This document shows, piece by piece, positions 1 to 64,000 of a stretch of DNA of 64,000 bases. Within the stretch, counting starts at the first letter, position 1. Each line of letters begins with the position of its first letter. The translations under genes were made by a program, and so were the position numbers. Below the pieces are notes generated by a model. It searched no databases and had not been told where the DNA came from. It was given only the letters and a program-made list of their open reading frames with translations. The DNA lies in contig NC_092705.1 in the NCBI RefSeq assembly GCF_964275005.1, positions 5,630,641 to 5,694,640 on the forward strand, written 5' to 3'. Source of the DNA: Diadema setosum (Eukaryota; Echinodermata; Echinoidea; Diadematoida; Diadematidae).

Positions 1-38
1 GATCCTCGTATATGAGTCCACCGATGTTGGTGTCCAAA
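1..38 (-). CDS. GH31 alpha-glucosidase, third coding exon, cut by the window edge
   Basis: A minus-strand acceptor (CGTTTTGCAG, AG at 40-39) opens an exon whose first base completes the split codon of the previous exon. It then reads LDTNIGGLIYED before the window ends. This matches the GH31 block seen as LFDTSIGPLVFSDQ in sucrase-isomaltase and LLNTTVAPLFFADQ in GAA, just ahead of the segment that leads to the catalytic domain. The rest of the gene, including the aspartate nucleophile, must lie to the left of this window. Confidence 0.78.
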
Positions 39-998
39 CTGCAAAACGAGACAGATTCTTGCGCGTTTAATCATCAGCAGAGGTCTGCTAGAATTCCACG
101 ACGTGTTCACCCTCTGCAAAAGCTTTCTTTGATACATGGTATATTGACGTCATTGGTGGAGAAAGAAATAGAAAACGAACCCCCCCCCCCCAAAAAAAAA
201 ATAATAATAATGAAAATAAATTAAGGAGGAAGTATTAACCAAACGTAATGAAAGGAACTCTGATTACGTGCTTTAAATTGGCTTCTAAAACAAAAACAGA
301 ACAGTAGGCCAAGGCGAAGTTTATAGGTGAAAGAGGGTCACATGGGGAATCAGTGATTATATCACCTTCCATTTTTTTTTTTTTTTTTTTTTTTGGGGGG
401 GGGGTTCACTTTCTCTGGAAATATCACCCTGAAAAAATTCCATACCAATATCATAATTTGAAATGCGGTATTTAGTGTGTTCATTTCCACATCAAGTATG
501 GCAGTTTCCACTCAACAACTGCAAACACTGACAAAGGTGACGGCAACTTGTTTTCTATCAAATACATAATTTTCACTCTTTGGGACAATATCAGTAAAGG
601 TCAGATTTTGTTACTTGTATACTTTGTATTCTATATTACTCTTTTTTTTTTGGAAATGAACTATATTTTGTTTCTGTATTTCTGTATTTCCTGCCTTGTA
701 GGTTACTGAACGAAATCAATTTGTTTACCATTTATCTTCATAGGTGAAAGTGTTATAGGAAACAACGGCATCATTTTTTACTCTCTTTTGGTGATCGAAT
801 CAAAATAAACAGCTTGTTATGATATTTCCGCTGTTAATGATATTATTTAGTGTCCAGGTTTGAGATTCACATTGATACAAAATTTTGCCACCATGCAGAT
901 TTCTGTGACTCTTAATTATATGCCTCCTTCGGGTCATCTTTCATTATGGTTTGAGGCGATGTGGACCTCATCACTGCCCAAAGCCTAGACCAACTTAC
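39..998 (-). other. GH31 gene intron 2
   Basis: About 960 bp between the third and second coding exons, bounded by GTAAGT and a TTTTGCAG acceptor. It holds homopolymer tracts (C and A near 181-200, T then G near 365-402) and AT-rich sequence. No further exon or recognisable element was seen. Confidence 0.7.
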
Positions 999-1195
999 AT
1001 CGGTGAGTTCGTGCTCCTCCTCATGATCCTGAACGTGAAAGGGTTCCGCTGGTACTCGATCTCGTACTCGGCGAAGGCGTTCTTCAGCAGGGTCTTCGGG
1101 TACTCGATGGGGACTTCGTATCGTGGCTTCCATCGACGATCGATAGCCTCGAGGTACTTGACCTCCGTGCGGTGTACGTAGCGATACTCATACAT
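999..1195 (-). CDS. GH31 alpha-glucosidase, second coding exon (N-terminal beta-sandwich domain)
   Basis: 197-nt exon, entered in phase 0 through an acceptor ending CTGCAG (1201-1196) and left in phase 2 at a GTAAGT donor (998-993). It encodes about 65 residues including RRWKPRYEVPIEYP and NPFTFRIMRRS. These align by eye with the GAA/SI segment that reads RRYEVPLETP and EPFGVIVHR before the GH31 catalytic barrel. Phase and content join correctly to the upstream exon at 7267-7695 and the downstream exon at 1-38. The intervening intron is about 6.1 kb and full of repeats. Confidence 0.82.
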
Positions 1196-1302
1196 CTGCA
1201 GAGACACGGGTGAAACGATGGTGAGGTGAGGGATTATTATGAGAATTGAATTTGCATAAAAATTCAAGAATATCATGAAATAAATGCAAGATAACTATAC
1301 TT

Positions 1303-1956
1303 GGGTACCTAAGGGGGGGGGGGGGTCACCGTGCACCCCCCCCCCAGGACTCCTCGAAACTTACATTTTCAGGATCCTCATGACATACCAAAACATAATC
1401 AAGATGTTAACAGGAACGAAAAGTGGTTGTTCTAGGTGAAATTTAATGTATTCTATTGTTTTTCATAATTTCTTATATATTTCGTTGTTTTTCAACTTTT
1501 GTTTTTTCTTTGTTTTTCTATTGGAAATTGTCACTGACCACTTTTCTACCATAATTAGCACAAAACTAATCAATGAAAGTGATTAATTGTAAAAATAATC
1601 AGGTTTTCATGACCTTCATGACAGAGCACCTGTTTTCCATAGGAAATGTACACAAAATCACAAAATTGTGCCCGTTTTGGGGAGACATACCGTTACAATA
1701 ATGGGCGTGACTTCGCAAAAGTATACGCGGATTTTGCAAAACAAAAGTTGAAAAAGTTGAAAAACAAAGAAATACATAAGAAATTATGAAAAACAATAGA
1801 ATACATTAAATTTCACCTAGAACAGCCACTTTTCGTTCCTGTTAACATCTTGATTATGTTTTGGTATGTCATGAGGATCCTGAAAATGTAAGTTTCGAGG
1901 AGTCCTGGGGGGGGGGGGGGGGGTGCACGGTGACCCCCCCCCCCCCTTAGGTACCC
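1303..1956. mobile_element. Foldback (MITE-like) element with G-run termini
   Basis: Two inverted arms of roughly 200 bp, about 1303-1500 and 1740-1956, surround a loop of about 240 bp. Both termini read GGGTACCTAAG followed by a long G run, a TCACCGTGCA core and a C run, so each end is itself a small hairpin. Arm identity by eye is above 90 percent apart from homopolymer lengths. No clear target duplication was found and no coding capacity is seen. The superfamily is unassigned. Confidence 0.75.
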
Positions 1957-2497
1957 GACTACTATGCCCGTGTTTTGAAGGATTCGTGGAACTCATTTCC
2001 AGCTGAAACTTTACCCTATGTGTTATGAAAATGTGCGAAAATACTTGCCCCTTGGCATGGCAACAGCCACAAAATTTTCGTTTTATTTCGAATGAAAGAC
2101 TACAATCATTATGTTCACATTGATAAAACAATCATATATGGATTATTACTCTATCAAAATATGTATATATAGTGATGATAATTGAATATCATAATTACGA
2201 TCACTGCAGTGATCATTGTCTATGTCCATTGAAACAAAAAAAAAGAATAAAAAAACTTTTTTCCGTTGAAATTCAAGAATCATCTGCGCCATTCACATGA
2301 AAAAAAAAAAGTTGTGTGCACAAGAATGGAGAGAAATATTAAAACTCGTTTCCTTCTGCGAGCTTTGTATTCTATGAGAATTTTTACGACAAATAATAAA
2401 TAACTAAAAAAAAAACCCCAAGCAGAATAGAGACATTTATCATAGCGCACGCAAACAAGACATAACTCCACGCAGATACGCCACAGTACATCCACGA

Positions 2498-2540
2498 CAG
2501 GGGCGGATCCAGGAATTCCGTAAATGGGGGAGGGGTAAAG
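2498..2540 (+). mobile_element. End fragment of a hAT-like MITE
   Basis: Starts CAGGGGCGGATCCAGGAATT and continues with a G-rich stretch. It matches the right terminus (reverse complement) of the complete small element at 48857-49017. Only about 40 bp remain, and no second terminus was found nearby. Confidence 0.5.
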
Positions 2541-3600
2541 ACCGATATGAACATGCGGTGTATATCATCATTTCTTATCGCTTCATTAATGCCGTATCAG
2601 CATTTCATGTAAACATCGTCCATGCAAATGTGATACCATGCATATCTTTTCTTAACTCGGACTGCAGTTCCAACTGACAAGACTACATTCAAGTTCAAAT
2701 TCAAGTTATTCATTTCATCTCTAACAAAATGTAATTTAATTACAAAGAAACATTTAAATATACATGACAGGAAATCAGCACAACAATGTAATAAAAAAAA
2801 AACCAAAGTGTGAACTGAGGCACAATGATAAATGCTGTTAACTTTTTCAATATAATATGCCTTAAGCTTATGATTTTTACTACGTTTGAATGTACACTCA
2901 CTCACTTAAATACACACACACAAGCTTGTGTCTACCCACAACTTTAATATAATGTACTCGCGTTGCGTAGGAGTGTAACTATACACTAGAGTAACTTATT
3001 GGGAGTGCGATATTTTCTTATAATAATTCAAAACGAAATTGGGCGGTCTTACACACACATATTTGCATGATAATTTGATGGGATGGTGATCAGAGTAGGA
3101 CCAAAAACAAACAAAGGTTTTTTATTTGGTTGAGTCATCGTCTGTAAAAGAACGAGAACCACAGAGCAAACACCAAGTCAGGAGGCTTATCACACACAAA
3201 CCAATGTCGCTCTCATCATGGTACCACGTACACCATGATAAGAGTCCTATCAATTCACTCGCTATATGTAACATCACACGACTGTCTTGTCCATGACTAG
3301 AGAACGATGTAATGTAATGCTGAATATTATTATGGGTAATAAACTAGATTGATTATTGTTCAACTGTGCGTTGTGGGGGCTGTTATCTCGGATCCGTTTC
3401 ATAAACCACGACCTCTATAGAGGGCTATATCTTGAATTATAATGTTGTTGTTCTATCATATCAAAAGAAAAAAGACCCACCAAAGTATGCGTGTGGAGAT
3501 AGAACTTTTGTGGCAACTGAACAATGGGTAAAGGTCATTGATATAAAATGTCAAGGGGGCAGGAAGTCTCAACAGAAATGAATCTTGGCTCCGTTTCCAT

Positions 3601-3639
3601 CTTATAATGTGCAACAATAATATTGTTGCACATTATAAG
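3601..3639. repeat. Perfect 39-nt palindrome
   Basis: Nineteen-base arms CTTATAATGTGCAACAATA and its reverse complement flank a single central A. Transcribed RNA could form an uninterrupted hairpin. It lies inside the GH31 intron. It could be the core of a very short foldback element; no flanking duplication is clear. Confidence 0.75.
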
Positions 3640-4801
3640 GAAAATATTATTGTTTCTGGGCTAACAAAAAATATTATTCCCACACGTTCAATTGAATGAG
3701 CTTTGTTGCTCACATGGGCCTCATGTGCAAATGAAAATAAAATGAATTTTTCTATTCTTAATCTGTTCATTTTCATGAATTTATTGTGTTTAGTTTTACG
3801 GCATAGTGTAGTTGTGCCTGGATTTCTCTCCATCATAACTTGTGTTTGATGGAAAGAGTAAACTAAGAATGAATTGAACTTTAACACGAAATATACACAA
3901 GAATTTCATTAGCGTTGCAAAATGAATCTTCTATACATGCAGAATGAATAATATACACGATGATATGAATATGAGTACATCTACTGATTGCTTATTTCTT
4001 TTACCTCTTGTTTATTCAGTGATTTCACCCCTGCAGAGAAAACTAGGCATCTTTCATCACTTGTTTCAATAACTATCATAACTGTTTGCTTGTGATTTTT
4101 TTTTTATATTGGGTGTATTTTTTTTTGGCACATGCTTGCACGTGTTTTGATCATGCCTGTTTGTTCTTTTTGGAATTTTTCTATATGTACATGCTTTTAC
4201 CAGAGTGAAATATGAGAACTAATTATATTAAACAAACAAATAAATGAACAATATTTTAAGTGACAATTATATACTGCATATCGGTACACCTATAGAGTCA
4301 GTTCTGTATAAAATGGGACTTGCTTTAAATTAAGAATTTTCAAAAATACCTGACATAAAAGTATATACATTGTATAAGGTTGCTTCTCCCCATCCCCGTT
4401 TTAATGATAGGCTTTGAAAAAAGCATTTGTATCTTTATCAGGTACTGTATTTTCTTCCCTCTCGAAGGTGAGATTTTCAAAGATCAGCGCGATTAATCAT
4501 TGGCAGTATACTCCTTTATACGTGTGATATATCTGTCAGATCTCAATTGAAAGGTTTCAGATGACATTCATATTGGTCTGAAAGAAAGAGCGTCAGCCAA
4601 GCTAAACCATATTAGCTTGGGGATGCCTTGCAAACATGACTCTCAGTGCTAATGACATAGTTGTCATCATCAGAAACATGTATGCAACGAGCTTGAACCA
4701 ATATCATTGAATATCTGAATAATAAAATTTCATATCCGACTACTTTGTAATTATTGTCCATTGCCAAAGATATCATTTTTCAAAGTACAAAACATACCAT
4801 G

Positions 4802-4802
<1 letters not shown>

Positions 4803-4847
<45 letters not shown>
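4803..4847. repeat. TA microsatellite
   Basis: About 22 uninterrupted TA units inside the large GH31 intron. Confidence 0.9.
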
Positions 4848-4851
<4 letters not shown>

Positions 4852-5673
4852 CTAATATGTGCTATGTTCAAACATTATATATCCAATATCTTTAGACATC
4901 TTTATCTTATAAACTATTTTTCGTTGCCAAAGATACAATTTTTCACAAAAGAAAACATGAAGATGCGTGATCTATATATGTATATATACATGCTGTATAT
5001 ATTTGTTGCTTATGCCTTATATATGCTGTGTTCAAACACTTTATCTCAACATTTATTGATATATCTTTATCTTATTAAATACCTTCAGGAAACAAGAGCA
5101 GACAGATGATCACATTCCTGAGATATTTCAAAAATCCTCAGGGTGCTAAATATGTGTATTATAATATCATGTTTGATGTCAAAGTGACATGATCAAATAC
5201 AACATGTTCTCTGATCTAGTCATCTAACTGTCAGTTATAAGAACTGACATTGTAGTCACGTCAACAGTGAAAATCGGTGTGTCCATGCCAGTCATTGGTT
5301 TATCTGCAGTAGGTGAAATCATGCAATTTACATGCCCATATAATTTGTGATCACAATCCAAACGCAAAGGAGGGTAGAGATTCTTCAGTTGCATACACGT
5401 TTGAAAATGGTATACAGTGAAAAATGCCAATAATTATGAAACAACCTGTTCCCCAAGTAGCATCACATTACGTGTATGGACTCGTTTGGTGATTAATCTT
5501 TAAAATAATGTACATGTACGAGAAAGATATTTGGTCGAAATCCTTTTTTACTATTAAGAAAAACAATTTTATTCATTTACGTTAACGATCAACCAATGTC
5601 CATGTGATTCACTGTACTCAGGAACTTTGTTCAATTGGCTTTCTGTTATATTCTCGTACGAAAAGAATTCAGA

Positions 5674-5734
5674 AATCAAATCAAATCAAATCAAATCAAA
5701 TCAAATCAAATCAAATCAAATCAAATCAAATCAA
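5674..5734. repeat. TCAAA pentanucleotide microsatellite
   Basis: About 12 perfect tandem copies of TCAAA in the GH31 intron. Confidence 0.9.
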
Positions 5735-6950
5735 GAGTATGTGTATCCTATCTAACGTGACAATTGAGATATTGTATTTTATCTAAAAGATATCTGACAA
5801 CGTATTGAACTTGGACGAAATAAGAAGAAAAACAGCAGACAAAGTGGCAGAGATGTCAGGTATCATACCCTGCTGCGAACTGCGAACTTTTTTAACTTTT
5901 AAAAGTCTCTGAGGTCAAGCAATGTATAACTTGTGGTAGGCATATTGTGAGGGACATGTAGGCGACAGATTGGACAGTTTTGTTGTACATATTAACAAAA
6001 TTCCTGCTTCTTTACAGTATTGATTGGAGACACATATGTAGAGAAAAAAATCCAAAACCACCGGTAGTGTAAAATGCATTGTGTTCATCGTCTTGATTAC
6101 AAATTCAGGATTACAATATATTTCGTCTTTCCACGACCCTTATTTAGGAGAAAGATGGACGCATGAAGTACAGGTGCATGTGGTTAAGACATTTCATTGT
6201 CTTAAAAACTGATGACTTTTATGCATTGATAGCCCTTTAAGTTTTTTCGATAATGACATTTCGTGCTTGTAATACATAGAAATTCTTCTGGCTTGGTAAA
6301 AGCTTCAGTTACTGGTTTCCTTGCCAACGTATATTCACATCATTTTGTCCAGCCTCAACGCTGCTCAAGGTAGGAATTATATATACATGTAGTTTTGTGT
6401 TTGGTTTGTTTGAGATGTTTGATTTGTTTGTTTGCTTGTTTGTTTGTTTGTTTTTTTTAAGAAGATCAAAGCATTCTGTTTTGTCAAGAAACACTATCTC
6501 CATCCCAGCATTTGTTTGATACAGCATAGAAATATCTTCCTCATTTTCTAAGTATTTTAGTTCATTTGCATGATCTTATTCGAACCCTTTACAGAAGAGA
6601 ATGAATTAACGGAGATGTGCATTGCCTATAATACGACGCCGAATACTTACATATTATGTAGCTTGTTTAGAGGATCTCTATAACTTTTTTTAGTTTTCCA
6701 GGAAAAACAGTATACCTTTAATTGTCGTCATGATTATCAGGATGTATCAAGAAGACAGTCATGTTATACTCTTCTCAAACTTTACGAGGGTGATATGGAA
6801 GGGTGGATGATGTTTGTGTAATTTTCAGTATTAGCAACGACAGTCAGACAGACAGTCAGTAAAGAATAACTTTGCTGGACTACAGGATATAATTATTCAA
6901 ATCGAGGAAAAGATTCATCTGATTGGAAAATCATCTGGGTAAACGTTTAT

Positions 6951-7078
6951 TTGGTCACAATCAGTTGCAAATTACCTGTTCTTGATGAGACTTTCGCGTT
7001 CAATCTGAAGAAACCTACAGATATCCAGTAGCCGAAAGTCTCATCAAGAACAGGTAATTTGCAACTGATTGTGACCAA
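6951..7078. repeat. Exact 46-bp inverted repeat (young hairpin element)
   Basis: Arms 6951-6996 and 7033-7078 are exact reverse complements, starting TTGGTCACAATCAGTTGC, around a 36-bp loop. Imperfect complementarity continues outward to about 6935 and 7095. The hairpin sits about 190 bp inside the intron from the GH31 exon 1 donor. Perfect arms imply a recent origin or ongoing correction between arms. No coding content. Confidence 0.85.
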
Positions 7079-7266
7079 ATTAACTTTAACCCAGGATATA
7101 TTCTTATTTCACTGTTTTGTTTTGCTTTTTGGGTTGCTTTTGTTTTTACAATTTGAAGAAAAATGAATACCCAACATAAACAAATGGGATATGTCCAGAG
7201 CGCCGATGATCTTCCGTTTATATCATTGTGTGAAAACGAGCGTCGATGTCAATTCTCTGCACGTAC

Positions 7267-7695
7267 CTTCATGTGGAGGATATTCTCCTTGTAATATTCC
7301 GCCCTAAACCGGAGATTGTCAATCTGCTCGTAGAAAAATCTGGGCGTCTTTAACCGCATGAGGTCCAGTTGGAACCCTTCGGCCACCTCTTGCTCCCTGC
7401 CCAGGACCCGGTACCCTACCCCGAGCGGCAGGTAGCACTCGGGGATCCGGTTGAGACGGTCCCATGTTATGCGCTGGTAGCAGCAGCCGCGCAGCATGCA
7501 CTGTCTCCGTGTTGGGATCTCCACGTCGGGAAAGCAGTTGATGCGATCATTCTCCGGGATGTCGCCACAAGTCACCGGGTTGAACCTCCAGTTCGAATAC
7601 GGTTGCAACGTGACGACGATGGAGGGCACGAGGATGATGATGCCGACGACCATGAAGACGACTATGGCCACGATGGCCTGCAGAACCCTACTCAT
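7267..7695 (-). CDS. GH31 alpha-glucosidase (maltase-glucoamylase type), first coding exon: membrane anchor plus trefoil domain
   Basis: First coding exon, 143 aa, of a type II membrane glycoside hydrolase of family 31, which releases glucose from the non-reducing ends of alpha-glucans at the cell surface or in the lumen. ATG at 7695-7693 is the first in-frame ATG and is followed by a five-residue tail and a hydrophobic anchor at about residues 6-30. A P-type trefoil domain follows, with six cysteines at 43, 54, 66, 71, 72 and 87, the family signature C-x4-C-C-Y at 66-73 and the closing CYLP at 87-90. The last 50 residues match the start of the GH31 N-terminal domain (TPRFF...LRF). The exon ends at AAG followed by GTACGT (donor at 7266-7265), phase 0. 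Sucrase-isomaltase, MGAM and lysosomal GAA share this order; the membrane anchor favours the first two. Catalytic residues lie outside the window. Confidence 0.85.
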
Positions 7696-10131
7696 GATCA
7701 ACGATCACGGGGGACAGTTAGATAAGGGAAAACAACAGCTGCCGGGAAGATGTCCACCGATAAATTTGCTAACACCAGCGAAACCGATGAATTCGTAAAA
7801 TTAGGACATATTCATTCAGTTTAAGATTAATTCCACTGGTGTAGTAATCCGTTAGTCCGGAATGTGCGACGGTGTTACGTTCACTCCCAATAATATTATT
7901 GGGTGTGTTACAGGAACTTTACGCGTACGTTCAACACAAGGCGAACCTAGGTAGCATTCCCGCGCCCAATTGATGTCAGAAAAAAGGAAAATGGCGACCA
8001 AGTGTTATGATAAGGAAATGCTCAGGCAAAGGTTGAAAATTTTCATTAATTATTGACACTGTCGGGTCAGATGTTTAGCCGTCAGTCAGACGTTATGAAA
8101 CAACCATGATCGTTCGAATCAATGAGTGGCACTTTCTACAAATCAACTGCCCGTCAAGTCACATCTACATCCTAAATAACTGATATCCTATGTCAGAAAG
8201 TGTTTGACAAAATCTGCATAATTCACTATTCTATCCCAATTGCGGCACTCAGTCGTGAAGTACAATTGTCTATAAACCTTGAACAAGACTACCGCTGAGT
8301 TATGTTCAGGTTTAAACTGAAGAGCGGGTAAACAGGAGGGTTAATATATAACCAGGCGCTGCGTCGCTCCTTGGTTAATGATTTACCCCGTTCGCCATAT
8401 CACAGACGTGATTCAACGCGGCGGCAGGTACCACTATTATGACGTCACTCTCACCGGCTGCAATTGATGGTCTACTACGGGAATTCAAGGATACAATAAT
8501 CAAAGTTCCACCACTAATGGTCTATGTTTTTCTAATAATATTATTAATAGTGATGAGACGAATGCGTCTGACGTATTATTATTAAAGTTTAAGCCCTGCA
8601 TGCTCTGCTCCGTCAGAACTGCGTACTTTTACGTAAAGTTCTGTTGATGAGCTCCCGTGGATCCGGGCTGCTGCGGTAGGGACTTGTAAATTCACTTTTT
8701 GGAAAATAAAGAATGGGAATAGGATTGTGTTGCTAAGGGTAACGACAATGATGATAAGAACATTGCTAACGATGAGAATGACAACAGTGATGATTACTCA
8801 TAATAAATATTATCATTCTTAGCATCGATGTAAGTATTTTAGTAGTGGTTTCATCGTCAATGTCATGATCACCACAACAACATCCATCACTGAATGAATC
8901 CAGCACTAGATTAAACCGATCCTTCCACTAACACTAAAATATTCACGCAAAGAAGAAGAAAAGGTGAGTTTTCTTTTCTTTTCAAAGCAACCATATCAGT
9001 GCTAAAGATATAGTCAAGAGAGACATCTAGCTCTAAAGTGCTCTAAAGAGCGCTGTGTTTTTTCTCAAGTATGATGGTATATGACCTTTTCATTCCATGA
9101 ATGCTTGATGGGATGAAAATAAATTCAGCATTTATCATGACGAGGGGCAATGTGAGTAGTTATCGAACTTTGCTCTTGGCGAATAACAAGACTGGAATGT
9201 CTGAGCAAACAAACAGGCAGTAATCCATTGCAAAACCGTTTCCTTTCGGATGCCAAGTTGGAGAGGGATCTTTACGCAGTGGTCTTTACATAAGAAGAAT
9301 CAAAGAACTGTAAAGGTCCTTGCTCTGAAACAGTGAAAAAAGCGAAGAAGAATCAAGAAATATCTGTGTGGAATTGTACGTAATGCTTAAGTCAAGAAAG
9401 ATAAGTAACTGAAAGTATACCTGTACTGAGTGGGAGCAATTAAAGGAAATTCAACGAAAAGGAGAAAGAGAGTTGGGGGAGGGGAAAATATTACCATGGT
9501 TTTGGTTCATTTTCATATTTTGTATATTTAAGATATATATCGATGGGATACTTGCAGTGGATCTGTATATAATTTGCGGAAGCAGTGACATGGAACTTCA
9601 AAGAAATGTCACAATTCTGAATACACCAGAAACAGATTAAAAGGGAGTCACAAAAAGCAATCCGTTTTCAATGTCTAACAGTCTTCAACCATGACATATC
9701 GCGAACTGCTTATGGCTTTGCTGGTCACGTGACTACGGTGTTGCTCGTCTGGCGCCCTCATTGCCACATTTATTTTTTTTTTTGTCTTCTTTCGTTCTAT
9801 CTGCCTGTCATTCATTCAACCATTCACTCACTCATTCATTCATTCATTGATTAATTTATTTAGTCATTCATTCACTCACTCATTCATTCATTCATTCATT
9901 CATTTATTCATTCATTCATTTTTCCTCTCTTATTTCTCCTACATTCTTTGTTTTTGCCAACGTTGACGTGTTTGTATGAATGCCAATAACTTTATGCAAA
10001 GTGTATGAATCTTAAAGAAATTTTCAGGTACGGTCAGACACGGACGATTCATGCAAATGATGATGATTATCATTATTATTATTATTATTATTTTTTTTTT
10101 TTTTTTTTTTTGTGGTAATCGTGCTCGTCAC
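7696..10131. other. Upstream region of the GH31 gene and intergenic DNA
   Basis: Probably includes the 5' UTR and promoter of the minus-strand GH31 gene just right of 7695; no TATA box or upstream exon could be fixed. It otherwise holds AT-rich DNA, a CATT-type repeat (9811-9925) and an ATT run followed by a T tract (10065-10111). No coding signature was found. Confidence 0.5.
9811..9925. repeat. Degenerate CATT tetranucleotide repeat
   Basis: Runs of CATT with interspersed CACT and TATT variants over about 110 bp. Confidence 0.85.
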
Positions 10132-10194
10132 CTAGACCCAAAGTTCCCGCCGGAAGCGAATATGTCCCGGAACGCCGAAGGCGCCCCCATTCGT

Positions 10195-10713
10195 AGCCTT
10201 TTGTCAAGGCCCTCTCGCTGTATGGTAAAGAGAGCCCAGCTGAGTGGGGTTGCGCGAGGGCCTTTTGAGATCTGCTTCGCATCCTTTTGTTAGCCCTTTG
10301 AATTACCGACTTTTGCTCCCCGATTTCGGGAGCAAAAGTCGGGGTCCAATCAGCGTGTCTGTCTGCTCGAACCCGATTTGAATAGAGCGAATGCACGCCG
10401 CTGCCGCAGACCTCACAGAACTCTACACACTCTCACAGAACTCTACACACAGAGTGTGTAGAGTTCCGTGGCAGACCTCCTCGGGTGGTCAGAGATGCAT
10501 GCGAACAGGCTTGATTGACCACCAAGGCTGAGGATGCGGGGAGCGCGCCATTCCATTGGTTGACCGGAAGCCATTAAAATGAGTATTCAGAAGGTTCACG
10601 TGTCATGAATAATAATGTGTGAAGCAGATCTCAAAAGGCCCTCGCGCTGGCGCGCTCGGCTGGGCTCGCTTCGCTCGCCCATTACAGCGAGAGGGCCTTG
10701 ACAGAAGGCTACA
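10195..10713. mobile_element. Foldback DNA transposon (hAT-like, non-autonomous) in the LINE 5' region
   Basis: 519 bp with imperfect terminal inverted repeats of about 90 bp; ends read AGCCTTTTGTCAAGG and, on the other strand, AGCCTTCTGTCAAGG. Flanked by the 8-bp duplication CCATTCGT (10187-10194 and 10714-10721). An uninterrupted version of the site is present at 16712-16722. An 8-bp duplication fits the hAT superfamily, but no transposase is present. Internal hairpins occur at about 10309-10342 and 10432-10476. Confidence 0.75.
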
Positions 10714-10967
10714 CCATTCGTCGAAAACTTTTTGGCGCTAGAGCACGCATTGACACGGGGTTGCTGGTTGTTGGTTGTTGGTCTCTCGTTGTTTTTCCAT
10801 TTTTGTGGCTAAATGGATTCATGACTGTGGATAGAATCATTCAGAGGTAAGCAATCATTCTGGGCTTCATTTGCACCCCATTTTGCACAACTAACGATTC
10901 TAGTATAGATTTATTAGAGCTAGCATAGATTTTGAATCTCCCGCCCTTTTTATTGAGTAGCGCCAAT

Positions 10968-12401
10968 ATGGCCGCCGCAAACCCCCCGGATCCATTTATG
11001 GATTCGGAAGTGGGTACTGCGACACCTGATGACGAATTTCAAACTGTTGTGTCTGATAGACAAGTCCGTCGAAAAAAGAGGAAAATACGCGAAGGAAGTG
11101 TTGATGTTGAGGACCTTGCGACAAGAGTAGACTCCTCTTCGGAGGATGACCATCATGATAAATCTATGAATGGTAATGAAAAGTTTGGTACCCCCCGATC
11201 TAAACCACCTGATCTGAGATTGTACATATGTCCAATAGACAAGAAAAGGTCCCTAAAAAACACAAGCTTGGCTACGGTAGCCAAAGCCATCCATACTTGC
11301 TGTGGATCCCCACCAGAGTTTGTTAAGTCTACGCGAAATGGCATTATGGTGAAATGTAGAAACGAGAAACAGTACAGAAAACTGATGGAACTTCAATCTA
11401 TTGGTACAATGCCAGTAAAGGTGCAAGATCAGATGTACACCATTAAAGGAGTAATATCTGGGATCCCCACGGAAATGTCTGAGACAGAAATTCAGATGGA
11501 ATTGAAAAAGCAAAAGGTGTCTCATGTGAGAAGAATAATGAGAAAGGAACAAAAGAAAAATCAAAACAACTCAGGAAACGAGCAAATGAAGCTCACCCCG
11601 ACACGCAGTGTCATACTACTTTTTGAAGCAACCACATTACCCCAAGACATTGATTTGTACTTCCAGAAATTCCAGGTCAAACAATACATACCCCCTGTAC
11701 TCAGGTGTTTCCATTGTCAAAGGTTTGGGCATGCAGTTGCAAATTGTAAGGCAAAACAAAGATGTGTGAGATGCGGCGACCCGCATACCTTTGAGGAATG
11801 TCCACAGAAAGACACTCCAAAATGCATTAATTGCGGAGAAAACCACTCGGCTGCATACAGCGGATGCCGAGAGGTGAAAAAGGCTAAAGAGATACAAAAA
11901 TTGAAAGTAATGAACAACTTAACCTACGCACAGGCCACTCGCAAATGGCAAGAACATGAGCAAAGGCCGAATGTTGCAGTAGAGACACGACCCATACCTC
12001 AGCCTGCAGTGAAAGAAACTAAAGAGAGCACTGAAGAAATGAAGCATGGTACCCCTCGGGCAAGCCAACCCGTGAGTCATACCCCACATTCAGCTGAAGT
12101 GAACAACCCCCCATCAAAAGCTACACGGTCCTTTTCGTTGATTCCCAACCAAAGCAAAAACCAAGCTCAGCCCCAGCAAAACATGCAAAAGCTACCCCAA
12201 GAAAGAGAGGGACCTGCCAAAAACAGGTTAGGTGTAAACTTTGTAGCTCAGGCTACAGACAATGAGCTGATCAACTTCATCGTTATTTTGATCATGAATC
12301 TCATGAAAGATAAATCAGAGGATGAAATTCGCCTCCTGATAAATGCAGCAGCCGGTAAACTTCTTGGACAAGACAGCTATGATGTTGGGGAAACTTGCTA
12401 G
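10968..12401 (+). CDS. LINE ORF1: RNA-binding protein with three CCHC zinc knuckles
   Basis: 477 aa from the ATG at 10968, chosen because it is the first true ATG of the open frame (MAAANPPDPF) and has a good context. The N-terminal third is acidic and then lysine-arginine rich. The middle (about residues 75-150) resembles the RRM-like region of I and Jockey ORF1 proteins. Knuckles follow at about residues 246-310: CFHCQRFGHAVANC, CVRCGDPHTFEEC and CINCGENHSAAYSGC. Such proteins coat the element RNA and form the RNP that enters the nucleus. The C-terminal third is rich in P, Q and S and ends in a hydrophobic helix. The stop is 7 bases before the ORF2 ATG. Confidence 0.88.
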   Translation: MAAANPPDPFMDSEVGTATPDDEFQTVVSDRQVRRKKRKIREGSVDVEDLATRVDSSSEDDHHDKSMNGNEKFGTPRSKPPDLRLYICPIDKKRSLKNTSLATVAKAIHTCCGSPPEFVKSTRNGIMVKCRNEKQYRKLMELQSIGTMPVKVQDQMYTIKGVISGIPTEMSETEIQMELKKQKVSHVRRIMRKEQKKNQNNSGNEQMKLTPTRSVILLFEATTLPQDIDLYFQKFQVKQYIPPVLRCFHCQRFGHAVANCKAKQRCVRCGDPHTFEECPQKDTPKCINCGENHSAAYSGCREVKKAKEIQKLKVMNNLTYAQATRKWQEHEQRPNVAVETRPIPQPAVKETKESTEEMKHGTPRASQPVSHTPHSAEVNNPPSKATRSFSLIPNQSKNQAQPQQNMQKLPQEREGPAKNRLGVNFVAQATDNELINFIVILIMNLMKDKSEDEIRLLINAAAGKLLGQDSYDVGETC

Positions 12402-12408
12402 TTTATAT

Positions 12409-15400
12409 ATGTCGGTCTTCCTCGTTCTCCAATGGAATGCTCAGGGAATGAGTGGACACGGACAAGAATTGATACAATTTTTAAGTACAAATAAATCTGA
12501 TATTGTACATTTGATATGTGTACAGGAGACATGGTTTAACAGTGATAATGTTTTGCAGATTCCAAATTATACTTGTTTGTTTAAAAATAGAACAACACAA
12601 AGTAGAGGAGGGTGTTGTTTCTATGTACATGACTCTGTATATTATGATTATAAAGGCGGCGAGTCTGAAATTGAATTGCAAGTGATTGATATTTTTTGGG
12701 GTAAGTTTTTCCTCACAGTAGTTAATTATTATAACCCTTGTAGAGAGATACGCTGTGAGGCTGTAGATTTATTTATAAGTAAAGCTAAAGATCCTGCAAA
12801 ATTATTGATTGTAGGTGATTTTAATTCTCATAACCCCCTTTGGGGTAGTGATAAACTGGATAGAAATGGTAAATTGATTGAGGAATTTGTTTTACAAAAT
12901 GATCTAGTCATATTAAATGACGGATCTGGCACGAGACTTGACCCCCATTCAGGAAAAATATCTTGTTTGGATCTGTCTCTGATTTCATCTCAGTTAGCAA
13001 GTAAGTGCACTTGGAATGTTAAGCCAGACAAACTAGGCAGCGATCATTTTCCTGTTTGTATTGAGTTGTGTGTGGGAGGAAAGTCTCTCCTTCGAGAAAT
13101 GAGTAATGAAAGCAATGGTTGGAATCTAAAAAATATGGATTGGCAAAAATTTGCTCAATTGTGTGAGAATGTTATGAATATAGATAATATTAACGTGGAT
13201 ACTAAAATGTTTTATGAGATGTTTATGTCACACATAACAGAGGTACTCGAAGATACAGTTGGAGGTAAAAGAAGAAAAAATAAACACCAAAAGTCACAGC
13301 CTTGGTGGACAAAAGAATGTTCTCTGAAAATTAAAGAAAGGAATAGATTGAAAAATAGACTCTCTAGGTGTTGGTCTGAGGAAAATTTGTACAGGTACAA
13401 AAAGAAGAAAGCAGAAACGCAGCGAACGATACGGCAGGCAAGAGCCAGATTTTGGCAAGCCTTTTGTGCAAGTCTGAATCGATCCACGTCTGTTTCGGCG
13501 TTGTGGAAATTCATTAAGAGTATGAACGGTATTCCTCGGAATAAAACCCATACCATGTCTGTGTTATATGTAGGTGAACGTATTATTGTTGATGATAAAG
13601 ACAAAGCAAATGAATTTGTAAGATATTTGAAGCATACAGGGAAAGGAAATACAGAAAGTAAAATTTATAAAGAGATAGAGGAAGAATTTGATGTGATCCA
13701 GGTTCAGGAGAAGGAAGGCTTGCAACTGGCCTTAAACGAGCCTTTTGTGATGTGTGAATTGGAAAGAGTTCTGCAAGATAAAAAGGCTTCAGCACCGGGA
13801 GAAGATAAGATAGGATATGAAGTGTATAAACATTTACCAGAGTCAAAAAAGGAGATATTACTGAAATTGTACAACCAAATATGGGATACTGGAGATATTC
13901 CAGAAGCATGCAAACACTCGATTTTGATTCCTCTCCTCAAGCAGGGTAAGGACCCACACCATTTGTGCTCTTACCGCCCAATAGCGTTGACATCATGTTT
14001 CATGAAAACAATGGAAACGCTGGTGAAAAACAGATTGCAATATTTTATAGAAAAACACGATCTGCTCGCAAATTTTCAACATGGCTTTAGAAAAGGCCGT
14101 TGCACTCTTGATAATATCGTACATTTGGAAAATGAAATAATGAAGAATTTAGAAACTGGTGTGAAGTCTCTAGCAGTGTTCATTGACCTGGAGAAGGCGT
14201 ATGATACACTCTGGACAAAAGGACTCATAGTAAAACTCAGTCATTTGGGTTTAGAAGGAAATATTTTACAGTTTATAAAGAACTTTCTATTATATCGCAC
14301 TTGCCAGGTCAAAATAGGAAACGAGAAATCTGATATTTTCCATATGGAAAACGGTCTCCCACAGGGCAGTATTTTGAGCCCTATATTGTTTAATCTAATG
14401 ATTTCTGATGTACCTGTAAGCAGAACGAATAATGTTTATTATTTGTTATATGCAGATGATTGCGTTATCTGGACATCAGGAAATGATATTAGAGAAATGA
14501 CTGTTCAAATTCAAACATACTTAGACGTTTTGAATGAATGGTTCACTTCACGGGGACTGAAAATATCACCGTTGAAGACCACTTCTGTTCTTTTCTCTCG
14601 TGGAAACAAAGATGAGCGTGTCCGTCTATTGTTGGAGAAAAATGAGCTGAAATTTGCTCCTCAGTATAGATATTTAGGAGTGATATTCGATAGGAGGATG
14701 ACTTGGAGACCACACTTGCAAGACGTAGTTCTGCGATGTAAGAAGAGGTTGAATATATTGAAAGTTTTAGCTCATACAAATTTTTGTCAAAGCATACAAG
14801 AATTGTTAGGCGTGTACAGATCTTTAATACGCTCCATAATAGATTATGCTTGTGAGGCTTATGATTCTGCTACTATGAGTGTCAAGAATGTTTTAAACTC
14901 CATACAATATCAGGCTTTAACTATTAGTGCAAACGCAAAAAAAGGGACAGCCCTAAGAACCCTCCAAGTGGAATTCGGAGAAATGCCCCTAGAGTTACGT
15001 CGAGAGATGCTCTCGGCTAGACTGAAAGCACGTATTGAGAATACTCCCAATCATCCTATGAAAGAAGGGCTTAAGAATTGTTGGCAATTTGAATTTTGTA
15101 AAAACACTGCTTCAAAAGAACCTTTCGGACAAAGGACTCAAAACTCATTTGAATTTTTAGATCCACTTCATGTTGAATTGTGTGTAAAACCTCCCAACGT
15201 GCCTTTCTGGATGTGGAAGCATCCGTGTGTATCGACACAATTAAAAGAGTGTGTGTCAAAGACTGACAACACAGCCTTCCAAAAACAGGCCTCCTTGGAA
15301 GTGATGTATACCAAATGGCAAAACTATTTACATGTATATACAGATGGCTCCAAATCACTTGAAGGCAAGGTAGCCTCTTCATTTATGTGCCAGTGTATAA

Positions 15401-16160
15401 CTATGTTCAGAGTAAAAGAATGCAGAACCAAACATCTGTTTATAGAGCCGAATTGGCGGCTATCACGTTAGCTTTGTATTGGATTGATCAATTACCACCA
15501 CTTCAAACAGGAGTAGTTATTTTTAGTGACTCACTCAGTGCCCTTGAAGCCATTCGATCTCAAAGAGAAGAAAGTTTTGTTACAGAAATTCTAAGTTTCT
15601 GTACTAATCTATACTTTAAGGGAATATTAGTGTGTTTGGAATGGATTCCTGCACACTGTGGAATAACAGGAAATGAAGTGGCAGATAAAGCAGCAAAAAA
15701 GGCTTTACAAAATGTTTCCATACAAGTGAATAACAAGTTGAATAAATATGAATTTAATAAAAAACTGAAAAGGTGTTATATGACAAAATGGCAAATTAAA
15801 TGGGAGGAGACAAACTCCCCCCTGAAATATGTTCAACGAAAAGTTTCTCAGACCTATTTATGCACTTTGAATGACAGAAGAGCTGAGACAATCCTACATC
15901 ACCTCAGGATGGGGAACTTAGGTTTAAATGACAATTTGTTTCAAATAAACCAACATGTGTCGGGTATGTGTGAATATTGTAACGTCCCAGAAACAGTTGA
16001 TCATTTTCTTATGTTCTGCCCCAGATATATTATACCCAGAGCTATGATGTTAGTTGAAACAAAAATTCATGAGAACAGCATTCAAAGCTTACTAATTTCA
16101 ACTAACCCAGTATACCAAAAAGCTCTTGTGTTATATGTTAAAAGATCACGAGTTTTCTGA
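12409..16160 (+). pseudogene. LINE ORF2: endonuclease, reverse transcriptase, RNase H, with one frame break
   Basis: Starts at ATG 12409 (MSVFLVLQWNAQG); an in-frame ATG at 12343 would overlap ORF1 but is less likely. The APE-type endonuclease shows QETW near residue 39, GDFNSH near 135 and GSDHFP near 210. The RT shows FIDLEKAYD, LPQGSILSP and YADD near 681. RNase H begins at YTDGS near 977. The frame is lost within 15370-15390, inside RNase H, and continues in another frame from about 15384 (SVYRAELAAI, FSDSLSAL, IPAHCGITGNEVAD) to a C-terminal C-x2-C...H...C motif (CEYCN...HFLMFC) and the stop at 16160. A single one-base change explains it. Total length is close to the 1245 aa of the intact relative at 25563-29300. 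Confidence 0.85.
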
Positions 16161-16655
16161 TAGATAAACTTTCATGCATGTTATGAGTGTACATAGTTTA
16201 CACTAACTCTGCCTCGAGGTACCCTGAAGAGGCTTTTCATGCGCACCACAGCCCAGAGATTGCTTACTTTATTAAAGAATGTATATGTGATTATTATATA
16301 TATTTGTAATTTATTAATATTGCTTGTTTGTTTTGTTTGGCTCTGTATCGGACCAATTGAGGTTCCTGTGCTGGTAAGCATCGGACTCTACTGCCTGCAT
16401 ATCGGAGGGGCCTAGGCCGTTTTAACGGCTGAGAAGTCTGCTCGAGACAATGAGCCGGATTGGCCAGAAGATATGATATTTTAAGCAGGCAAATAGACGT
16501 ACCGACAGCTGACCAAGGATACTCATTACAATATTCTTTTTTGGAGAAAAAAAAATGATAAAAGGAAAAGAAATCTATAGATAAGTGTTTGGCGTAAATA
16601 TTCTAAAGAGAATGGAAAACGCCACTAAACACAAAACAACAACAACAACAACAAC

Positions 16656-16744
16656 AACTCTATCGGAACACTGCAACTAGACCCAAAGTTCCCGGAACGC
16701 CGAAGGCGCCCCCATTCGTCGAAAACTCTATCGGAACACTGCAA
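16656..16744. repeat. 21-bp direct repeats enclosing a 47-bp remnant of a second LINE copy
   Basis: The 21-mer AACTCTATCGGAACACTGCA(A) occurs at 16656-16676 and 16724-16744. Between them lies a sequence equal to the 5' start of the LINE at 10132 (CTAGACCCAAAGTTCCCGG to CGAAA), without the foldback insertion. The left LINE copy has 19 extra bases in this part. The simplest reading is a target duplication and a second LINE copy almost wholly deleted, joined at the shared bases AACT. Confidence 0.6.
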
Positions 16745-16780
16745 ATGCTTTCATAAGGAAATGACTGTTTGCGATTTGGC

Positions 16781-16869
16781 CTGATTTGATAACGTTATCG
16801 GCAATTTATAAGCGATGTATAAGCCATTGTCTGTTTATAAGCCAGTATCCCGTGTGCGATATTTGGCGA
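16781..16869 (+). repeat. About 88-bp direct repeat, left copy
   Basis: A stretch containing GATTTGATAACG, ATTTATAAGCG and TGTGCGAT...TTGGCGA, about 75-80 percent identical by eye to 17883-17969. It abuts the 3' tail of the LINE fragment at 16870-17849. Confidence 0.6.
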
Positions 16870-17849
16870 GTGAATTTGAATTTGAATTTGAATTTGACAA
16901 TGAATTTGACAATGAATTTTATTTCTTAAAACGGCCCCTCCCGGGGCATGGAAGAAATACAATGAGTATAAAACACACAATAAAAGAAAAATTAAATCTT
17001 TGGCAGTCACAACATATAAATACATGAAATATAATATCGGCAAGATTTAACAACAAATAGAGCACACTGTGCCAACTTGCACACCTCACAGTTTTGGCAC
17101 TACTAAAAATGATTCTAGACAAACTTCAACATAATTATCGTACAAAATCTAGACAAATTCTTCAACGTTTTAATACTCTTACTACTAAATAATTGATGAA
17201 ATTTAATAACGTTAGGACGGCGTGAGAAATATCTCTTAATATAATGCCTACGTGTTTCACTGAAGAAAGGACAAACCAACAAGTAATGAAATTCATCCCC
17301 TTGAACTTGCAAGTTACATAGAGTACATAATTGGGATACTTGATCAGGTAAATATCGACAAGTAGCAATAGGCAGCTTGTGGTTCCCACAACGAAATTTA
17401 CACAGAGTTATTCTTTCCACAACATCCAGCTTTAATAAGTAATTTTCTAAGCCAACCTCCTGTTTAAAAATTCTATAATTAAAACATAAACGGTTTCTGT
17501 TCACTTCAGCAATCCAATTTTGGGTGTGTTTTGTCCATATCATCCAACCTAAGATTCAAAGATGATTTCACCCATTTTAGATTCAATGGGACAACCTCTA
17601 ACCACCTAAACACCTCTAACGTTCTTAGGTGAACCACTCTGATTCAATCTCACCACAATCATGTAGCTGGCGTAACAATTTATAAATAATGTATGAAAGC
17701 TTAGACTTTTTTCCTTGACTAATCCTCGCCCAAAAATTAACCAAACGCTTCTCTACCGTACTTGTTAAAGAGAACCTGCCCAATTCCCCATACACCATAC
17801 AATTTGCAGTACCACGCTGAAGCCTAAGGATACTTTTTAAAAATTTCTA
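16870..17849 (-). mobile_element. 5'-truncated LINE fragment (copy A)
   Basis: Minus-strand fragment that is nearly identical to part of the LINE at 19377-21221. It covers the ORF2 C-terminus (open 17543 down to 17115, with GDEFHYLLVCPFF) and the 3' UTR. An AAATTC/ATTGTC-type repeat tail spans about 16870-16917. It breaks off at 17849, and relative to the other copy has short internal deletions and an insertion near 17522-17530 and 17605-17635. Not coding as it stands. Confidence 0.85.
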
Positions 17850-17882
17850 TATCCCAAATAATAGTTCTCTCACGCATTTGGT

Positions 17883-17969
17883 GTGATTTGATGACGTCAA
17901 TGGCGATTTATAAGCGACTTGTAAGCCACTGCCTATATAAACCATTATTTTTGTGCGATTTTTTGGCGA
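17883..17969 (+). repeat. About 88-bp direct repeat, right copy
   Basis: Partner of 16781-16869, lying 33 bp beyond the truncated 5' end of LINE copy A. The pair is too diverged to be a simple recent target duplication and may be an older tandem repeat into which the LINE inserted. Confidence 0.55.
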
Positions 17970-18526
17970 TTTATAACGCAAACGAACGACTTGAACGCCA
18001 TCGATGCATCGGGTGTTGATCACAGAACTCTTCTGTGGTGTGTTGATCATCATCGCATATATGTGCTACTAGTATGTGTTGCATTCGACAGCATCCATCA
18101 AATACAAAGTTCATGAGAAGTGAGAAATGAAAGTAATCTGGTGTGTTTGTAGGTAAGCTGAAGTTTTTTTTTTTAGTATTTGTAATGTCACGCTGTCGCA
18201 CATACAGTACAAAATCAACGGCGATTTCGTGGTTTAGGCCCCCACTCGCTGAAAGTGAGAGCGCACGCATTCCTTTTATTTACAATTTGTGCCGCGTACT
18301 ACTACTGGATTGTTGTCCCACACATAAACATCTATGTTGCCTATTAGCGTTCAAATCTTTCAACCTGCGTACCGCTGGCGAATATTTTTTCCGTACATGG
18401 AAACGCTACAGGATATGAATTATTCATAAGTTGAGCTGAAATTTTGAAGTGCGCAAGCGCGTGGACTTAACAATTCTATAGCTCGGCCAATTTGTACACG
18501 AATGAACGGACTCGCATACTGTACAT

Positions 18527-18966
18527 ACAGTGTATGGTAAGGGGGTACCACCTATCGGCAGGGTACCTTGACATCGGCACCCTGCGTATCATGGCTGTTT
18601 GCGTATAGAATGAAATGTACGCGTGGGATTAAGTGCCATTTGCTATGAAAACAATAAAAACGAAGAAACGAAAATCAAACTCACAAACAAACAACAAACC
18701 AGACTGAACACGTTTCAATTACACATCCGCTCACGGTAATGACGCATGGCTGTGAAATTCACGTGTATTACCTATGGAGGGAGGGGGTGCCGATCTAAGT
18801 ACCCCGCTGCGCGAAGAAAATAGTCACGACATTCAAAACTGCAGTACTTATGGCATATTTGAGATAAGATTTAGGCGAATTTGTTTTATACTTTTGGAAT
18901 AAACAAGCTACAGATCCTTTGGGTGACGATAGGTGGTACCCTCAATCATACATTACATACAGTACA
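18527..18966. repeat. Nested inverted repeat
   Basis: Arms near 18531-18566 and 18925-18966 share GGGTACCACCTATCG and TACATACAGT in opposite orientation. They lie within the larger inverted repeat 18368-21318. Unassigned; could be an internal part of the same element or a separate insertion. Confidence 0.5.
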
Positions 18967-19376
18967 TAGGCTACGATTCGCAGTTCATGAGCGCCCTACG
19001 TAACCCCGCTGGTAAATATGCGGGGAGCAGACAGCATCGTGATTGTCAGCGCAGCCAGGGCAGCCGGCGTGGCGAGCATGAGCGAGCATGCAGGGTTCGA
19101 AGAAAGTGCAGTCGATTTGAAGCAGGTACATAAGCAGCTCGCGTGAAATAAACAGCTTTACAAGCTACAACCTAAACTACAGCCATAGGCTTGGAATTGA
19201 TGCCACATTACCACTATTCGTACATGCATAAATGGCCACATGAGAGTTCTTCCGAAATCTTTCCTACGCCTTTTTTTGTCGATCGGGTACTCGTATTCGT
19301 TCGTAAATAAACCGCTACCACAGAACAGTAGGGCTACTTCGCTATGAAGCGAATGTGCATTCATGTGCATGTGCAT

Positions 19377-21221
19377 GACAATGACAATGACAATGAATGA
19401 CAATGAATTTTATTTCTTAAAACGGCCCCTCCCGGGGCATGGAAGAAATACAATGAGTATAAAACACACAATAAAAGAAAAAATTAAATCTTTGGCAGTC
19501 ACAACACATAAATACATGTAATATAATATCGGCAAGATTTAACAACAAATAGAGCACACTGTGCCAACTTGCACACCTCACAGTTTTGGCACTACTAAAA
19601 ATGATTCTAGACAAACTTCAACATAATTATCTTACAAAATCTAGACAAATTCTTCAACGTTTTAATACTCTTACTACTAAATAATTGATGAAATTTAATA
19701 ACGTTAGGACGGCGTGAGAAATATCTCTTAATATAATGCCTACGTGTTTCACTGAAGAAAGGACAAACCATCAAGTAATGAAATTCATCCCCTTGAACTT
19801 GCAAGTTACATAGAGTACATAATTGGGATACTTGATCAGGTAAATATCGACAAGTAGCAATAGGCAGCTTGTGGTTCCCACAACGAAATTTACATAGAGT
19901 TATTCTTTCCACAACATCCAGCTTTAATAAGTAATTTTCTAGGCCAACCTCCTGTTTAAAAATTCTATAATTAAAACATAAACGGTTTCTGTTCACTTCA
20001 GCAATCCAATTTTGCTTGTCCATATCATCCAACCTAAGATTCAAAGATGATTTCACCCATTTTAGATTCAGTGGGACATCCTCTAACCATAAATTTGACA
20101 TACCACACTTGTCTAAAACACCTCTAACGTTCTTGATCCACTCTGATTCAATCTCACCACAATCATGTAGCTGGCGTAACAATTTATAAATAATGTATGA
20201 AAGCTTAGACTTTTTTCCTTGACTAATCCTCGCCCAAAAATTAACCAAACGCTTCTCTACCGTACTTGTTAAAGAGAACCTGCCCAATTCCCCATACACC
20301 ATACAATTTGCAGTACCACGCTGAAGCCTAAGGATACTTTTTAAAAATTTCTTATGAAACATTTCAATGTAATCCAGCTTACAAAAACCCCAAATCTCAC
20401 AACCATACAATAAAATTGGAACAACAAGCTGGTCAAAAAGAGCACATTGTATATCTACGGGTAAGCATAACTTCTTAGCCTTACAGATCAAATTAAACAT
20501 GGCCCGCCTAGCTTGATTCACTTGTCTTTTAATAGCCTTATTAAATGATCCATTATAGTTGAACACTGTTCCAAGATAAACATAATCATCCACAACATCA
20601 AGCTGACTTTCACCAAAAGAAAAAACAGGGTATTTACGAACTTTACCTCTTGAAAAAATAACCACTTTAGTCTTACTTGTATTAACTGATAGTTTCCAAA
20701 GGTCACAATATTGCTGAACAGCAGACAAAGCAGATTGCAATTCATCAGCTGACTCGGCCATGACTATTGTGTCATCAGCATATAATAACACGTAAAGGCG
20801 AAGAAAAATTTCCACATCATCATCACTGAGATGTTTCCTTATCTCAGATGCACACATATCAAGACCCTTATAATGTCTGCTAACAAAATATTCAAAATCA
20901 TTTAAATACACTGCAAATAATAAAGGAGATAAATTTTCGCCTTGCCTCACCCCAATATTACATGGAAAAAAGTTTGAAATGCTGTGCCCAAGCTTAACGC
21001 AAGATTTGGCATTTTCATACATGTTAAAAACAACACGAATAACATTTCCATTTAAACCACTTGAAATCAATTTTGACCACAAACAAGACCGGTCAATTAA
21101 ATCAAAAGCTTTCCTGTAATCAATAAAGGCACAGTAAATCCTCTTTCCCCGTTGTAAATACAGATCAATCAGCCCATGTAATGTAAATATATGATCCAAG
21201 GTGGCGTTCATTGTCGAAGTC
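19377..21221 (-). mobile_element. 5'-truncated LINE (copy B) with 15-bp target duplication
   Basis: Minus-strand insertion covering RT to 3' end, with a tail of ATTGTC-type repeats (19377-19407). Flanked by a 15-bp duplication, CATGTGCATGTGCAT at 19362-19376 and CATGTGCATGCGCAT at 21222-21236, differing at one base. Truncation at the 5' end and a repeat tail are typical of target-primed reverse transcription. RT block 4 reads GVRQGENLSP, unlike the GxPQGS of the I-group copies, so this is a different clade that I do not name. Confidence 0.85.
19607..21221 (-). pseudogene. LINE ORF2 C-terminal part: reverse transcriptase, uninterrupted
   Basis: Open from the truncation point to the stop at 19607 (about 538 aa). 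RT motifs in order are FIDYRKAFD, GVRQGENLSPLLF, LLYADDTIVM, NTSKTKVVIFSRG and YVYLGTVF. A C-terminal zinc motif, LCTLCNLQVQGDEFHYLMVC, follows in the last hundred residues. No RNase H domain is present. Endonuclease and the N-terminal part are absent through 5' truncation, so the gene is partial although its frame is intact. Intactness of the frame suggests a young insertion. Confidence 0.85.
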
Positions 21222-21318
21222 CATGTGCATGCGCATTTCATTCTTTCAGCTCAACTTATGAATAATTCATGTCCTGTAGCGTTTCCATGTACGGAAAAAA
21301 TATTCGCGTACCGCTGCA

Positions 21319-22450
21319 CGGTGGTTCTAGACCTAGGCCTAACTGTATTATCAACTCTTCTTCGTGAAGCATGGCGCATGGCTAACGCAAAGTCATTGGA
21401 GGTGGATTGAAGGGTACCGATTGAAGTCCCCATTGCGTACACTGTACAGCGATAGTGTTGGTGTTACGTGTGCGAGGTGAATTGAATGAGGGCGACCCAA
21501 GGCCTAAGCTAAACCACGATTTTAAAGCCAAATCAACATGTTCATGACATTATAATAATAATATTAATACTGTCATAACCTAGATAGTATTTCTACTTCA
21601 CTCTAAAGTTATACTGAAGAAAGACTAAGGCTGACCACTTTTGAAAAAAGAAGAGAGGAGACTAACTATACACAGCCCAGTCGCCGCTGTACATACGTAG
21701 CGCGACAGGGCTGTACCAACGAAGCTCCAAACACGAAGAGGGTCCAACGATCGCATGCGATCGGATTGAATTTTGATACTTTAGATCATTTTTTTGTCAC
21801 TTCAAACTCATCTGACGAACAAAATGATAATGAGACTTCATATCTATGCTATGAATATTGAAATTTAGATTTAATAACTTACCTAAAATGATGGTTATAT
21901 GCAGCACGTGTGAACGGTTCACGAACGGTACATCGTCTTTCACGCCGGGCCATTTCCAATATCCGGGAGGTCACATGATCTGAATGCCCTTTCAAAAGGT
22001 CGCGCTGTCGACCGTGCTGCTACACCAACACTCAAGCAGCGCATCGCACGCACGCAAAAAGATTTCCGCAGAGATCAAGGCGCCATTTTGAATTCTGCAA
22101 CGATGAACCCTGACGGTGTTAGGGAATCCGCCAGAAAGTATCATTTTTTGGTTCCACGGACTTATCACGAGGGCTCTCAATGGACTTACGAACCTTCTGT
22201 AATACAAGCATGCACTTAAGGTGAGTAACGTTTGGTAACGTGTACATTGTTTATAAAGAACGTATAAATTTTCATAAGTTTTGTAGTTGTGTTGTGGTTC
22301 CCCACTTTGTAGGTGCCCGCTCGTTGGTCAGACGCTGTATTCGCGTAGCGTATTAACAGCGTCTGGTCGGGCTAAGAGGAGACATAGTCTACTCCAATCA
22401 TACAGAACATCGGACATGCAGAACATGGCAGAATATTCAAAAACATTGTC
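21319..22450. other. Intergenic DNA between LINEs
   Basis: Non-coding by inspection. It has a small stem-loop at about 21677-21716 (AGCCC-AGTCGC pairing with GCGAC-A-GGGCT) and a stretch of higher GC at 21900-22210. No gene could be supported. Confidence 0.4.
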
Positions 22451-22454
22451 ATTG

Positions 22455-22720
22455 ACAATTCGAAACCTGAGATTGAGAACTATTTTGAACTTGCCACTCG
22501 CACTCATGGTTATCGTAGAACAAGAGGCCATTCCATAAAACTAGCCAAAGCAAGGAGTCGCCTGGACATCAGGGGAAAAAAAAAAAACAACTTTTATAGC
22601 CAAAGAGAATAGGCCTAGTGTAGTAAATGAGTGGAACAAGCTTCCACAATCAGCTGTTGATGCCCCCACACTCATTAACCTCGAGAAGGCCCCATGGGAC
22701 CCCCTTAACCCTGCCACACC
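22455..22720 (+). mobile_element. L2/CR1-like LINE, C-terminal ORF2 remnant
   Basis: Conceptual translation in one frame and, after an A run near 22575, another gives FELATRTHGYRRTRGHSIKL, KARSRLDIRGK, FYSQR and VVNEWNKLPQSAVDAP. This is the characteristic C-terminus of L2 and CR1 ORF2 proteins, where RGHS.KL, .QR...WN.LP and VV.AP are conserved. Only the tail of the element is present. Confidence 0.65.
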
Positions 22721-24129
22721 GTGCTACATTTAGTGTTTATACTAATTATAGATGATATCCTATCGCCAAGAACGACTACATGTAGCAGTGGCCTTCAATA
22801 AAATTCAAGGTAAAAATTTGTGTTACGTCGTAGCTGTAGCCGCTCTGCACCACTTGCACTGTTTACCTCCCTCGCGAAGGCTTGGGCCAGGCTTGGCCTG
22901 CAGCATTGCTGCAAATAGTACTTTTAAATGGATTTTGGGGTACCTTCAAACTATATAAATATCTCCAGTTTAGTTAGGGGGCATAAATGATACGAGTTCC
23001 AAATATTCTTCAGATTAAAAGAAAAATTAAGTTTAATTTCACAGAAAACAAATGTCAATTTAAAGATAAAATAAATGCCTGTTGGTAGGGAGGACAGTGA
23101 AATCTGGTTATTTTGAAATAATATCTGTCAGTACACATTCTATTCTTGCAGGTCGAAGGGTGCGGACGTGCCGTGGTGCTCTCGCTGTTCTACTTGTACT
23201 ATTAACCGAATTTTGCATCTATTTTCTGCCTTTCAGCTTTGATTAATATTGTTTGTTCTTCTTGATCATATGAGTGAGCCTGTTTTTCATTTATTCGATC
23301 CTTAAGTGACACATTTCTGCTGAACTTGTTTTGAAATTTGACTGCGGATCTGAACCCAAAGGACAACGCATATCATCGTAAGTTGTTCGACTCACGGCAG
23401 TCAAGCACTGCTTTGCACAGTCTGTCGCAGTGCGTGCACGTCCGCTGCTCTTTAGCTTCCGCCCTATACAGTTTGAGTTACCGTGATTTATACATGTTAT
23501 CACTTACTTTACTACTTTGTTGTGTTGATGTTATATACTTCGTAAGATCATTTATCATTCATTGTAGCGAACAGTATATTGTCTTATTTTTCTATTTGTC
23601 TTAGATGTGTAGGCCTATTTTCCTGTGTTTTGAGTTATAGTATCCACTATCAGTATTAGCCATATATCTATATCTTTGATTGATTTCACCTGTAGTTTAT
23701 TTGTGAAAGGAAAGTATTATCTGTCTGTTACTGTGTTATTATATATCCACTGTGTATTTACACCCAGGTGTCAAAATTACATCTGATTCTGTGTATACTT
23801 GTGTAAACTGCAGTGTTCGGTCGCTGCACGTTGCCAAAGCTATAGTGTGTAGCTACATGTAGCTGCCATTTTGTTTCTCACCTCTTCTATACACGCGTTC
23901 TCTTTTGTAATTCCCTTTGTTCTATACTATCCGACCTATTTACTTTATAACTGAGAGGCCTCAGACGTTCTTTAGAGTTCCTTATCGCTTGGTCTCTCTT
24001 GTCATTGCCTGGTTTTTTCCTTTTCTTCGTATTCGGTCCGGTGCGCCTTTAGTCCTCCTTTTCCCTTTTATTCATTTCGCCTCTCCCTGCCCCACTTTAT
24101 TGTTTATCCCCACTCGATCCTCTCCCTAC
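22721..24129 (+). other. Region upstream of the second I-group LINE, partly its 5' UTR
   Basis: No open frame with a signature. The right part, at least from about 23800, is pyrimidine rich and probably the 5' UTR of the LINE that begins coding at 24130. I could not find the element boundary or a target duplication. Confidence 0.4.
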
Positions 24130-25563
24130 ATGGCCGTCACAATGGCGGCCATGTCTGGAATTCAGGACGTCCCTCCCCTCACTGATCCCGCTAATGACTC
24201 CGAAGAAAACCCCAACAACCTCTCAGAAATGGAACCTGACCCCACTCCGATTCCTAGCCGCGACACTGGCTTTACTGAAGTTTCAAGAAAAAGACAACGA
24301 CCGAATTCCCAACCATACTCCGATGACGAATCTGATCTGTTTCACACACCCACCCGTCCTCCCTTCAACCCGCATGTAACTATCATTGGCACAGTCAAAA
24401 ACATTACTCTCATCAACCCCATCCAGATCGCACGTGAAATAAACAAGCTAGTAGGAAAAGTGTCTCAAGTCCAACGCAAACAAAAATCCTTCACTATCAA
24501 ATGTTTCAATCCTAAACAGGTTCGTACTCTTATGGAACTGAATGAATTCTGCAAAACCCCAATTCGTGTCACTAACGACAAGTCATTCTCTCCTGTTCTA
24601 AAAGGTGTCATCAAACGCGTCTCGCCCGAGTTAACGGAACAAGACATCAAGGAGGCGCTGGCGGGCCAGGATGTGACCGAAGTTAAGCGCATCTCAAAGC
24701 GATCAAACGATGGTCCCACCCCAACCAATGTACTTGTTCTCTCTTTCGACTGCCCCTCACTTCCAGAATCAGTGTGCATTGGCTACGAAACTTTCCCAGT
24801 AAGTGTATATGTTCCCCCTGTTTCTCGCTGTTTTCACTGCCAGAGGTTTGGTCACACAAAAGATACATGTAGATCTAAACAGCGTTGTGTAAGGTGTGGA
24901 GAAAACCATGATCTCTCTTCTTGCCCGTCCAAATCCAATCCAAAATGTCTGCGATGCGGGGGCCCCCATAGCGCGGCATATGCAGGTTGCCCAAAGTTCA
25001 AACTTGCACGTAAAGTGCAAAATTACTCCACTTTGAATCATGTTTCCTACGCTGAAGCTGCGAAAAAACTACAGGTTACCCAATCCAACACCCAGGCTTT
25101 GAATTCTAACCCAGATCAATCTGACCCGCAACATCTCCCAGGTCCTCATGTGCCCGATTCTCCTCCTCAATCCACCATACCTGCTCCCATTCATAACTCC
25201 AAGTCCAACCCTACCACCTCCTCCACCACTACTTCTCGCTCCCATCCTACCACTGTGAATGTGACCCATGCATTTACTCAACCCCAACAGGCTACTGACA
25301 GGGCCCAGGTTCACAGAAGCCTCCCAGTCCCCACAGATACAAATACGGCCTCCACTCAAACTAACAAACGGCAACTCCCTCCTACAACATCCATCCTCCT
25401 AGTAGAAAAACTAGTCTCCTTTGTGAGCACAGTTATCAACAATCTTCATGCGGCTGATTCTGACCACAAGAGAATCATGTTAGTTGTTCAATCTGCAAAC
25501 ACTTGCTTCGATGTGGTCGTTTCCCAGGAAAAGATATTCGAACTCCTACACCAGATCCAATAA
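24130..25563 (+). CDS. LINE ORF1: RNA-binding protein with three CCHC zinc knuckles
   Basis: 477 aa from ATG 24130 (MAVTMAAMSG), the first ATG of the frame; ATGs at 24142 and 24151 are alternatives and the 24142 context (ACAATGG) is strong. Order: acidic, proline-rich N-terminus; RRM-like middle (VTIIGTVKNITLINPIQIA onward); knuckles at about residues 233-298 (CFHCQRFGHTKDTC, CVRCGENHDLSSC, CLRCGGPHSAAYAGC); and a Ser/Thr/Pro-rich C-terminal third. It packages the element RNA. The stop TAA shares two bases with the ORF2 start. Confidence 0.9.
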   Translation: MAVTMAAMSGIQDVPPLTDPANDSEENPNNLSEMEPDPTPIPSRDTGFTEVSRKRQRPNSQPYSDDESDLFHTPTRPPFNPHVTIIGTVKNITLINPIQIAREINKLVGKVSQVQRKQKSFTIKCFNPKQVRTLMELNEFCKTPIRVTNDKSFSPVLKGVIKRVSPELTEQDIKEALAGQDVTEVKRISKRSNDGPTPTNVLVLSFDCPSLPESVCIGYETFPVSVYVPPVSRCFHCQRFGHTKDTCRSKQRCVRCGENHDLSSCPSKSNPKCLRCGGPHSAAYAGCPKFKLARKVQNYSTLNHVSYAEAAKKLQVTQSNTQALNSNPDQSDPQHLPGPHVPDSPPQSTIPAPIHNSKSNPTTSSTTTSRSHPTTVNVTHAFTQPQQATDRAQVHRSLPVPTDTNTASTQTNKRQLPPTTSILLVEKLVSFVSTVINNLHAADSDHKRIMLVVQSANTCFDVVVSQEKIFELLHQIQ

Positions 25564-28500
25564 TGGATCTGAGCCTCATTATTTGGCAGTGGAACGCCAG
25601 AGGGCTCCCCTCTAATGGCGCGGAGCTGACTCAACACATCTACTCTTCCCCTTCTCCCCCACATGTTATCCTCGTGCAAGAGACCTGGTGTCACGATGAC
25701 ACAAATTTCTCAATTCCTAAGTATACTGCTCTGTGGCGCAATCGCGTCTCATCACGTGGAGGTGGCTGTGCAATCTTTATTCATCAAGACGTAAATTTCA
25801 GCAATGTTCATTATTTCCCTCACCTAGAGGGCTTAAAAGTCAATATTCTGTATAGAAATGTTTCTGTCACTGTGATAAATTTTTACAATCCCATAAAAAG
25901 ATTGTCCACACAAGATTTACTTTCACTTACAGTCGACTGCTTGCCATACTATGTCATTGGAGGAGATTTTAACGCCCACCATCCTGCATGGGGAGGAACC
26001 ACTATGGACCTCAACGGAAAAGTCATATTTGAATTTTGCAATGATCACGATATTGTTATACTTAACGATTCCTCAGCAACGCGCTTTGACATTGCTAGAG
26101 GATCTTCCACATCAATTGACCTCACTCTTGTTCCTCCGTCATTAGCCCCCCACTGTAACTGGTCGGTATCCCCGTTTTCCCTCGGGAGTGATCATTACCT
26201 TATATATTGCAGTGTTCATTTTACTTTGCCATTAAAGCGACTTTCCATACCTAGCGCTTCCTCTCAAAATCATGACAATCTTCCGCCCCGTTGGGCTTTT
26301 CGAAGAGCCAATTGGGAATTATTTCAGCGTGAACTAGAATTGTTACATCATTCACACAGCTCCCGTCCAGCAAATATTTACGATTTGTATGATCTTTTTC
26401 TACAATGTATTACCCAAGCTGCTAATGCTTCTATTCCCCTCCAGACCCCGACCTGTCGCCCACCTCTTCCCTGGTGGTCGGCGGCCTGTTCGAGAGCCGT
26501 CCGCGACCGTCATCGTGCCAAACGCAAGCTTGATAAGTCATATCTTTACGATGACTTAATCACTTATCTACAATTCAATGCTGCAGCCAGGCGCACCATT
26601 TTATCAGCCAAACGTTCTCATTTCACTACTTTTTGCAACTCTTTGAACCGTTTTTCCCCACTCTCAGATGTATGGTGCAAAGTAAAACTATTGTCTAACA
26701 ATAACACCAGGAGTACCTTCCCACCCATACTTATAAACGATACTTATACTCATGACGCCCACTGTATCGCCAATGCTATGGCAGTTGCTTTCTCTCAAAA
26801 GCCTTCTTTAACTCCCACTCTCCCTCTCCCTACTTCCCAACCCCCATCCTATATACATGACAATGATTCTCCTCTCAACGCTCCTTTCACTCCCAAAGAG
26901 CTCGAAATGGCGATCAAAGCTTCCAAGAACTCAGCCCCTGGGGGCGATGGAATCAACAAACAGTTGTTAAGCCATTTAAGTGACAATATGTTTTGCTCTC
27001 TGTTAGAGATTATTAACATGAGTTGGGATACGTCTGTGATCCCGCCCCAATGGAAACACTCAATTATCAAGCCCATACTAAAGCCTGGCAAGGACAAACA
27101 CTCCATCAGCTCCTACCGCCCAATTTCTCTCACACCTATTGTATGTAAACTCATGGAACGTATGATTGTCCGTAGACTCTCGTACATTATTGATAAATAT
27201 GATTTAATTTCTTCCCATCAGTCTGCTTTCCTCCGACATCGTAGAATTCTCAATAATCTCCTTTGCTTAGAATCCGAAGTAAGGAAATCCTTATTCAGTA
27301 AAGGATATACGGTCGCTATCTTTCTTGACATTTGTCAAGCCTTCGACTCTATTAATCATCAGGCACTGCTTTCCAGACTTTACTCAGTGGGACTTCGAGG
27401 CCGATTTCTAAGCTGGGTACAAAGTTTTCTGGACTCACGAACTTTTCAGGTGCAAATAAACTCCACACTTTCAGACATTCGTACATGCCAAGCTGGCCTC
27501 CCGCAAGGTAGCGTCATTAGTCCTCTATTATTCAATTTGTTTATTGATGAAATTATACATTATTGTGCATCAAACGTGTCTATGTATGCTGACGACATCG
27601 CTTTATGGCATTCTTCTACCAGTCTTCGTCACATCAATACAAAACTCCAGTCCGATGTGAATAGCATCTCTGATTGGATGACACAGTATGGACTCTCTCT
27701 GTCTACTAATAAATCTAAAGTGGTTATATTTCACTCTCGCCAAGTTTCTCCCACAGGTTTCTGCATTCGTCTCCAGAACGCTCCGCTTGAAGTCGTCCCT
27801 TCTCATAAATACCTAGGGGTTACCCTTGATTACTCCTTGTCATGGTCCCCTCATGTTCAAGACATCTTAATGAAATGCAACAAACGGTTAAACCTCCTCC
27901 GTTCGCTAACCGGTTCAAACTGGGGCGCCGATACACAAATCCTTCTCTTACTCTACCGGTCTCTAGTCCGCCCTCATCTCGACTACGCCTGTGAAATCTA
28001 TGGTTCTTTATCCCCGCTCCTTTCAAGCAAACTAGATACAGTACACGGCCATGCCCTTCGAATATGCACCGGCGCGCTACCATCCACTGCCCTGCATGCA
28101 CTTCAAGTAGAATGTAACGAACCACCACTCCATATACGCCGTGAAAGGGCCGCCTTCAATTACTGCGCCTACATATACACACTGTCCCCACTTCACCCCG
28201 TCCGAAAAGCCATTGTCAACTGCTGGCAATACTCTTCGAATAAATGGCCACAAAACAAACTTCCTTTCGCTCTCCGAGTCAAGCCGCTTACGGACACTTT
28301 CCTAAAGCTGCAACCAATGCATGTTCATCCCAGTCCCCCTTGGTCCATTGAACATCCCAATATTGACTTCTCTCTTCTCAGCTCATGTCCCAAGACCGCC
28401 CTCCCTTCAGCGCAATATCAAACTGCTCTTCATACCATAAAGACCACATATTCAAACCACCTGACAATTTACACTGACGGTTCCCATGATCCCTCCACTA

Positions 28501-29300
28501 ACTGTTCTGGCATTGGAATTTACGTACCTCACTATCGTCATGAAATAAGTGAAAAGGTTTCACCCATCTCAATATGTCGTACAGAACTGGTAGCAATTCT
28601 TCTTGCCCTATCATGGCTGGAATCCTCTCCCCCTCTCAAAGCTGTTATTTTCTCAGATTCTCTCAGTGCCTTAACACTTTTGAATAACCACACCTCAAAT
28701 ATCCTTGACCTTCCCAATGAAGTCCTTCTTAAATGCTCAAATCTTGTAATGAATGGGTGTGACATCACTTTAGCATGGGTACCAGCTCACTGTGGTCTAG
28801 CGGGCAACGAAAAAGCCGATTATCTTGCCAAACTAAGTTTACGTAAGAACATTACAATCAGTGTTCCTCTAAGTGTTGATGATATACGACATGTAATTAA
28901 ACATAGGTGTCTTGACGCTTGGAACGCGTTATGGCGCTCGTCCAAGAAAGGACGCCATCTTTTCAACATCCAACCCTGTGCCTCAAACACCTTCACCTTT
29001 GAAAGTCTGAATAGACGTGATGAAATAATAACTCACCGACTCCGCATGGGCAGAGCCAGATTAGCAACTTTTTATCATATTATCCGTAAGCATCCCACTG
29101 GTCTTTGCTCAATATGCAATGCACTGGAAACCGTGGAACATTATCTATTACACTGCAAACAACACACAAATCAACGTACAAATCTCATGCGTGCTATCCA
29201 TAAGCAATCACTAAACATCTCTGATTTACTCGCAAATCACAAAGCTCTGGACGCAGTTATTGCCTATGTCAAGGAAACCAACAAATATCACAGTATTTAA
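25563..29300 (+). CDS. LINE ORF2: endonuclease, reverse transcriptase, RNase H
   Basis: 1245 aa from the ATG inside TAATG at 25561-25565. APE-type endonuclease: QETW near residue 39, GDFNAHH near 134, GSDHY near 208. RT: SSYRPISLT, FLDICQAFD near 587, LPQGSVISPLLF, YADD near 673, YLGVTLD. RNase H: YTDGS near 968, ELVAI, FSDSLSAL near 1029 and AHCGLAGNEKADYLA near 1074, so the D-E-D-D set is present. A C-terminal zinc motif, CSICNALETVEHYLLHC, begins near 1181. The protein nicks target DNA, reverse-transcribes the element RNA in place and removes the RNA strand. No frame break was found. Confidence 0.92.
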   Translation: MDLSLIIWQWNARGLPSNGAELTQHIYSSPSPPHVILVQETWCHDDTNFSIPKYTALWRNRVSSRGGGCAIFIHQDVNFSNVHYFPHLEGLKVNILYRNVSVTVINFYNPIKRLSTQDLLSLTVDCLPYYVIGGDFNAHHPAWGGTTMDLNGKVIFEFCNDHDIVILNDSSATRFDIARGSSTSIDLTLVPPSLAPHCNWSVSPFSLGSDHYLIYCSVHFTLPLKRLSIPSASSQNHDNLPPRWAFRRANWELFQRELELLHHSHSSRPANIYDLYDLFLQCITQAANASIPLQTPTCRPPLPWWSAACSRAVRDRHRAKRKLDKSYLYDDLITYLQFNAAARRTILSAKRSHFTTFCNSLNRFSPLSDVWCKVKLLSNNNTRSTFPPILINDTYTHDAHCIANAMAVAFSQKPSLTPTLPLPTSQPPSYIHDNDSPLNAPFTPKELEMAIKASKNSAPGGDGINKQLLSHLSDNMFCSLLEIINMSWDTSVIPPQWKHSIIKPILKPGKDKHSISSYRPISLTPIVCKLMERMIVRRLSYIIDKYDLISSHQSAFLRHRRILNNLLCLESEVRKSLFSKGYTVAIFLDICQAFDSINHQALLSRLYSVGLRGRFLSWVQSFLDSRTFQVQINSTLSDIRTCQAGLPQGSVISPLLFNLFIDEIIHYCASNVSMYADDIALWHSSTSLRHINTKLQSDVNSISDWMTQYGLSLSTNKSKVVIFHSRQVSPTGFCIRLQNAPLEVVPSHKYLGVTLDYSLSWSPHVQDILMKCNKRLNLLRSLTGSNWGADTQILLLLYRSLVRPHLDYACEIYGSLSPLLSSKLDTVHGHALRICTGALPSTALHALQVECNEPPLHIRRERAAFNYCAYIYTLSPLHPVRKAIVNCWQYSSNKWPQNKLPFALRVKPLTDTFLKLQPMHVHPSPPWSIEHPNIDFSLLSSCPKTALPSAQYQTALHTIKTTYSNHLTIYTDGSHDPSTNCSGIGIYVPHYRHEISEKVSPISICRTELVAILLALSWLESSPPLKAVIFSDSLSALTLLNNHTSNILDLPNEVLLKCSNLVMNGCDITLAWVPAHCGLAGNEKADYLAKLSLRKNITISVPLSVDDIRHVIKHRCLDAWNALWRSSKKGRHLFNIQPCASNTFTFESLNRRDEIITHRLRMGRARLATFYHIIRKHPTGLCSICNALETVEHYLLHCKQHTNQRTNLMRAIHKQSLNISDLLANHKALDAVIAYVKETNKYHSI

Positions 29301-30256
29301 GATTGCATAACTTTGCTGTAGCATGGACTTCGCAAAGTCTTGCAGAATGTACATGTACTTTATCATTTTGCAAACGTAGATTTCAAGATATTTTTCGAGT
29401 CGTCGTATCATATGTTATTATGCATTATTGTTATTATCAATTACTTGTTTATTAATAATGTCTCCCACGTTGCTATGGAATGCACTTGAAGATGTATGTA
29501 CATGTATCATACATCTTCATATATAATTGCGAGTTGCCTGTACACATGTCTTGTTGGCATATATTTGCTTATCAATGATATGTGGGTTTTTGTGTTTGTT
29601 TCGTTTTTTTTTTTTTTTCTCATGCTTGATTGTGATAAATCTCACTTATGTTTTATTTAGTCTCGTTTTCCCCTTCCCAGTACACAGGGGAAGGACTTTC
29701 AATCTCTCCTATCCTCAGCGTAATAGACGACATTCGCAGCGGACATCGCTCTCCGGTCCCCTCCGACAACAAGCCGACCTTGGTCAGCCGTCACGTCGAG
29801 GCCTCCATCCGTCCACCTCGCCTCTAGGTGCCGGAATCTGCAGCAAGCGGGTTTGGGGAGTCACTCGCTGCTGCAGATCCCGGCATCTCCCTCAATGGGT
29901 CTCTATTATATAAAATATATACATGTATATTGTCTTACGTTCCTTGCGGGCGTTTCCCTAGCAAGAACAGGGGATCTTTTCGTTCATATACCTATTGTGT
30001 AATTTTAGAAATGATACATTTTTCATTATTTTTGTGGTGAGAACAACTTAAAATGTTTGTTAACCCCCTTTCGTATGAGTCGCCTGCACCTAATTAATAC
30101 TTTAAATCTGTGGTTTGAATTTATTTTGAAGATTGTTATGACTCCCACTTTCTGGCACTAAATTGTACTTTTATTTTCTGGGGCTTGAAGCCCGCAGGTA
30201 TACTCATACGTCTTTGATTCCAAGATTATATCTGTATCATATTTCTCCGTTGTTTG
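29301..30256 (+). other. Downstream region of LINE copy 2, probable 3' UTR
   Basis: Contains a hairpin at about 29487-29519 (GAAGATGTATG...CATACATCTTC), a pyrimidine-rich then GC-rich block, a strong stem-loop at 29829-29885 and an inverted pair around 30072-30090 and 30190-30211. A GGCACTAAAT motif near 30155 resembles the sequence just before the tail of copy 1 (CGCCACTAAAC), so the element may end near there. No repeat tail is visible. Confidence 0.4.
29829..29885 (+). repeat. Stem-loop downstream of LINE ORF2
   Basis: TGCCGGAATCTGCAGCAAGC pairs with the later CTGCTGCAGATCCCGGCA: about 19 pairs with one mismatch and one bulge around an 18-20 nt loop. It lies about 530 bases past the ORF2 stop. 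It could be a 3' UTR structure recognised by the element RT, as known for some LINEs, or chance. Confidence 0.6.
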
Positions 30257-30380
30257 CTGCAAATATTTTTCTGTATCAACGCCTTAGAGCTCCTTGATAT
30301 AAACACTGCAAATATTTTTCTGTATATGCAAATGTTTTTCTGTATCAACGCCTTAGAGCTCCTTTATATAAACACTGTAT
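30257..30380. repeat. Imperfect tandem duplication
   Basis: A block of about 50 bp (TTTTTCTGTATCAACGCCTT then AGAGCTCCTT and ATATAAACAC) occurs twice, at about 30259-30308 and 30330-30378, with a short extra piece between. Confidence 0.75.
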
Positions 30381-30656
30381 ATATATTTTTTTTTCTTCTC
30401 TCTTTCGAAACAATGATACAGTTATAGTAATTTTATCTATTTCGTAAAAAAACTTATCATTGTGCGTGTGCTCTATTTAAATACTTTACATTATTTTGGG
30501 TTGAACCATGATATGGGTGTGTCTGTGCGTGGTTGGAGGTGTGTGTATGTGGTTGAGTGTGTGCACGTGGATGAGTTAGTGTGCGGTACACGCGCGCGTG
30601 TATTGTTTAGTTATTTGTGTTTGTCTGAAGAATATGAGGTATTCATCAATATCATA

Positions 30657-30793
30657 TGAGCTCCCTCGTGGAGACGTAATGAGCTCCTTTATGGAGACAA
30701 TATGAGCTCCCTCGTGGAGACTTTATGAGCTCCTTTGTGGAGACTACATGAGCTCCCTCGTGGAGACGATATGAGCTCCCTCGAGGAGACTTG
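30657..30793. repeat. Minisatellite of about 23-bp units
   Basis: Six head-to-tail copies of a unit reading ATGAGCTCCCTCGTGGAGAC plus 3-4 variable bases. Two alternating types are visible, CCCTCGTGG and CCTTTRTGG. The unit is nearly self-complementary (GAGCTCC...GGAG), so each could form a small hairpin. Confidence 0.85.
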
Positions 30794-32075
30794 GTATGCA
30801 TTTAATATTCTTGTTTATATCTCTTTAAGATCTATAATGTTTGGTTTATGTTTAAGTGCTGTCTGGGGCAAATTATTTGTATAGGGCCCCATTTCTCTCT
30901 CTTTCTCTTCTTTCGTTCTTTAAAATAACAACAACAACAACACAAAAATGTCCTATTGAACATTTTTCTAGTTCTTGTCAAATTTGGAATGGGATATGAA
31001 GGACTTTTAAAAAATCCATATGGACGTGGTATCACATGAAAGCATGAAGTATGGGGATCATTTTCCAATCATTATTTTACTGCTAGTCTTGTTTTAGAGG
31101 GTCCGATTTTGCAGTAAGATTTTTAAATGTAATCTTTAAGTTAAAAGATTGTAACTTTACCAAGTTTTTATCGATTTAGCTGATTAATTGTCTTTCTCTT
31201 GGCAGGACATATACCAAACTTGTCTGGTTTTTATAAAAGAATCCAAGCAAAAGTCATTGGCCTCCCTACTGTTGGATTTTTGCTTTCCTGCCACCCTGCG
31301 GGCCCAACATTGCCATAAGAAAAACTTTTTAAAATGTCCAGCAATACACTATTTCTAATCAAAAACATGATAGGTGTTTTTTTTTTTTTTTTTTTTTTAA
31401 ATGAGTTCTTTATGCGGGAGCCTTCTTTGCTGCTCAAAAATGTTAAATGGATATTCAGGTCCCTTCAAACTCATCCCTCTCTTCCACACTATATTCTAAT
31501 CATCCTCACATTAGGATTTCACATTGAACTTAAGAATATTTCTGGGTGGCTCCCACAAAAGTGCTGTAATTTGTGCTGTTGCTGTATTATTTTTTACCAG
31601 AATCTGGTAACTTTTAAAAAATACCCTAAAGAACAATGTGTCCACATCTGCCTATAATCGCAGTTTTACTGTTTCCAATAATATCAAGTTTCAAGTCAAT
31701 AGGTGAGAGGATGCATTTCTTTTGGGCAGCATTTACAATGCTCATGTACACATTTGCAAAAAAAAAACAATCATTTCAAATTTGAAGTCAATAGGTGAGA
31801 GGGTGCATTTCCCTTAGGTAATGCATCCTCTCACCTCCAAACAACCAGGAACATAGTCATCCCCATGTTTCCAATTTCCATGTTGTCGAAAAGAAACATT
31901 CCCACATTCTGTGTAATTTTTAACTACATCATAGCAAGTTTCACTCTACCTCAAAGTCCACTGCAACATTCATCTTGTGCACTCATAACATACATTCATT
32001 TGAAGCCAATACCTCAATTTGAATTCAAGTTGTTCACTTTTATAATTGCATGATTCTGGCATACAACTCGTCAAA
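30794..32075. other. Intergenic AT-rich DNA
   Basis: No gene. It holds an ACA repeat (30927-30943), a T tract (31377-31399) and a duplicated motif GTCAATAGGTGAGAGG (about 31696 and 31784). The second copy also forms a hairpin with CCTCTCACC near 31828. Confidence 0.5.
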
Positions 32076-32346
32076 TGCCCTGCAGAAGGGCCTTACCTGA
32101 TGCGTTATACACACAAAAAAGGTACTTTTTTTAGATAATCACATTTTTGATGTTCGAATGTCTCTGTAAAATGAAGTTCTTAATTTTCTGGGCTAGAAAT
32201 TTATCTCCATGTAGTCAATATTATTGTACACTGTTCTTCAGAATTTGAATCAATAATCTTATGATAGTTTTTACGCTACACTCACTTTTATGCTAAGACC
32301 TTTCTGCCAGGAACAATTACCTAAGCTAAGGCCCTTCTGCAGGGCA
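32076..32346. repeat. Possible small element with 20-bp perfect terminal inverted repeats
   Basis: TGCCCTGCAGAAGGGCCTTA at 32076-32095 and its exact reverse complement at 32327-32346 enclose 231 bp of AT-rich DNA. No target duplication was recognised, so a MITE is likely but not proven. Confidence 0.5.
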
Positions 32347-32902
32347 ACCAACGAACTGTGCACGTCTCATGTAAAGTGCTCATTCAGAGCATACATGCTT
32401 TTCTTAGACAGCATAAAAAATGACAGCATCTATGACATGACACCAAAGACAGGAGATTTCTCATTGGCATTTGATCATATTAAACTCATTTCCACAAGAG
32501 ATATATTATTACCTTTCGCTTTCTAGCAATATCAGGATGGAACTTTACCAATGCAATTCAGCTGTCTGTACCTTTGGCCCAATAATCATTGTCATGAAAT
32601 TTCATAGTCATTTAAATGCCCACTCAACTCAAAATTATTGTGCCATAATTGAGCAAGAACAAAGAACCAGGACGCAAACTAATGCGGTGTACTCAAAGCA
32701 CTTTGTCGGAAACTTGAAAGCATATCTTCTTATCAGTCCACCAATCTACTCTCTGCTATACCAATACCCAACCCTAGTTCCGACATCTCTGGATCGAGGA
32801 TGGTTTGATTAATATTTGTAAATTATTTTTCATCTGACGCTCGGTCAGAGTAAGTAGTGTAACCTTATATCGAGTTACATTCACACCAACCAAATGGTAC
32901 TA

Positions 32903-33204
32903 CAGAGACTCCAACCCCAAGCACCTTCTGATCTGGAGATTCTCCCTCCTGAAACCCCTAGCAAACGGGAGACCCAAGTTTATGTGTGCGAAGCGCGAAG
33001 TTCCTAGAGTTATAGATGCTCTCTGGTGCTATCTAAGGCTTATTTTTGCAATATACGATAGCAATAAGTAAGAAATCCTTTTCAACGGGAGACATTGAGC
33101 CAGGGCGGGAGAAATTAAATCTCAAACGGGAGAACGGGAGATTTTGCAAAAGTGGGTTTTCGGCGGGAGATCTCCCGTCGAAAACGGGAGAGTTGGAGTC
33201 TCTG
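32903..33204. mobile_element. MITE with CAGAGACTCCAAC termini
   Basis: 302 bp; both ends read CAGAGACTCCAAC inwards. Flanked by GTACTA at 32897-32902 and 33205-33210. The right half is rich in CGGGAG motifs and has a near-perfect palindrome at about 33154-33186 around GGGAGATCTCCC. No coding capacity; superfamily unassigned. Confidence 0.65.
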
Positions 33205-33276
33205 GTACTATAGGCTTTTACAATTTTTTGGACATCACATAGCATGGCAACGCAGAACAGTATCAAATTAATAGTA

Positions 33277-33291
33277 ATAATATTTATTCAT

Positions 33292-33322
<31 letters not shown>

Positions 33323-33500
33323 TTCATTCATTTATTTGTTTATCTATTCATTTATTTATTCAGTCTTCTTTCAACAGGGTGCCCCCATCAGTAGGCAGGT
33401 ACTGCTCTTACTGGGGGCCCTGCACAAACAAACATTACAGTTGACAAAACAATGACATATACATCAAATACAACATACTGTACGTGGACAAGTACAGTTC
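33277..33500 (-). mobile_element. LINE or SINE 3' end with AAAT-type tail
   Basis: In minus orientation a block with GGGGGCACCCTGTTGAAAG leads into a tail of AAATA/AATGA repeats (33277-33362 on the plus strand). A similar ending (GGCTACCCTGGTTAAATAAG plus an ATT tail) occurs at 37187-37480. This fits the 3' ends of related LINEs or LINE-tailed SINEs. The 5' limit is uncertain. Confidence 0.5.
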
Positions 33501-33584
33501 TTCCCCTGAGTCCCAAACAATTACACAATGACTATACACTACAATTATACACATATGTACTAATCAAACAAACGATAATATATG

Positions 33585-33615
<31 letters not shown>

Positions 33616-34331
33616 AGAATATACATAACCATTATGTTTGTTTGTTTGATAAGTACTTTATTTTCTGCAAATCAATATACCTAAGTCACATAATAATGAA
33701 CATGACAGTGAGAAATATACAAAGTGAATTTAAAACAGAGTCGTTTGACTTGCATAAACAACGATATGATAGGAAATTAATGATATAATATACAGTATGC
33801 ATGTCTATGCAGCAGGGATTACAATAACAAGCTTATTGTAGTTAAGAAGCGATTATGCAGAGGGTCGCCATTGTAAGCATTGCTTGAAAAAATGGCCGGC
33901 CATACATACATACATATGTATGTATATAGAGTATTGATTATTTACAAACATGTTTTATGCTTTTTATTCACTTATTTATTTGTATATTTATAGATTGATT
34001 GATTGATTGATTGTTCATTCGTGTACACACATTGTTTGAGTGTATAATATAAAATATGATTAACATATACATAGATGTTATGAAATTCTAACGCTTTAAA
34101 TGGTAAAATAGAGTCCTCTTTGTCTTAATTTTGCGCTTTATTCGACCCTATAATCATTTCGAACTCGCCCTTTGTGGACCAAAGATAACCTCTTCTTCTT
34201 GAAAAGGGCAAAAGTACAGATACAATGTACTGCAACTTCGAGTATAGATAAAGTACTCCTGAAATTGGTGTAGGAAGTTACGCTCTGACATCGCAGGAGC
34301 TTATATTCTGTCAAAGGAAGGAGGTGTAAAG
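33501..34331. other. Intergenic DNA upstream of the sulfotransferase-like gene
   Basis: AT-rich with TA/GTAT repeats (33582-33615), TACA repeats (33901-33928) and TTGA repeats (33994-34014). The promoter of the gene starting at 34332 should lie at the right end; no TATA box could be fixed. Confidence 0.45.
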
Positions 34332-34600
34332 ATGGCGTCTGACCCAACTCCTGTTCGCATCATCATCTGGTGTCTGCCGAGGACGATCTCCACGGCGCTT
34401 GTCAAATGTCTCAGCACCATTGAGGGACTCGAAGTCTGGTTCGAGCCATTCTGTTACAGCGCATTGGCGGCACGCACGTATAAGTTCGCCTGCGGTCGGG
34501 ATGCACCACTGGTCTACGAAGGTAACGAGGAGGCGCTCGCTTCGGCTGCGGCGATTCTGTCCAGCGTGATTGGCTCCAAGATCGATGCAGATCGTATTGC
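34332..34600 (+). CDS. Sulfotransferase-like P-loop protein 1, exon 1
   Basis: First of two exons of an intact 304-aa gene; this exon gives residues 1-89 plus two bases. ATG at 34332 begins MASDPTPVRIIIWCLPRTIS. The segment LPRTIST (15-21) after a hydrophobic strand fits the 5'-phosphosulfate loop of PAPS-dependent sulfotransferases, in the variant seen in cytosolic families with W..PR..ST rather than the PKSGTTW of classical SULTs. No signal peptide, so probably cytosolic. The exon ends ATTGC followed by GTAGGT (donor 34601), phase 2. A tandem relative starts at 37626. The physiological substrate cannot be inferred. Confidence 0.8.
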
Positions 34601-35769
34601 GTAGGTTGATCGAAGTTTTTTTTTTTTTTTTTTTTCTCGATAGCATACATTCATTTACACTGAAGATCGAGGCAGGTCATATCGCGTGATCGAAGTTTTT
34701 TTTTTTTTTTTTTTTTTTTTTTTGATAGCATACATTATTTACGTTAAGTTCTGCATATGTGTGATCTCATGACTGGCTAAAAATTATGTGATAGACAAGT
34801 CATTGTATATCTCTTTTGGCTCTAGACAGCTTATTTACTCGATAATTATTCTATTATGACACTATGCTACCGTAATTTTTTTTCTTTAACACTTGAAAAA
34901 TAGTAGATTGACTGTAATTTTTTTTGGTGATTGTTCAAGCACAAAACACACACACAAACATATTATTTTTATCAGATCACTATGATACTAAAATTTGTTT
35001 TAGTTAGAATAGTTACATAATAGTACACTGACTGAGAATTTTTGTGATCTTTTTAGAATAATCATATCTGCTTAGCACAACATAATGCACTTTTGCATGT
35101 GCGTACGCATACACACACACCATTTGCACACACACAACACTTTTTCAATTGCATGATACCAAGGCAATACCAAGGTAATTATGGAGACGAATAAAAGAAA
35201 AAGAATAATATTCGCATGCACTCAATCTTGCACGTACAAACATACACTGCATCATTGAGTCAAGTTTATAAAGTTATCTTTTTTTAGGATTCGAGAGCTA
35301 ACTTCATGATAAAGTGTGCAAACAGGCCCCTTTTACTGCATGTTAAATTTTGTAGTTACCTCAATAACTGTGAGTAATGACGGCTGATTGGTTAGTCTAG
35401 ATAAAGCTAACAACATGCAAACTGCAATAATTACATGCGTTTGCGATTGGTCTACACAAGTTTACACAATTGGACTCTGTAAAGCAGTAATCAGAATTTC
35501 TTCCTACTTTGATCCTACAATGATTGAACATTGTAGTACAAAGTAATTTCTATGTGAGTGTGAAATTAATCGTTTTTCATAGCTATAGTTAAAGAGATGC
35601 ACCGAAGTATTGTATACAAACAAGTATGGGACAGGCGGGCGTGAAGCCGATATCCGCAAATGACTTGGCAATCAATAATATGAATTTCTAACGTTCATTT
35701 AAATCAATGAAGGCTCATTCTAATTGCATATGATTTTTTTTTTCTTCATGCTCTTTGTCCCTTCTTCAG
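34601..35769 (+). other. Intron of sulfotransferase-like gene 1
   Basis: 1169 bp, GTAGGT to CTTCTTCAG. Starts with a local duplication: the GATCGAAG plus T-tract plus GATAGCATACATT block occurs at about 34608-34651 and 34689-34736. The rest is AT-rich without recognised content. Confidence 0.75.
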
Positions 35770-36415
35770 ATATGCAACGGTAAAGAAAGATTTAGAATCG
35801 GCCCGTGGGAAGTATGTCTTGGTGAAAGATATGGCGTTTGCAGTGCGGAAGGATTCAACTCGCGCGTATATTCCAACCGGCTTCAGGCACGTTTTTCTCG
35901 TCCGTCACCCGGTGAGGGCTTATTCGTCTTATCGCAAAGCTTATTTGAAGATGGCCAATCTTCTCAGGGATGAAGGAGAAGAAACAAACGACCTCTCTTT
36001 CGACTTGGAGGTCGACGATGTTGCCCTCCCGTCGAAGACGTTTTACAAGGACTTGTATTCTCTGTGGAAATACGTGCGCGAGTCCGGTCTCGATGCGGAC
36101 CCGATTGTTCTCGACGCCGACGATCTGTTGGCGAGACCTTCCGAAGTGTTGTCAAAGTTTTGCCGACTGGTTGGGCTCCCGTATTCCGATTCCTTGCTCC
36201 AGTGGGATTCGTCAACGGCCGTAGCCGACTCATGGAAGGCACCCGGGAAGGCGGTGGCGAAAGATTTGGTCACCATGTACGAAACGGCCATGAAGAGCAG
36301 CCGTTTCATGCCGCTCTCAGAGCCCACCCCGCGAGGCCAGCTACCAAACGACGTTGTGCGACTTTCTGACGCGTCGATGAAGTCCTACGAAAAGCTTCAA
36401 AAGAGTAAACTGTAA
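35770..36415 (+). CDS. Sulfotransferase-like P-loop protein 1, exon 2
   Basis: Completes the split alanine codon and runs to a TAA at 36413-36415, giving residues 90-304. The segment FRHVFLVRHPVRAYSSYRKA (about 128-147) matches the 3'-phosphate binding site of sulfotransferases, with the conserved arginine at 135 and serine at 142. Downstream, LDADDLLARPSEVLSKFCRL resembles the conserved helix that follows in this family. Splice phases agree with exon 1 and the total length is normal for a single-domain sulfotransferase. GC content is well above the flanks. Confidence 0.82.
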
Positions 36416-36625
36416 CTCTGTTACAGTTTACAAATTCTGTACAAATTCTGTACAGATGGTGTTATCTTTCTCATCGAACTGTGTTATAATCTTCGATGAT
36501 AGAACGTCTACTAAAAACAATTCACAAATTCACAACTCTTTTTAGATATGAGAATGATTAGACATGCGAGTTATTTTGTTGATAACTTGAATTATGGTGA
36601 TACTGATTTCTTGACAACAACACTT
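36416..36625. other. 3' flank of sulfotransferase-like gene 1
   Basis: Probable 3' UTR; opens with the local repeat CTGTTACAGTTTAC and ACAAATTCTGT twice. No polyadenylation signal can be chosen with confidence. Confidence 0.4.
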
Positions 36626-37186
36626 ATGTGTGAGTGATTGTAGCAATTTTGGTGGAACGCATCAGTGAAAGTTTGTGGAAAATCGGACAATCCGTTCAGA
36701 AATTATGAATTGTGAAAGTTTCTACCCAGTAACTGCTGGGTGAGGAGACTACAGTTTATAATGAAGCATGAGAAGAAATAAGGAACATAAAAGAGAATAT
36801 CACACACACACACACACACACAAATAAATAAAAATTGCATGTACCCTGGATTTATGACTGACATGTAGCCATAGCCATAGAAAGACCAATGGTCTGTTGA
36901 TCCCCAAGAAACTGAAATAATTGTTTTATGTTGTGTTTGTCTATTGTGAAATTGTTTTAATTTGAACATTCTTTCCTGTAATTACTATTGTTCCAATGTT
37001 CTATGTATAGTTCCTGTATTCTTTGTAAATGCTTTTTATCAGGATGTGGAAATAAATGAAGTGAAAAAAAAATGAAATGAAATGTATTTAGGGTAATATT
37101 ATTCCCACTGCCTTCTGAAAGAGGTAAGTCAAGTGTTCTTTTATAAAGCGAGAAAAGTGAAAACATGTTGAATTTTCGCTATACTT
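36626..37186. mobile_element. Diverged copy of the TTAA foldback family
   Basis: 36626-36790 matches the left arm of the element at 47889-48440 (CATCAGTGAAAGTTTG, GAAAATCGGACAAT, GAGGAGACTAC). 37080-37186 matches its middle and right part (CCTTCTGAAAG, GTCAAGTGTTCTTTTATAA, AGAAAAGTGAA). The centre is altered by a CA repeat (36801-36821) and extra DNA. Confidence 0.6.
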
Positions 37187-37190
37187 TATG

Positions 37191-37254
<64 letters not shown>

Positions 37255-37480
37255 TATTGATAATGTCTTATTTAACCAGGGTAGCCTCTTCAGTGTTTTC
37301 ACTGCTCTACCAGAGGAAACTGCCATTATTATTACCCTATCAGCGTTTCCAGGTACCCATTTATACACCTGGGTCGAGAGGAACATCATAGTGAGTAAAA
37401 ACATCTTGTCTAAGGACGAGTAAGCAGTATAAGTAATGCAAATAGCGTGACCCTACGTATATTATTTGATATTAAAAAGG
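37187..37480 (-). mobile_element. LINE or SINE 3' end with ATT tail
   Basis: A TAA repeat of about 21 units (37189-37251) followed by TCTTATTTAACCAGGGTAGC and a block with GTACCCATTTATACACCTGG. Read on the minus strand this is a 3' end with an ATT repeat tail, like 33277-33500. The CACCTGGGT...GAGAG...TAAGGACGA block recurs widely in marine invertebrate genomes, from general knowledge. The 5' limit is uncertain. Confidence 0.5.
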
Positions 37481-37625
37481 TCTCGTGCAACCCACGCACT
37501 CTGTAAAGTCTATTATGATAGCCAGGCAAAAAAACAAAAACAAAAACAAAAAACCAAAACAAACAAAAACACCTCAGCTGCCATTATTCCATTGGGTTGA
37601 CTCTGCGGCCACCCAAACTCTCCGC

Positions 37626-37897
37626 ATGATGGCGTCTAACCAAGCTTCTGTTCGCCTCATCGTCTGGTGTCTCCCGAGGACGATCTCCACGGCGCTCGCT
37701 AAGTGTCTCAGCGCCATCGAGGGACTCGAAGTCTGGCTGGAACCATTCTGTTACAGCGAAACCGCCGCCAACGTGTACAAGCAGGCTGTCGGCGCGGACC
37801 TGCCCAAGGTGTACGGCGGCAACGAGGAGGCAATCGCTTCGGCTGCTGAAATTCTGTCCGACATCGTGGGCTCCAAGATCGAGGCAGACCGTATCGC
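37626..37897 (+). pseudogene. Sulfotransferase-like P-loop gene 2, exon 1 (gene broken in exon 2)
   Basis: Encodes 90 residues plus two bases from ATG 37626, or 37629 which matches the start of gene 1. It shares VWCLPRTISTALAKCLS with gene 1 and about 75 percent of residues by eye. The exon ends TATCGC followed by GTAGGT, the same donor and phase as gene 1. The exon itself is intact; the defects are in exon 2. The tandem arrangement and matching intron show local duplication. Confidence 0.75.
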
Positions 37898-38873
37898 GTA
37901 GGTGCACAGCCGGTTCATTCCTCATGTATTATTTCATAATAGTCAACTCGAGGGGGGGGGGGGGATTTACCTCAAATGTACTTGTGGATTAATGCAGAAA
38001 TAGTGTTAGTATACATACAAGGAGGTGAACACCAACCTCCTTGGTATGCTTTGGTATAAACCAGTGCAATTTGAGGAAAATCGGATAATCTGTTCAAAAG
38101 ATATGAACGTTTAAGCCTAATTTAAAGGATGATTAAAAAAAAAATAAGGTTAAATCTATCTTGTCTATGTATGACGTCATCTCTGAACAAGAAAACTACT
38201 AGAAGAAAGCTAAGTAAATAGATAAAATAAATCAATGAATAAATGTTATTTTGTGTTCACTAAATATATATATGCATGCATATCATAATTATCATATCAT
38301 ATCATATTGAATAGGTGTACAGACACCCTGCAATATATTTGCAATGTTCAAACCATGCCAAGTAAATCACGGGGGGGTGCTATAATTAGCAACGAAGATG
38401 AGTGTGGATGTTTACAGCAGCGGTTCTTCAAAGAACACTGGTATAGTTGCTGTATCACTCGCGTGGTCGTGTGCATGCTTGTGACTACGGGAAATATTTT
38501 CTTGCAGAAAATGTGACTTTCACTGATTCGTTTTTCTGTGATCTATAAAGTATCTGTAATCTCTTGTTGACAGTTCTCAGTCATCAAAAGGCCCAAAACG
38601 GAGAGATTAGGTAAAATTACCAGGTACTCATCTGTCATGATAATATCCGTTAAAAGCGGAAATGTGGTACATAGCTTTGTTCAGGTCAAAAGGAAACTCA
38701 CGAGTCAACATGGTCAAAGGCATCATTGTTTTTCTGATTCGCCCTTTTGCAAAGAGGCCAGTTAGAGAGCCCTGTGTAGTTTGTGACTAAAATGTCACCG
38801 TTGTCTTTGTAATATTTGTAACAAATGTGAAATTTTAAAATATGTATTATCATTGTTATTATAAGTAGTAGTT

Positions 38874-38913
<40 letters not shown>

Positions 38914-40458
38914 CATCATCATCATCATCATTGTCATTATTATTATCATTATTTATTAAATTTTGTTCATTCATTCATTCATTTTTCCATTGAAATGAAA
39001 TGTCTACAACCCCGTTCAGCTATCTTCATATCAAACTTGAACATGGAAATCAACTTTAAAAGTATCTTTCCTGCCTATTTCCAAGGTGTATGCCTTTGTA
39101 GATATTCCACTCTTTAGTAACCTGGTCAATACAGTTGCACTCTCACTGTGATAGAATTTAATGCATATGTATTCCTTTAACCTGCGTGCTGAAGCCTTGC
39201 CTAACATTGCAAGATCACATAAAGAATGTATGTGATCTGGATTCCAAATAAGTCTTGAAATGCATTGAGTATGCACAGGTAGATAGAATATCAATTGCTA
39301 TATGTAGGCATAAATGCCGATACTACGTCCAAAAAGGGAAGACAGTAGTAGCTATACGGCCATAAATTTGAATAGGCCTACATTAATGAACTAGCCTGTC
39401 GTTATCACATTACATGAACAAGGAAAGGATGTCCAAAAATGGTATCTTGTTTGCAGAGCTATTATCAAAAATGCGGAAGATTGTATAAACGAGTGCTAAG
39501 TATCTCGGCGGCGATGGCGCCACGTTATAGTTGTACTACATATAATTACGTCATCAACGTGTATAGTTTGTGTGTCCCTTTTGCAAACCTGAAAATTAGA
39601 TTCTTTTCATTGGCTGGTATACTGTAGAGGTCGGTTATTCAGACTATTCCTCAGAATGTGGAAACTTCGTGATTGAGCGGGAAACGATGCCAGATTTTCT
39701 GTGGATATATTTAGACCACGAAGAAAAAATCTGACTGTTATTCTCTATACAAAGAGGGAGCGTATTTTTTAATGACATTTGGTTACTTGTTCATTTCTTC
39801 TTCTTGAAGAAATGATTTCAATTTTCTCGAATGTTTTCATTTTTCTCGAAGGTGTCAACCAACCCCACCCCTATTATGCTCGTTTGTATACAGTGCCTAA
39901 TGTGCCCGTATATGGCTGCCATTTCGACCTCGTCATTCTCGAGAAGTTCAAATTTTAGAATGAACAGGTGGACCTACACAGCGAAATAAATAATCTTCAT
40001 CATGAAGCCCAATCTACTCTAAGCTGAAAAGACACGCATACACTGCCTCAAGCTAACTAAATCTAATACAAGGCTTCTTTTAAATTGAATACACTTATTT
40101 GGGCATGGTTGCCTTTTCACTAATTCAAATGACCGACGAGGAAAAAATAATAATGTCGTGATTGCAACATGCATTTCGGAAACAATGAGATAAATTCCTT
40201 TCTGTTGCATCATAACACTGCAAAAAAAAAAAAATAGTTTCAATCTTTTTAAGCGAATTCAATGGTGCATTTCTTTTTAAATTACAGTATGATACACAAT
40301 ACTGATCTACATGCAAGTCATTTCGATCAATGTTCGACATGCGGTAGGCCTATATTTCCCCCTTTCAAACCTCGAAAATCAAGTGTTGAAATGACAGGAA
40401 GATTATTCCGCTCAAATTTCTCATGACCTCTTTTGTTGTATGGCCATCATGGTTGCAG
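37898..40458 (+). other. Intron of sulfotransferase-like gene 2
   Basis: About 2.6 kb, GTAGGT to GGTTGCAG. It contains a fragment related to the TTAA foldback family (38060-38190, with GAGGAAAATCGGATAATCTG), an ATT/ATC repeat (38875-38950) and otherwise AT-rich DNA. Confidence 0.65.
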
Positions 40459-41108
40459 GTTTTCAGCAGTCAAGAAAGCGTTGGAATCGACAACTGCTAA
40501 GTACGTGTTGGTCAAGGATATGGCGTTTGGTGTACGAGACGAAGAGAGCCGCGCCTACGTCCCAGCCGGGTACAGACACGTGTTCCTCATCCGTCACCCA
40601 GTGAGGGCTTATACAGAAAAGCAGCCTTCAAGCGGCTCATGTCCATGGGCAGGTTGAAGGGGAATGCCCGGAACTTGGAAACGTTCGACTTAAGCGGGGT
40701 AGAAAATTGCATTCTTCCCTCGAAGACGTTTTACAAAGATCTGCATTCTCTGTGGGTATACGTGCGCGAGTCCGGCCTCGACCCAGAACCGATATCATTG
40801 TCCTCGACGCCGACGATCTGTTGGCGAGACCTTCCGAAGTGTTGTCGAAGTTTTGCCGACTGGTTGGGCTTCCCTATTCGGATTCCTTGCTCCAGTGGGA
40901 TTCGTCAACGGCCGTAGCTGACTCATGGAAGGCACCCGGGAACGCAGTGACGAAAGAAATGGTCACCATGTACGAAACAGCTATGAAGAGTAGCTGTTTC
41001 ATGCCACTTTCCAAGCTCGCAACACGCGACCAGCTACCCGCCGACGTTGTACTACTTTCGGACTCGTCGATGAAGTTCTACGAAGAACTTAAAAAATACA
41101 AACTGTGA
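40459..41108 (+). pseudogene. Sulfotransferase-like P-loop gene 2, exon 2, two frameshifts
   Basis: Joins exon 1 in phase (AFSAVKKALES, matching AYATVKKDLES of gene 1) and keeps YRHVFLIRHPVRAY. Next to this, at about 40611, 7 bases are missing relative to gene 1 and the frame is lost. A second shift, 2 extra bases (CCGATATCATT for CCGATCATT), lies at about 40793. Three frames are therefore needed to read through to the C-terminus, which ends at 41108 with ELKKYKL. The product as written would stop just after the 3'-phosphate motif. Either a recent pseudogene or sequence errors; the otherwise high conservation allows both. Confidence 0.75.
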
Positions 41109-42394
41109 TTATTTTCATGACATTTCATTCATTTTCATATTCTTAGATGAAGATCAGCTAAATATAAAAACCGCAAATTGGATATCTTTGAATAAACTTA
41201 CTGGTGATAAATCAAATTACAAGGTATACCGGTGAACCACATAAAAAGAGACATGGAGGGGGCATTAAAAAAAAAAAGCAACCTTCTTCCGTCTGCTTAT
41301 AGGTACCGTCTGTCCTTTCCGCATAGATAATAGATGTTAGAAATTTTATGGCTGACTTCCAAAGCTAAAGCTAACTATACATGTCACAATATTTTCGGAT
41401 CCTAGTAGATCGATGGAATCATATCGTAGGCATACATTCAATTGTGTAAGGGATAAAATGATTCTATTCTACGTTGCACCCTGTGAATTAAACGTCTTTA
41501 ACCCTTCTTGATGGAGTTAGTGACGAATCTTATTTTCTTACAGTGTCTTATGTCTAATTCACCCAATCATCCGTTTTCTATGCACATCGAATAATACACC
41601 AATTGTTTGTTTGTTTGTTTGTTTTTTGCATCCCTGCCAATCTCCCCTAAATGGTATTGATGGTACAGTCCTCAATCTATACACACTATGCTATCTGTGC
41701 CCTACATTAGAATACAGTAGTCCTGAGGCCCCAGATCAAAGGCTTTGAAAAACAGTGTCAAAGCCTTAAGGGGAATCAAAAATTTCCCCTTTGGAACGAA
41801 TCTCCTTAAGATACGTCGTTTTCAGCCATATGTTCCCCTATGGACGCTTTTAAAGCAGAGTGTTCAAATACGGCGGACATGTTTTCTGCCATCTCTGGAA
41901 CACCGTCGACATTTTCCAGCTTCATAGTCGTCAACCCCTAGGTCAGGATGCATTATAGACAAATTCAAAAGATCTCCCAAGACGATTCCAAGGTAGTCCG
42001 TTGAAAAAAGAAAAGAAAAGGCGAGAGTGAGGCCGGTTGTCATAATGCTTAAGAGAGCAAACTCCGTCCGTTTGGTAATAAGTTCGTTCTCTCTTCGCTC
42101 GTTGGCAATCTTTTTGCACCCTACATTTTATCGCTATCGTCGAAATTTGCATGCAAATCCCCACCCATTTACAAAGGGTATGAACCGTCTGGCTGGGGTA
42201 GTCTTAAATGCTTCGATGTTTTAGCATCTGAGATGGCCGTAATATTAAGAGGTTTTATTATGAGTTTTTGTCATTGTCTACAACCGGGAGCCCCAACAAA
42301 GAAAAACAGCTAGGGCAACTCCATGCTGCAGTCGACGGAGCCACTGTCCGGCATACATCGTACTTCAGTTAAGAGCGCCCCCTTTTGACATCGC
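41109..42394. other. Intergenic DNA
   Basis: AT-rich with a TTGT repeat (41604-41623). A short stretch near 41692-41715 reads LCPTLEYSSP, reminiscent of the RT thumb of LINEs (VRPTLEY), so part of 41.7-42.3 kb may be LINE debris. No gene is supported. Confidence 0.4.
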
Positions 42395-42661
42395 TGTGTG
42401 TAGCCAACACCTGGATCCAACACCAGATCGGGGATGAATTTCATTATTTGTTTCAGTGTCCAATATTTGAAAATGATCGTAAACAAGCCATGAAGAAATT
42501 TTTTTGGAAACGACCTAATGTATATAAAATGGATCTTTTATTTAACCACTCTACGCAAACAGTGTTGCAACTGATTGACAAATTGCCCTACATCGACGTA
42601 AATAAGCACTGAATTGATCAGTGTTTTAGTAGTAGCCATGATAAAAAATCATGGGCGTACA

Positions 42662-42733
42662 TACTCGAGCAGGATTCGAACCTACGACCTCCTGATCACC
42701 GGACAGGCGTCATCTCCACTAGACCACCGAGCT
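42662..42733 (-). tRNA. tRNA-like cloverleaf, array unit 1 (SINE head or tRNA pseudogene)
   Basis: 72 nt. The A box TGGTCTAGTGG and B box GGTTCGAATCC fit the Pol III consensus. It folds with an acceptor stem of six pairs (first pair A-A), a three-pair D stem, an anticodon stem of four pairs plus a T-T and a five-pair T stem. The anticodon position reads GGT (Thr), but base 33 is C, not the invariant U, which argues against a working decoder. A TTTTTT run lies 13 nt past the 3' end inside a CCATGAT/ATCATGG hairpin, a plausible Pol III stop. Confidence 0.55.
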
Positions 42734-42928
42734 TTCGCCCGACAGCAAGTGTTGGTTCTAATCCTTATAGCATGCAGCAGGTACTGCTTTGTTATTCAAA
42801 TTCATGAAATTCTTCCGTCGAGATGTTTTCATTGCAACTGATTGACAAATTGCCCTACATCGACGTAAATAAGCACTGAATTGATCAGTGTTTTAGTAGT
42901 AGCCATGATAAAAAATCATGGGCGTACA

Positions 42929-43000
42929 TACTCGAGCAGGATTCGAACCTACGACCTCCTGATCACCGGACAGGCGTCATCTCCACTAGACCACCGAGCT
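42929..43000 (-). tRNA. tRNA-like cloverleaf, array unit 2
   Basis: Appears identical to unit 1 (42662-42733), including A and B boxes, the C33 oddity and the T6 run downstream. Confidence 0.55.
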
Positions 43001-43196
43001 TTCGCCCGACAGCAAGTGTTGGTTCTAATCCTTATAGCATGCAGCAGGTACTGCTTTGTTATTCAAATTCATGAAATTCTTCCGTCGAGATGTTTTCATT
43101 GCAACTGATTGACAAATTGCCCTACATCGACGTAAATAAGCACTGAATTGATCAGTGTTTTAGTAGTAGCCATGATAAAAAAATCATGGGCGTACA

Positions 43197-43268
43197 TACT
43201 CGAGCAGGATTCGAACCTACGACCTCCTGATCACCGGACAGGCGTCATCTCCACTAGACCACCGAGCT
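43197..43268 (-). tRNA. tRNA-like cloverleaf, array unit 3
   Basis: Same as unit 1; the downstream T run is seven bases here instead of six, the one difference between units. Confidence 0.55.
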
Positions 43269-43463
43269 TTCGCCCGACAGCAAGTGTTGGTTCTAATCCT
43301 TATAGCATGCAGCAGGTACTGCTTTGTTATTCAAATTCATGAAATTCTTCCGTCGAGATGTTTTCATTGCAACTGATTGACAAATTGCCCTACATCGACG
43401 TAAATAAGCACTGAATTGATCAGTGTTTTAGTAGTAGCCATGATAAAAAATCATGGGCGTACA

Positions 43464-43535
43464 TACTCGAGCAGGATTCGAACCTACGACCTCCTGATCA
43501 CCGGACAGGCGTCATCTCCACTAGACCACCGAGCT
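43464..43535 (-). tRNA. tRNA-like cloverleaf, array unit 4
   Basis: Same as unit 1. This is the unit nearest the inverted end segment, that is, the 5'-most unit in the direction of tRNA-like transcription. Confidence 0.55.
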
Positions 43536-44072
43536 TTCGCCCGACAGCAAGTGTTGGTTCTAATCCTTATAGCATGCAGCAGGTACTGCTTTGTTATTCA
43601 AATTCATGAAATTTGAATTTGAATTATTTACGTCGATGTAGGGCAATTTGTCAATCAGTTGCAATGAAAACATCTCGACGGAAGAATTTCATGAATTTGA
43701 AGAGCAAACAGTGTTGTTGAAATTAGTAAAGTTTTGTAAGGTAATTGTAGATTTTTTTGATAAACTTTGAAAAGATTTTCTTGTGTGTGATTATGAGCAT
43801 TTATAAATTAACCCTGTTAGAGGGTGATGTTTTTTCTTTTTTTTAGCTAACATGTATTGCAGGCACAGTGCCTGTTATAGAAAGTAGATAGTCTGATGTA
43901 TTCGTATATTCATCTCTATTCCATGTACATGTATATATCTTCATTGCATGTTTAGTTTGTCATTTAGATTGTTATTCTTGCCAGTTTGTATCCTACATGT
44001 ATTTATTTTTTACTCACATACCCCAGGAGGGTGATTGAGTTAATAAACTACAACTACAACTACAACTACAAC

Positions 44073-44524
44073 CAAGACCTTTTTATGCTCATGCGCAAAT
44101 TGGAACTGTAAACTGGCTTATTATACAAGGGAGGTTTCGTCTTACCTCCCTGATTATACTCTTTGGTGAAGAGCCTATTCAATATCCGTAGTATCTGTAA
44201 GATGACGAAACCAAAAATATTTTAGAAAGACAAATGATAAACCACGACAAAAAGATTTGAAATTCATCATTGTAAACACAGAGCAATATAAACATGAATT
44301 CATTTTTGTGAGCACCCTCTTAAGGGGCTTGGAATCACTTCCCAACAACAATAATCAACAGCCCATCTCGAGAAGTCTTCAGAAGTAAGATAGAACATTA
44401 AAAAAATTAGATAATTAAGAACATTCTTCAAAAGTTTATCGGCACGTTGAGAAACGGTCGATAAGGCCAATTACTCCCCAGTAGCCCCTTTCCAGGAGTC
44501 GGTAGAATTGGCGATAAAAGAGGG
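44073..44524. other. Intergenic DNA
   Basis: No gene. A hairpin GGGAGGTTTCGTCTTACCTCCC lies near 44130-44151. Confidence 0.4.
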
Positions 44525-44575
44525 ATGGCTCATCTCGGGCGGACGTCTTTTCTGCTGCTCTTTATTCTCACTGGG
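44525..44575 (+). CDS. Candidate signal-peptide exon of an unidentified gene
   Basis: ATG at 44525 opens MAHLGRTSFLLLFILTG, a typical short secretory signal with a basic residue and a leucine-rich core, and is followed by GTACGC, a possible donor in phase 0. No family can be assigned from 17 residues. The next candidate exon at 44911-45028 would need a phase 1 junction, so it is not directly compatible; an unseen exon between, or chance, are the alternatives. Confidence 0.25.
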
Positions 44576-44910
44576 GTACGCTCGATGATCTCTCTTTCTG
44601 CTTGATTGCATGCCAATGTAAATTACTGAATTCGTATTCCGAAACATGATAATTTCCCTGCAGTGATTGTGTGAAATACTTGATCGATGGTCAGTCCTGT
44701 CTTTCTTCTTTTTCTTCTTCTCCTGTTTCTCCCATTCTACTTTTTTTTTTTTAAATATTCTTGTTCATGTTCATGTTTTATTTTCATTTCCAATCAATGT
44801 ACATAGAGAATACAAACGTCAAATGATAAGATATCTTGAAACATTCGTTTCATCCTCCTCCTCTTTTTTTTTTTCTTCTCCTTCTTCCTCCTCATCTTCT
44901 CTTGGGACAG

Positions 44911-45028
44911 ATAATGACTTAGACGAATTATACTATCATGAATATGTGCAACATCCTAACGCAACAACGGCCGAGTACAAATTTTCTGCTCGCGGTGGTT
45001 CAGTCTTTTTCGACTTGAGCCCTCTACG
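44911..45028 (+). CDS. Candidate internal exon of an unidentified gene
   Basis: Follows a pyrimidine-rich tract and acceptor GGGACAG, and ends CTACG before GTCAGT. The open frame reads DNDLDELYYHEYVQHPNATT and AEYKFSARGGSVFFDLSPLR. This composition is protein-like (balanced, with an NAT glycosylation site) and unlike the homopolymer frames around it. No recognised family. Entry phase 1, exit phase 2. Confidence 0.3.
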
Positions 45029-47884
45029 GTCAGTGCTGACATAGTTACTCTTAACAAACTTATCAATCTGAAAAATCTAATAATGAAAACTTAGGTAGTG
45101 ATCAAGTTACTAATGATTGTGATGATGGCTATGTTGATAATAATCCATATTGGTATTATTATTTGGTCGATCAGAGGTGGCAGAAAAAGCATTGCAGGCA
45201 TTAATTTCGTTGTGTGTTTTTCTTCTGTGAATGTGATTAATGATTTTAAACAGAGCAAAAGAAAACAAGAAATAAACAAGAAGATTTACATTTTTTCATG
45301 CGTAGCGTTGTTAACGATTTCTTGTGAAATACATTTCACTGATTGCTCCCTGAATAATTAAGAGCAAAAGAAAAACAATAACGATGTAATAGGGATCAAC
45401 ATCACACTTGAACCATCTATACGGCTTTGTCGGCAGCCATTTGAATCATGATAGTTACTTATACATATCCTATTCATGGATTTATTTGGTCTATTTTTTG
45501 TTTTCATTTGGAGGATTTGGTAACGAGATATTTAAATCCTATTATCATTGTACACGCATCATAGTCTTTATAGATAGAAGGAGGTAGAATCCATTAGTTC
45601 TTGTCATGGCAGGCTAGTCTGGGGGCTAGCTTCATGATTAGAAATTATTTGCTCGTATCGCAAAATGAGTTGACTTTATTTTTGTTGACTGGAGATGCTT
45701 GCGATTAAAGTTGCAAAAAAGAAAAAAAGAAGGAAAGAGAGAGAGAGAATATATGGGATATTTTTAAACATGGCTCACAAATATTCCTTGTTATGTTACA
45801 AATAATATATCACTGGAAAGGATTTATTTTGTCTATCTTGCTGATGATGGACTCACTTAGGTAGCGTTAAGAAAAGGCGATTAGCCTGTTTTGCAAGGAA
45901 ATCTCAAAATATTTGCTCGAATTTTGAGACATGTTTATAACAGGAATCATGAAGTACCGTGCAGAGAGTCGACCTCGAAGTGTTAGAAATACACAAGAGA
46001 TTTACACGTTAAGTAGAGACTTCATTTCCTTTTTTTTTTCAATGAAAAATACACATCTATCTGACTGAGTATTTAATCATACATCTGTTAAGTACAATTA
46101 TTCCTATAGAAACTGCGCAATATAAATTTACAATTACAGCATTTCTACACTTACTGAATTAACGTGCGCCCTACATATTATTTGAGGGTAAAGTTAGGAA
46201 TAGTTAATGCACGCAGGGTAAAAGGTATAATTATACTGAACGTGGGAGTATAAAGGATAAGGTATATAGAAAATTAAGATATATATCTAAGCCTGTTTCG
46301 GAATGTGCATAATGAAAAAAATCGCAAAATATTTGAAAATGAAATCTCGTTTTATTGACATTGATCTAAAACGATCTATATCTGGGCAGGGCTGGTGTCT
46401 TATGGAAAATGTATGTGATTAATAAGCCGGTCCTAAACAGGAAAAAAATGTTTAAAGTTGATATGCCTCGGGCAAACTTCATGGAATTCTTGGAGGCCAA
46501 TAAATCTGATTCTCCGTTATCATGATCCTTATCGAGTACTGAATGTGGCAACATCCAGCTAGCCCGCAGCTCAGAACGAAATCGATACACACCTTTCGAA
46601 GAAAATCACAAGTATGCTATAATAATAATTCGTCTCGTTCATTTCTCATTATTTTTATTCTGTCTGTATATGTTGTTTTCATTTTCTTCTTTTTTATATC
46701 CTCCGCTTCCTCCTCCTCCTCCTTCTTCTTTTGCTAATTCATTTCCTATCATTTTGTATTCTTTCTGGGGTTTTTTTTTGTTGTTGTTGTTGTTGTTGTT
46801 GTCTGGACATTTTCTGAATGCAATACTGCAGTAAAGAAGCAAACTTGATATATCTTGATAAAGAACAACAACAACAAAACTTTTGACGTGTCGAGGTACA
46901 GATCAAGACCTGTTTCTAATCTTCCAAGTTTTGTTTTGTCTTGTTTTAACAATAAGACTGGAAAGACTTGCACTTTGACTACAGCTCACCTGTCTTCTAC
47001 ACCCTTGCTTACTTACGTCTACATCATCAGTTAATTCAAATCAAGCCTGCATCTCCTGTCAATGGTGGGAAAATGTTACAATATTCAGTGGTTTTTTTTT
47101 TCTTCTCTCTGTTGGCAAACAGGAACAAACAAAAAATCACTATCAGTGTCAAACTTACAAAACTCTAAACACAAACCTACAAATTCTGTGCACACATTTT
47201 CATTATAAATGCTACAGCAGAATCTCACACACACACACTACAGACCAACCTGTACACAAATTCACACACATTAACAAACACTTCACACCTTTACATACAC
47301 TCAACACCAGCTGCTACACCAAATCTCACACACACACTACAGACCAACGTAATTATAAACTCACCAAAAAAAAAACCCAAAGAAACACTCCACACCTTTA
47401 CATACACTCCACACTTACTACTACATCAAATCTTACAGACAATACACAATTGCACGGAGTATTATGAATTACACAATCAATCAGAAATCAAACCTCAAAA
47501 AAAAAAAAAAAAAGGTGGAAATTAATAAATCTTGTCATGTTCAAATGTATTCATCACACCAGGGATGTAGCCACCTCCCTGACCACACTGTACCTGAATA
47601 TCTTGCCATTGGAATATGCATGCGAACCCCTGAATGTTCTCTTCGTCAAAAATACCTTTGCCAAAACCAACACAAAATTTGAAACAAAATACACATTTTT
47701 TTTTTAATATTCTGGGGAAATATCATTTAACAACCTAGGACATTTTTGGTCTGAGTAAATCTGCAAATTAAGAGATAGAATTTGTTTTACATTGTTGTTT
47801 TTTGTGTGTAAATATGCATCTTTTATCGTTGTTATTACCAACTGAATAATTAGGATTGATTCTGGTATACAATGGCTTATAATC
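45029..47884. other. Intergenic or intronic AT-rich DNA
   Basis: No supported gene. It includes a GA run (45737-45748), CTC/TTC tracts (46705-46732), a TTG repeat (46779-46802) and CACA-rich stretches (47225-47340). If the exon candidates at 44.5-45.0 kb are real, this could be an intron of that gene. Confidence 0.4.
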
Positions 47885-47888
47885 TTAA

Positions 47889-48440
47889 AGGGAACGCAAA
47901 CCCAAAGAGCAATGTGGATTGAGTGAAAGCAGCAATATTAGTAGAACACATCAGTGAAAGTTTGAGGAAAATCGGACAATGGATGCAAAAGTTATGAAGT
48001 TTTGGCGTTGGAACCGCTGGATGAGTAGACTACTAGAGGTTATGACGTATGAGTGGACAACAATATAAAGAAAATATAAAGGGAATTTCACAAAAATTAA
48101 TTTTTTTCATGAAAATTACATATTCCATCAACTTGATACTGACATTTGTTTTGGGTAGCAATCATTCCCCCTGCTTTCTGAAAGCCGTTAGTCAAGTGCT
48201 CTTTCATAATGCTAGAAAAGTGAATATTTGTGGAATTTTCCTTATGTTTTCTTTATATTGTTGTCCACTCATACGTCATAGCCTCTAGTAGTCTCCTCAT
48301 CCAGCGGTTCCAACGCCAAAATTTTACATTTTCATAACATTTGCATCGATTGTCCGATTTTCCTCAAATTTTCACTGATGTGATCTACTAATATTGCTAC
48401 TTTCACTCAGTCCACATTGCTCTTTGAGTTTGCGTTCCCT
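47889..48440. mobile_element. TTAA foldback element (Kolobok/piggyBac-like MITE), complete
   Basis: 552 bp with TTAA on both sides (47885-47888 and 48441-48444). Terminal inverted repeats of more than 200 bp start AGGGAACGCAAACCCAAAGA; the right end reads AGGGAACGCAAACTCAAAGA inward. No coding capacity. TTAA duplications occur in the piggyBac and Kolobok superfamilies; the purine-rich terminus leans to Kolobok. Diverged relatives lie at 36626-37186 and 38060-38190. Confidence 0.85.
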
Positions 48441-48690
48441 TTAAGAATTTCCAGGATACTTTCCATGCTAACGCAGTCAACCTGTATACGTATTGTATAT
48501 CATATCATTATATTTAGTACTTTAAATTTTTGTGTTTATTTGTTGTTCATACTTGCTAACATAATTTGTATATTGCTATTTCAGCTTGTACACCATAGTA
48601 CTTTTTATGTGGATCCCTTTGTAAAGAAGTCCTTTACTGAAAGGGTTCTTCACCCTGTGAATTGAGATGAACACAGAGTGAACTATACAC

Positions 48691-48692
48691 AC

Positions 48693-48734
<42 letters not shown>
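48691..48734. repeat. CA microsatellite
   Basis: About 19 CA units. A second shorter CA tract lies at 49083-49104. Confidence 0.9.
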
Positions 48735-48735
<1 letters not shown>

Positions 48736-48856
48736 TCTTGTCACAGCATACTCTTGTAGGACACCCACAGTAAGTTCGTCCCACAAACATAATACTAAAT
48801 AAAGCCAAAATCTATTGTTTGCAGTTGTGGGACCATTATTTACACATACGCTTGTG

Positions 48857-49017
48857 CAGTGGCGGATCCAGAGGGGGGCGCAACCGGCGCACGCCCCCCC
48901 TTTATTTTTCGTAAAAAACAAAAGAAATAAAAAGAAAAACAATGAAATGAAACCCGGAAGTGGCACCAGAAACATTAGTCACGCCCCCCCTTTACAGAAT
49001 TCCTGGATCCGCCCCTG
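48857..49017. mobile_element. Small hAT-like MITE
   Basis: 161 bp with ends CAGTGGCGGATCCAG and, on the other strand, CAGGGGCGGATCCAGGAATT. An inner pair of G/C-rich blocks (GGGGGGCGC, GCCCCCCC) also pairs. TTGTG flanks both sides (48852-48856, 49018-49022). Outside that, GTTGTGGGACCATTATT (48824-48840) recurs as GTTGTGAGACCATTATT (from 49017), suggesting an older, longer duplication. A terminus of the same family lies at 2498. Confidence 0.65.
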
Positions 49018-49034
49018 TTGTGAGACCATTATTC

Positions 49035-52000
49035 TCAGGAATTTCTTTTGTTGCTTGTCCTACAACAGTATGTCATGCCTACCCACACACACACACACAC
49101 ACAAACACACAAACTAAATCACTCCACACATTGTAATACACTTCAAACAAATCTACAAACACCACACTCTGACATACACTATCTAACCTACAATGTACAG
49201 ACTTACACAGTGATACCCATCGTACCTATACAGACATTATCAAACCTACACAGACTAATTATCAACAACCCTCTCCCTGACAGAAAAAAAACCCTGAAAA
49301 CAAAATGAAACGCCAATGTTCAAATTATGACAACTGACACAGAAATAACACAATTACACCATGTAAAGGTTCATTTCTTGAAAATAAAATATTTTTTCTT
49401 CTTCCTTTTTTTTTCTCTCATAGACCACACAAGCTTTGCTTTTTCCACTGAACAATATCCACTTGCTGTGTATAAAAATAAATTATCTGAACATATAATT
49501 TACATACTTTAGCTGTCAAACAAGCAACACTGAATACAACTATTACATTCACAACATTTTTGTTGTTGTCATCTTTGCTTAAATTAAACATTTCTTTGGA
49601 TCAACATACTTATCAAGTCAAACTACCACACATCTGACTGTAGAATATTAAATTTCATGTTATCAAGTGATTTTATATATTTTCTTCTACCTTATATGAG
49701 CTTTATCACCTCTTTGCATTGTGGCAGTTCACCGGAAATATATGTTTATTTCTTTAAAAAAATGCATATATGTCTTAAAAGCTATTCTAGCACCTTCCTT
49801 TATATTCAGTTTTATTTTGCCAAGAAGGTTGTGGTATAAATTCAGTCAAGCCAAATAAAGGGGCAATGAGTTGGGAAAGAGGCAATGAAATAACATACTG
49901 TGAACAGCAGTTAACTGCTTACACAAAAACAGAGATGTGTGTTGATGCTAGAAAGGTGCTTTTACAGATCAAACTTTAACATATGTTGGAAAATATTTTT
50001 GAACCAATTACGATTATCTATACACGGTGTATATATTTTACTGTCCATGCTGTTTTAGTAATTGATCATTGGTTGTGTACCAGTGGAAAACAAAAACAAA
50101 AACAAATGGGCAATCAAATATTGCTGGTTGTCTTTCTGACATTACTATTTGTTGTTTTGTTGTTTGCGTGCTATTACTTGCTTTATCTTTTCTACAGAGC
50201 TCAATGAACTAGACACACTATAATTATCTTACTACATACTCACGGCACACACTGCTATGACCAAGCCAGCTTAGTCTTGGGTGCTAGACCCTAGGCCTTT
50301 TGACACTACATAAATTTATGAAACAGACAAAATTTGAGAAATGATAATTCCTTTCCACACAACACAATGTTTCTTAGCCTTGAAACAAATTGAACTTGAA
50401 CTTGAGCTTACAACTAGACCAGCTTTTGACTCAAGGTTTCCCCACAACACATAAAAATGGGCTCACTACAACTTCAACTAAATGGTTGTCTGTTAGCAGG
50501 CCTATGGATTAATTACATTGAAGCACTGAATTCATGGTGATGATGCTGCTAACACTTTCCAAATCCATTCCACACTGAATTCTGAAATGCCCATACACTT
50601 GATACGGAGACCACCAGGTTTCCGTACAGAACAGGTTAACCTAAAGGATTCTACAATCCCTGTAGACCTGCGCAAGAGTCTCCAGATTCCCACACGCAGA
50701 AGGTTGAAGAATTAAGGCTGGTAATTGATGAGAAAATCACAAAAAAATTGCAATCACGATAATTATATCATATGCTGACAATAAACCTAGTACAAAGACA
50801 TAACTATCATGCATTAGTGCAGTGAAAGTCTGATGCTGTGCACATGAATCACTAAATGTGGGAATTGCAGGACATAGAATAGTCCCATCCATTCCAAATC
50901 ATGCTGGTTGTGAAATGTGATAAAGAACAATACATTGAGATAGTTTTGTACAGCATCACTTGTGACATAACCATTGCATGATTAATGATACAGTCACTTG
51001 TGTCAAAGAAGAAGGAAAAAATTTAATTTGATCCCTTTCTTGCTCTTTATACCTGACTGCCTTGGTTGCAAAATTTCCCAAAGCTGTTTTATTGATAATT
51101 TCCAACTGATTTTGAGATTTTCAAAACACTGTAGATAATCAAAGTTCCTTTTACCTTCTTAAATTGACAATTTTTGCTGTTCAATTTCTTTCTGAGTTTG
51201 TGGACATTTAAAAAATACAACCAGTTACATCCTATCTTCATCCACTAAAGGAAATGCGGTAAAATTCAGAGGCGATGGGATGGATATGAGAAAACATAGC
51301 CAGAGACAAACAAACTTGTACGTTCTGCCTCAACCAGTCTCACAACAAACACGCCATCGTACCTGGTACCATTCCTATTTTTAGTCTCAAGGCAAGTCCG
51401 ACTTTGACTAACAAGCGTGGCCGAGAAGCGGACACAAACAGGATACAAAGGTTTGACAGTGGGTTGCAGATGTGTTTTTCACTTTTTGTTCAGACATCCA
51501 ATCAAATGAAGGTATATGAGTGAAAATTTCTTACAAGAATCACAGACAATACATGGCAAAAAACACCTAACAACACTCACTGGCTTGTTGTACTCCTTGG
51601 CAGTAATTTGCAACATTTTACAAAAGAGTCTTTACTGTCTGCTCAACGGCATTTTATGTTTGAGAGAAGTCTGGATTACAATTGGAGTGGAGCTGCAAGT
51701 ATTCTTCATGTCTTTTTCATCAAAACAGCTGGTCTAGCTTTTCACTTGTTTGTTTGTTTCCTTCTGTGTTATGGTCATCTACTATTTCATCACAAATTTA
51801 AAGACTTGAAACGACAGATATCAGTCAAAAAAGGCCTCAAACACTAAAAGGCACTTCCTATGTTGATGTCATCATTAATCCCACCAAAATATCAGCATAA
51901 AACATCACACACAGACTGTACAGAATGTGAGTTTTCCTCTACAGGCACAACTTCAGTTTGAGATTGGCATGCAGTGTTCATTCCCTACATCATTACAAGT

Positions 52001-54169
52001 ATACGGGACTATGTACTGTATTTTTTTTTTTTTTTTATTATTCGATATAAGAATATTCTGATACAATCAAACCTGCTAACAAAGACCATACATGCGAGAA
52101 CAAAAGAAAAAGATGGTCTTTACAGACAGTTCATAGCCACATGGAGACACCACAGTTCAGCAGCATGTTAAGTGCCTTGAGAGTAGTTATATATGCCTAG
52201 CGGTCTTGCATAAGGCCAGTGGTTGTTATACCAATCTATTTTTTCACACCTTACTCAATACAAACTTACACAGACGCAGCATCCGATGCTCCGACATTGA
52301 TAAAAACAGCTACTGGTACATCAGCATTCCAGAGATTGCATCTATAAATGTCTTGTTACGTGGTTTTAACACTCAATCTGAAAGTGATTTATACCATACA
52401 ATTTATACCCTCAGGGCAAGTTAAAACTAAACTACATCTGACACAACTTTCTAAGAAAATCACACATCCGCTCCAGACTAAGTCATCAGGTCAAATTCCC
52501 CTGGACTTTAACCTACTATTTCTTTCAAAATGAAATCAAATTGATTAGGCTATCACACCGAGTACTATGTTAGATAGTAAATATCATTCGTAAGAAGTAA
52601 ATATTCTAGGAAAGAAACCTTTCTAAAGGACAATTATCATTTACCATTAAATAGACAAAATTCATACCAAGGATAACATTCAGGGCAGTGTTTAAAAAAA
52701 TCCATTCTTAAAATACTCAACTTCTAATAATATAGTTTCAATAATATAGTACTAGCTAGAATAGACACACTCAAACAGCATGCAGGATGTCCGCTTGTTG
52801 TCTTGGTAACCGGAAGGATGTGGTGTGCAGCATTGAAACAGGAAAAAATGGTCTCAGATTTTCTGCATGTAGCAGATAGGGCAAGGAATAGTATCCAATT
52901 TTGTAAACGAGGGGTCCCACTAATGTGGCTACATACATACGGCCTATATAGCTTACATATATTTGTATGTCATTATACTGCTAATCTTTGACAGGAATAC
53001 CACTTGGTAACCATAAAGTCACAGCCCCAATCTATTTTTGTACTTTGTGTGTGTGTGTTTTTATGAAACATCCCTAAAATAGTACAGTCCGACTTGAGCT
53101 CCGATGCAAGGCCAACATGTTACGCCACGAAAACAAACACTACAGTATATGCCTCGAAAAGAAGATGCTCGACGTACATCAACGGAGGATCCCTACACTC
53201 GCATATCGACCGGACGTCCATTCGCAAAAAACAAACAAGGATGTCCGATTATGATACGAGTGCTGGAATATCTCTCACGTGTATTCCCGCAATATTTGAC
53301 GTACGCCGAGATTTCAACGAGGTCTATCGTCCTGATATTTGGGCAAAAAAAGAACCTGATCTATCATCACACACACACACTCACGCACGCATAGAGAAAG
53401 TAAAAAAAAAAAGGAGCAAAATAAAGGCAAAATGACTCTTTCTCATCTTTAAAACTGCCAGCTAAGGGGTATCTCATACTGTCTAAATTATTTCAGATTA
53501 GCTGTCACCAAGTGCAGAAAAAAAAAAGATTACATTTCTTATCAGTTAGATTGCTGCTTCTGATTACCATTTCTACACACCTTCTGCAAATTGTGCACTT
53601 CCCTCAAGCAAATAACGGGTACGCTGACTTCAAAATGTTGCCTCACTTAATCGATCGGGCATGGAACTACATTGTATGGCATTTCTTGCATTTACAAGAC
53701 AAGTGAGTCTAGTGCAATTTGATAACATATATCCACTTTAAAACTTTATAATATGCCCTGTATTTGTCTATCAAATTAGATATCTTTAGATAAGGGGCAA
53801 AAGGGTGTATGGACTAATCCACAGTCAACTTTTATGTATTACATCCATGCTCTAAAACAAGGAATTTTCGCGGGGAAATTTTTTATCTAAACTCTTCATA
53901 ATATAAATCATCATTCCATTTCTCGCTCACTTGTGGACTTTGATACATGAGGATGGTACATCAAATATTACACACTTCTTCTGATTTTTTGTTATTGACA
54001 ACTAATTGCCAGCCCCTTTTCCTCTGACCCTTAGTGTGTTTCGCTCATTAATTGGCACAGATGTTAGGAAGCTAATCCCAAAAGAATAGAGATTACCTAA
54101 TCCCTTCTCCTTAATCTCTATCTTATCACCATGGCCTTTTTGTTGGACAAAGACGCACTGCTACTTTAG
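49035..54169. other. Long gene-poor stretch
   Basis: About 5 kb of AT-rich DNA with CA-type tracts (49083-49104, 53370-53385), T tracts (52020-52036) and only short open frames without family signatures. It may include distal 3' UTR of the minus-strand zinc-finger gene. I see no gene. Confidence 0.45.
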
Positions 54170-54226
54170 TGAAATTTTTCCATCGAGATTTTTTCATTGC
54201 AACTGATTGACAAATTGCCCAACATC
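54170..54226. repeat. Dispersed relative of the array unit junction
   Basis: GAAATTTTTCCATCGAGATT followed by TTTTCATTGCAACTGATTGA and CAAATTGCCCAACATC match the segment that joins the units of the array at 42568-43703, with about five differences. No tRNA-like part is present here. Confidence 0.7.
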
Positions 54227-55509
54227 ACTGCTACATTGTACGCTCAAAAGGGTGGGTAAACTTACAATTAGGTTATGTTTGGAGGAATCGTTCAACTGCT
54301 GCTGAGAAAGCATGACATGTTCCAGCTAAGTACCAGGGCAATAAAGGGTTACATTTGCCCCAAATCACAAATCGCAGTGAATTTCACTCAGAAGCATGTA
54401 GTGAATTCGTACCGTATCATCTATATAAAAGGCACGAAGTAGCATATAATCTCTCCTGTCAGATTCGTATAATTACTTTACATGATATACATAAAATATC
54501 ATTGAAGGATACATACCTTCATTCTTTTGCACTTTTTGAATGTGCTTCTCTTTGTCACCTTCAACGACAAAGGCAAACACAAACATTTTTCTCTCATGAC
54601 CTACTCTATCTGATAAATCACAAATTGTAAGGATAATATATGGCTACTTTGTAGCGACACCTTTGATAAACTTTCTTTATTCAAATTTCTGATGATATAC
54701 TTTCCAGGCACGGGATGAAACCATGGTTATTGCACTTAAATCCACTGGCATGACTGAAAGATCATCATTCCCACAATACATATCACTCAGGTTGCTTCAC
54801 CATAACCAGAAACTCCTTAACTCTTTGGCCACCCTTTTGGGAGAGTTTGAAAAACCCCCTGCACCCTTGCTGCCTACCCCCCGCCCCCCACTTCTGTAAG
54901 CAACAGAGTATAATTTCTGTGACACAAATTTCAAACTTTGGAAATTTATCAAGGTTGTTATTTTTTTTTAACCATCCTTTTCTGTGTATTAAAAAAAAAA
55001 CTGTGTCCTACCAGAAGCTGGTGCCTCACTACTTCAAATAATTCACACATACCGCAAAATGAATTGTACATAATCAATTACTACTGCGATTCACAATCCA
55101 GCCCTTTTCAAATGCAAACTGCCATATTACTGATGGGCAAGAATTTCAGAGTCCTATGGTTGCATGTACACAGTTGTTGTGATACAAGTTCAACTGTTTC
55201 AGCTTGTACTATCTCATCGATTCACTCTACCATCTTCTGGCATAACAACAAGGTTATCACTATATGAAGGCGTAAAGGTCAGGAAAGAAGGCAACCTTTG
55301 ATATTAAATGACTACATTTAGTAACAGCAGCTGATCTTGGGCTCATACATCTTAGAAGAGATGAATGGTCCACAATCCTCCATCGCAAACAAAATTCACC
55401 TCGAGAAATAAATAAGAAGCAAGTTTCTTATGTACAGACACTTTGAATAAATAAGGTGAGACATCATGATTTCCTCTAGCTTGAATTCTATCAGAAAGTA
55501 GTTCCTGAT
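54227..55509 (-). other. Probable 3' UTR of the zinc-finger gene
   Basis: No coding signature. A minus-strand AATAAA is present at 54681-54676, about 830 bases past the stop; it is a candidate poly(A) signal only. Confidence 0.35.
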
Positions 55510-57297
55510 TTATGTTTCTGTTGTTGAGCAGGATCTACTGGAAATACCCATAGCAAAGTCAGTACCTATATTGAAAACCTGAGATATAGCAGTGACATTA
55601 GTGATTGCTCCCTTCTGGGCATTGAGATCAATAACACCTGGCTGGTTGTCTGGGATCTTGTGCAGGGAGAGGTCAATGGCACCTCCATCTTCCCCAGGCG
55701 GCGGAAGGTGCCCCTGCATGAGGAAGTGCGTCTTCAGGTGCCGGTTGAGGTGGTGGGAGCGGGCAAAGGCTGTAGCACAGACGTTGCAGATGTATGGCTT
55801 CTCACCGGTGTGCGTCCGCCGGTGGATCACGAGGTGGTGCTTGCGGCTGAAGGCGTCGCCGCACTCGCCGCAGACATACGGCTTCTCGCCGGTGTGCGTG
55901 CGGATGTGGTTGGTCAGGATGCACTTGCGGGCAAACATGGCGCCGCACTCCTCGCACCGGAATGGCTTCTCGCCGGTGTGCGCCCGCATGTGGCGCACCA
56001 CGTGGTGTCGGTGCTTGAACGTCGCCCCACACTGCTGGCAGGTGAACATTTTGGCAGCATTTGCACCCGTCACTGACGAGATGAGATCCGGTTTGCGGTA
56101 GAAAGGTGGCAGGCGACTGGCAGTGCTGGGATGGGGCTGGAATGGCAACACACCATGGTACGGCGGCTCCTGCTTGATAGGAGGCAGAGGAACAAAGTTC
56201 ATCCGCATCAAGTCCTCCAGCTGCATGCGGTGCAGGGCTTCCATCGGCGGTAGGCTGGCAGCTTTGCCTAAGAATTCCACCATCATACCCGTGTGACTTG
56301 ATGACCTGGAGACAAACGTCTGACCAGCAAGGGGGCTGCTGCATTGCTGCATGCTGGTGCATGGCCCCACAACTCCCGGTTCTGTCTTCACCATGATGGG
56401 TAAACTCCTCACCATGGGGAATGGGTTGGGTGCATAGAGAGGACTACTACCGTGGAGACCACCAGCTACACTGCTCTCTCGAGAACGTTGGTTTTCGTGA
56501 GAATCTCTCCCAGTCTCCGTTTTGATCGTGCAATCATCAGCATCACGTTGCTCCTCCTTGATGCAAGGTTTAACCTTTGCGAACTTGGTTGATTCGCCTG
56601 TGTCCATGTCAACGTCTGTGCTGGGCACGAAGGTGTGAGGAATGGAAGGCCTCCATTCCAGTTTGGATGCAAGTGTCACAGGCAGCGAGGATGCATGACA
56701 ACCGAGTCTTGGGACAGCGGGAGCATATGGTGGATCAGGATGGTGTGAAACCTCATGTGCGCCATCGGTATCAACCCGCCACGGCCCTTCACTGGTCCTA
56801 GTCTTGGGCTTGAAACAAGCCATCATTGACCTGCTTTGAGTGTCCCTGCCGGGAGCTGCAGAAGATCTATCCTCAGATCTGCCAGCGGGATCCACATCCA
56901 TGGACTCCGCATCGTCTGCCTTCTTGTTACCCTTCTCCTCCTCCTCCTGGGGTAAAAGAACAGCGATGCCCTTGCTGCACCACTGCACTTCATCGTCAGT
57001 GTCATCCTCCGTCTGTCTGCCACAATCCTCCGGGCGGCTCTTCCCGCTCCTGCCGGACTTGCACTTGAGTTTCGTTGCCCCCGATTCGAGGGACTGTTGG
57101 GCGAAGGTTTCGGGCAAGGCTGCCCGCGATGCTCCTGCTTCGACATGCTCCCTTGGCACGGTTGCCACGGTTGCAGCAGTTTCGTTGGGTTCTGATGCAT
57201 CCTCGATGGTGCCGTCCACCGAGGAGGCGGCTTGTGTCGCAGCCACTTCGCACTCCATGGCTTCTGACCTCATGAATGCCTTCTGTTTAGGATGCAT
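55510..57297 (-). CDS. C2H2 zinc-finger transcription factor, four fingers
   Basis: 595-aa nuclear DNA-binding protein encoded in one exon. Residues 1-410 are low complexity, rich in S, P, E and T, with an acidic patch near 96-132. Four SUMO consensus sites (hydrophobic-K-x-E) lie at IKEE 246-249, IKTE 258-261, VKTE 303-306 and IKQE 374-377. Four tandem C2H2 fingers occupy about 418-440, 446-468, 474-496 and 502-524 with TGEKP linkers; all Cys and His ligands are present. After the fingers, AIDLS (540-544) resembles the CtBP-binding motif PxDLS, and IDLNAQ (556-561) is a weaker echo. This suggests a repressor. ATG at 57297 has A at -3 and lies 24 nt inside an exon whose acceptor (ACCTGCAG) ends at 57322. 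No orthologue can be named. Confidence 0.9.
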   Translation of the reverse strand: MHPKQKAFMRSEAMECEVAATQAASSVDGTIEDASEPNETAATVATVPREHVEAGASRAALPETFAQQSLESGATKLKCKSGRSGKSRPEDCGRQTEDDTDDEVQWCSKGIAVLLPQEEEEKGNKKADDAESMDVDPAGRSEDRSSAAPGRDTQSRSMMACFKPKTRTSEGPWRVDTDGAHEVSHHPDPPYAPAVPRLGCHASSLPVTLASKLEWRPSIPHTFVPSTDVDMDTGESTKFAKVKPCIKEEQRDADDCTIKTETGRDSHENQRSRESSVAGGLHGSSPLYAPNPFPMVRSLPIMVKTEPGVVGPCTSMQQCSSPLAGQTFVSRSSSHTGMMVEFLGKAASLPPMEALHRMQLEDLMRMNFVPLPPIKQEPPYHGVLPFQPHPSTASRLPPFYRKPDLISSVTGANAAKMFTCQQCGATFKHRHHVVRHMRAHTGEKPFRCEECGAMFARKCILTNHIRTHTGEKPYVCGECGDAFSRKHHLVIHRRTHTGEKPYICNVCATAFARSHHLNRHLKTHFLMQGHLPPPGEDGGAIDLSLHKIPDNQPGVIDLNAQKGAITNVTAISQVFNIGTDFAMGISSRSCSTTET

Positions 57298-57321
57298 TGT
57301 GTCTCTGATGATGTCTTATAC

Positions 57322-60029
57322 CTGCAGGTATAAAAACAAAAGATGAAAGGAATGATTCAAGAGTTTATTTCCTTAACCCTATTTGGGTAATACCGTCTTT
57401 AAGTCATACTTCATTTGGGGTAAAACTCTGTGTTTCTATATACAAGATATAATCTTCTTCAAGTCAGCAATACAGTAAGATATCCACATACTGCTGAACT
57501 GGGGGAAAAACCTGTTCTTTGGGGAAAGGAAAGACACCAATACAACATACTGCTTTATTGATGTTTCTTCTCAAAGCCAGTAAACATGTGTACCAAATGA
57601 AACAGACTACAATACAATAACACAGTCAAACATATTTTTCCTAACGCTTCATCTATTTCATCTTTACCTGGTGTTTAATGTATCATCAATTATCACTCCA
57701 TTCATTTTTGCTGGCAACATACTTGCACTGCCCTCTGTAGCCACAGATAAGACAAGGAACACATTCTAATGAATAAATGTCAGGGTATATATGGCACGTA
57801 CACAATGACCTGTTGTCCATTATCCTTCTACCTGATGGCAAATCTCTCTTATATCATGTTGAGGAGAGATTTATATAATGCCATAAACGGTATCGCTGCG
57901 TCATACTACACATATTTATGGAAGTGAAGATTCCAAGAAACGCTTGAACCTCAAATCTTTTCCCTCTTTTTTTTTCAGGCCATATTCATGTGACAGGAAA
58001 TACTGGTGCTTCTCTATGGCAGTGAGAACAAACAAACGAACACAAGCATGTAAAGTGGTAGCTTATACAGAATTGAAGTTTGTACTTCTACCATCATTCT
58101 ACAGAAATATCTGATAGCCCTTTGAAATGATACATTCTGCCAACCTCTAAGGGATCATTTTTTCGATTAAAATGCTCACTATTACAATGAAATCCTTCCT
58201 TCTCAGTCTGCTGTGATATCAAAGTTGCTGTACATTTCTGATGTCACTTGCTCTGGCTTTTTGATTCCCCATTTTATTTTCATTTATCTATCTATGTATT
58301 TATTTTTTACAATAATGTTTCCACTATACGCCACTGACAGATAGGAGTAAGTCACTCATCACATTTATGATAAGTGTCCACTCTTCTTAAAAAAAGTGGG
58401 AAAGCAGTCATAACCTCTACGTTGGATTCTTTTTTCTTTTCTTTCTTTCTTCATTTTTTTTTTCCAACTGGACCTTGGGAATTTCTGAAAAGAAGTAAAA
58501 AGAATTTCTCAAAGTGCCTGGCAGCTAGTTTGTCCTGAAAGAAAAGAAAAGAAGAAGAAGAAGAAGAAGAAGAAGAAGAAAGCAAAAGTATTTTCATTCT
58601 CAGACAACAGTTGCTGCCTTTTGCCAGAAAGACTGCAAGACCATGACATGTCTGGTGAGGCAGAGAGCTGTGGGAAGACAGCAAGCGAAGCCATCTCAAG
58701 GGATCTCAAGTAGCTGTATGATCTTCATCAACGGCGGCATTGCAATCATTTGGCAGTGAATGCTGCTACAGAACAGACATGCATGTACTTTCTGGCTTGT
58801 GCCTGTGCATTTTTATCTGTTTTTGTTCACACTACTGTGTGCATGATTCTAAATTCTATGGAAAAGTGGCATAATTTCACCATACAGTAGAAAAGAATCT
58901 GGCAAAAGTCATGGCTTTATTACGCCACATGGTTCTGTTGTGTAGCAATGACTGTGCTATTCTCATGACAAAAAAAAAAAAAAAATGCACAGAAGATCTC
59001 ACAAAATTAAACAATGTGTGTCATCGTTACTTTCAAAACTTGTGAAGTTAGCAAGGACAAAAAAAAAAAAAAAATTGCCAAATTTCTAGAAGAACTGCAC
59101 AAGCCCAATTTAATCATTCAAGACACAATAAAAGAACATTGCCAGAGTGGATACAGAAATCGTATAAGTAACTTTGCAATTTTTTCTGCTGTGTGCATTC
59201 TCATTAAAAAACAAATCATGAAGTTGCACACGACATTACAAACTTTGCACTCTGAAGCGCATGTTTTTTGTGCGAAGTGTCCTGCGGAAATTGGTTAAGT
59301 TACCAGGTAACCTTCACCCTAACTTTGCACGTTTCTGACTTTGTGAGTTTTTAAGCCCAGTAAGAATAGCCTTCTGTGGTGTTAATCACAGAAAATCAAA
59401 CAGGAAAAAAGTCTCACCAAATACCTATGGATGAGATATGTCAAATGGGCATATGGTGCAAAATGCCACCAAAGAACCAGGATAGAAGAAACTATTGCCT
59501 TGCAAAGATTCGAACTCACAAAAAGTTCCACACTTTGCTTGAGACATTTTGCCCGCGAGCACATCGACTGCCACAGTCATCCTGTCACAACTTTTCCGCG
59601 GTTTTGCTTCCAGAACAATTTTAGGATATGTTGCAGAGGAGAACAAGCTTCTATCAAAGAACAGAGAAATCAACCACGATTTCTTCAAAATCGACGATCA
59701 TGCAGGAAAGTCGTATGCTCACTACCGAGCAAAAGTAGTGTGATACCAGAAGTGGGCATCACAACCAGTCACGTGATCCAAATATGAACCACGCTACCCT
59801 GCAATGCATCGGCAGAATGAAAAAGAAAAACAAGCATTTAATCGATATCCGAGGACACTCTGTAGTGGCTGAATAGTTTCAATCACTGTCGATCCCTCCA
59901 AATGTATACCGATGAAGAAAAACGAAGCATATTAAATATCATCTACTCACAGGTATGACATACAAACCAGGCCGAGCAAAGAAGAGGCACACATGTGCAC
60001 ACAAATCAAATAAATTCATCTCAACATAC
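57322..60029 (-). other. Inferred 5' UTR intron of the zinc-finger gene
   Basis: 2.7 kb between a possible GTATGT donor (60029) and the CCTGCAG acceptor. It holds a GAA repeat (58551-58580), A tracts (58970-58985, 59060-59074) and no coding signature. A GATTCGAACTC near 59508 resembles a reversed Pol III B box but no cloverleaf forms around it. Confidence 0.45.
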
Positions 60030-60157
60030 CGTAAGGAGCCACCGCATGTAACAACGTCATTGATAAATTCCAAATCAGGGGGTGCTCTTCCAATCATCCT
60101 ACGTATGAGAGCAGTGGTTCAGTGAGGGCTTTATAGTGAAAGATCACCGACTTCACT
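60030..60157 (-). other. Candidate non-coding first exon of the zinc-finger gene
   Basis: Lies about 28-30 bp downstream of a TATA box and ends TTACG before GTATGT. If spliced to 57321, the leader contains an upstream ATG at 60097 whose 39-codon frame runs across the junction and stops inside the main ORF in another frame. The exact transcription start is assumed from the TATA spacing. Confidence 0.35.
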
Positions 60158-60184
60158 CTGTCAAATGATGCAGTTTGTCGCCGT

Positions 60185-60192
60185 CTTTTATA
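60185..60192 (-). promoter_or_regulatory. TATA box, candidate promoter of the zinc-finger gene
   Basis: Minus-strand GGGCGGTATAAAAGACGGCG: a consensus TATAAAAG preceded by a GC-rich element, as in metazoan core promoters. It points toward the zinc-finger gene and is followed by a candidate first exon with a donor site. Confidence 0.45.
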
Positions 60193-60601
60193 CCGCCCTC
60201 ACACAAAGAGAGTTTCCTTCCTCTGATTACACAATCGGGTAAAGTCCCCTCCACGTTCTCTTCCTCCTCCTCCTCCTCGATCATAACAAAACAAACTGTA
60301 TAGAGAAGTGTGCGTGTTTTACATACAAACCTGGTGTATCAATATTTATGTTTGTTGGTAATTTGTGTTTTTCTTTCATCAAGGGGGGCACACTCACTCT
60401 CTTTAGCCAGTCATTGTGGTGGCTGACCCACTCCCAAACTCAAGTTCGAAATTTCAGTGCAGGTCACGAGGAAATTGAAACTAAAATTGAGCGAGCATAC
60501 GAACTGTCACCTCCATTTCTCTGTAAATGGGAAAAACACAATTCCTAGTCAGGCATGTACAGATATCTATGGGTTGCACATGTATGTGCATGTCGCATTA
60601 A
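60193..60601. other. Upstream DNA of the zinc-finger gene
   Basis: Possible proximal promoter, with a CTC-rich run at 60259-60279. No motif can be called with confidence and no coding signature is seen. Confidence 0.35.
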
Positions 60602-60970
60602 AGGGACTGTACAGTACTGGTTGAGGTGGGGATTCATGTTTTGAACACTCCTAAGTGAGATAATGAGAAACCTCTTATGAAATTTTAAGAAGGATTCAGC
60701 GTTTATTTGATGAAAATTGGTTTTCAAATGGCTGAGATATCCAAAAAATTGATAATAATAAAAGGCGACAGGCCTGTCGCCTTTTATTAGGATCTCTTTG
60801 TTTCATCTTGTTTTTGGATATCTCAGCCATTTCAAAACCGATTTTCATCAAATAAACTTTCGATACCCCTTAGAACTGCATGCTCTTTGACATCGCATAG
60901 AGTGGTTTCTGAATATCTCGCAAAACGTTACAAGCTAAATCCTCACCTCGACCAGAACTGTACACACCCT
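60602..60970. mobile_element. TTAA foldback element, nearly full-length palindrome
   Basis: 369 bp flanked by TTAA (60598-60601 and 60971-60974). Ends read AGGGACTGTACAGTACTGGT and, from the right, AGGGTGTGTACAGTTCTGGT. The two halves pair along most of their length with some mismatches and meet in a perfect 34-bp palindrome (60756-60789). Same target class and AGGG start as 47889-48440 but a different family by sequence. No coding capacity. Confidence 0.85.
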
Positions 60971-60974
60971 TTAA

Positions 60975-62757
60975 AAGACAAAAAAGCAAAATAATGCTCT
61001 TTATCATCCTTCATATTTTTTTTGGACAAATGTACATATTGTCTAGTCTTGTGATAAGAGATGTTAATTTATTCATGTAATACAATTTTGATTTCTTCAT
61101 TTGAACATATGAGGGATATTTTGGCCCCTTAAATACATATTTTCCATGTTCATTAGGTATGGTGCGCAAGCAAATAACCAACTGATGGTAAAGAAAAAAA
61201 CCAACTCAAACTAAATGCAGATATTGTGACTAAAACTGTAATGCAATAGTACAAGGTATGATATAAGACATCCACTTCACAGAAGTGGCATCTAAGTACT
61301 GTAAAACCACACATTTTCATTGATGTGCATTTTAATTTTCCAAATTTTGCAGGAGCCAAAATGTGCAAAATTAAAATGCAAGAGCAAACGTTTTGTCTAC
61401 ACTATAATGCATTGGATGCCAGTTGCAACTCACAAAAATTTCATGCAGTGAAAAAAGTTGTCAGCTCTAATTCGTGAAAATTTCATGCAGTGAAAAAGGC
61501 GGTCGGCTCTAATTCATGAAAATTTCATGCTGTGAATATTTCTTACTTTTTTAGTAGCTTAGACACCTCTAGTATCACTGTTCAATGGTCAGTATTATTA
61601 AAGAGACAAATATCAACAAAAAGTCAGATAAATTTTCCTAGTTTATGGTGACACAGCACGACAAAGTTTCGACCGCTTCCTCCCATTTTTGCATAAAAAG
61701 GAAGATCTAATTTCATAGTACTCACGTCTCCAAAGGAACATGACCTATCCCCACAAAAGCTTCCATAAAAATATCAAATACCAATTTTCTGCTGATTCTA
61801 CAGAATTTTTAGCTCTCGTGATGAATACATGTGTTTTCTCCTACTCTGTTTACAACAAAAACCCACAATAAGAAAACAAAATACACAATACACACATCTT
61901 CCACAGAACTGATATGAAAGCTGATAACCAATGAATTGCGCTGTAAGGATTTCCCCTGCGCCCAAATACCGGCCCCACATGACCAGAACGCTTCTCAGTG
62001 AACATGCAGAACAGAATTTTCCATCATGTAGCTTCTAGAATCATTCTCAAGAAAAGATATTAATGGATCCTCTGCCACAGCTTTTTTTTTTTCTCAGCTT
62101 CAGAGCTTAGCTCAGTTTTGCCATCTCCATGGCCACAGTCAGGCAATGGCCAGTGAGCATGAGCAATGAAAGAGAGAGAGAGGGAGAGAGAAAGAGAAAA
62201 CCAAGAAAGATGGTGACACAAATCTATACCTTGTCTCACGAAATAGGGACTACCAATGAGCCTCAGAAACTGCCTGTGTGGTAACAGAATGACATCATAA
62301 TCCTCAATACTCCCATTCTCATGATATCCTCTTTCTACTCCCCTCCCCCTCTTCTACAATCTCCTTACCTACCTCCACCTCCACCCCCACCCCATCTTGG
62401 GGAGTAATGGCAAACTGAGCCTGTCTATGTCAGTTTTTAGATCTATGGTCAAATGATAGTGGTCAAAATTTACCTGTAGCAGATTGTGAACACTGCTGCA
62501 ATGCAGGTTCCTATCAATGATACTTGGGGCTCAATAGATTTTAACTGGTGGTGAAAGCAAGATGACCACTACAGTCAGGTGGCCTCTCGGACAGGGTCAG
62601 ACTGTCCCTTGGTGAGAGATTAATCAGTCAGCTCTGCCCACCTCTCGGTAGGAGCACACTTCTATGATTGGACTTTCCAATGCACCACTACTGCACTGGG
62701 TAGAAACTAACAAGACTTTAAACTGTGTGGAAATGTACAAATCATTTCTGCACAATA
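60975..62757. other. Intergenic DNA
   Basis: No gene. A 42-43 bp unit (AAAATTTCATGCAGTGAAAA and onward to CAGCTCTAATTC) occurs two and a half times at about 61435-61540. A GA-rich run lies at 62168-62200 and CCACC/CTCC-rich DNA at 62338-62395. Confidence 0.45.
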
Positions 62758-62930
62758 TAGTGGGAGCTCAATAACAAAATACCTGATATAACAAACTAAT
62801 TTCTCCGGTCCCAATGAATTCATTTCCTCTGTTTCGTATTGTTTATTGACCACTGATATAATAAAAAAAAATCTAATAAAAGAACATATTGTCTCAGTCC
62901 CAATTATCTCGTTATACTGAGTTTCCACTG
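62758..62930. mobile_element. Small TA-flanked MITE (Tc1/mariner, pogo-like)
   Basis: 173 bp flanked by TA (62756-62757 and 62931-62932). Ends read TAGTGGGAGCTCAATAACA and, from the right, CAGTGGAAACTCAGTATAAC. CAGTGGAA with a TA duplication fits the pogo/Tigger branch of Tc1/mariner. No transposase. Confidence 0.6.
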
Positions 62931-62932
62931 TA

Positions 62933-63887
62933 CTGATGTGTTCACACACAGGTAAACTGTCACTGATGCAGAAAGAAGTTTTGAGAGATTGATGAAATTT
63001 TTTTTTTTCTTTCTGGGTAGTTGATTAAATATCTATAAAATATGCCTATCATTCGTGACCATGCTTCACATACACAACATTGCCAAAAACTACCTCTGTG
63101 TTCTGGGTTTATGTGGCAAGCAATAATTGTTCAATTCCTTCATGCAGTACAAAAACTTTGACAGTAGAGCGTGATTAAAATAGAACACGGTGTTGGAGCA
63201 TTTTTTCCTTTGTCTTGTCTAAAGCCTTGCTTACATACTCATGCCATTTCGGGCAAGTAATCGTTCATAATACTGTGGAGTGCAGCATACCTCCCCTGCA
63301 TTTGGAAGTTTGCAAATTAGTATATGGACTCATAATTTCAAAGACGATTGCATCACAGTGACATACACATTTTTTTCCCCCCAGACAGTCACATGTTCTG
63401 AGAACAATGGAATTCACATGAGGTGTCAGGGTTCATGCATGAATTTGCAGTATTAATATGAACACTTTGAATCAAACTTTTTTTTTTTTCAATGTGTGTG
63501 TGTGTAGGTGTAGGTGTGCACCACATATACATGACAGATTTCTGTGCAGAATTCTCTTCTATATATGTATAATGCTAACTTGCTTACATATGTACAAAGT
63601 ATAACATACAAGTCCCCCAACATTAATTGCGTCTTGACTTCTACTGATGTGAATACATGTAGGTCTATAAATCACACATTTTAGATTTTGAAAATCAAAA
63701 TGTGTATCACATATTTTAATCATTTTTTACATATTATTCTTTTCTGCACCCACTATTTGAGCTCATTTTTGTGAAGTTATCAACAGTACAGTCGGGTGAA
63801 ATAAGCATTACAATGTCTGCTGTTTTGCACCTTACCTTGACTAATACGTAAAATCACAACAGTTACATTCAGACAGTTGTCCTTAAC
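62933..63887. other. Intergenic DNA
   Basis: AT-rich with T tracts (62999-63008, 63479-63490) and a short GT run (63496-63506). Nothing else recognised. Confidence 0.4.
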
Positions 63888-63891
63888 TTAA

Positions 63892-64000
63892 AGGAAAGCT
63901 CTATGGGGCACCAAGTGTCGCACAGTCAATTTTGTTCCGAAACATTTCGTTGAAGAAATAGCCATTTTGTCACAAAATCGACCTTGCGACACTTGGCGCC
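63892..64000. mobile_element. TTAA foldback element, cut by the window edge
   Basis: Begins after TTAA (63888-63891) with AGGAAAGCTCTATGGGGCAC. GGCACCAAGTGTCGCA at 63907-63922 pairs with TGCGACACTTGGCGCC at 63985-64000. The right arm should continue a few bases past the window and end in the complement of AGGAAAGCTC plus TTAA. Confidence 0.65.

What the first reader, a model, noticed from the sequence alone, without database searches (positions are those of the whole stretch)
42555..43716. Tandem tRNA-like array inserted as one block into a LINE, with a 13-bp target duplication and an inverted end
Four near-identical ~267-bp units, each with a cloverleaf, A and B boxes and a T6-T7 run, sit between GCAAACAGTGTTG copies that split a LINE reading frame. 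The right end holds an inverted copy of the unit junction, as twin priming in LINE-driven insertion can give. SINEs normally insert as single units; a multi-unit block with an inversion would require a multimeric transcript or later expansion in place. Near-identity of units indicates a very recent event or active homogenisation.
Basis: partly seen in the sequence, partly recalled or inferred. Interest (0 to 1): 0.78.

Follow-up and report, generated by a model that had tools for sequence, protein, structure and literature searches.

The report
tRNA-carrying Penelope-style jumping repeat array
A 267-base, tRNA-bearing repeat in what looks like an echinoderm genome appears to jump as whole tandem arrays by a Penelope-type copying machinery, each new array being copied from a single unit, although no hammerhead ribozyme of the kind seen in similar elements was found in it.

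Summary
Four units (267, 267, 268, 242 bp), identical except for one A in a homopolymer, each with a tRNA-like cloverleaf, A and B boxes and T6-T7 on the minus strand, sit between exact 13-bp duplications, with an exact inverted unit-junction piece at the right end. It is one copy of a large family: 9,343 matches to a 34-bp core in a 913-Mb genome, 0 for the reversed control. I mapped 80 insertions. The inverted end is usual: both outer ends read inward, one starting near unit position 263 (A), the other near 224 (B, about 38 nt further out). Opposite types occur in 41 of 44 resolved two-ended copies. Target duplications are mostly 12-13 bp at a dyad-symmetric site. This fits Penelope-like elements (two adjacent internal start sites, both strands primed, a 30-40-bp 'tail') better than LINE twin priming. 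In young copies non-consensus variants are shared by all units, both arms included, so arrays seem to form anew from one monomer, most simply a circular RNA. No hammerhead was found. Best reading: a non-autonomous, tRNA-headed Penelope parasite that works like a retrozyme. Its autonomous partner was not found.

The parts
42555..42567 (.). left target-site duplication GCAAACAGTGTTG
42568..43613 (+). A arm: 3.9 head-to-tail units (267/267/268/242 bp) starting at unit position ~263-266 (A start site); read as first-strand cDNA, so the template RNA would be the minus strand (inferred)
42660..42734 (-). tRNA-like cloverleaf, unit 1 (called Thr-GGT by ARAGORN)
42927..43001 (-). tRNA-like cloverleaf, unit 2
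43195..43269 (-). tRNA-like cloverleaf, unit 3
43462..43536 (-). tRNA-like cloverleaf, unit 4
42716..42726 (-). A box TGGTCTAGTGG (unit 1; repeated in each unit)
   Evidence: sequence; box consensus recalled
42672..42682 (-). B box GGTTCGAATCC (unit 1; repeated in each unit)
   Evidence: sequence; box consensus recalled
42643..42648 (-). T6 run in the loop of a predicted hairpin just 3' of the tRNA part (unit 1; T7 in unit 3)
42792..42832 (.). interval from B (unit ~223) to A (unit ~263) in an internal unit: the 'tail' between the two start sites
43614..43623 (.). ~10-nt filler at the inversion junction
43624..43701 (-). B arm: exact inverted unit-junction piece whose outer end is at the B start site
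43704..43716 (.). right target-site duplication GCAAACAGTGTTG

Best explanation
A non-autonomous retroelement with a 267-nt monomer, moved in trans by a Penelope-like (PLE) reverse transcriptase. (1) The minus strand is made into RNA, plausibly from the tRNA-like pol III promoter (inferred). (2) The template behaves as an endless monomer, most simply a circular RNA (inferred). (3) A PLE-type dimer cuts both target strands at a dyad-symmetric AT-rich site 12-13 bp apart; each 3' end primes reverse transcription at one of two internal RNA sites, A on one side and B (about 38 nt away) on the other (end structure shown; enzyme inferred). (4) Each reverse transcriptase runs round the template for 15 to more than 1,600 nt, and the two same-sense cDNAs join at a variable point, leaving inverted arms, tandem units and 12-13-bp duplications (structure shown; steps inferred). 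The window copy has a ~1,046-nt A arm and a 78-nt B arm.
For: Ends: of 130 inward-facing outer ends 63 are A (mode 263), 59 B (mode 223-224), 8 other. Opposite types in 41 of 44 resolved two-ended loci, p = 1.6e-9; 21 of 23 in the contig-1 sample alone, p = 6.6e-5 (class limits set after seeing the data). Target: exact abutting duplications in 44 of 72 uncut loci, 12-13 bp in 31 of the 45 listed, consensus AAC|AA...TT|GTT symmetric about the centre. Published PLE biochemistry (PMC11167929, first two of four parts read): both strands cut and extended, AT-rich sites, initiation at two adjacent internal RNA sites whose interval is the genomic 30-40-bp 'tail'; inverted pLTRs in rotifer PLEs (PMC3846280, passages). 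PLE genes are present: 90 GIY-YIG matches, some in frames of about 1,000 codons; 4 of 4 frames tested carry RVT_1 plus GIY-YIG, RVT_1 below its cut-off in one. Template: a non-consensus extra T in 9 of 9 units of both arms of L085, another variant in 13 of 13 in L087; 0 differences between full-length opposite arms of L062, L085, L013; recurrent non-CpG, non-homopolymer variants in all pieces 30 times and in a subset 22 times, 0.34 of 52 'all' expected if units were independent.
Against: No autonomous partner sharing the A-B region was found in 34 GIY-YIG loci, each seen only in part; most copies could not be fetched. No ribozyme that could make a circle was found: no Rfam hit but tRNA and a sub-threshold Yfr20, no CTGANGA core. 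The T6 run lies between the pol III promoter and the A and B sites, so a normally terminated pol III transcript would lack the priming sites. Three of 44 loci have two ends of one type (L042, L074, L080), and L038 may be another; 7 of 72 have one end elsewhere and 21 of 72 show one inward arm only, L040 among these having a 14-nt B tail. 27 of 72 lack a strict duplication. Only 27 of 45 loci have arms closer than the mean of unrelated arms; over all 45, recurrent variants are shared by both arms 36 times and in one arm only 105 times. Three different insertions beside the B site (L042, L046, L084) are unexplained. A linear multimeric RNA is not excluded. No RNA data.
Confidence: 0.75

Rival explanations
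1. Same PLE-type insertion, but the template is a linear multimeric read-through RNA of an existing array rather than a circle.
For: PLEs themselves are arranged and transcribed as tandems (PMC11167929); source arrays here can be homogeneous; no circle-making feature was found.
Against: Unit-specific mutations of source arrays should pass on as mixtures seen at several loci; several young arrays that differ from each other are internally uniform (L083 6 all / 0 subset, L085 4/0, L018 3/0; L083 and L018 cut by fetch). Others are mixed (L026 2/4, L080 0/9). Arms up to 1,652 nt would need transcripts crossing six T-runs.
Confidence: 0.25
2. A tRNA-derived SINE moved by a LINE with twin priming.
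For: tRNA head with A and B boxes, target duplications of 10-16 bp, insertion into what reads as a LINE remnant (by eye).
Against: Two fixed start sites, one at each end, in 41 of 44; symmetric two-nick target; no poly-A or simple-repeat 3' tail at either end of the window copy; tandem, circularly permuted copies.
Confidence: 0.06
3. In-place tandem expansion and homogenisation (unequal exchange, gene conversion) of a single inserted unit.
For: Units are near-identical within many loci; one locus (L014) has a ~602-bp higher-order period that looks like later amplification.
Against: Variants carried by the + arm and recurrent in at least 3 loci are also in the - arm 36 of 90 times, 9.2% expected; in L085 and L087 every unit of both arms has the same variant. 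Unequal exchange does not homogenise inverted arms (hairpin gene conversion could).
Confidence: 0.05
4. A foldback or terminal-inverted-repeat DNA transposon with an internal satellite.
For: Inverted ends, target duplications, internal tandem repeats.
Against: The two ends differ by a ~38-nt extension; arm lengths vary from 15 to 1,652 nt; the inversion point varies; duplication length varies 10-16 bp.
Confidence: 0.02

Closest known systems
Penelope-like elements (PLEs), e.g. Poseidon of Anolis (PMC11167929, parts read) and Penelope families of Adineta vaga (PMC3846280, passages)
   Same: Tandem or partial-tandem copies, inverted arm at one end, optional 30-40-bp tail, two internal reverse-transcription start sites, both target strands used, AT-rich target
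   Different: No ORF; 267-nt monomer; tRNA-like module; no hammerhead found; 12-13-bp duplications at a symmetric AAC|..|GTT site; A and B divided between the two ends
Metazoan non-LTR retrozymes (PMC7229834 and PMC7761336, passages)
   Same: Monomers of ~170-400 nt in tandem arrays, target duplications longer than the 4 bp of plant retrozymes, PLEs named as likely movers, circular RNA
   Different: Retrozymes carry type I hammerheads, not found here; here a tRNA/pol III-type module is present; circles not tested here
tRNA-derived SINEs (recalled)
   Same: tRNA-like head with A and B boxes; short, non-coding, thousands of copies
   Different: Tandem and inverted arms, two fixed start sites, no simple-repeat 3' tail at the window copy
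Schistosoma SMalpha SINE-like repeats (PMC8490949, passages)
   Same: Short (335-bp) SINE-like repeat; a pol III promoter is recalled for it, not seen in a call
   Different: SMalpha carries a hammerhead

Membership tests
Penelope-like element (non-autonomous derivative) | two internal start sites 30-40 nt apart giving an optional tail | tested here: met
   A ~263, B ~224; 41 of 44 resolved copies have one of each
Penelope-like element (non-autonomous derivative) | both target strands prime; inverted arm | tested here: met
   both outer ends face inward in 51 of 72 uncut loci, 44 of them with both ends classed A or B; 21 of 72 show one arm only
Penelope-like element (non-autonomous derivative) | tandem or partial-tandem copies with target duplication | tested here: met
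Penelope-like element (non-autonomous derivative) | shares recognition sequence with an autonomous GIY-YIG/RT element of the same genome | tested here: inconclusive
   PLE genes present; no convincing similarity in 30 + 4 partial loci; one weak 37-nt match recurs in six loci, in the sense opposite to that expected; most copies not fetched
Penelope-like element (non-autonomous derivative) | hammerhead in the repeat (usual in PLEs) | tested here: not met
   no Rfam hit at E up to 10, no CTGANGA core on either strand. Hammerhead-like cores are seen by pattern in GIY-YIG loci such as L095, L103, L121, but Rfam at gathering scored none in 8 such loci, so Rfam may miss minimal ones
Retrozyme | self-cleaving hammerhead in each unit | tested here: not met
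   with the limit of Rfam shown
Retrozyme | tandem units of ~170-400 nt | tested here: met
   267-nt unit in tandem
Retrozyme | circular RNA in cells | not testable with these tools
   no RNA data
tRNA-derived SINE | tRNA-like head with A and B boxes | tested here: met
tRNA-derived SINE | single unit with a LINE-matching or simple-repeat 3' tail | tested here: not met
   ends are A/B sites, copies are permuted tandems; a match to a LINE 3' end elsewhere was not searched

The most novel reading that the evidence does not exclude
A new class of circular-RNA retroelement without a known ribozyme: the tRNA-like module stands in for the hammerhead, both as promoter and as the handle for excision or ligation of a monomer circle (for example by tRNA-processing enzymes), and a PLE dimer copies that one circle from both target ends at once, one polymerase starting at site A and the other at site B.
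Probability: 0.3. Interest if true: 0.85.

Novelty: new variant of a known kind. Interest (0 to 1): 0.62.

Why it matters
The abstract of PMC11167929 says relatively little is known about how PLEs move. This family offers thousands of likely natural insertion products in one genome. The 80 mapped here suggest that the two start sites are used one per target strand, give a symmetric target, and show that in young copies both cDNAs carry the same variants. It also suggests that PLEs have SINE-like pol III parasites, and that tandem units can be copied from a monomer without a known ribozyme, which makes the question of how PLE and retrozyme templates become endless directly testable.

Tried and rejected
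Known ribozymes: Rfam at E up to 10 on the array, at gathering score on the whole window, at E up to 1 on five diverged loci: tRNA plus sub-threshold hits (Yfr20, MIR5048, mir-297, sR9, EBv-sisRNA-1). Hammerhead core by regular expression: none in the unit. Partner by DNA similarity: 30 GIY-YIG loci with 1.5-kb flanks and four more 3' pieces. The best hits were 24 bits: L120 (41 nt, 68%, E 0.04 in a four-sequence set) and a 37-nt, 73-76% match overlapping the A-B interval at one place in L096, L097, L098, L102, L106, L113 (E 0.67-4.9), in the sense opposite to that expected; I treat both as chance-level, the second as a weak lead. A junction-only DNA search returned 0 matches; the tool skips very common words, and the pattern search then gave 9,343. 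My notes first said that the window unit equals the family consensus; that sample was biased towards A at unit 210, and against the contig-1 sample (37 loci) it differs at that one site. I also first called some variants private to one locus; one search shows them in a second or third locus too (L087's also in L014 and L015, L085's in L082, L062's in L059). Circle closure scar: positions with indels in 4 or more loci all lie at or beside homopolymer runs, but L042, L046 and L084 have three different insertions beside the B site, unexplained. Viral contigs: 0 exact matches to a 31-bp core. The empty LINE site elsewhere in the genome and a count of the tRNA module alone could not be run (tool busy each time). 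Literature: none of the titles and abstract starts listed describes a tRNA-headed PLE derivative; these lists are capped, the library lacks most subscription papers, and Repbase or Dfam could not be searched. Five papers were opened: PMC11167929 (abstract and first two of four parts), PMC7229834, PMC3846280, PMC7761336 and PMC8490949 (passages).

Full report
WHAT IS THERE. Four head-to-tail units (267, 267, 268, 242 bp) lie at 42565-43613. They differ only by one A in an A6 run. Each carries a tRNA-like cloverleaf on the minus strand, an A box TGGTCTAGTGG, a B box GGTTCGAATCC (box consensus recalled) and a T6 or T7 run in a predicted hairpin loop. The array starts at unit position ~263-266 straight after GCAAACAGTGTTG. 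At 43613 it breaks off; ~10 nt of filler follow, then an exact inverted piece across the unit junction (43624-43701), 'GA', and the second GCAAACAGTGTTG. The flanks read to me as the 3' end of a decayed LINE frame that runs on once the insert and one 13-mer are taken out; Pfam did not recognise the short peptide.

GENOME AND HOST. The window lies in a 912.7-Mb assembly of 102 contigs. A mitochondrial contig has cox1, cox2 and nad4L frames with tRNA-Arg and tRNA-Lys, and cox1 reads well with AAA as asparagine. That points to an echinoderm, perhaps a sea urchin (code and gene order recalled). The species was not identified.

A LARGE FAMILY. A 34-bp core (unit ~264 to 30) has 9,343 matches with up to 3 mismatches (4,869 + 4,474 by strand; 0 for the reversed pattern). 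I studied 80 loci: the window, 39 places from the similarity search (fetched; that search scored 40 of 180 candidates and favours copies with A at unit 210), and 40 of the 41 clusters made by the 100 listed core matches, all exact and on contig 1. The second set favours young copies. Eight loci were cut by my fetch limits (L009, L014, L016, L017, L018, L079, L083, L087) and are left out of the pair counts, leaving 72.

THE END RULE. Outer ends that face inward start mostly at one of two places: A (63 of 130 ends; positions 251-265 and 3, mode 263) or B (59 of 130; 214-232, mode 223-224); 8 are elsewhere (limits set after seeing the data). Among the 72 loci: A/B or B/A 41, A/A 1, B/B 2, one end 'other' 7, only one inward end 21. 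So 41 of 44 resolved pairs are opposite (p = 1.6e-9); in the contig-1 set 21 of 23 (p = 6.6e-5). A later look at the 21 one-ended loci found a 14-nt B tail in L040 (for the rule) and a possible second B in L038. In the 40 clean two-piece loci arms run from 15 to 1,652 nt and the inversion point varies.

THE TARGET. An exact duplication of at least 10 bp abuts the ends in 45 of 72 loci (one, L037, is unit sequence and should not count); lengths 12 (20), 13 (11), 14 (6), others 8; swapped flanks give 10 of 1,410. Oriented by end type (six loci of unclear type left as fetched), the site reads AAC|AA...TT|GTT, symmetric about its centre: each strand appears to be nicked after a T run, leaving 3' ends that both prime (inferred). 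The 27 loci without a strict duplication include old and complex copies, and at least one, L040, in which looser limits show 13 bp.

WHAT MATCHES THIS. A biochemical study of a PLE (PMC11167929; abstract and first two of four parts read) reports cutting and extension of both strands, AT-rich sites, and initiation at two adjacent internal RNA sites, the interval being the genomic 'tail' of 30-40 bp; it saw no difference in start site between top and bottom strands. Here the interval is about 38 nt, and the two sites are divided between the ends, which that study did not report in the parts I read. Inverted pLTRs, optional tails and trans-moved foreign sequence between pLTRs are described for rotifer PLEs (PMC3846280, passages). 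PLE genes are present in this genome: 90 GIY-YIG matches (150 of 247 candidates scored), and 4 of 4 frames tested hold RVT_1 plus GIY-YIG, RVT_1 being below its cut-off in L116. None of 34 partly seen loci convincingly shares the A-B region. So the partner is inferred from the insertion signature, not shown.

ONE MONOMER PER INSERTION. Full-length opposite arms are identical in L062, L085 and L013 (0 of 267, 267, 260), where unrelated arms differ by 3-5% on average. Over 45 loci with overlapping arms, 27 have arms closer than the mean of unrelated arms; recurrent variants are in both arms 36 times and in one arm only 105 times; of the 90 carried by the + arm 36 are also in the - arm, where 9.2% would be expected. 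In the 22 loci with arms within 3% the counts are 24 shared and 12 not; that subset was chosen on the same distances. The window's own arms gave 3 differences of 90, but that alignment ran on into the duplication; the 78-nt tail itself is exact. A non-consensus extra T marks 9 of 9 units of L085, another variant 13 of 13 units of L087, a lengthened T-run 7 of 7 in L083, and a third variant 7 of 8 units of L062, the eighth having a deletion there; each of the L085, L087 and L062 variants also occurs in one or two other loci. Excluding CpG and homopolymer sites, recurrent variants are in every piece of an array 30 times and in a subset 22 times (25 arrays of at least 3 pieces); independent units would give 0.34 of 52. 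Without those exclusions the counts are 36 and 82; CpG decay such as unit 210 is a likely reason (inferred). Positions with indels in 4 or more loci lie at or beside homopolymers, so no common joining scar is seen, though three loci have different insertions beside the B site. The simplest template is a circular RNA; a linear multimer from a uniform array remains possible.

STRAND AND TRANSCRIPTION. Since both arms extend from target 3' ends as plus strand, the RNA template would be the minus strand, the sense of the tRNA module (inferred). T6 sits between the promoter and the A/B sites, so productive templates need read-through or a different promoter; this is the weakest step. In the contig-1 set I counted 78 exact B boxes, 72 exact A boxes and 81 T-run hairpins, against 89, 77 and 94 unit pieces that cover those places (a separate count). 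The tRNA and non-tRNA parts decay at similar rates (0.033 and 0.035; off CpG sites 0.023 and 0.032). In the predicted fold A lies at the 3' foot of a 6-bp hairpin and B near a 4-bp hairpin, which recalls the stem-loop start site in PMC11167929; this was not tested by covariation.

VERDICT. A real, recent, ordinary member of an unusual family. It works like a Penelope-driven retrozyme, but it cannot be filed as a retrozyme because no hammerhead was found, nor as a LINE-driven SINE because the ends do not fit. The window unit differs from the contig-1 consensus at one site.

Noticed in passing
window 54156-54237: A tiny old truncated copy of the same family (unit ~236 to 25; two matches of 91% and 96%) between 12-bp direct repeats CACTGCTACTTT / CACTGCTACATT that differ at one base (repeats read by eye).
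   Followed up: partly
L014 57-1701: A higher-order array: ~602-bp period made of two units with a partial overlap (unit 143 joined to 77), all in one orientation in the stretch fetched, unlike the usual two-armed copies.
   Followed up: no
L062, L085, L087: Large two-armed copies with about 3-7 units per arm (L087 cut by the fetch) that could form long hairpins.
   Followed up: partly
L042, L046, L084: Three different short insertions in the unit beside the B start site; possible joining scars.
   Followed up: no
G000 C3:29106708/29112058, C6:22898973/22902239, C20:21195396/21201293: Pairs of GIY-YIG matches in opposite orientation 3-6 kb apart: autonomous Penelope-like elements here may also have head-to-head inverted copies.
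   Followed up: no
L095, L099, L103-L105, L107-L109, L121: Minimal hammerhead-like cores (CTGATGA..GAAA) beside GIY-YIG genes of this genome, found by pattern; Rfam at gathering score listed none in the 8 loci tried, which included L095 and L103.
   Followed up: partly
G000 C4:41435814: A partial GIY-YIG match (2-40) inside an unusually long open frame of 2,572 codons.
   Followed up: no
window 44046-44072: An (AACTAC)n run, 4.5 copies, at what reads as the 3' end of the target LINE.
   Followed up: no
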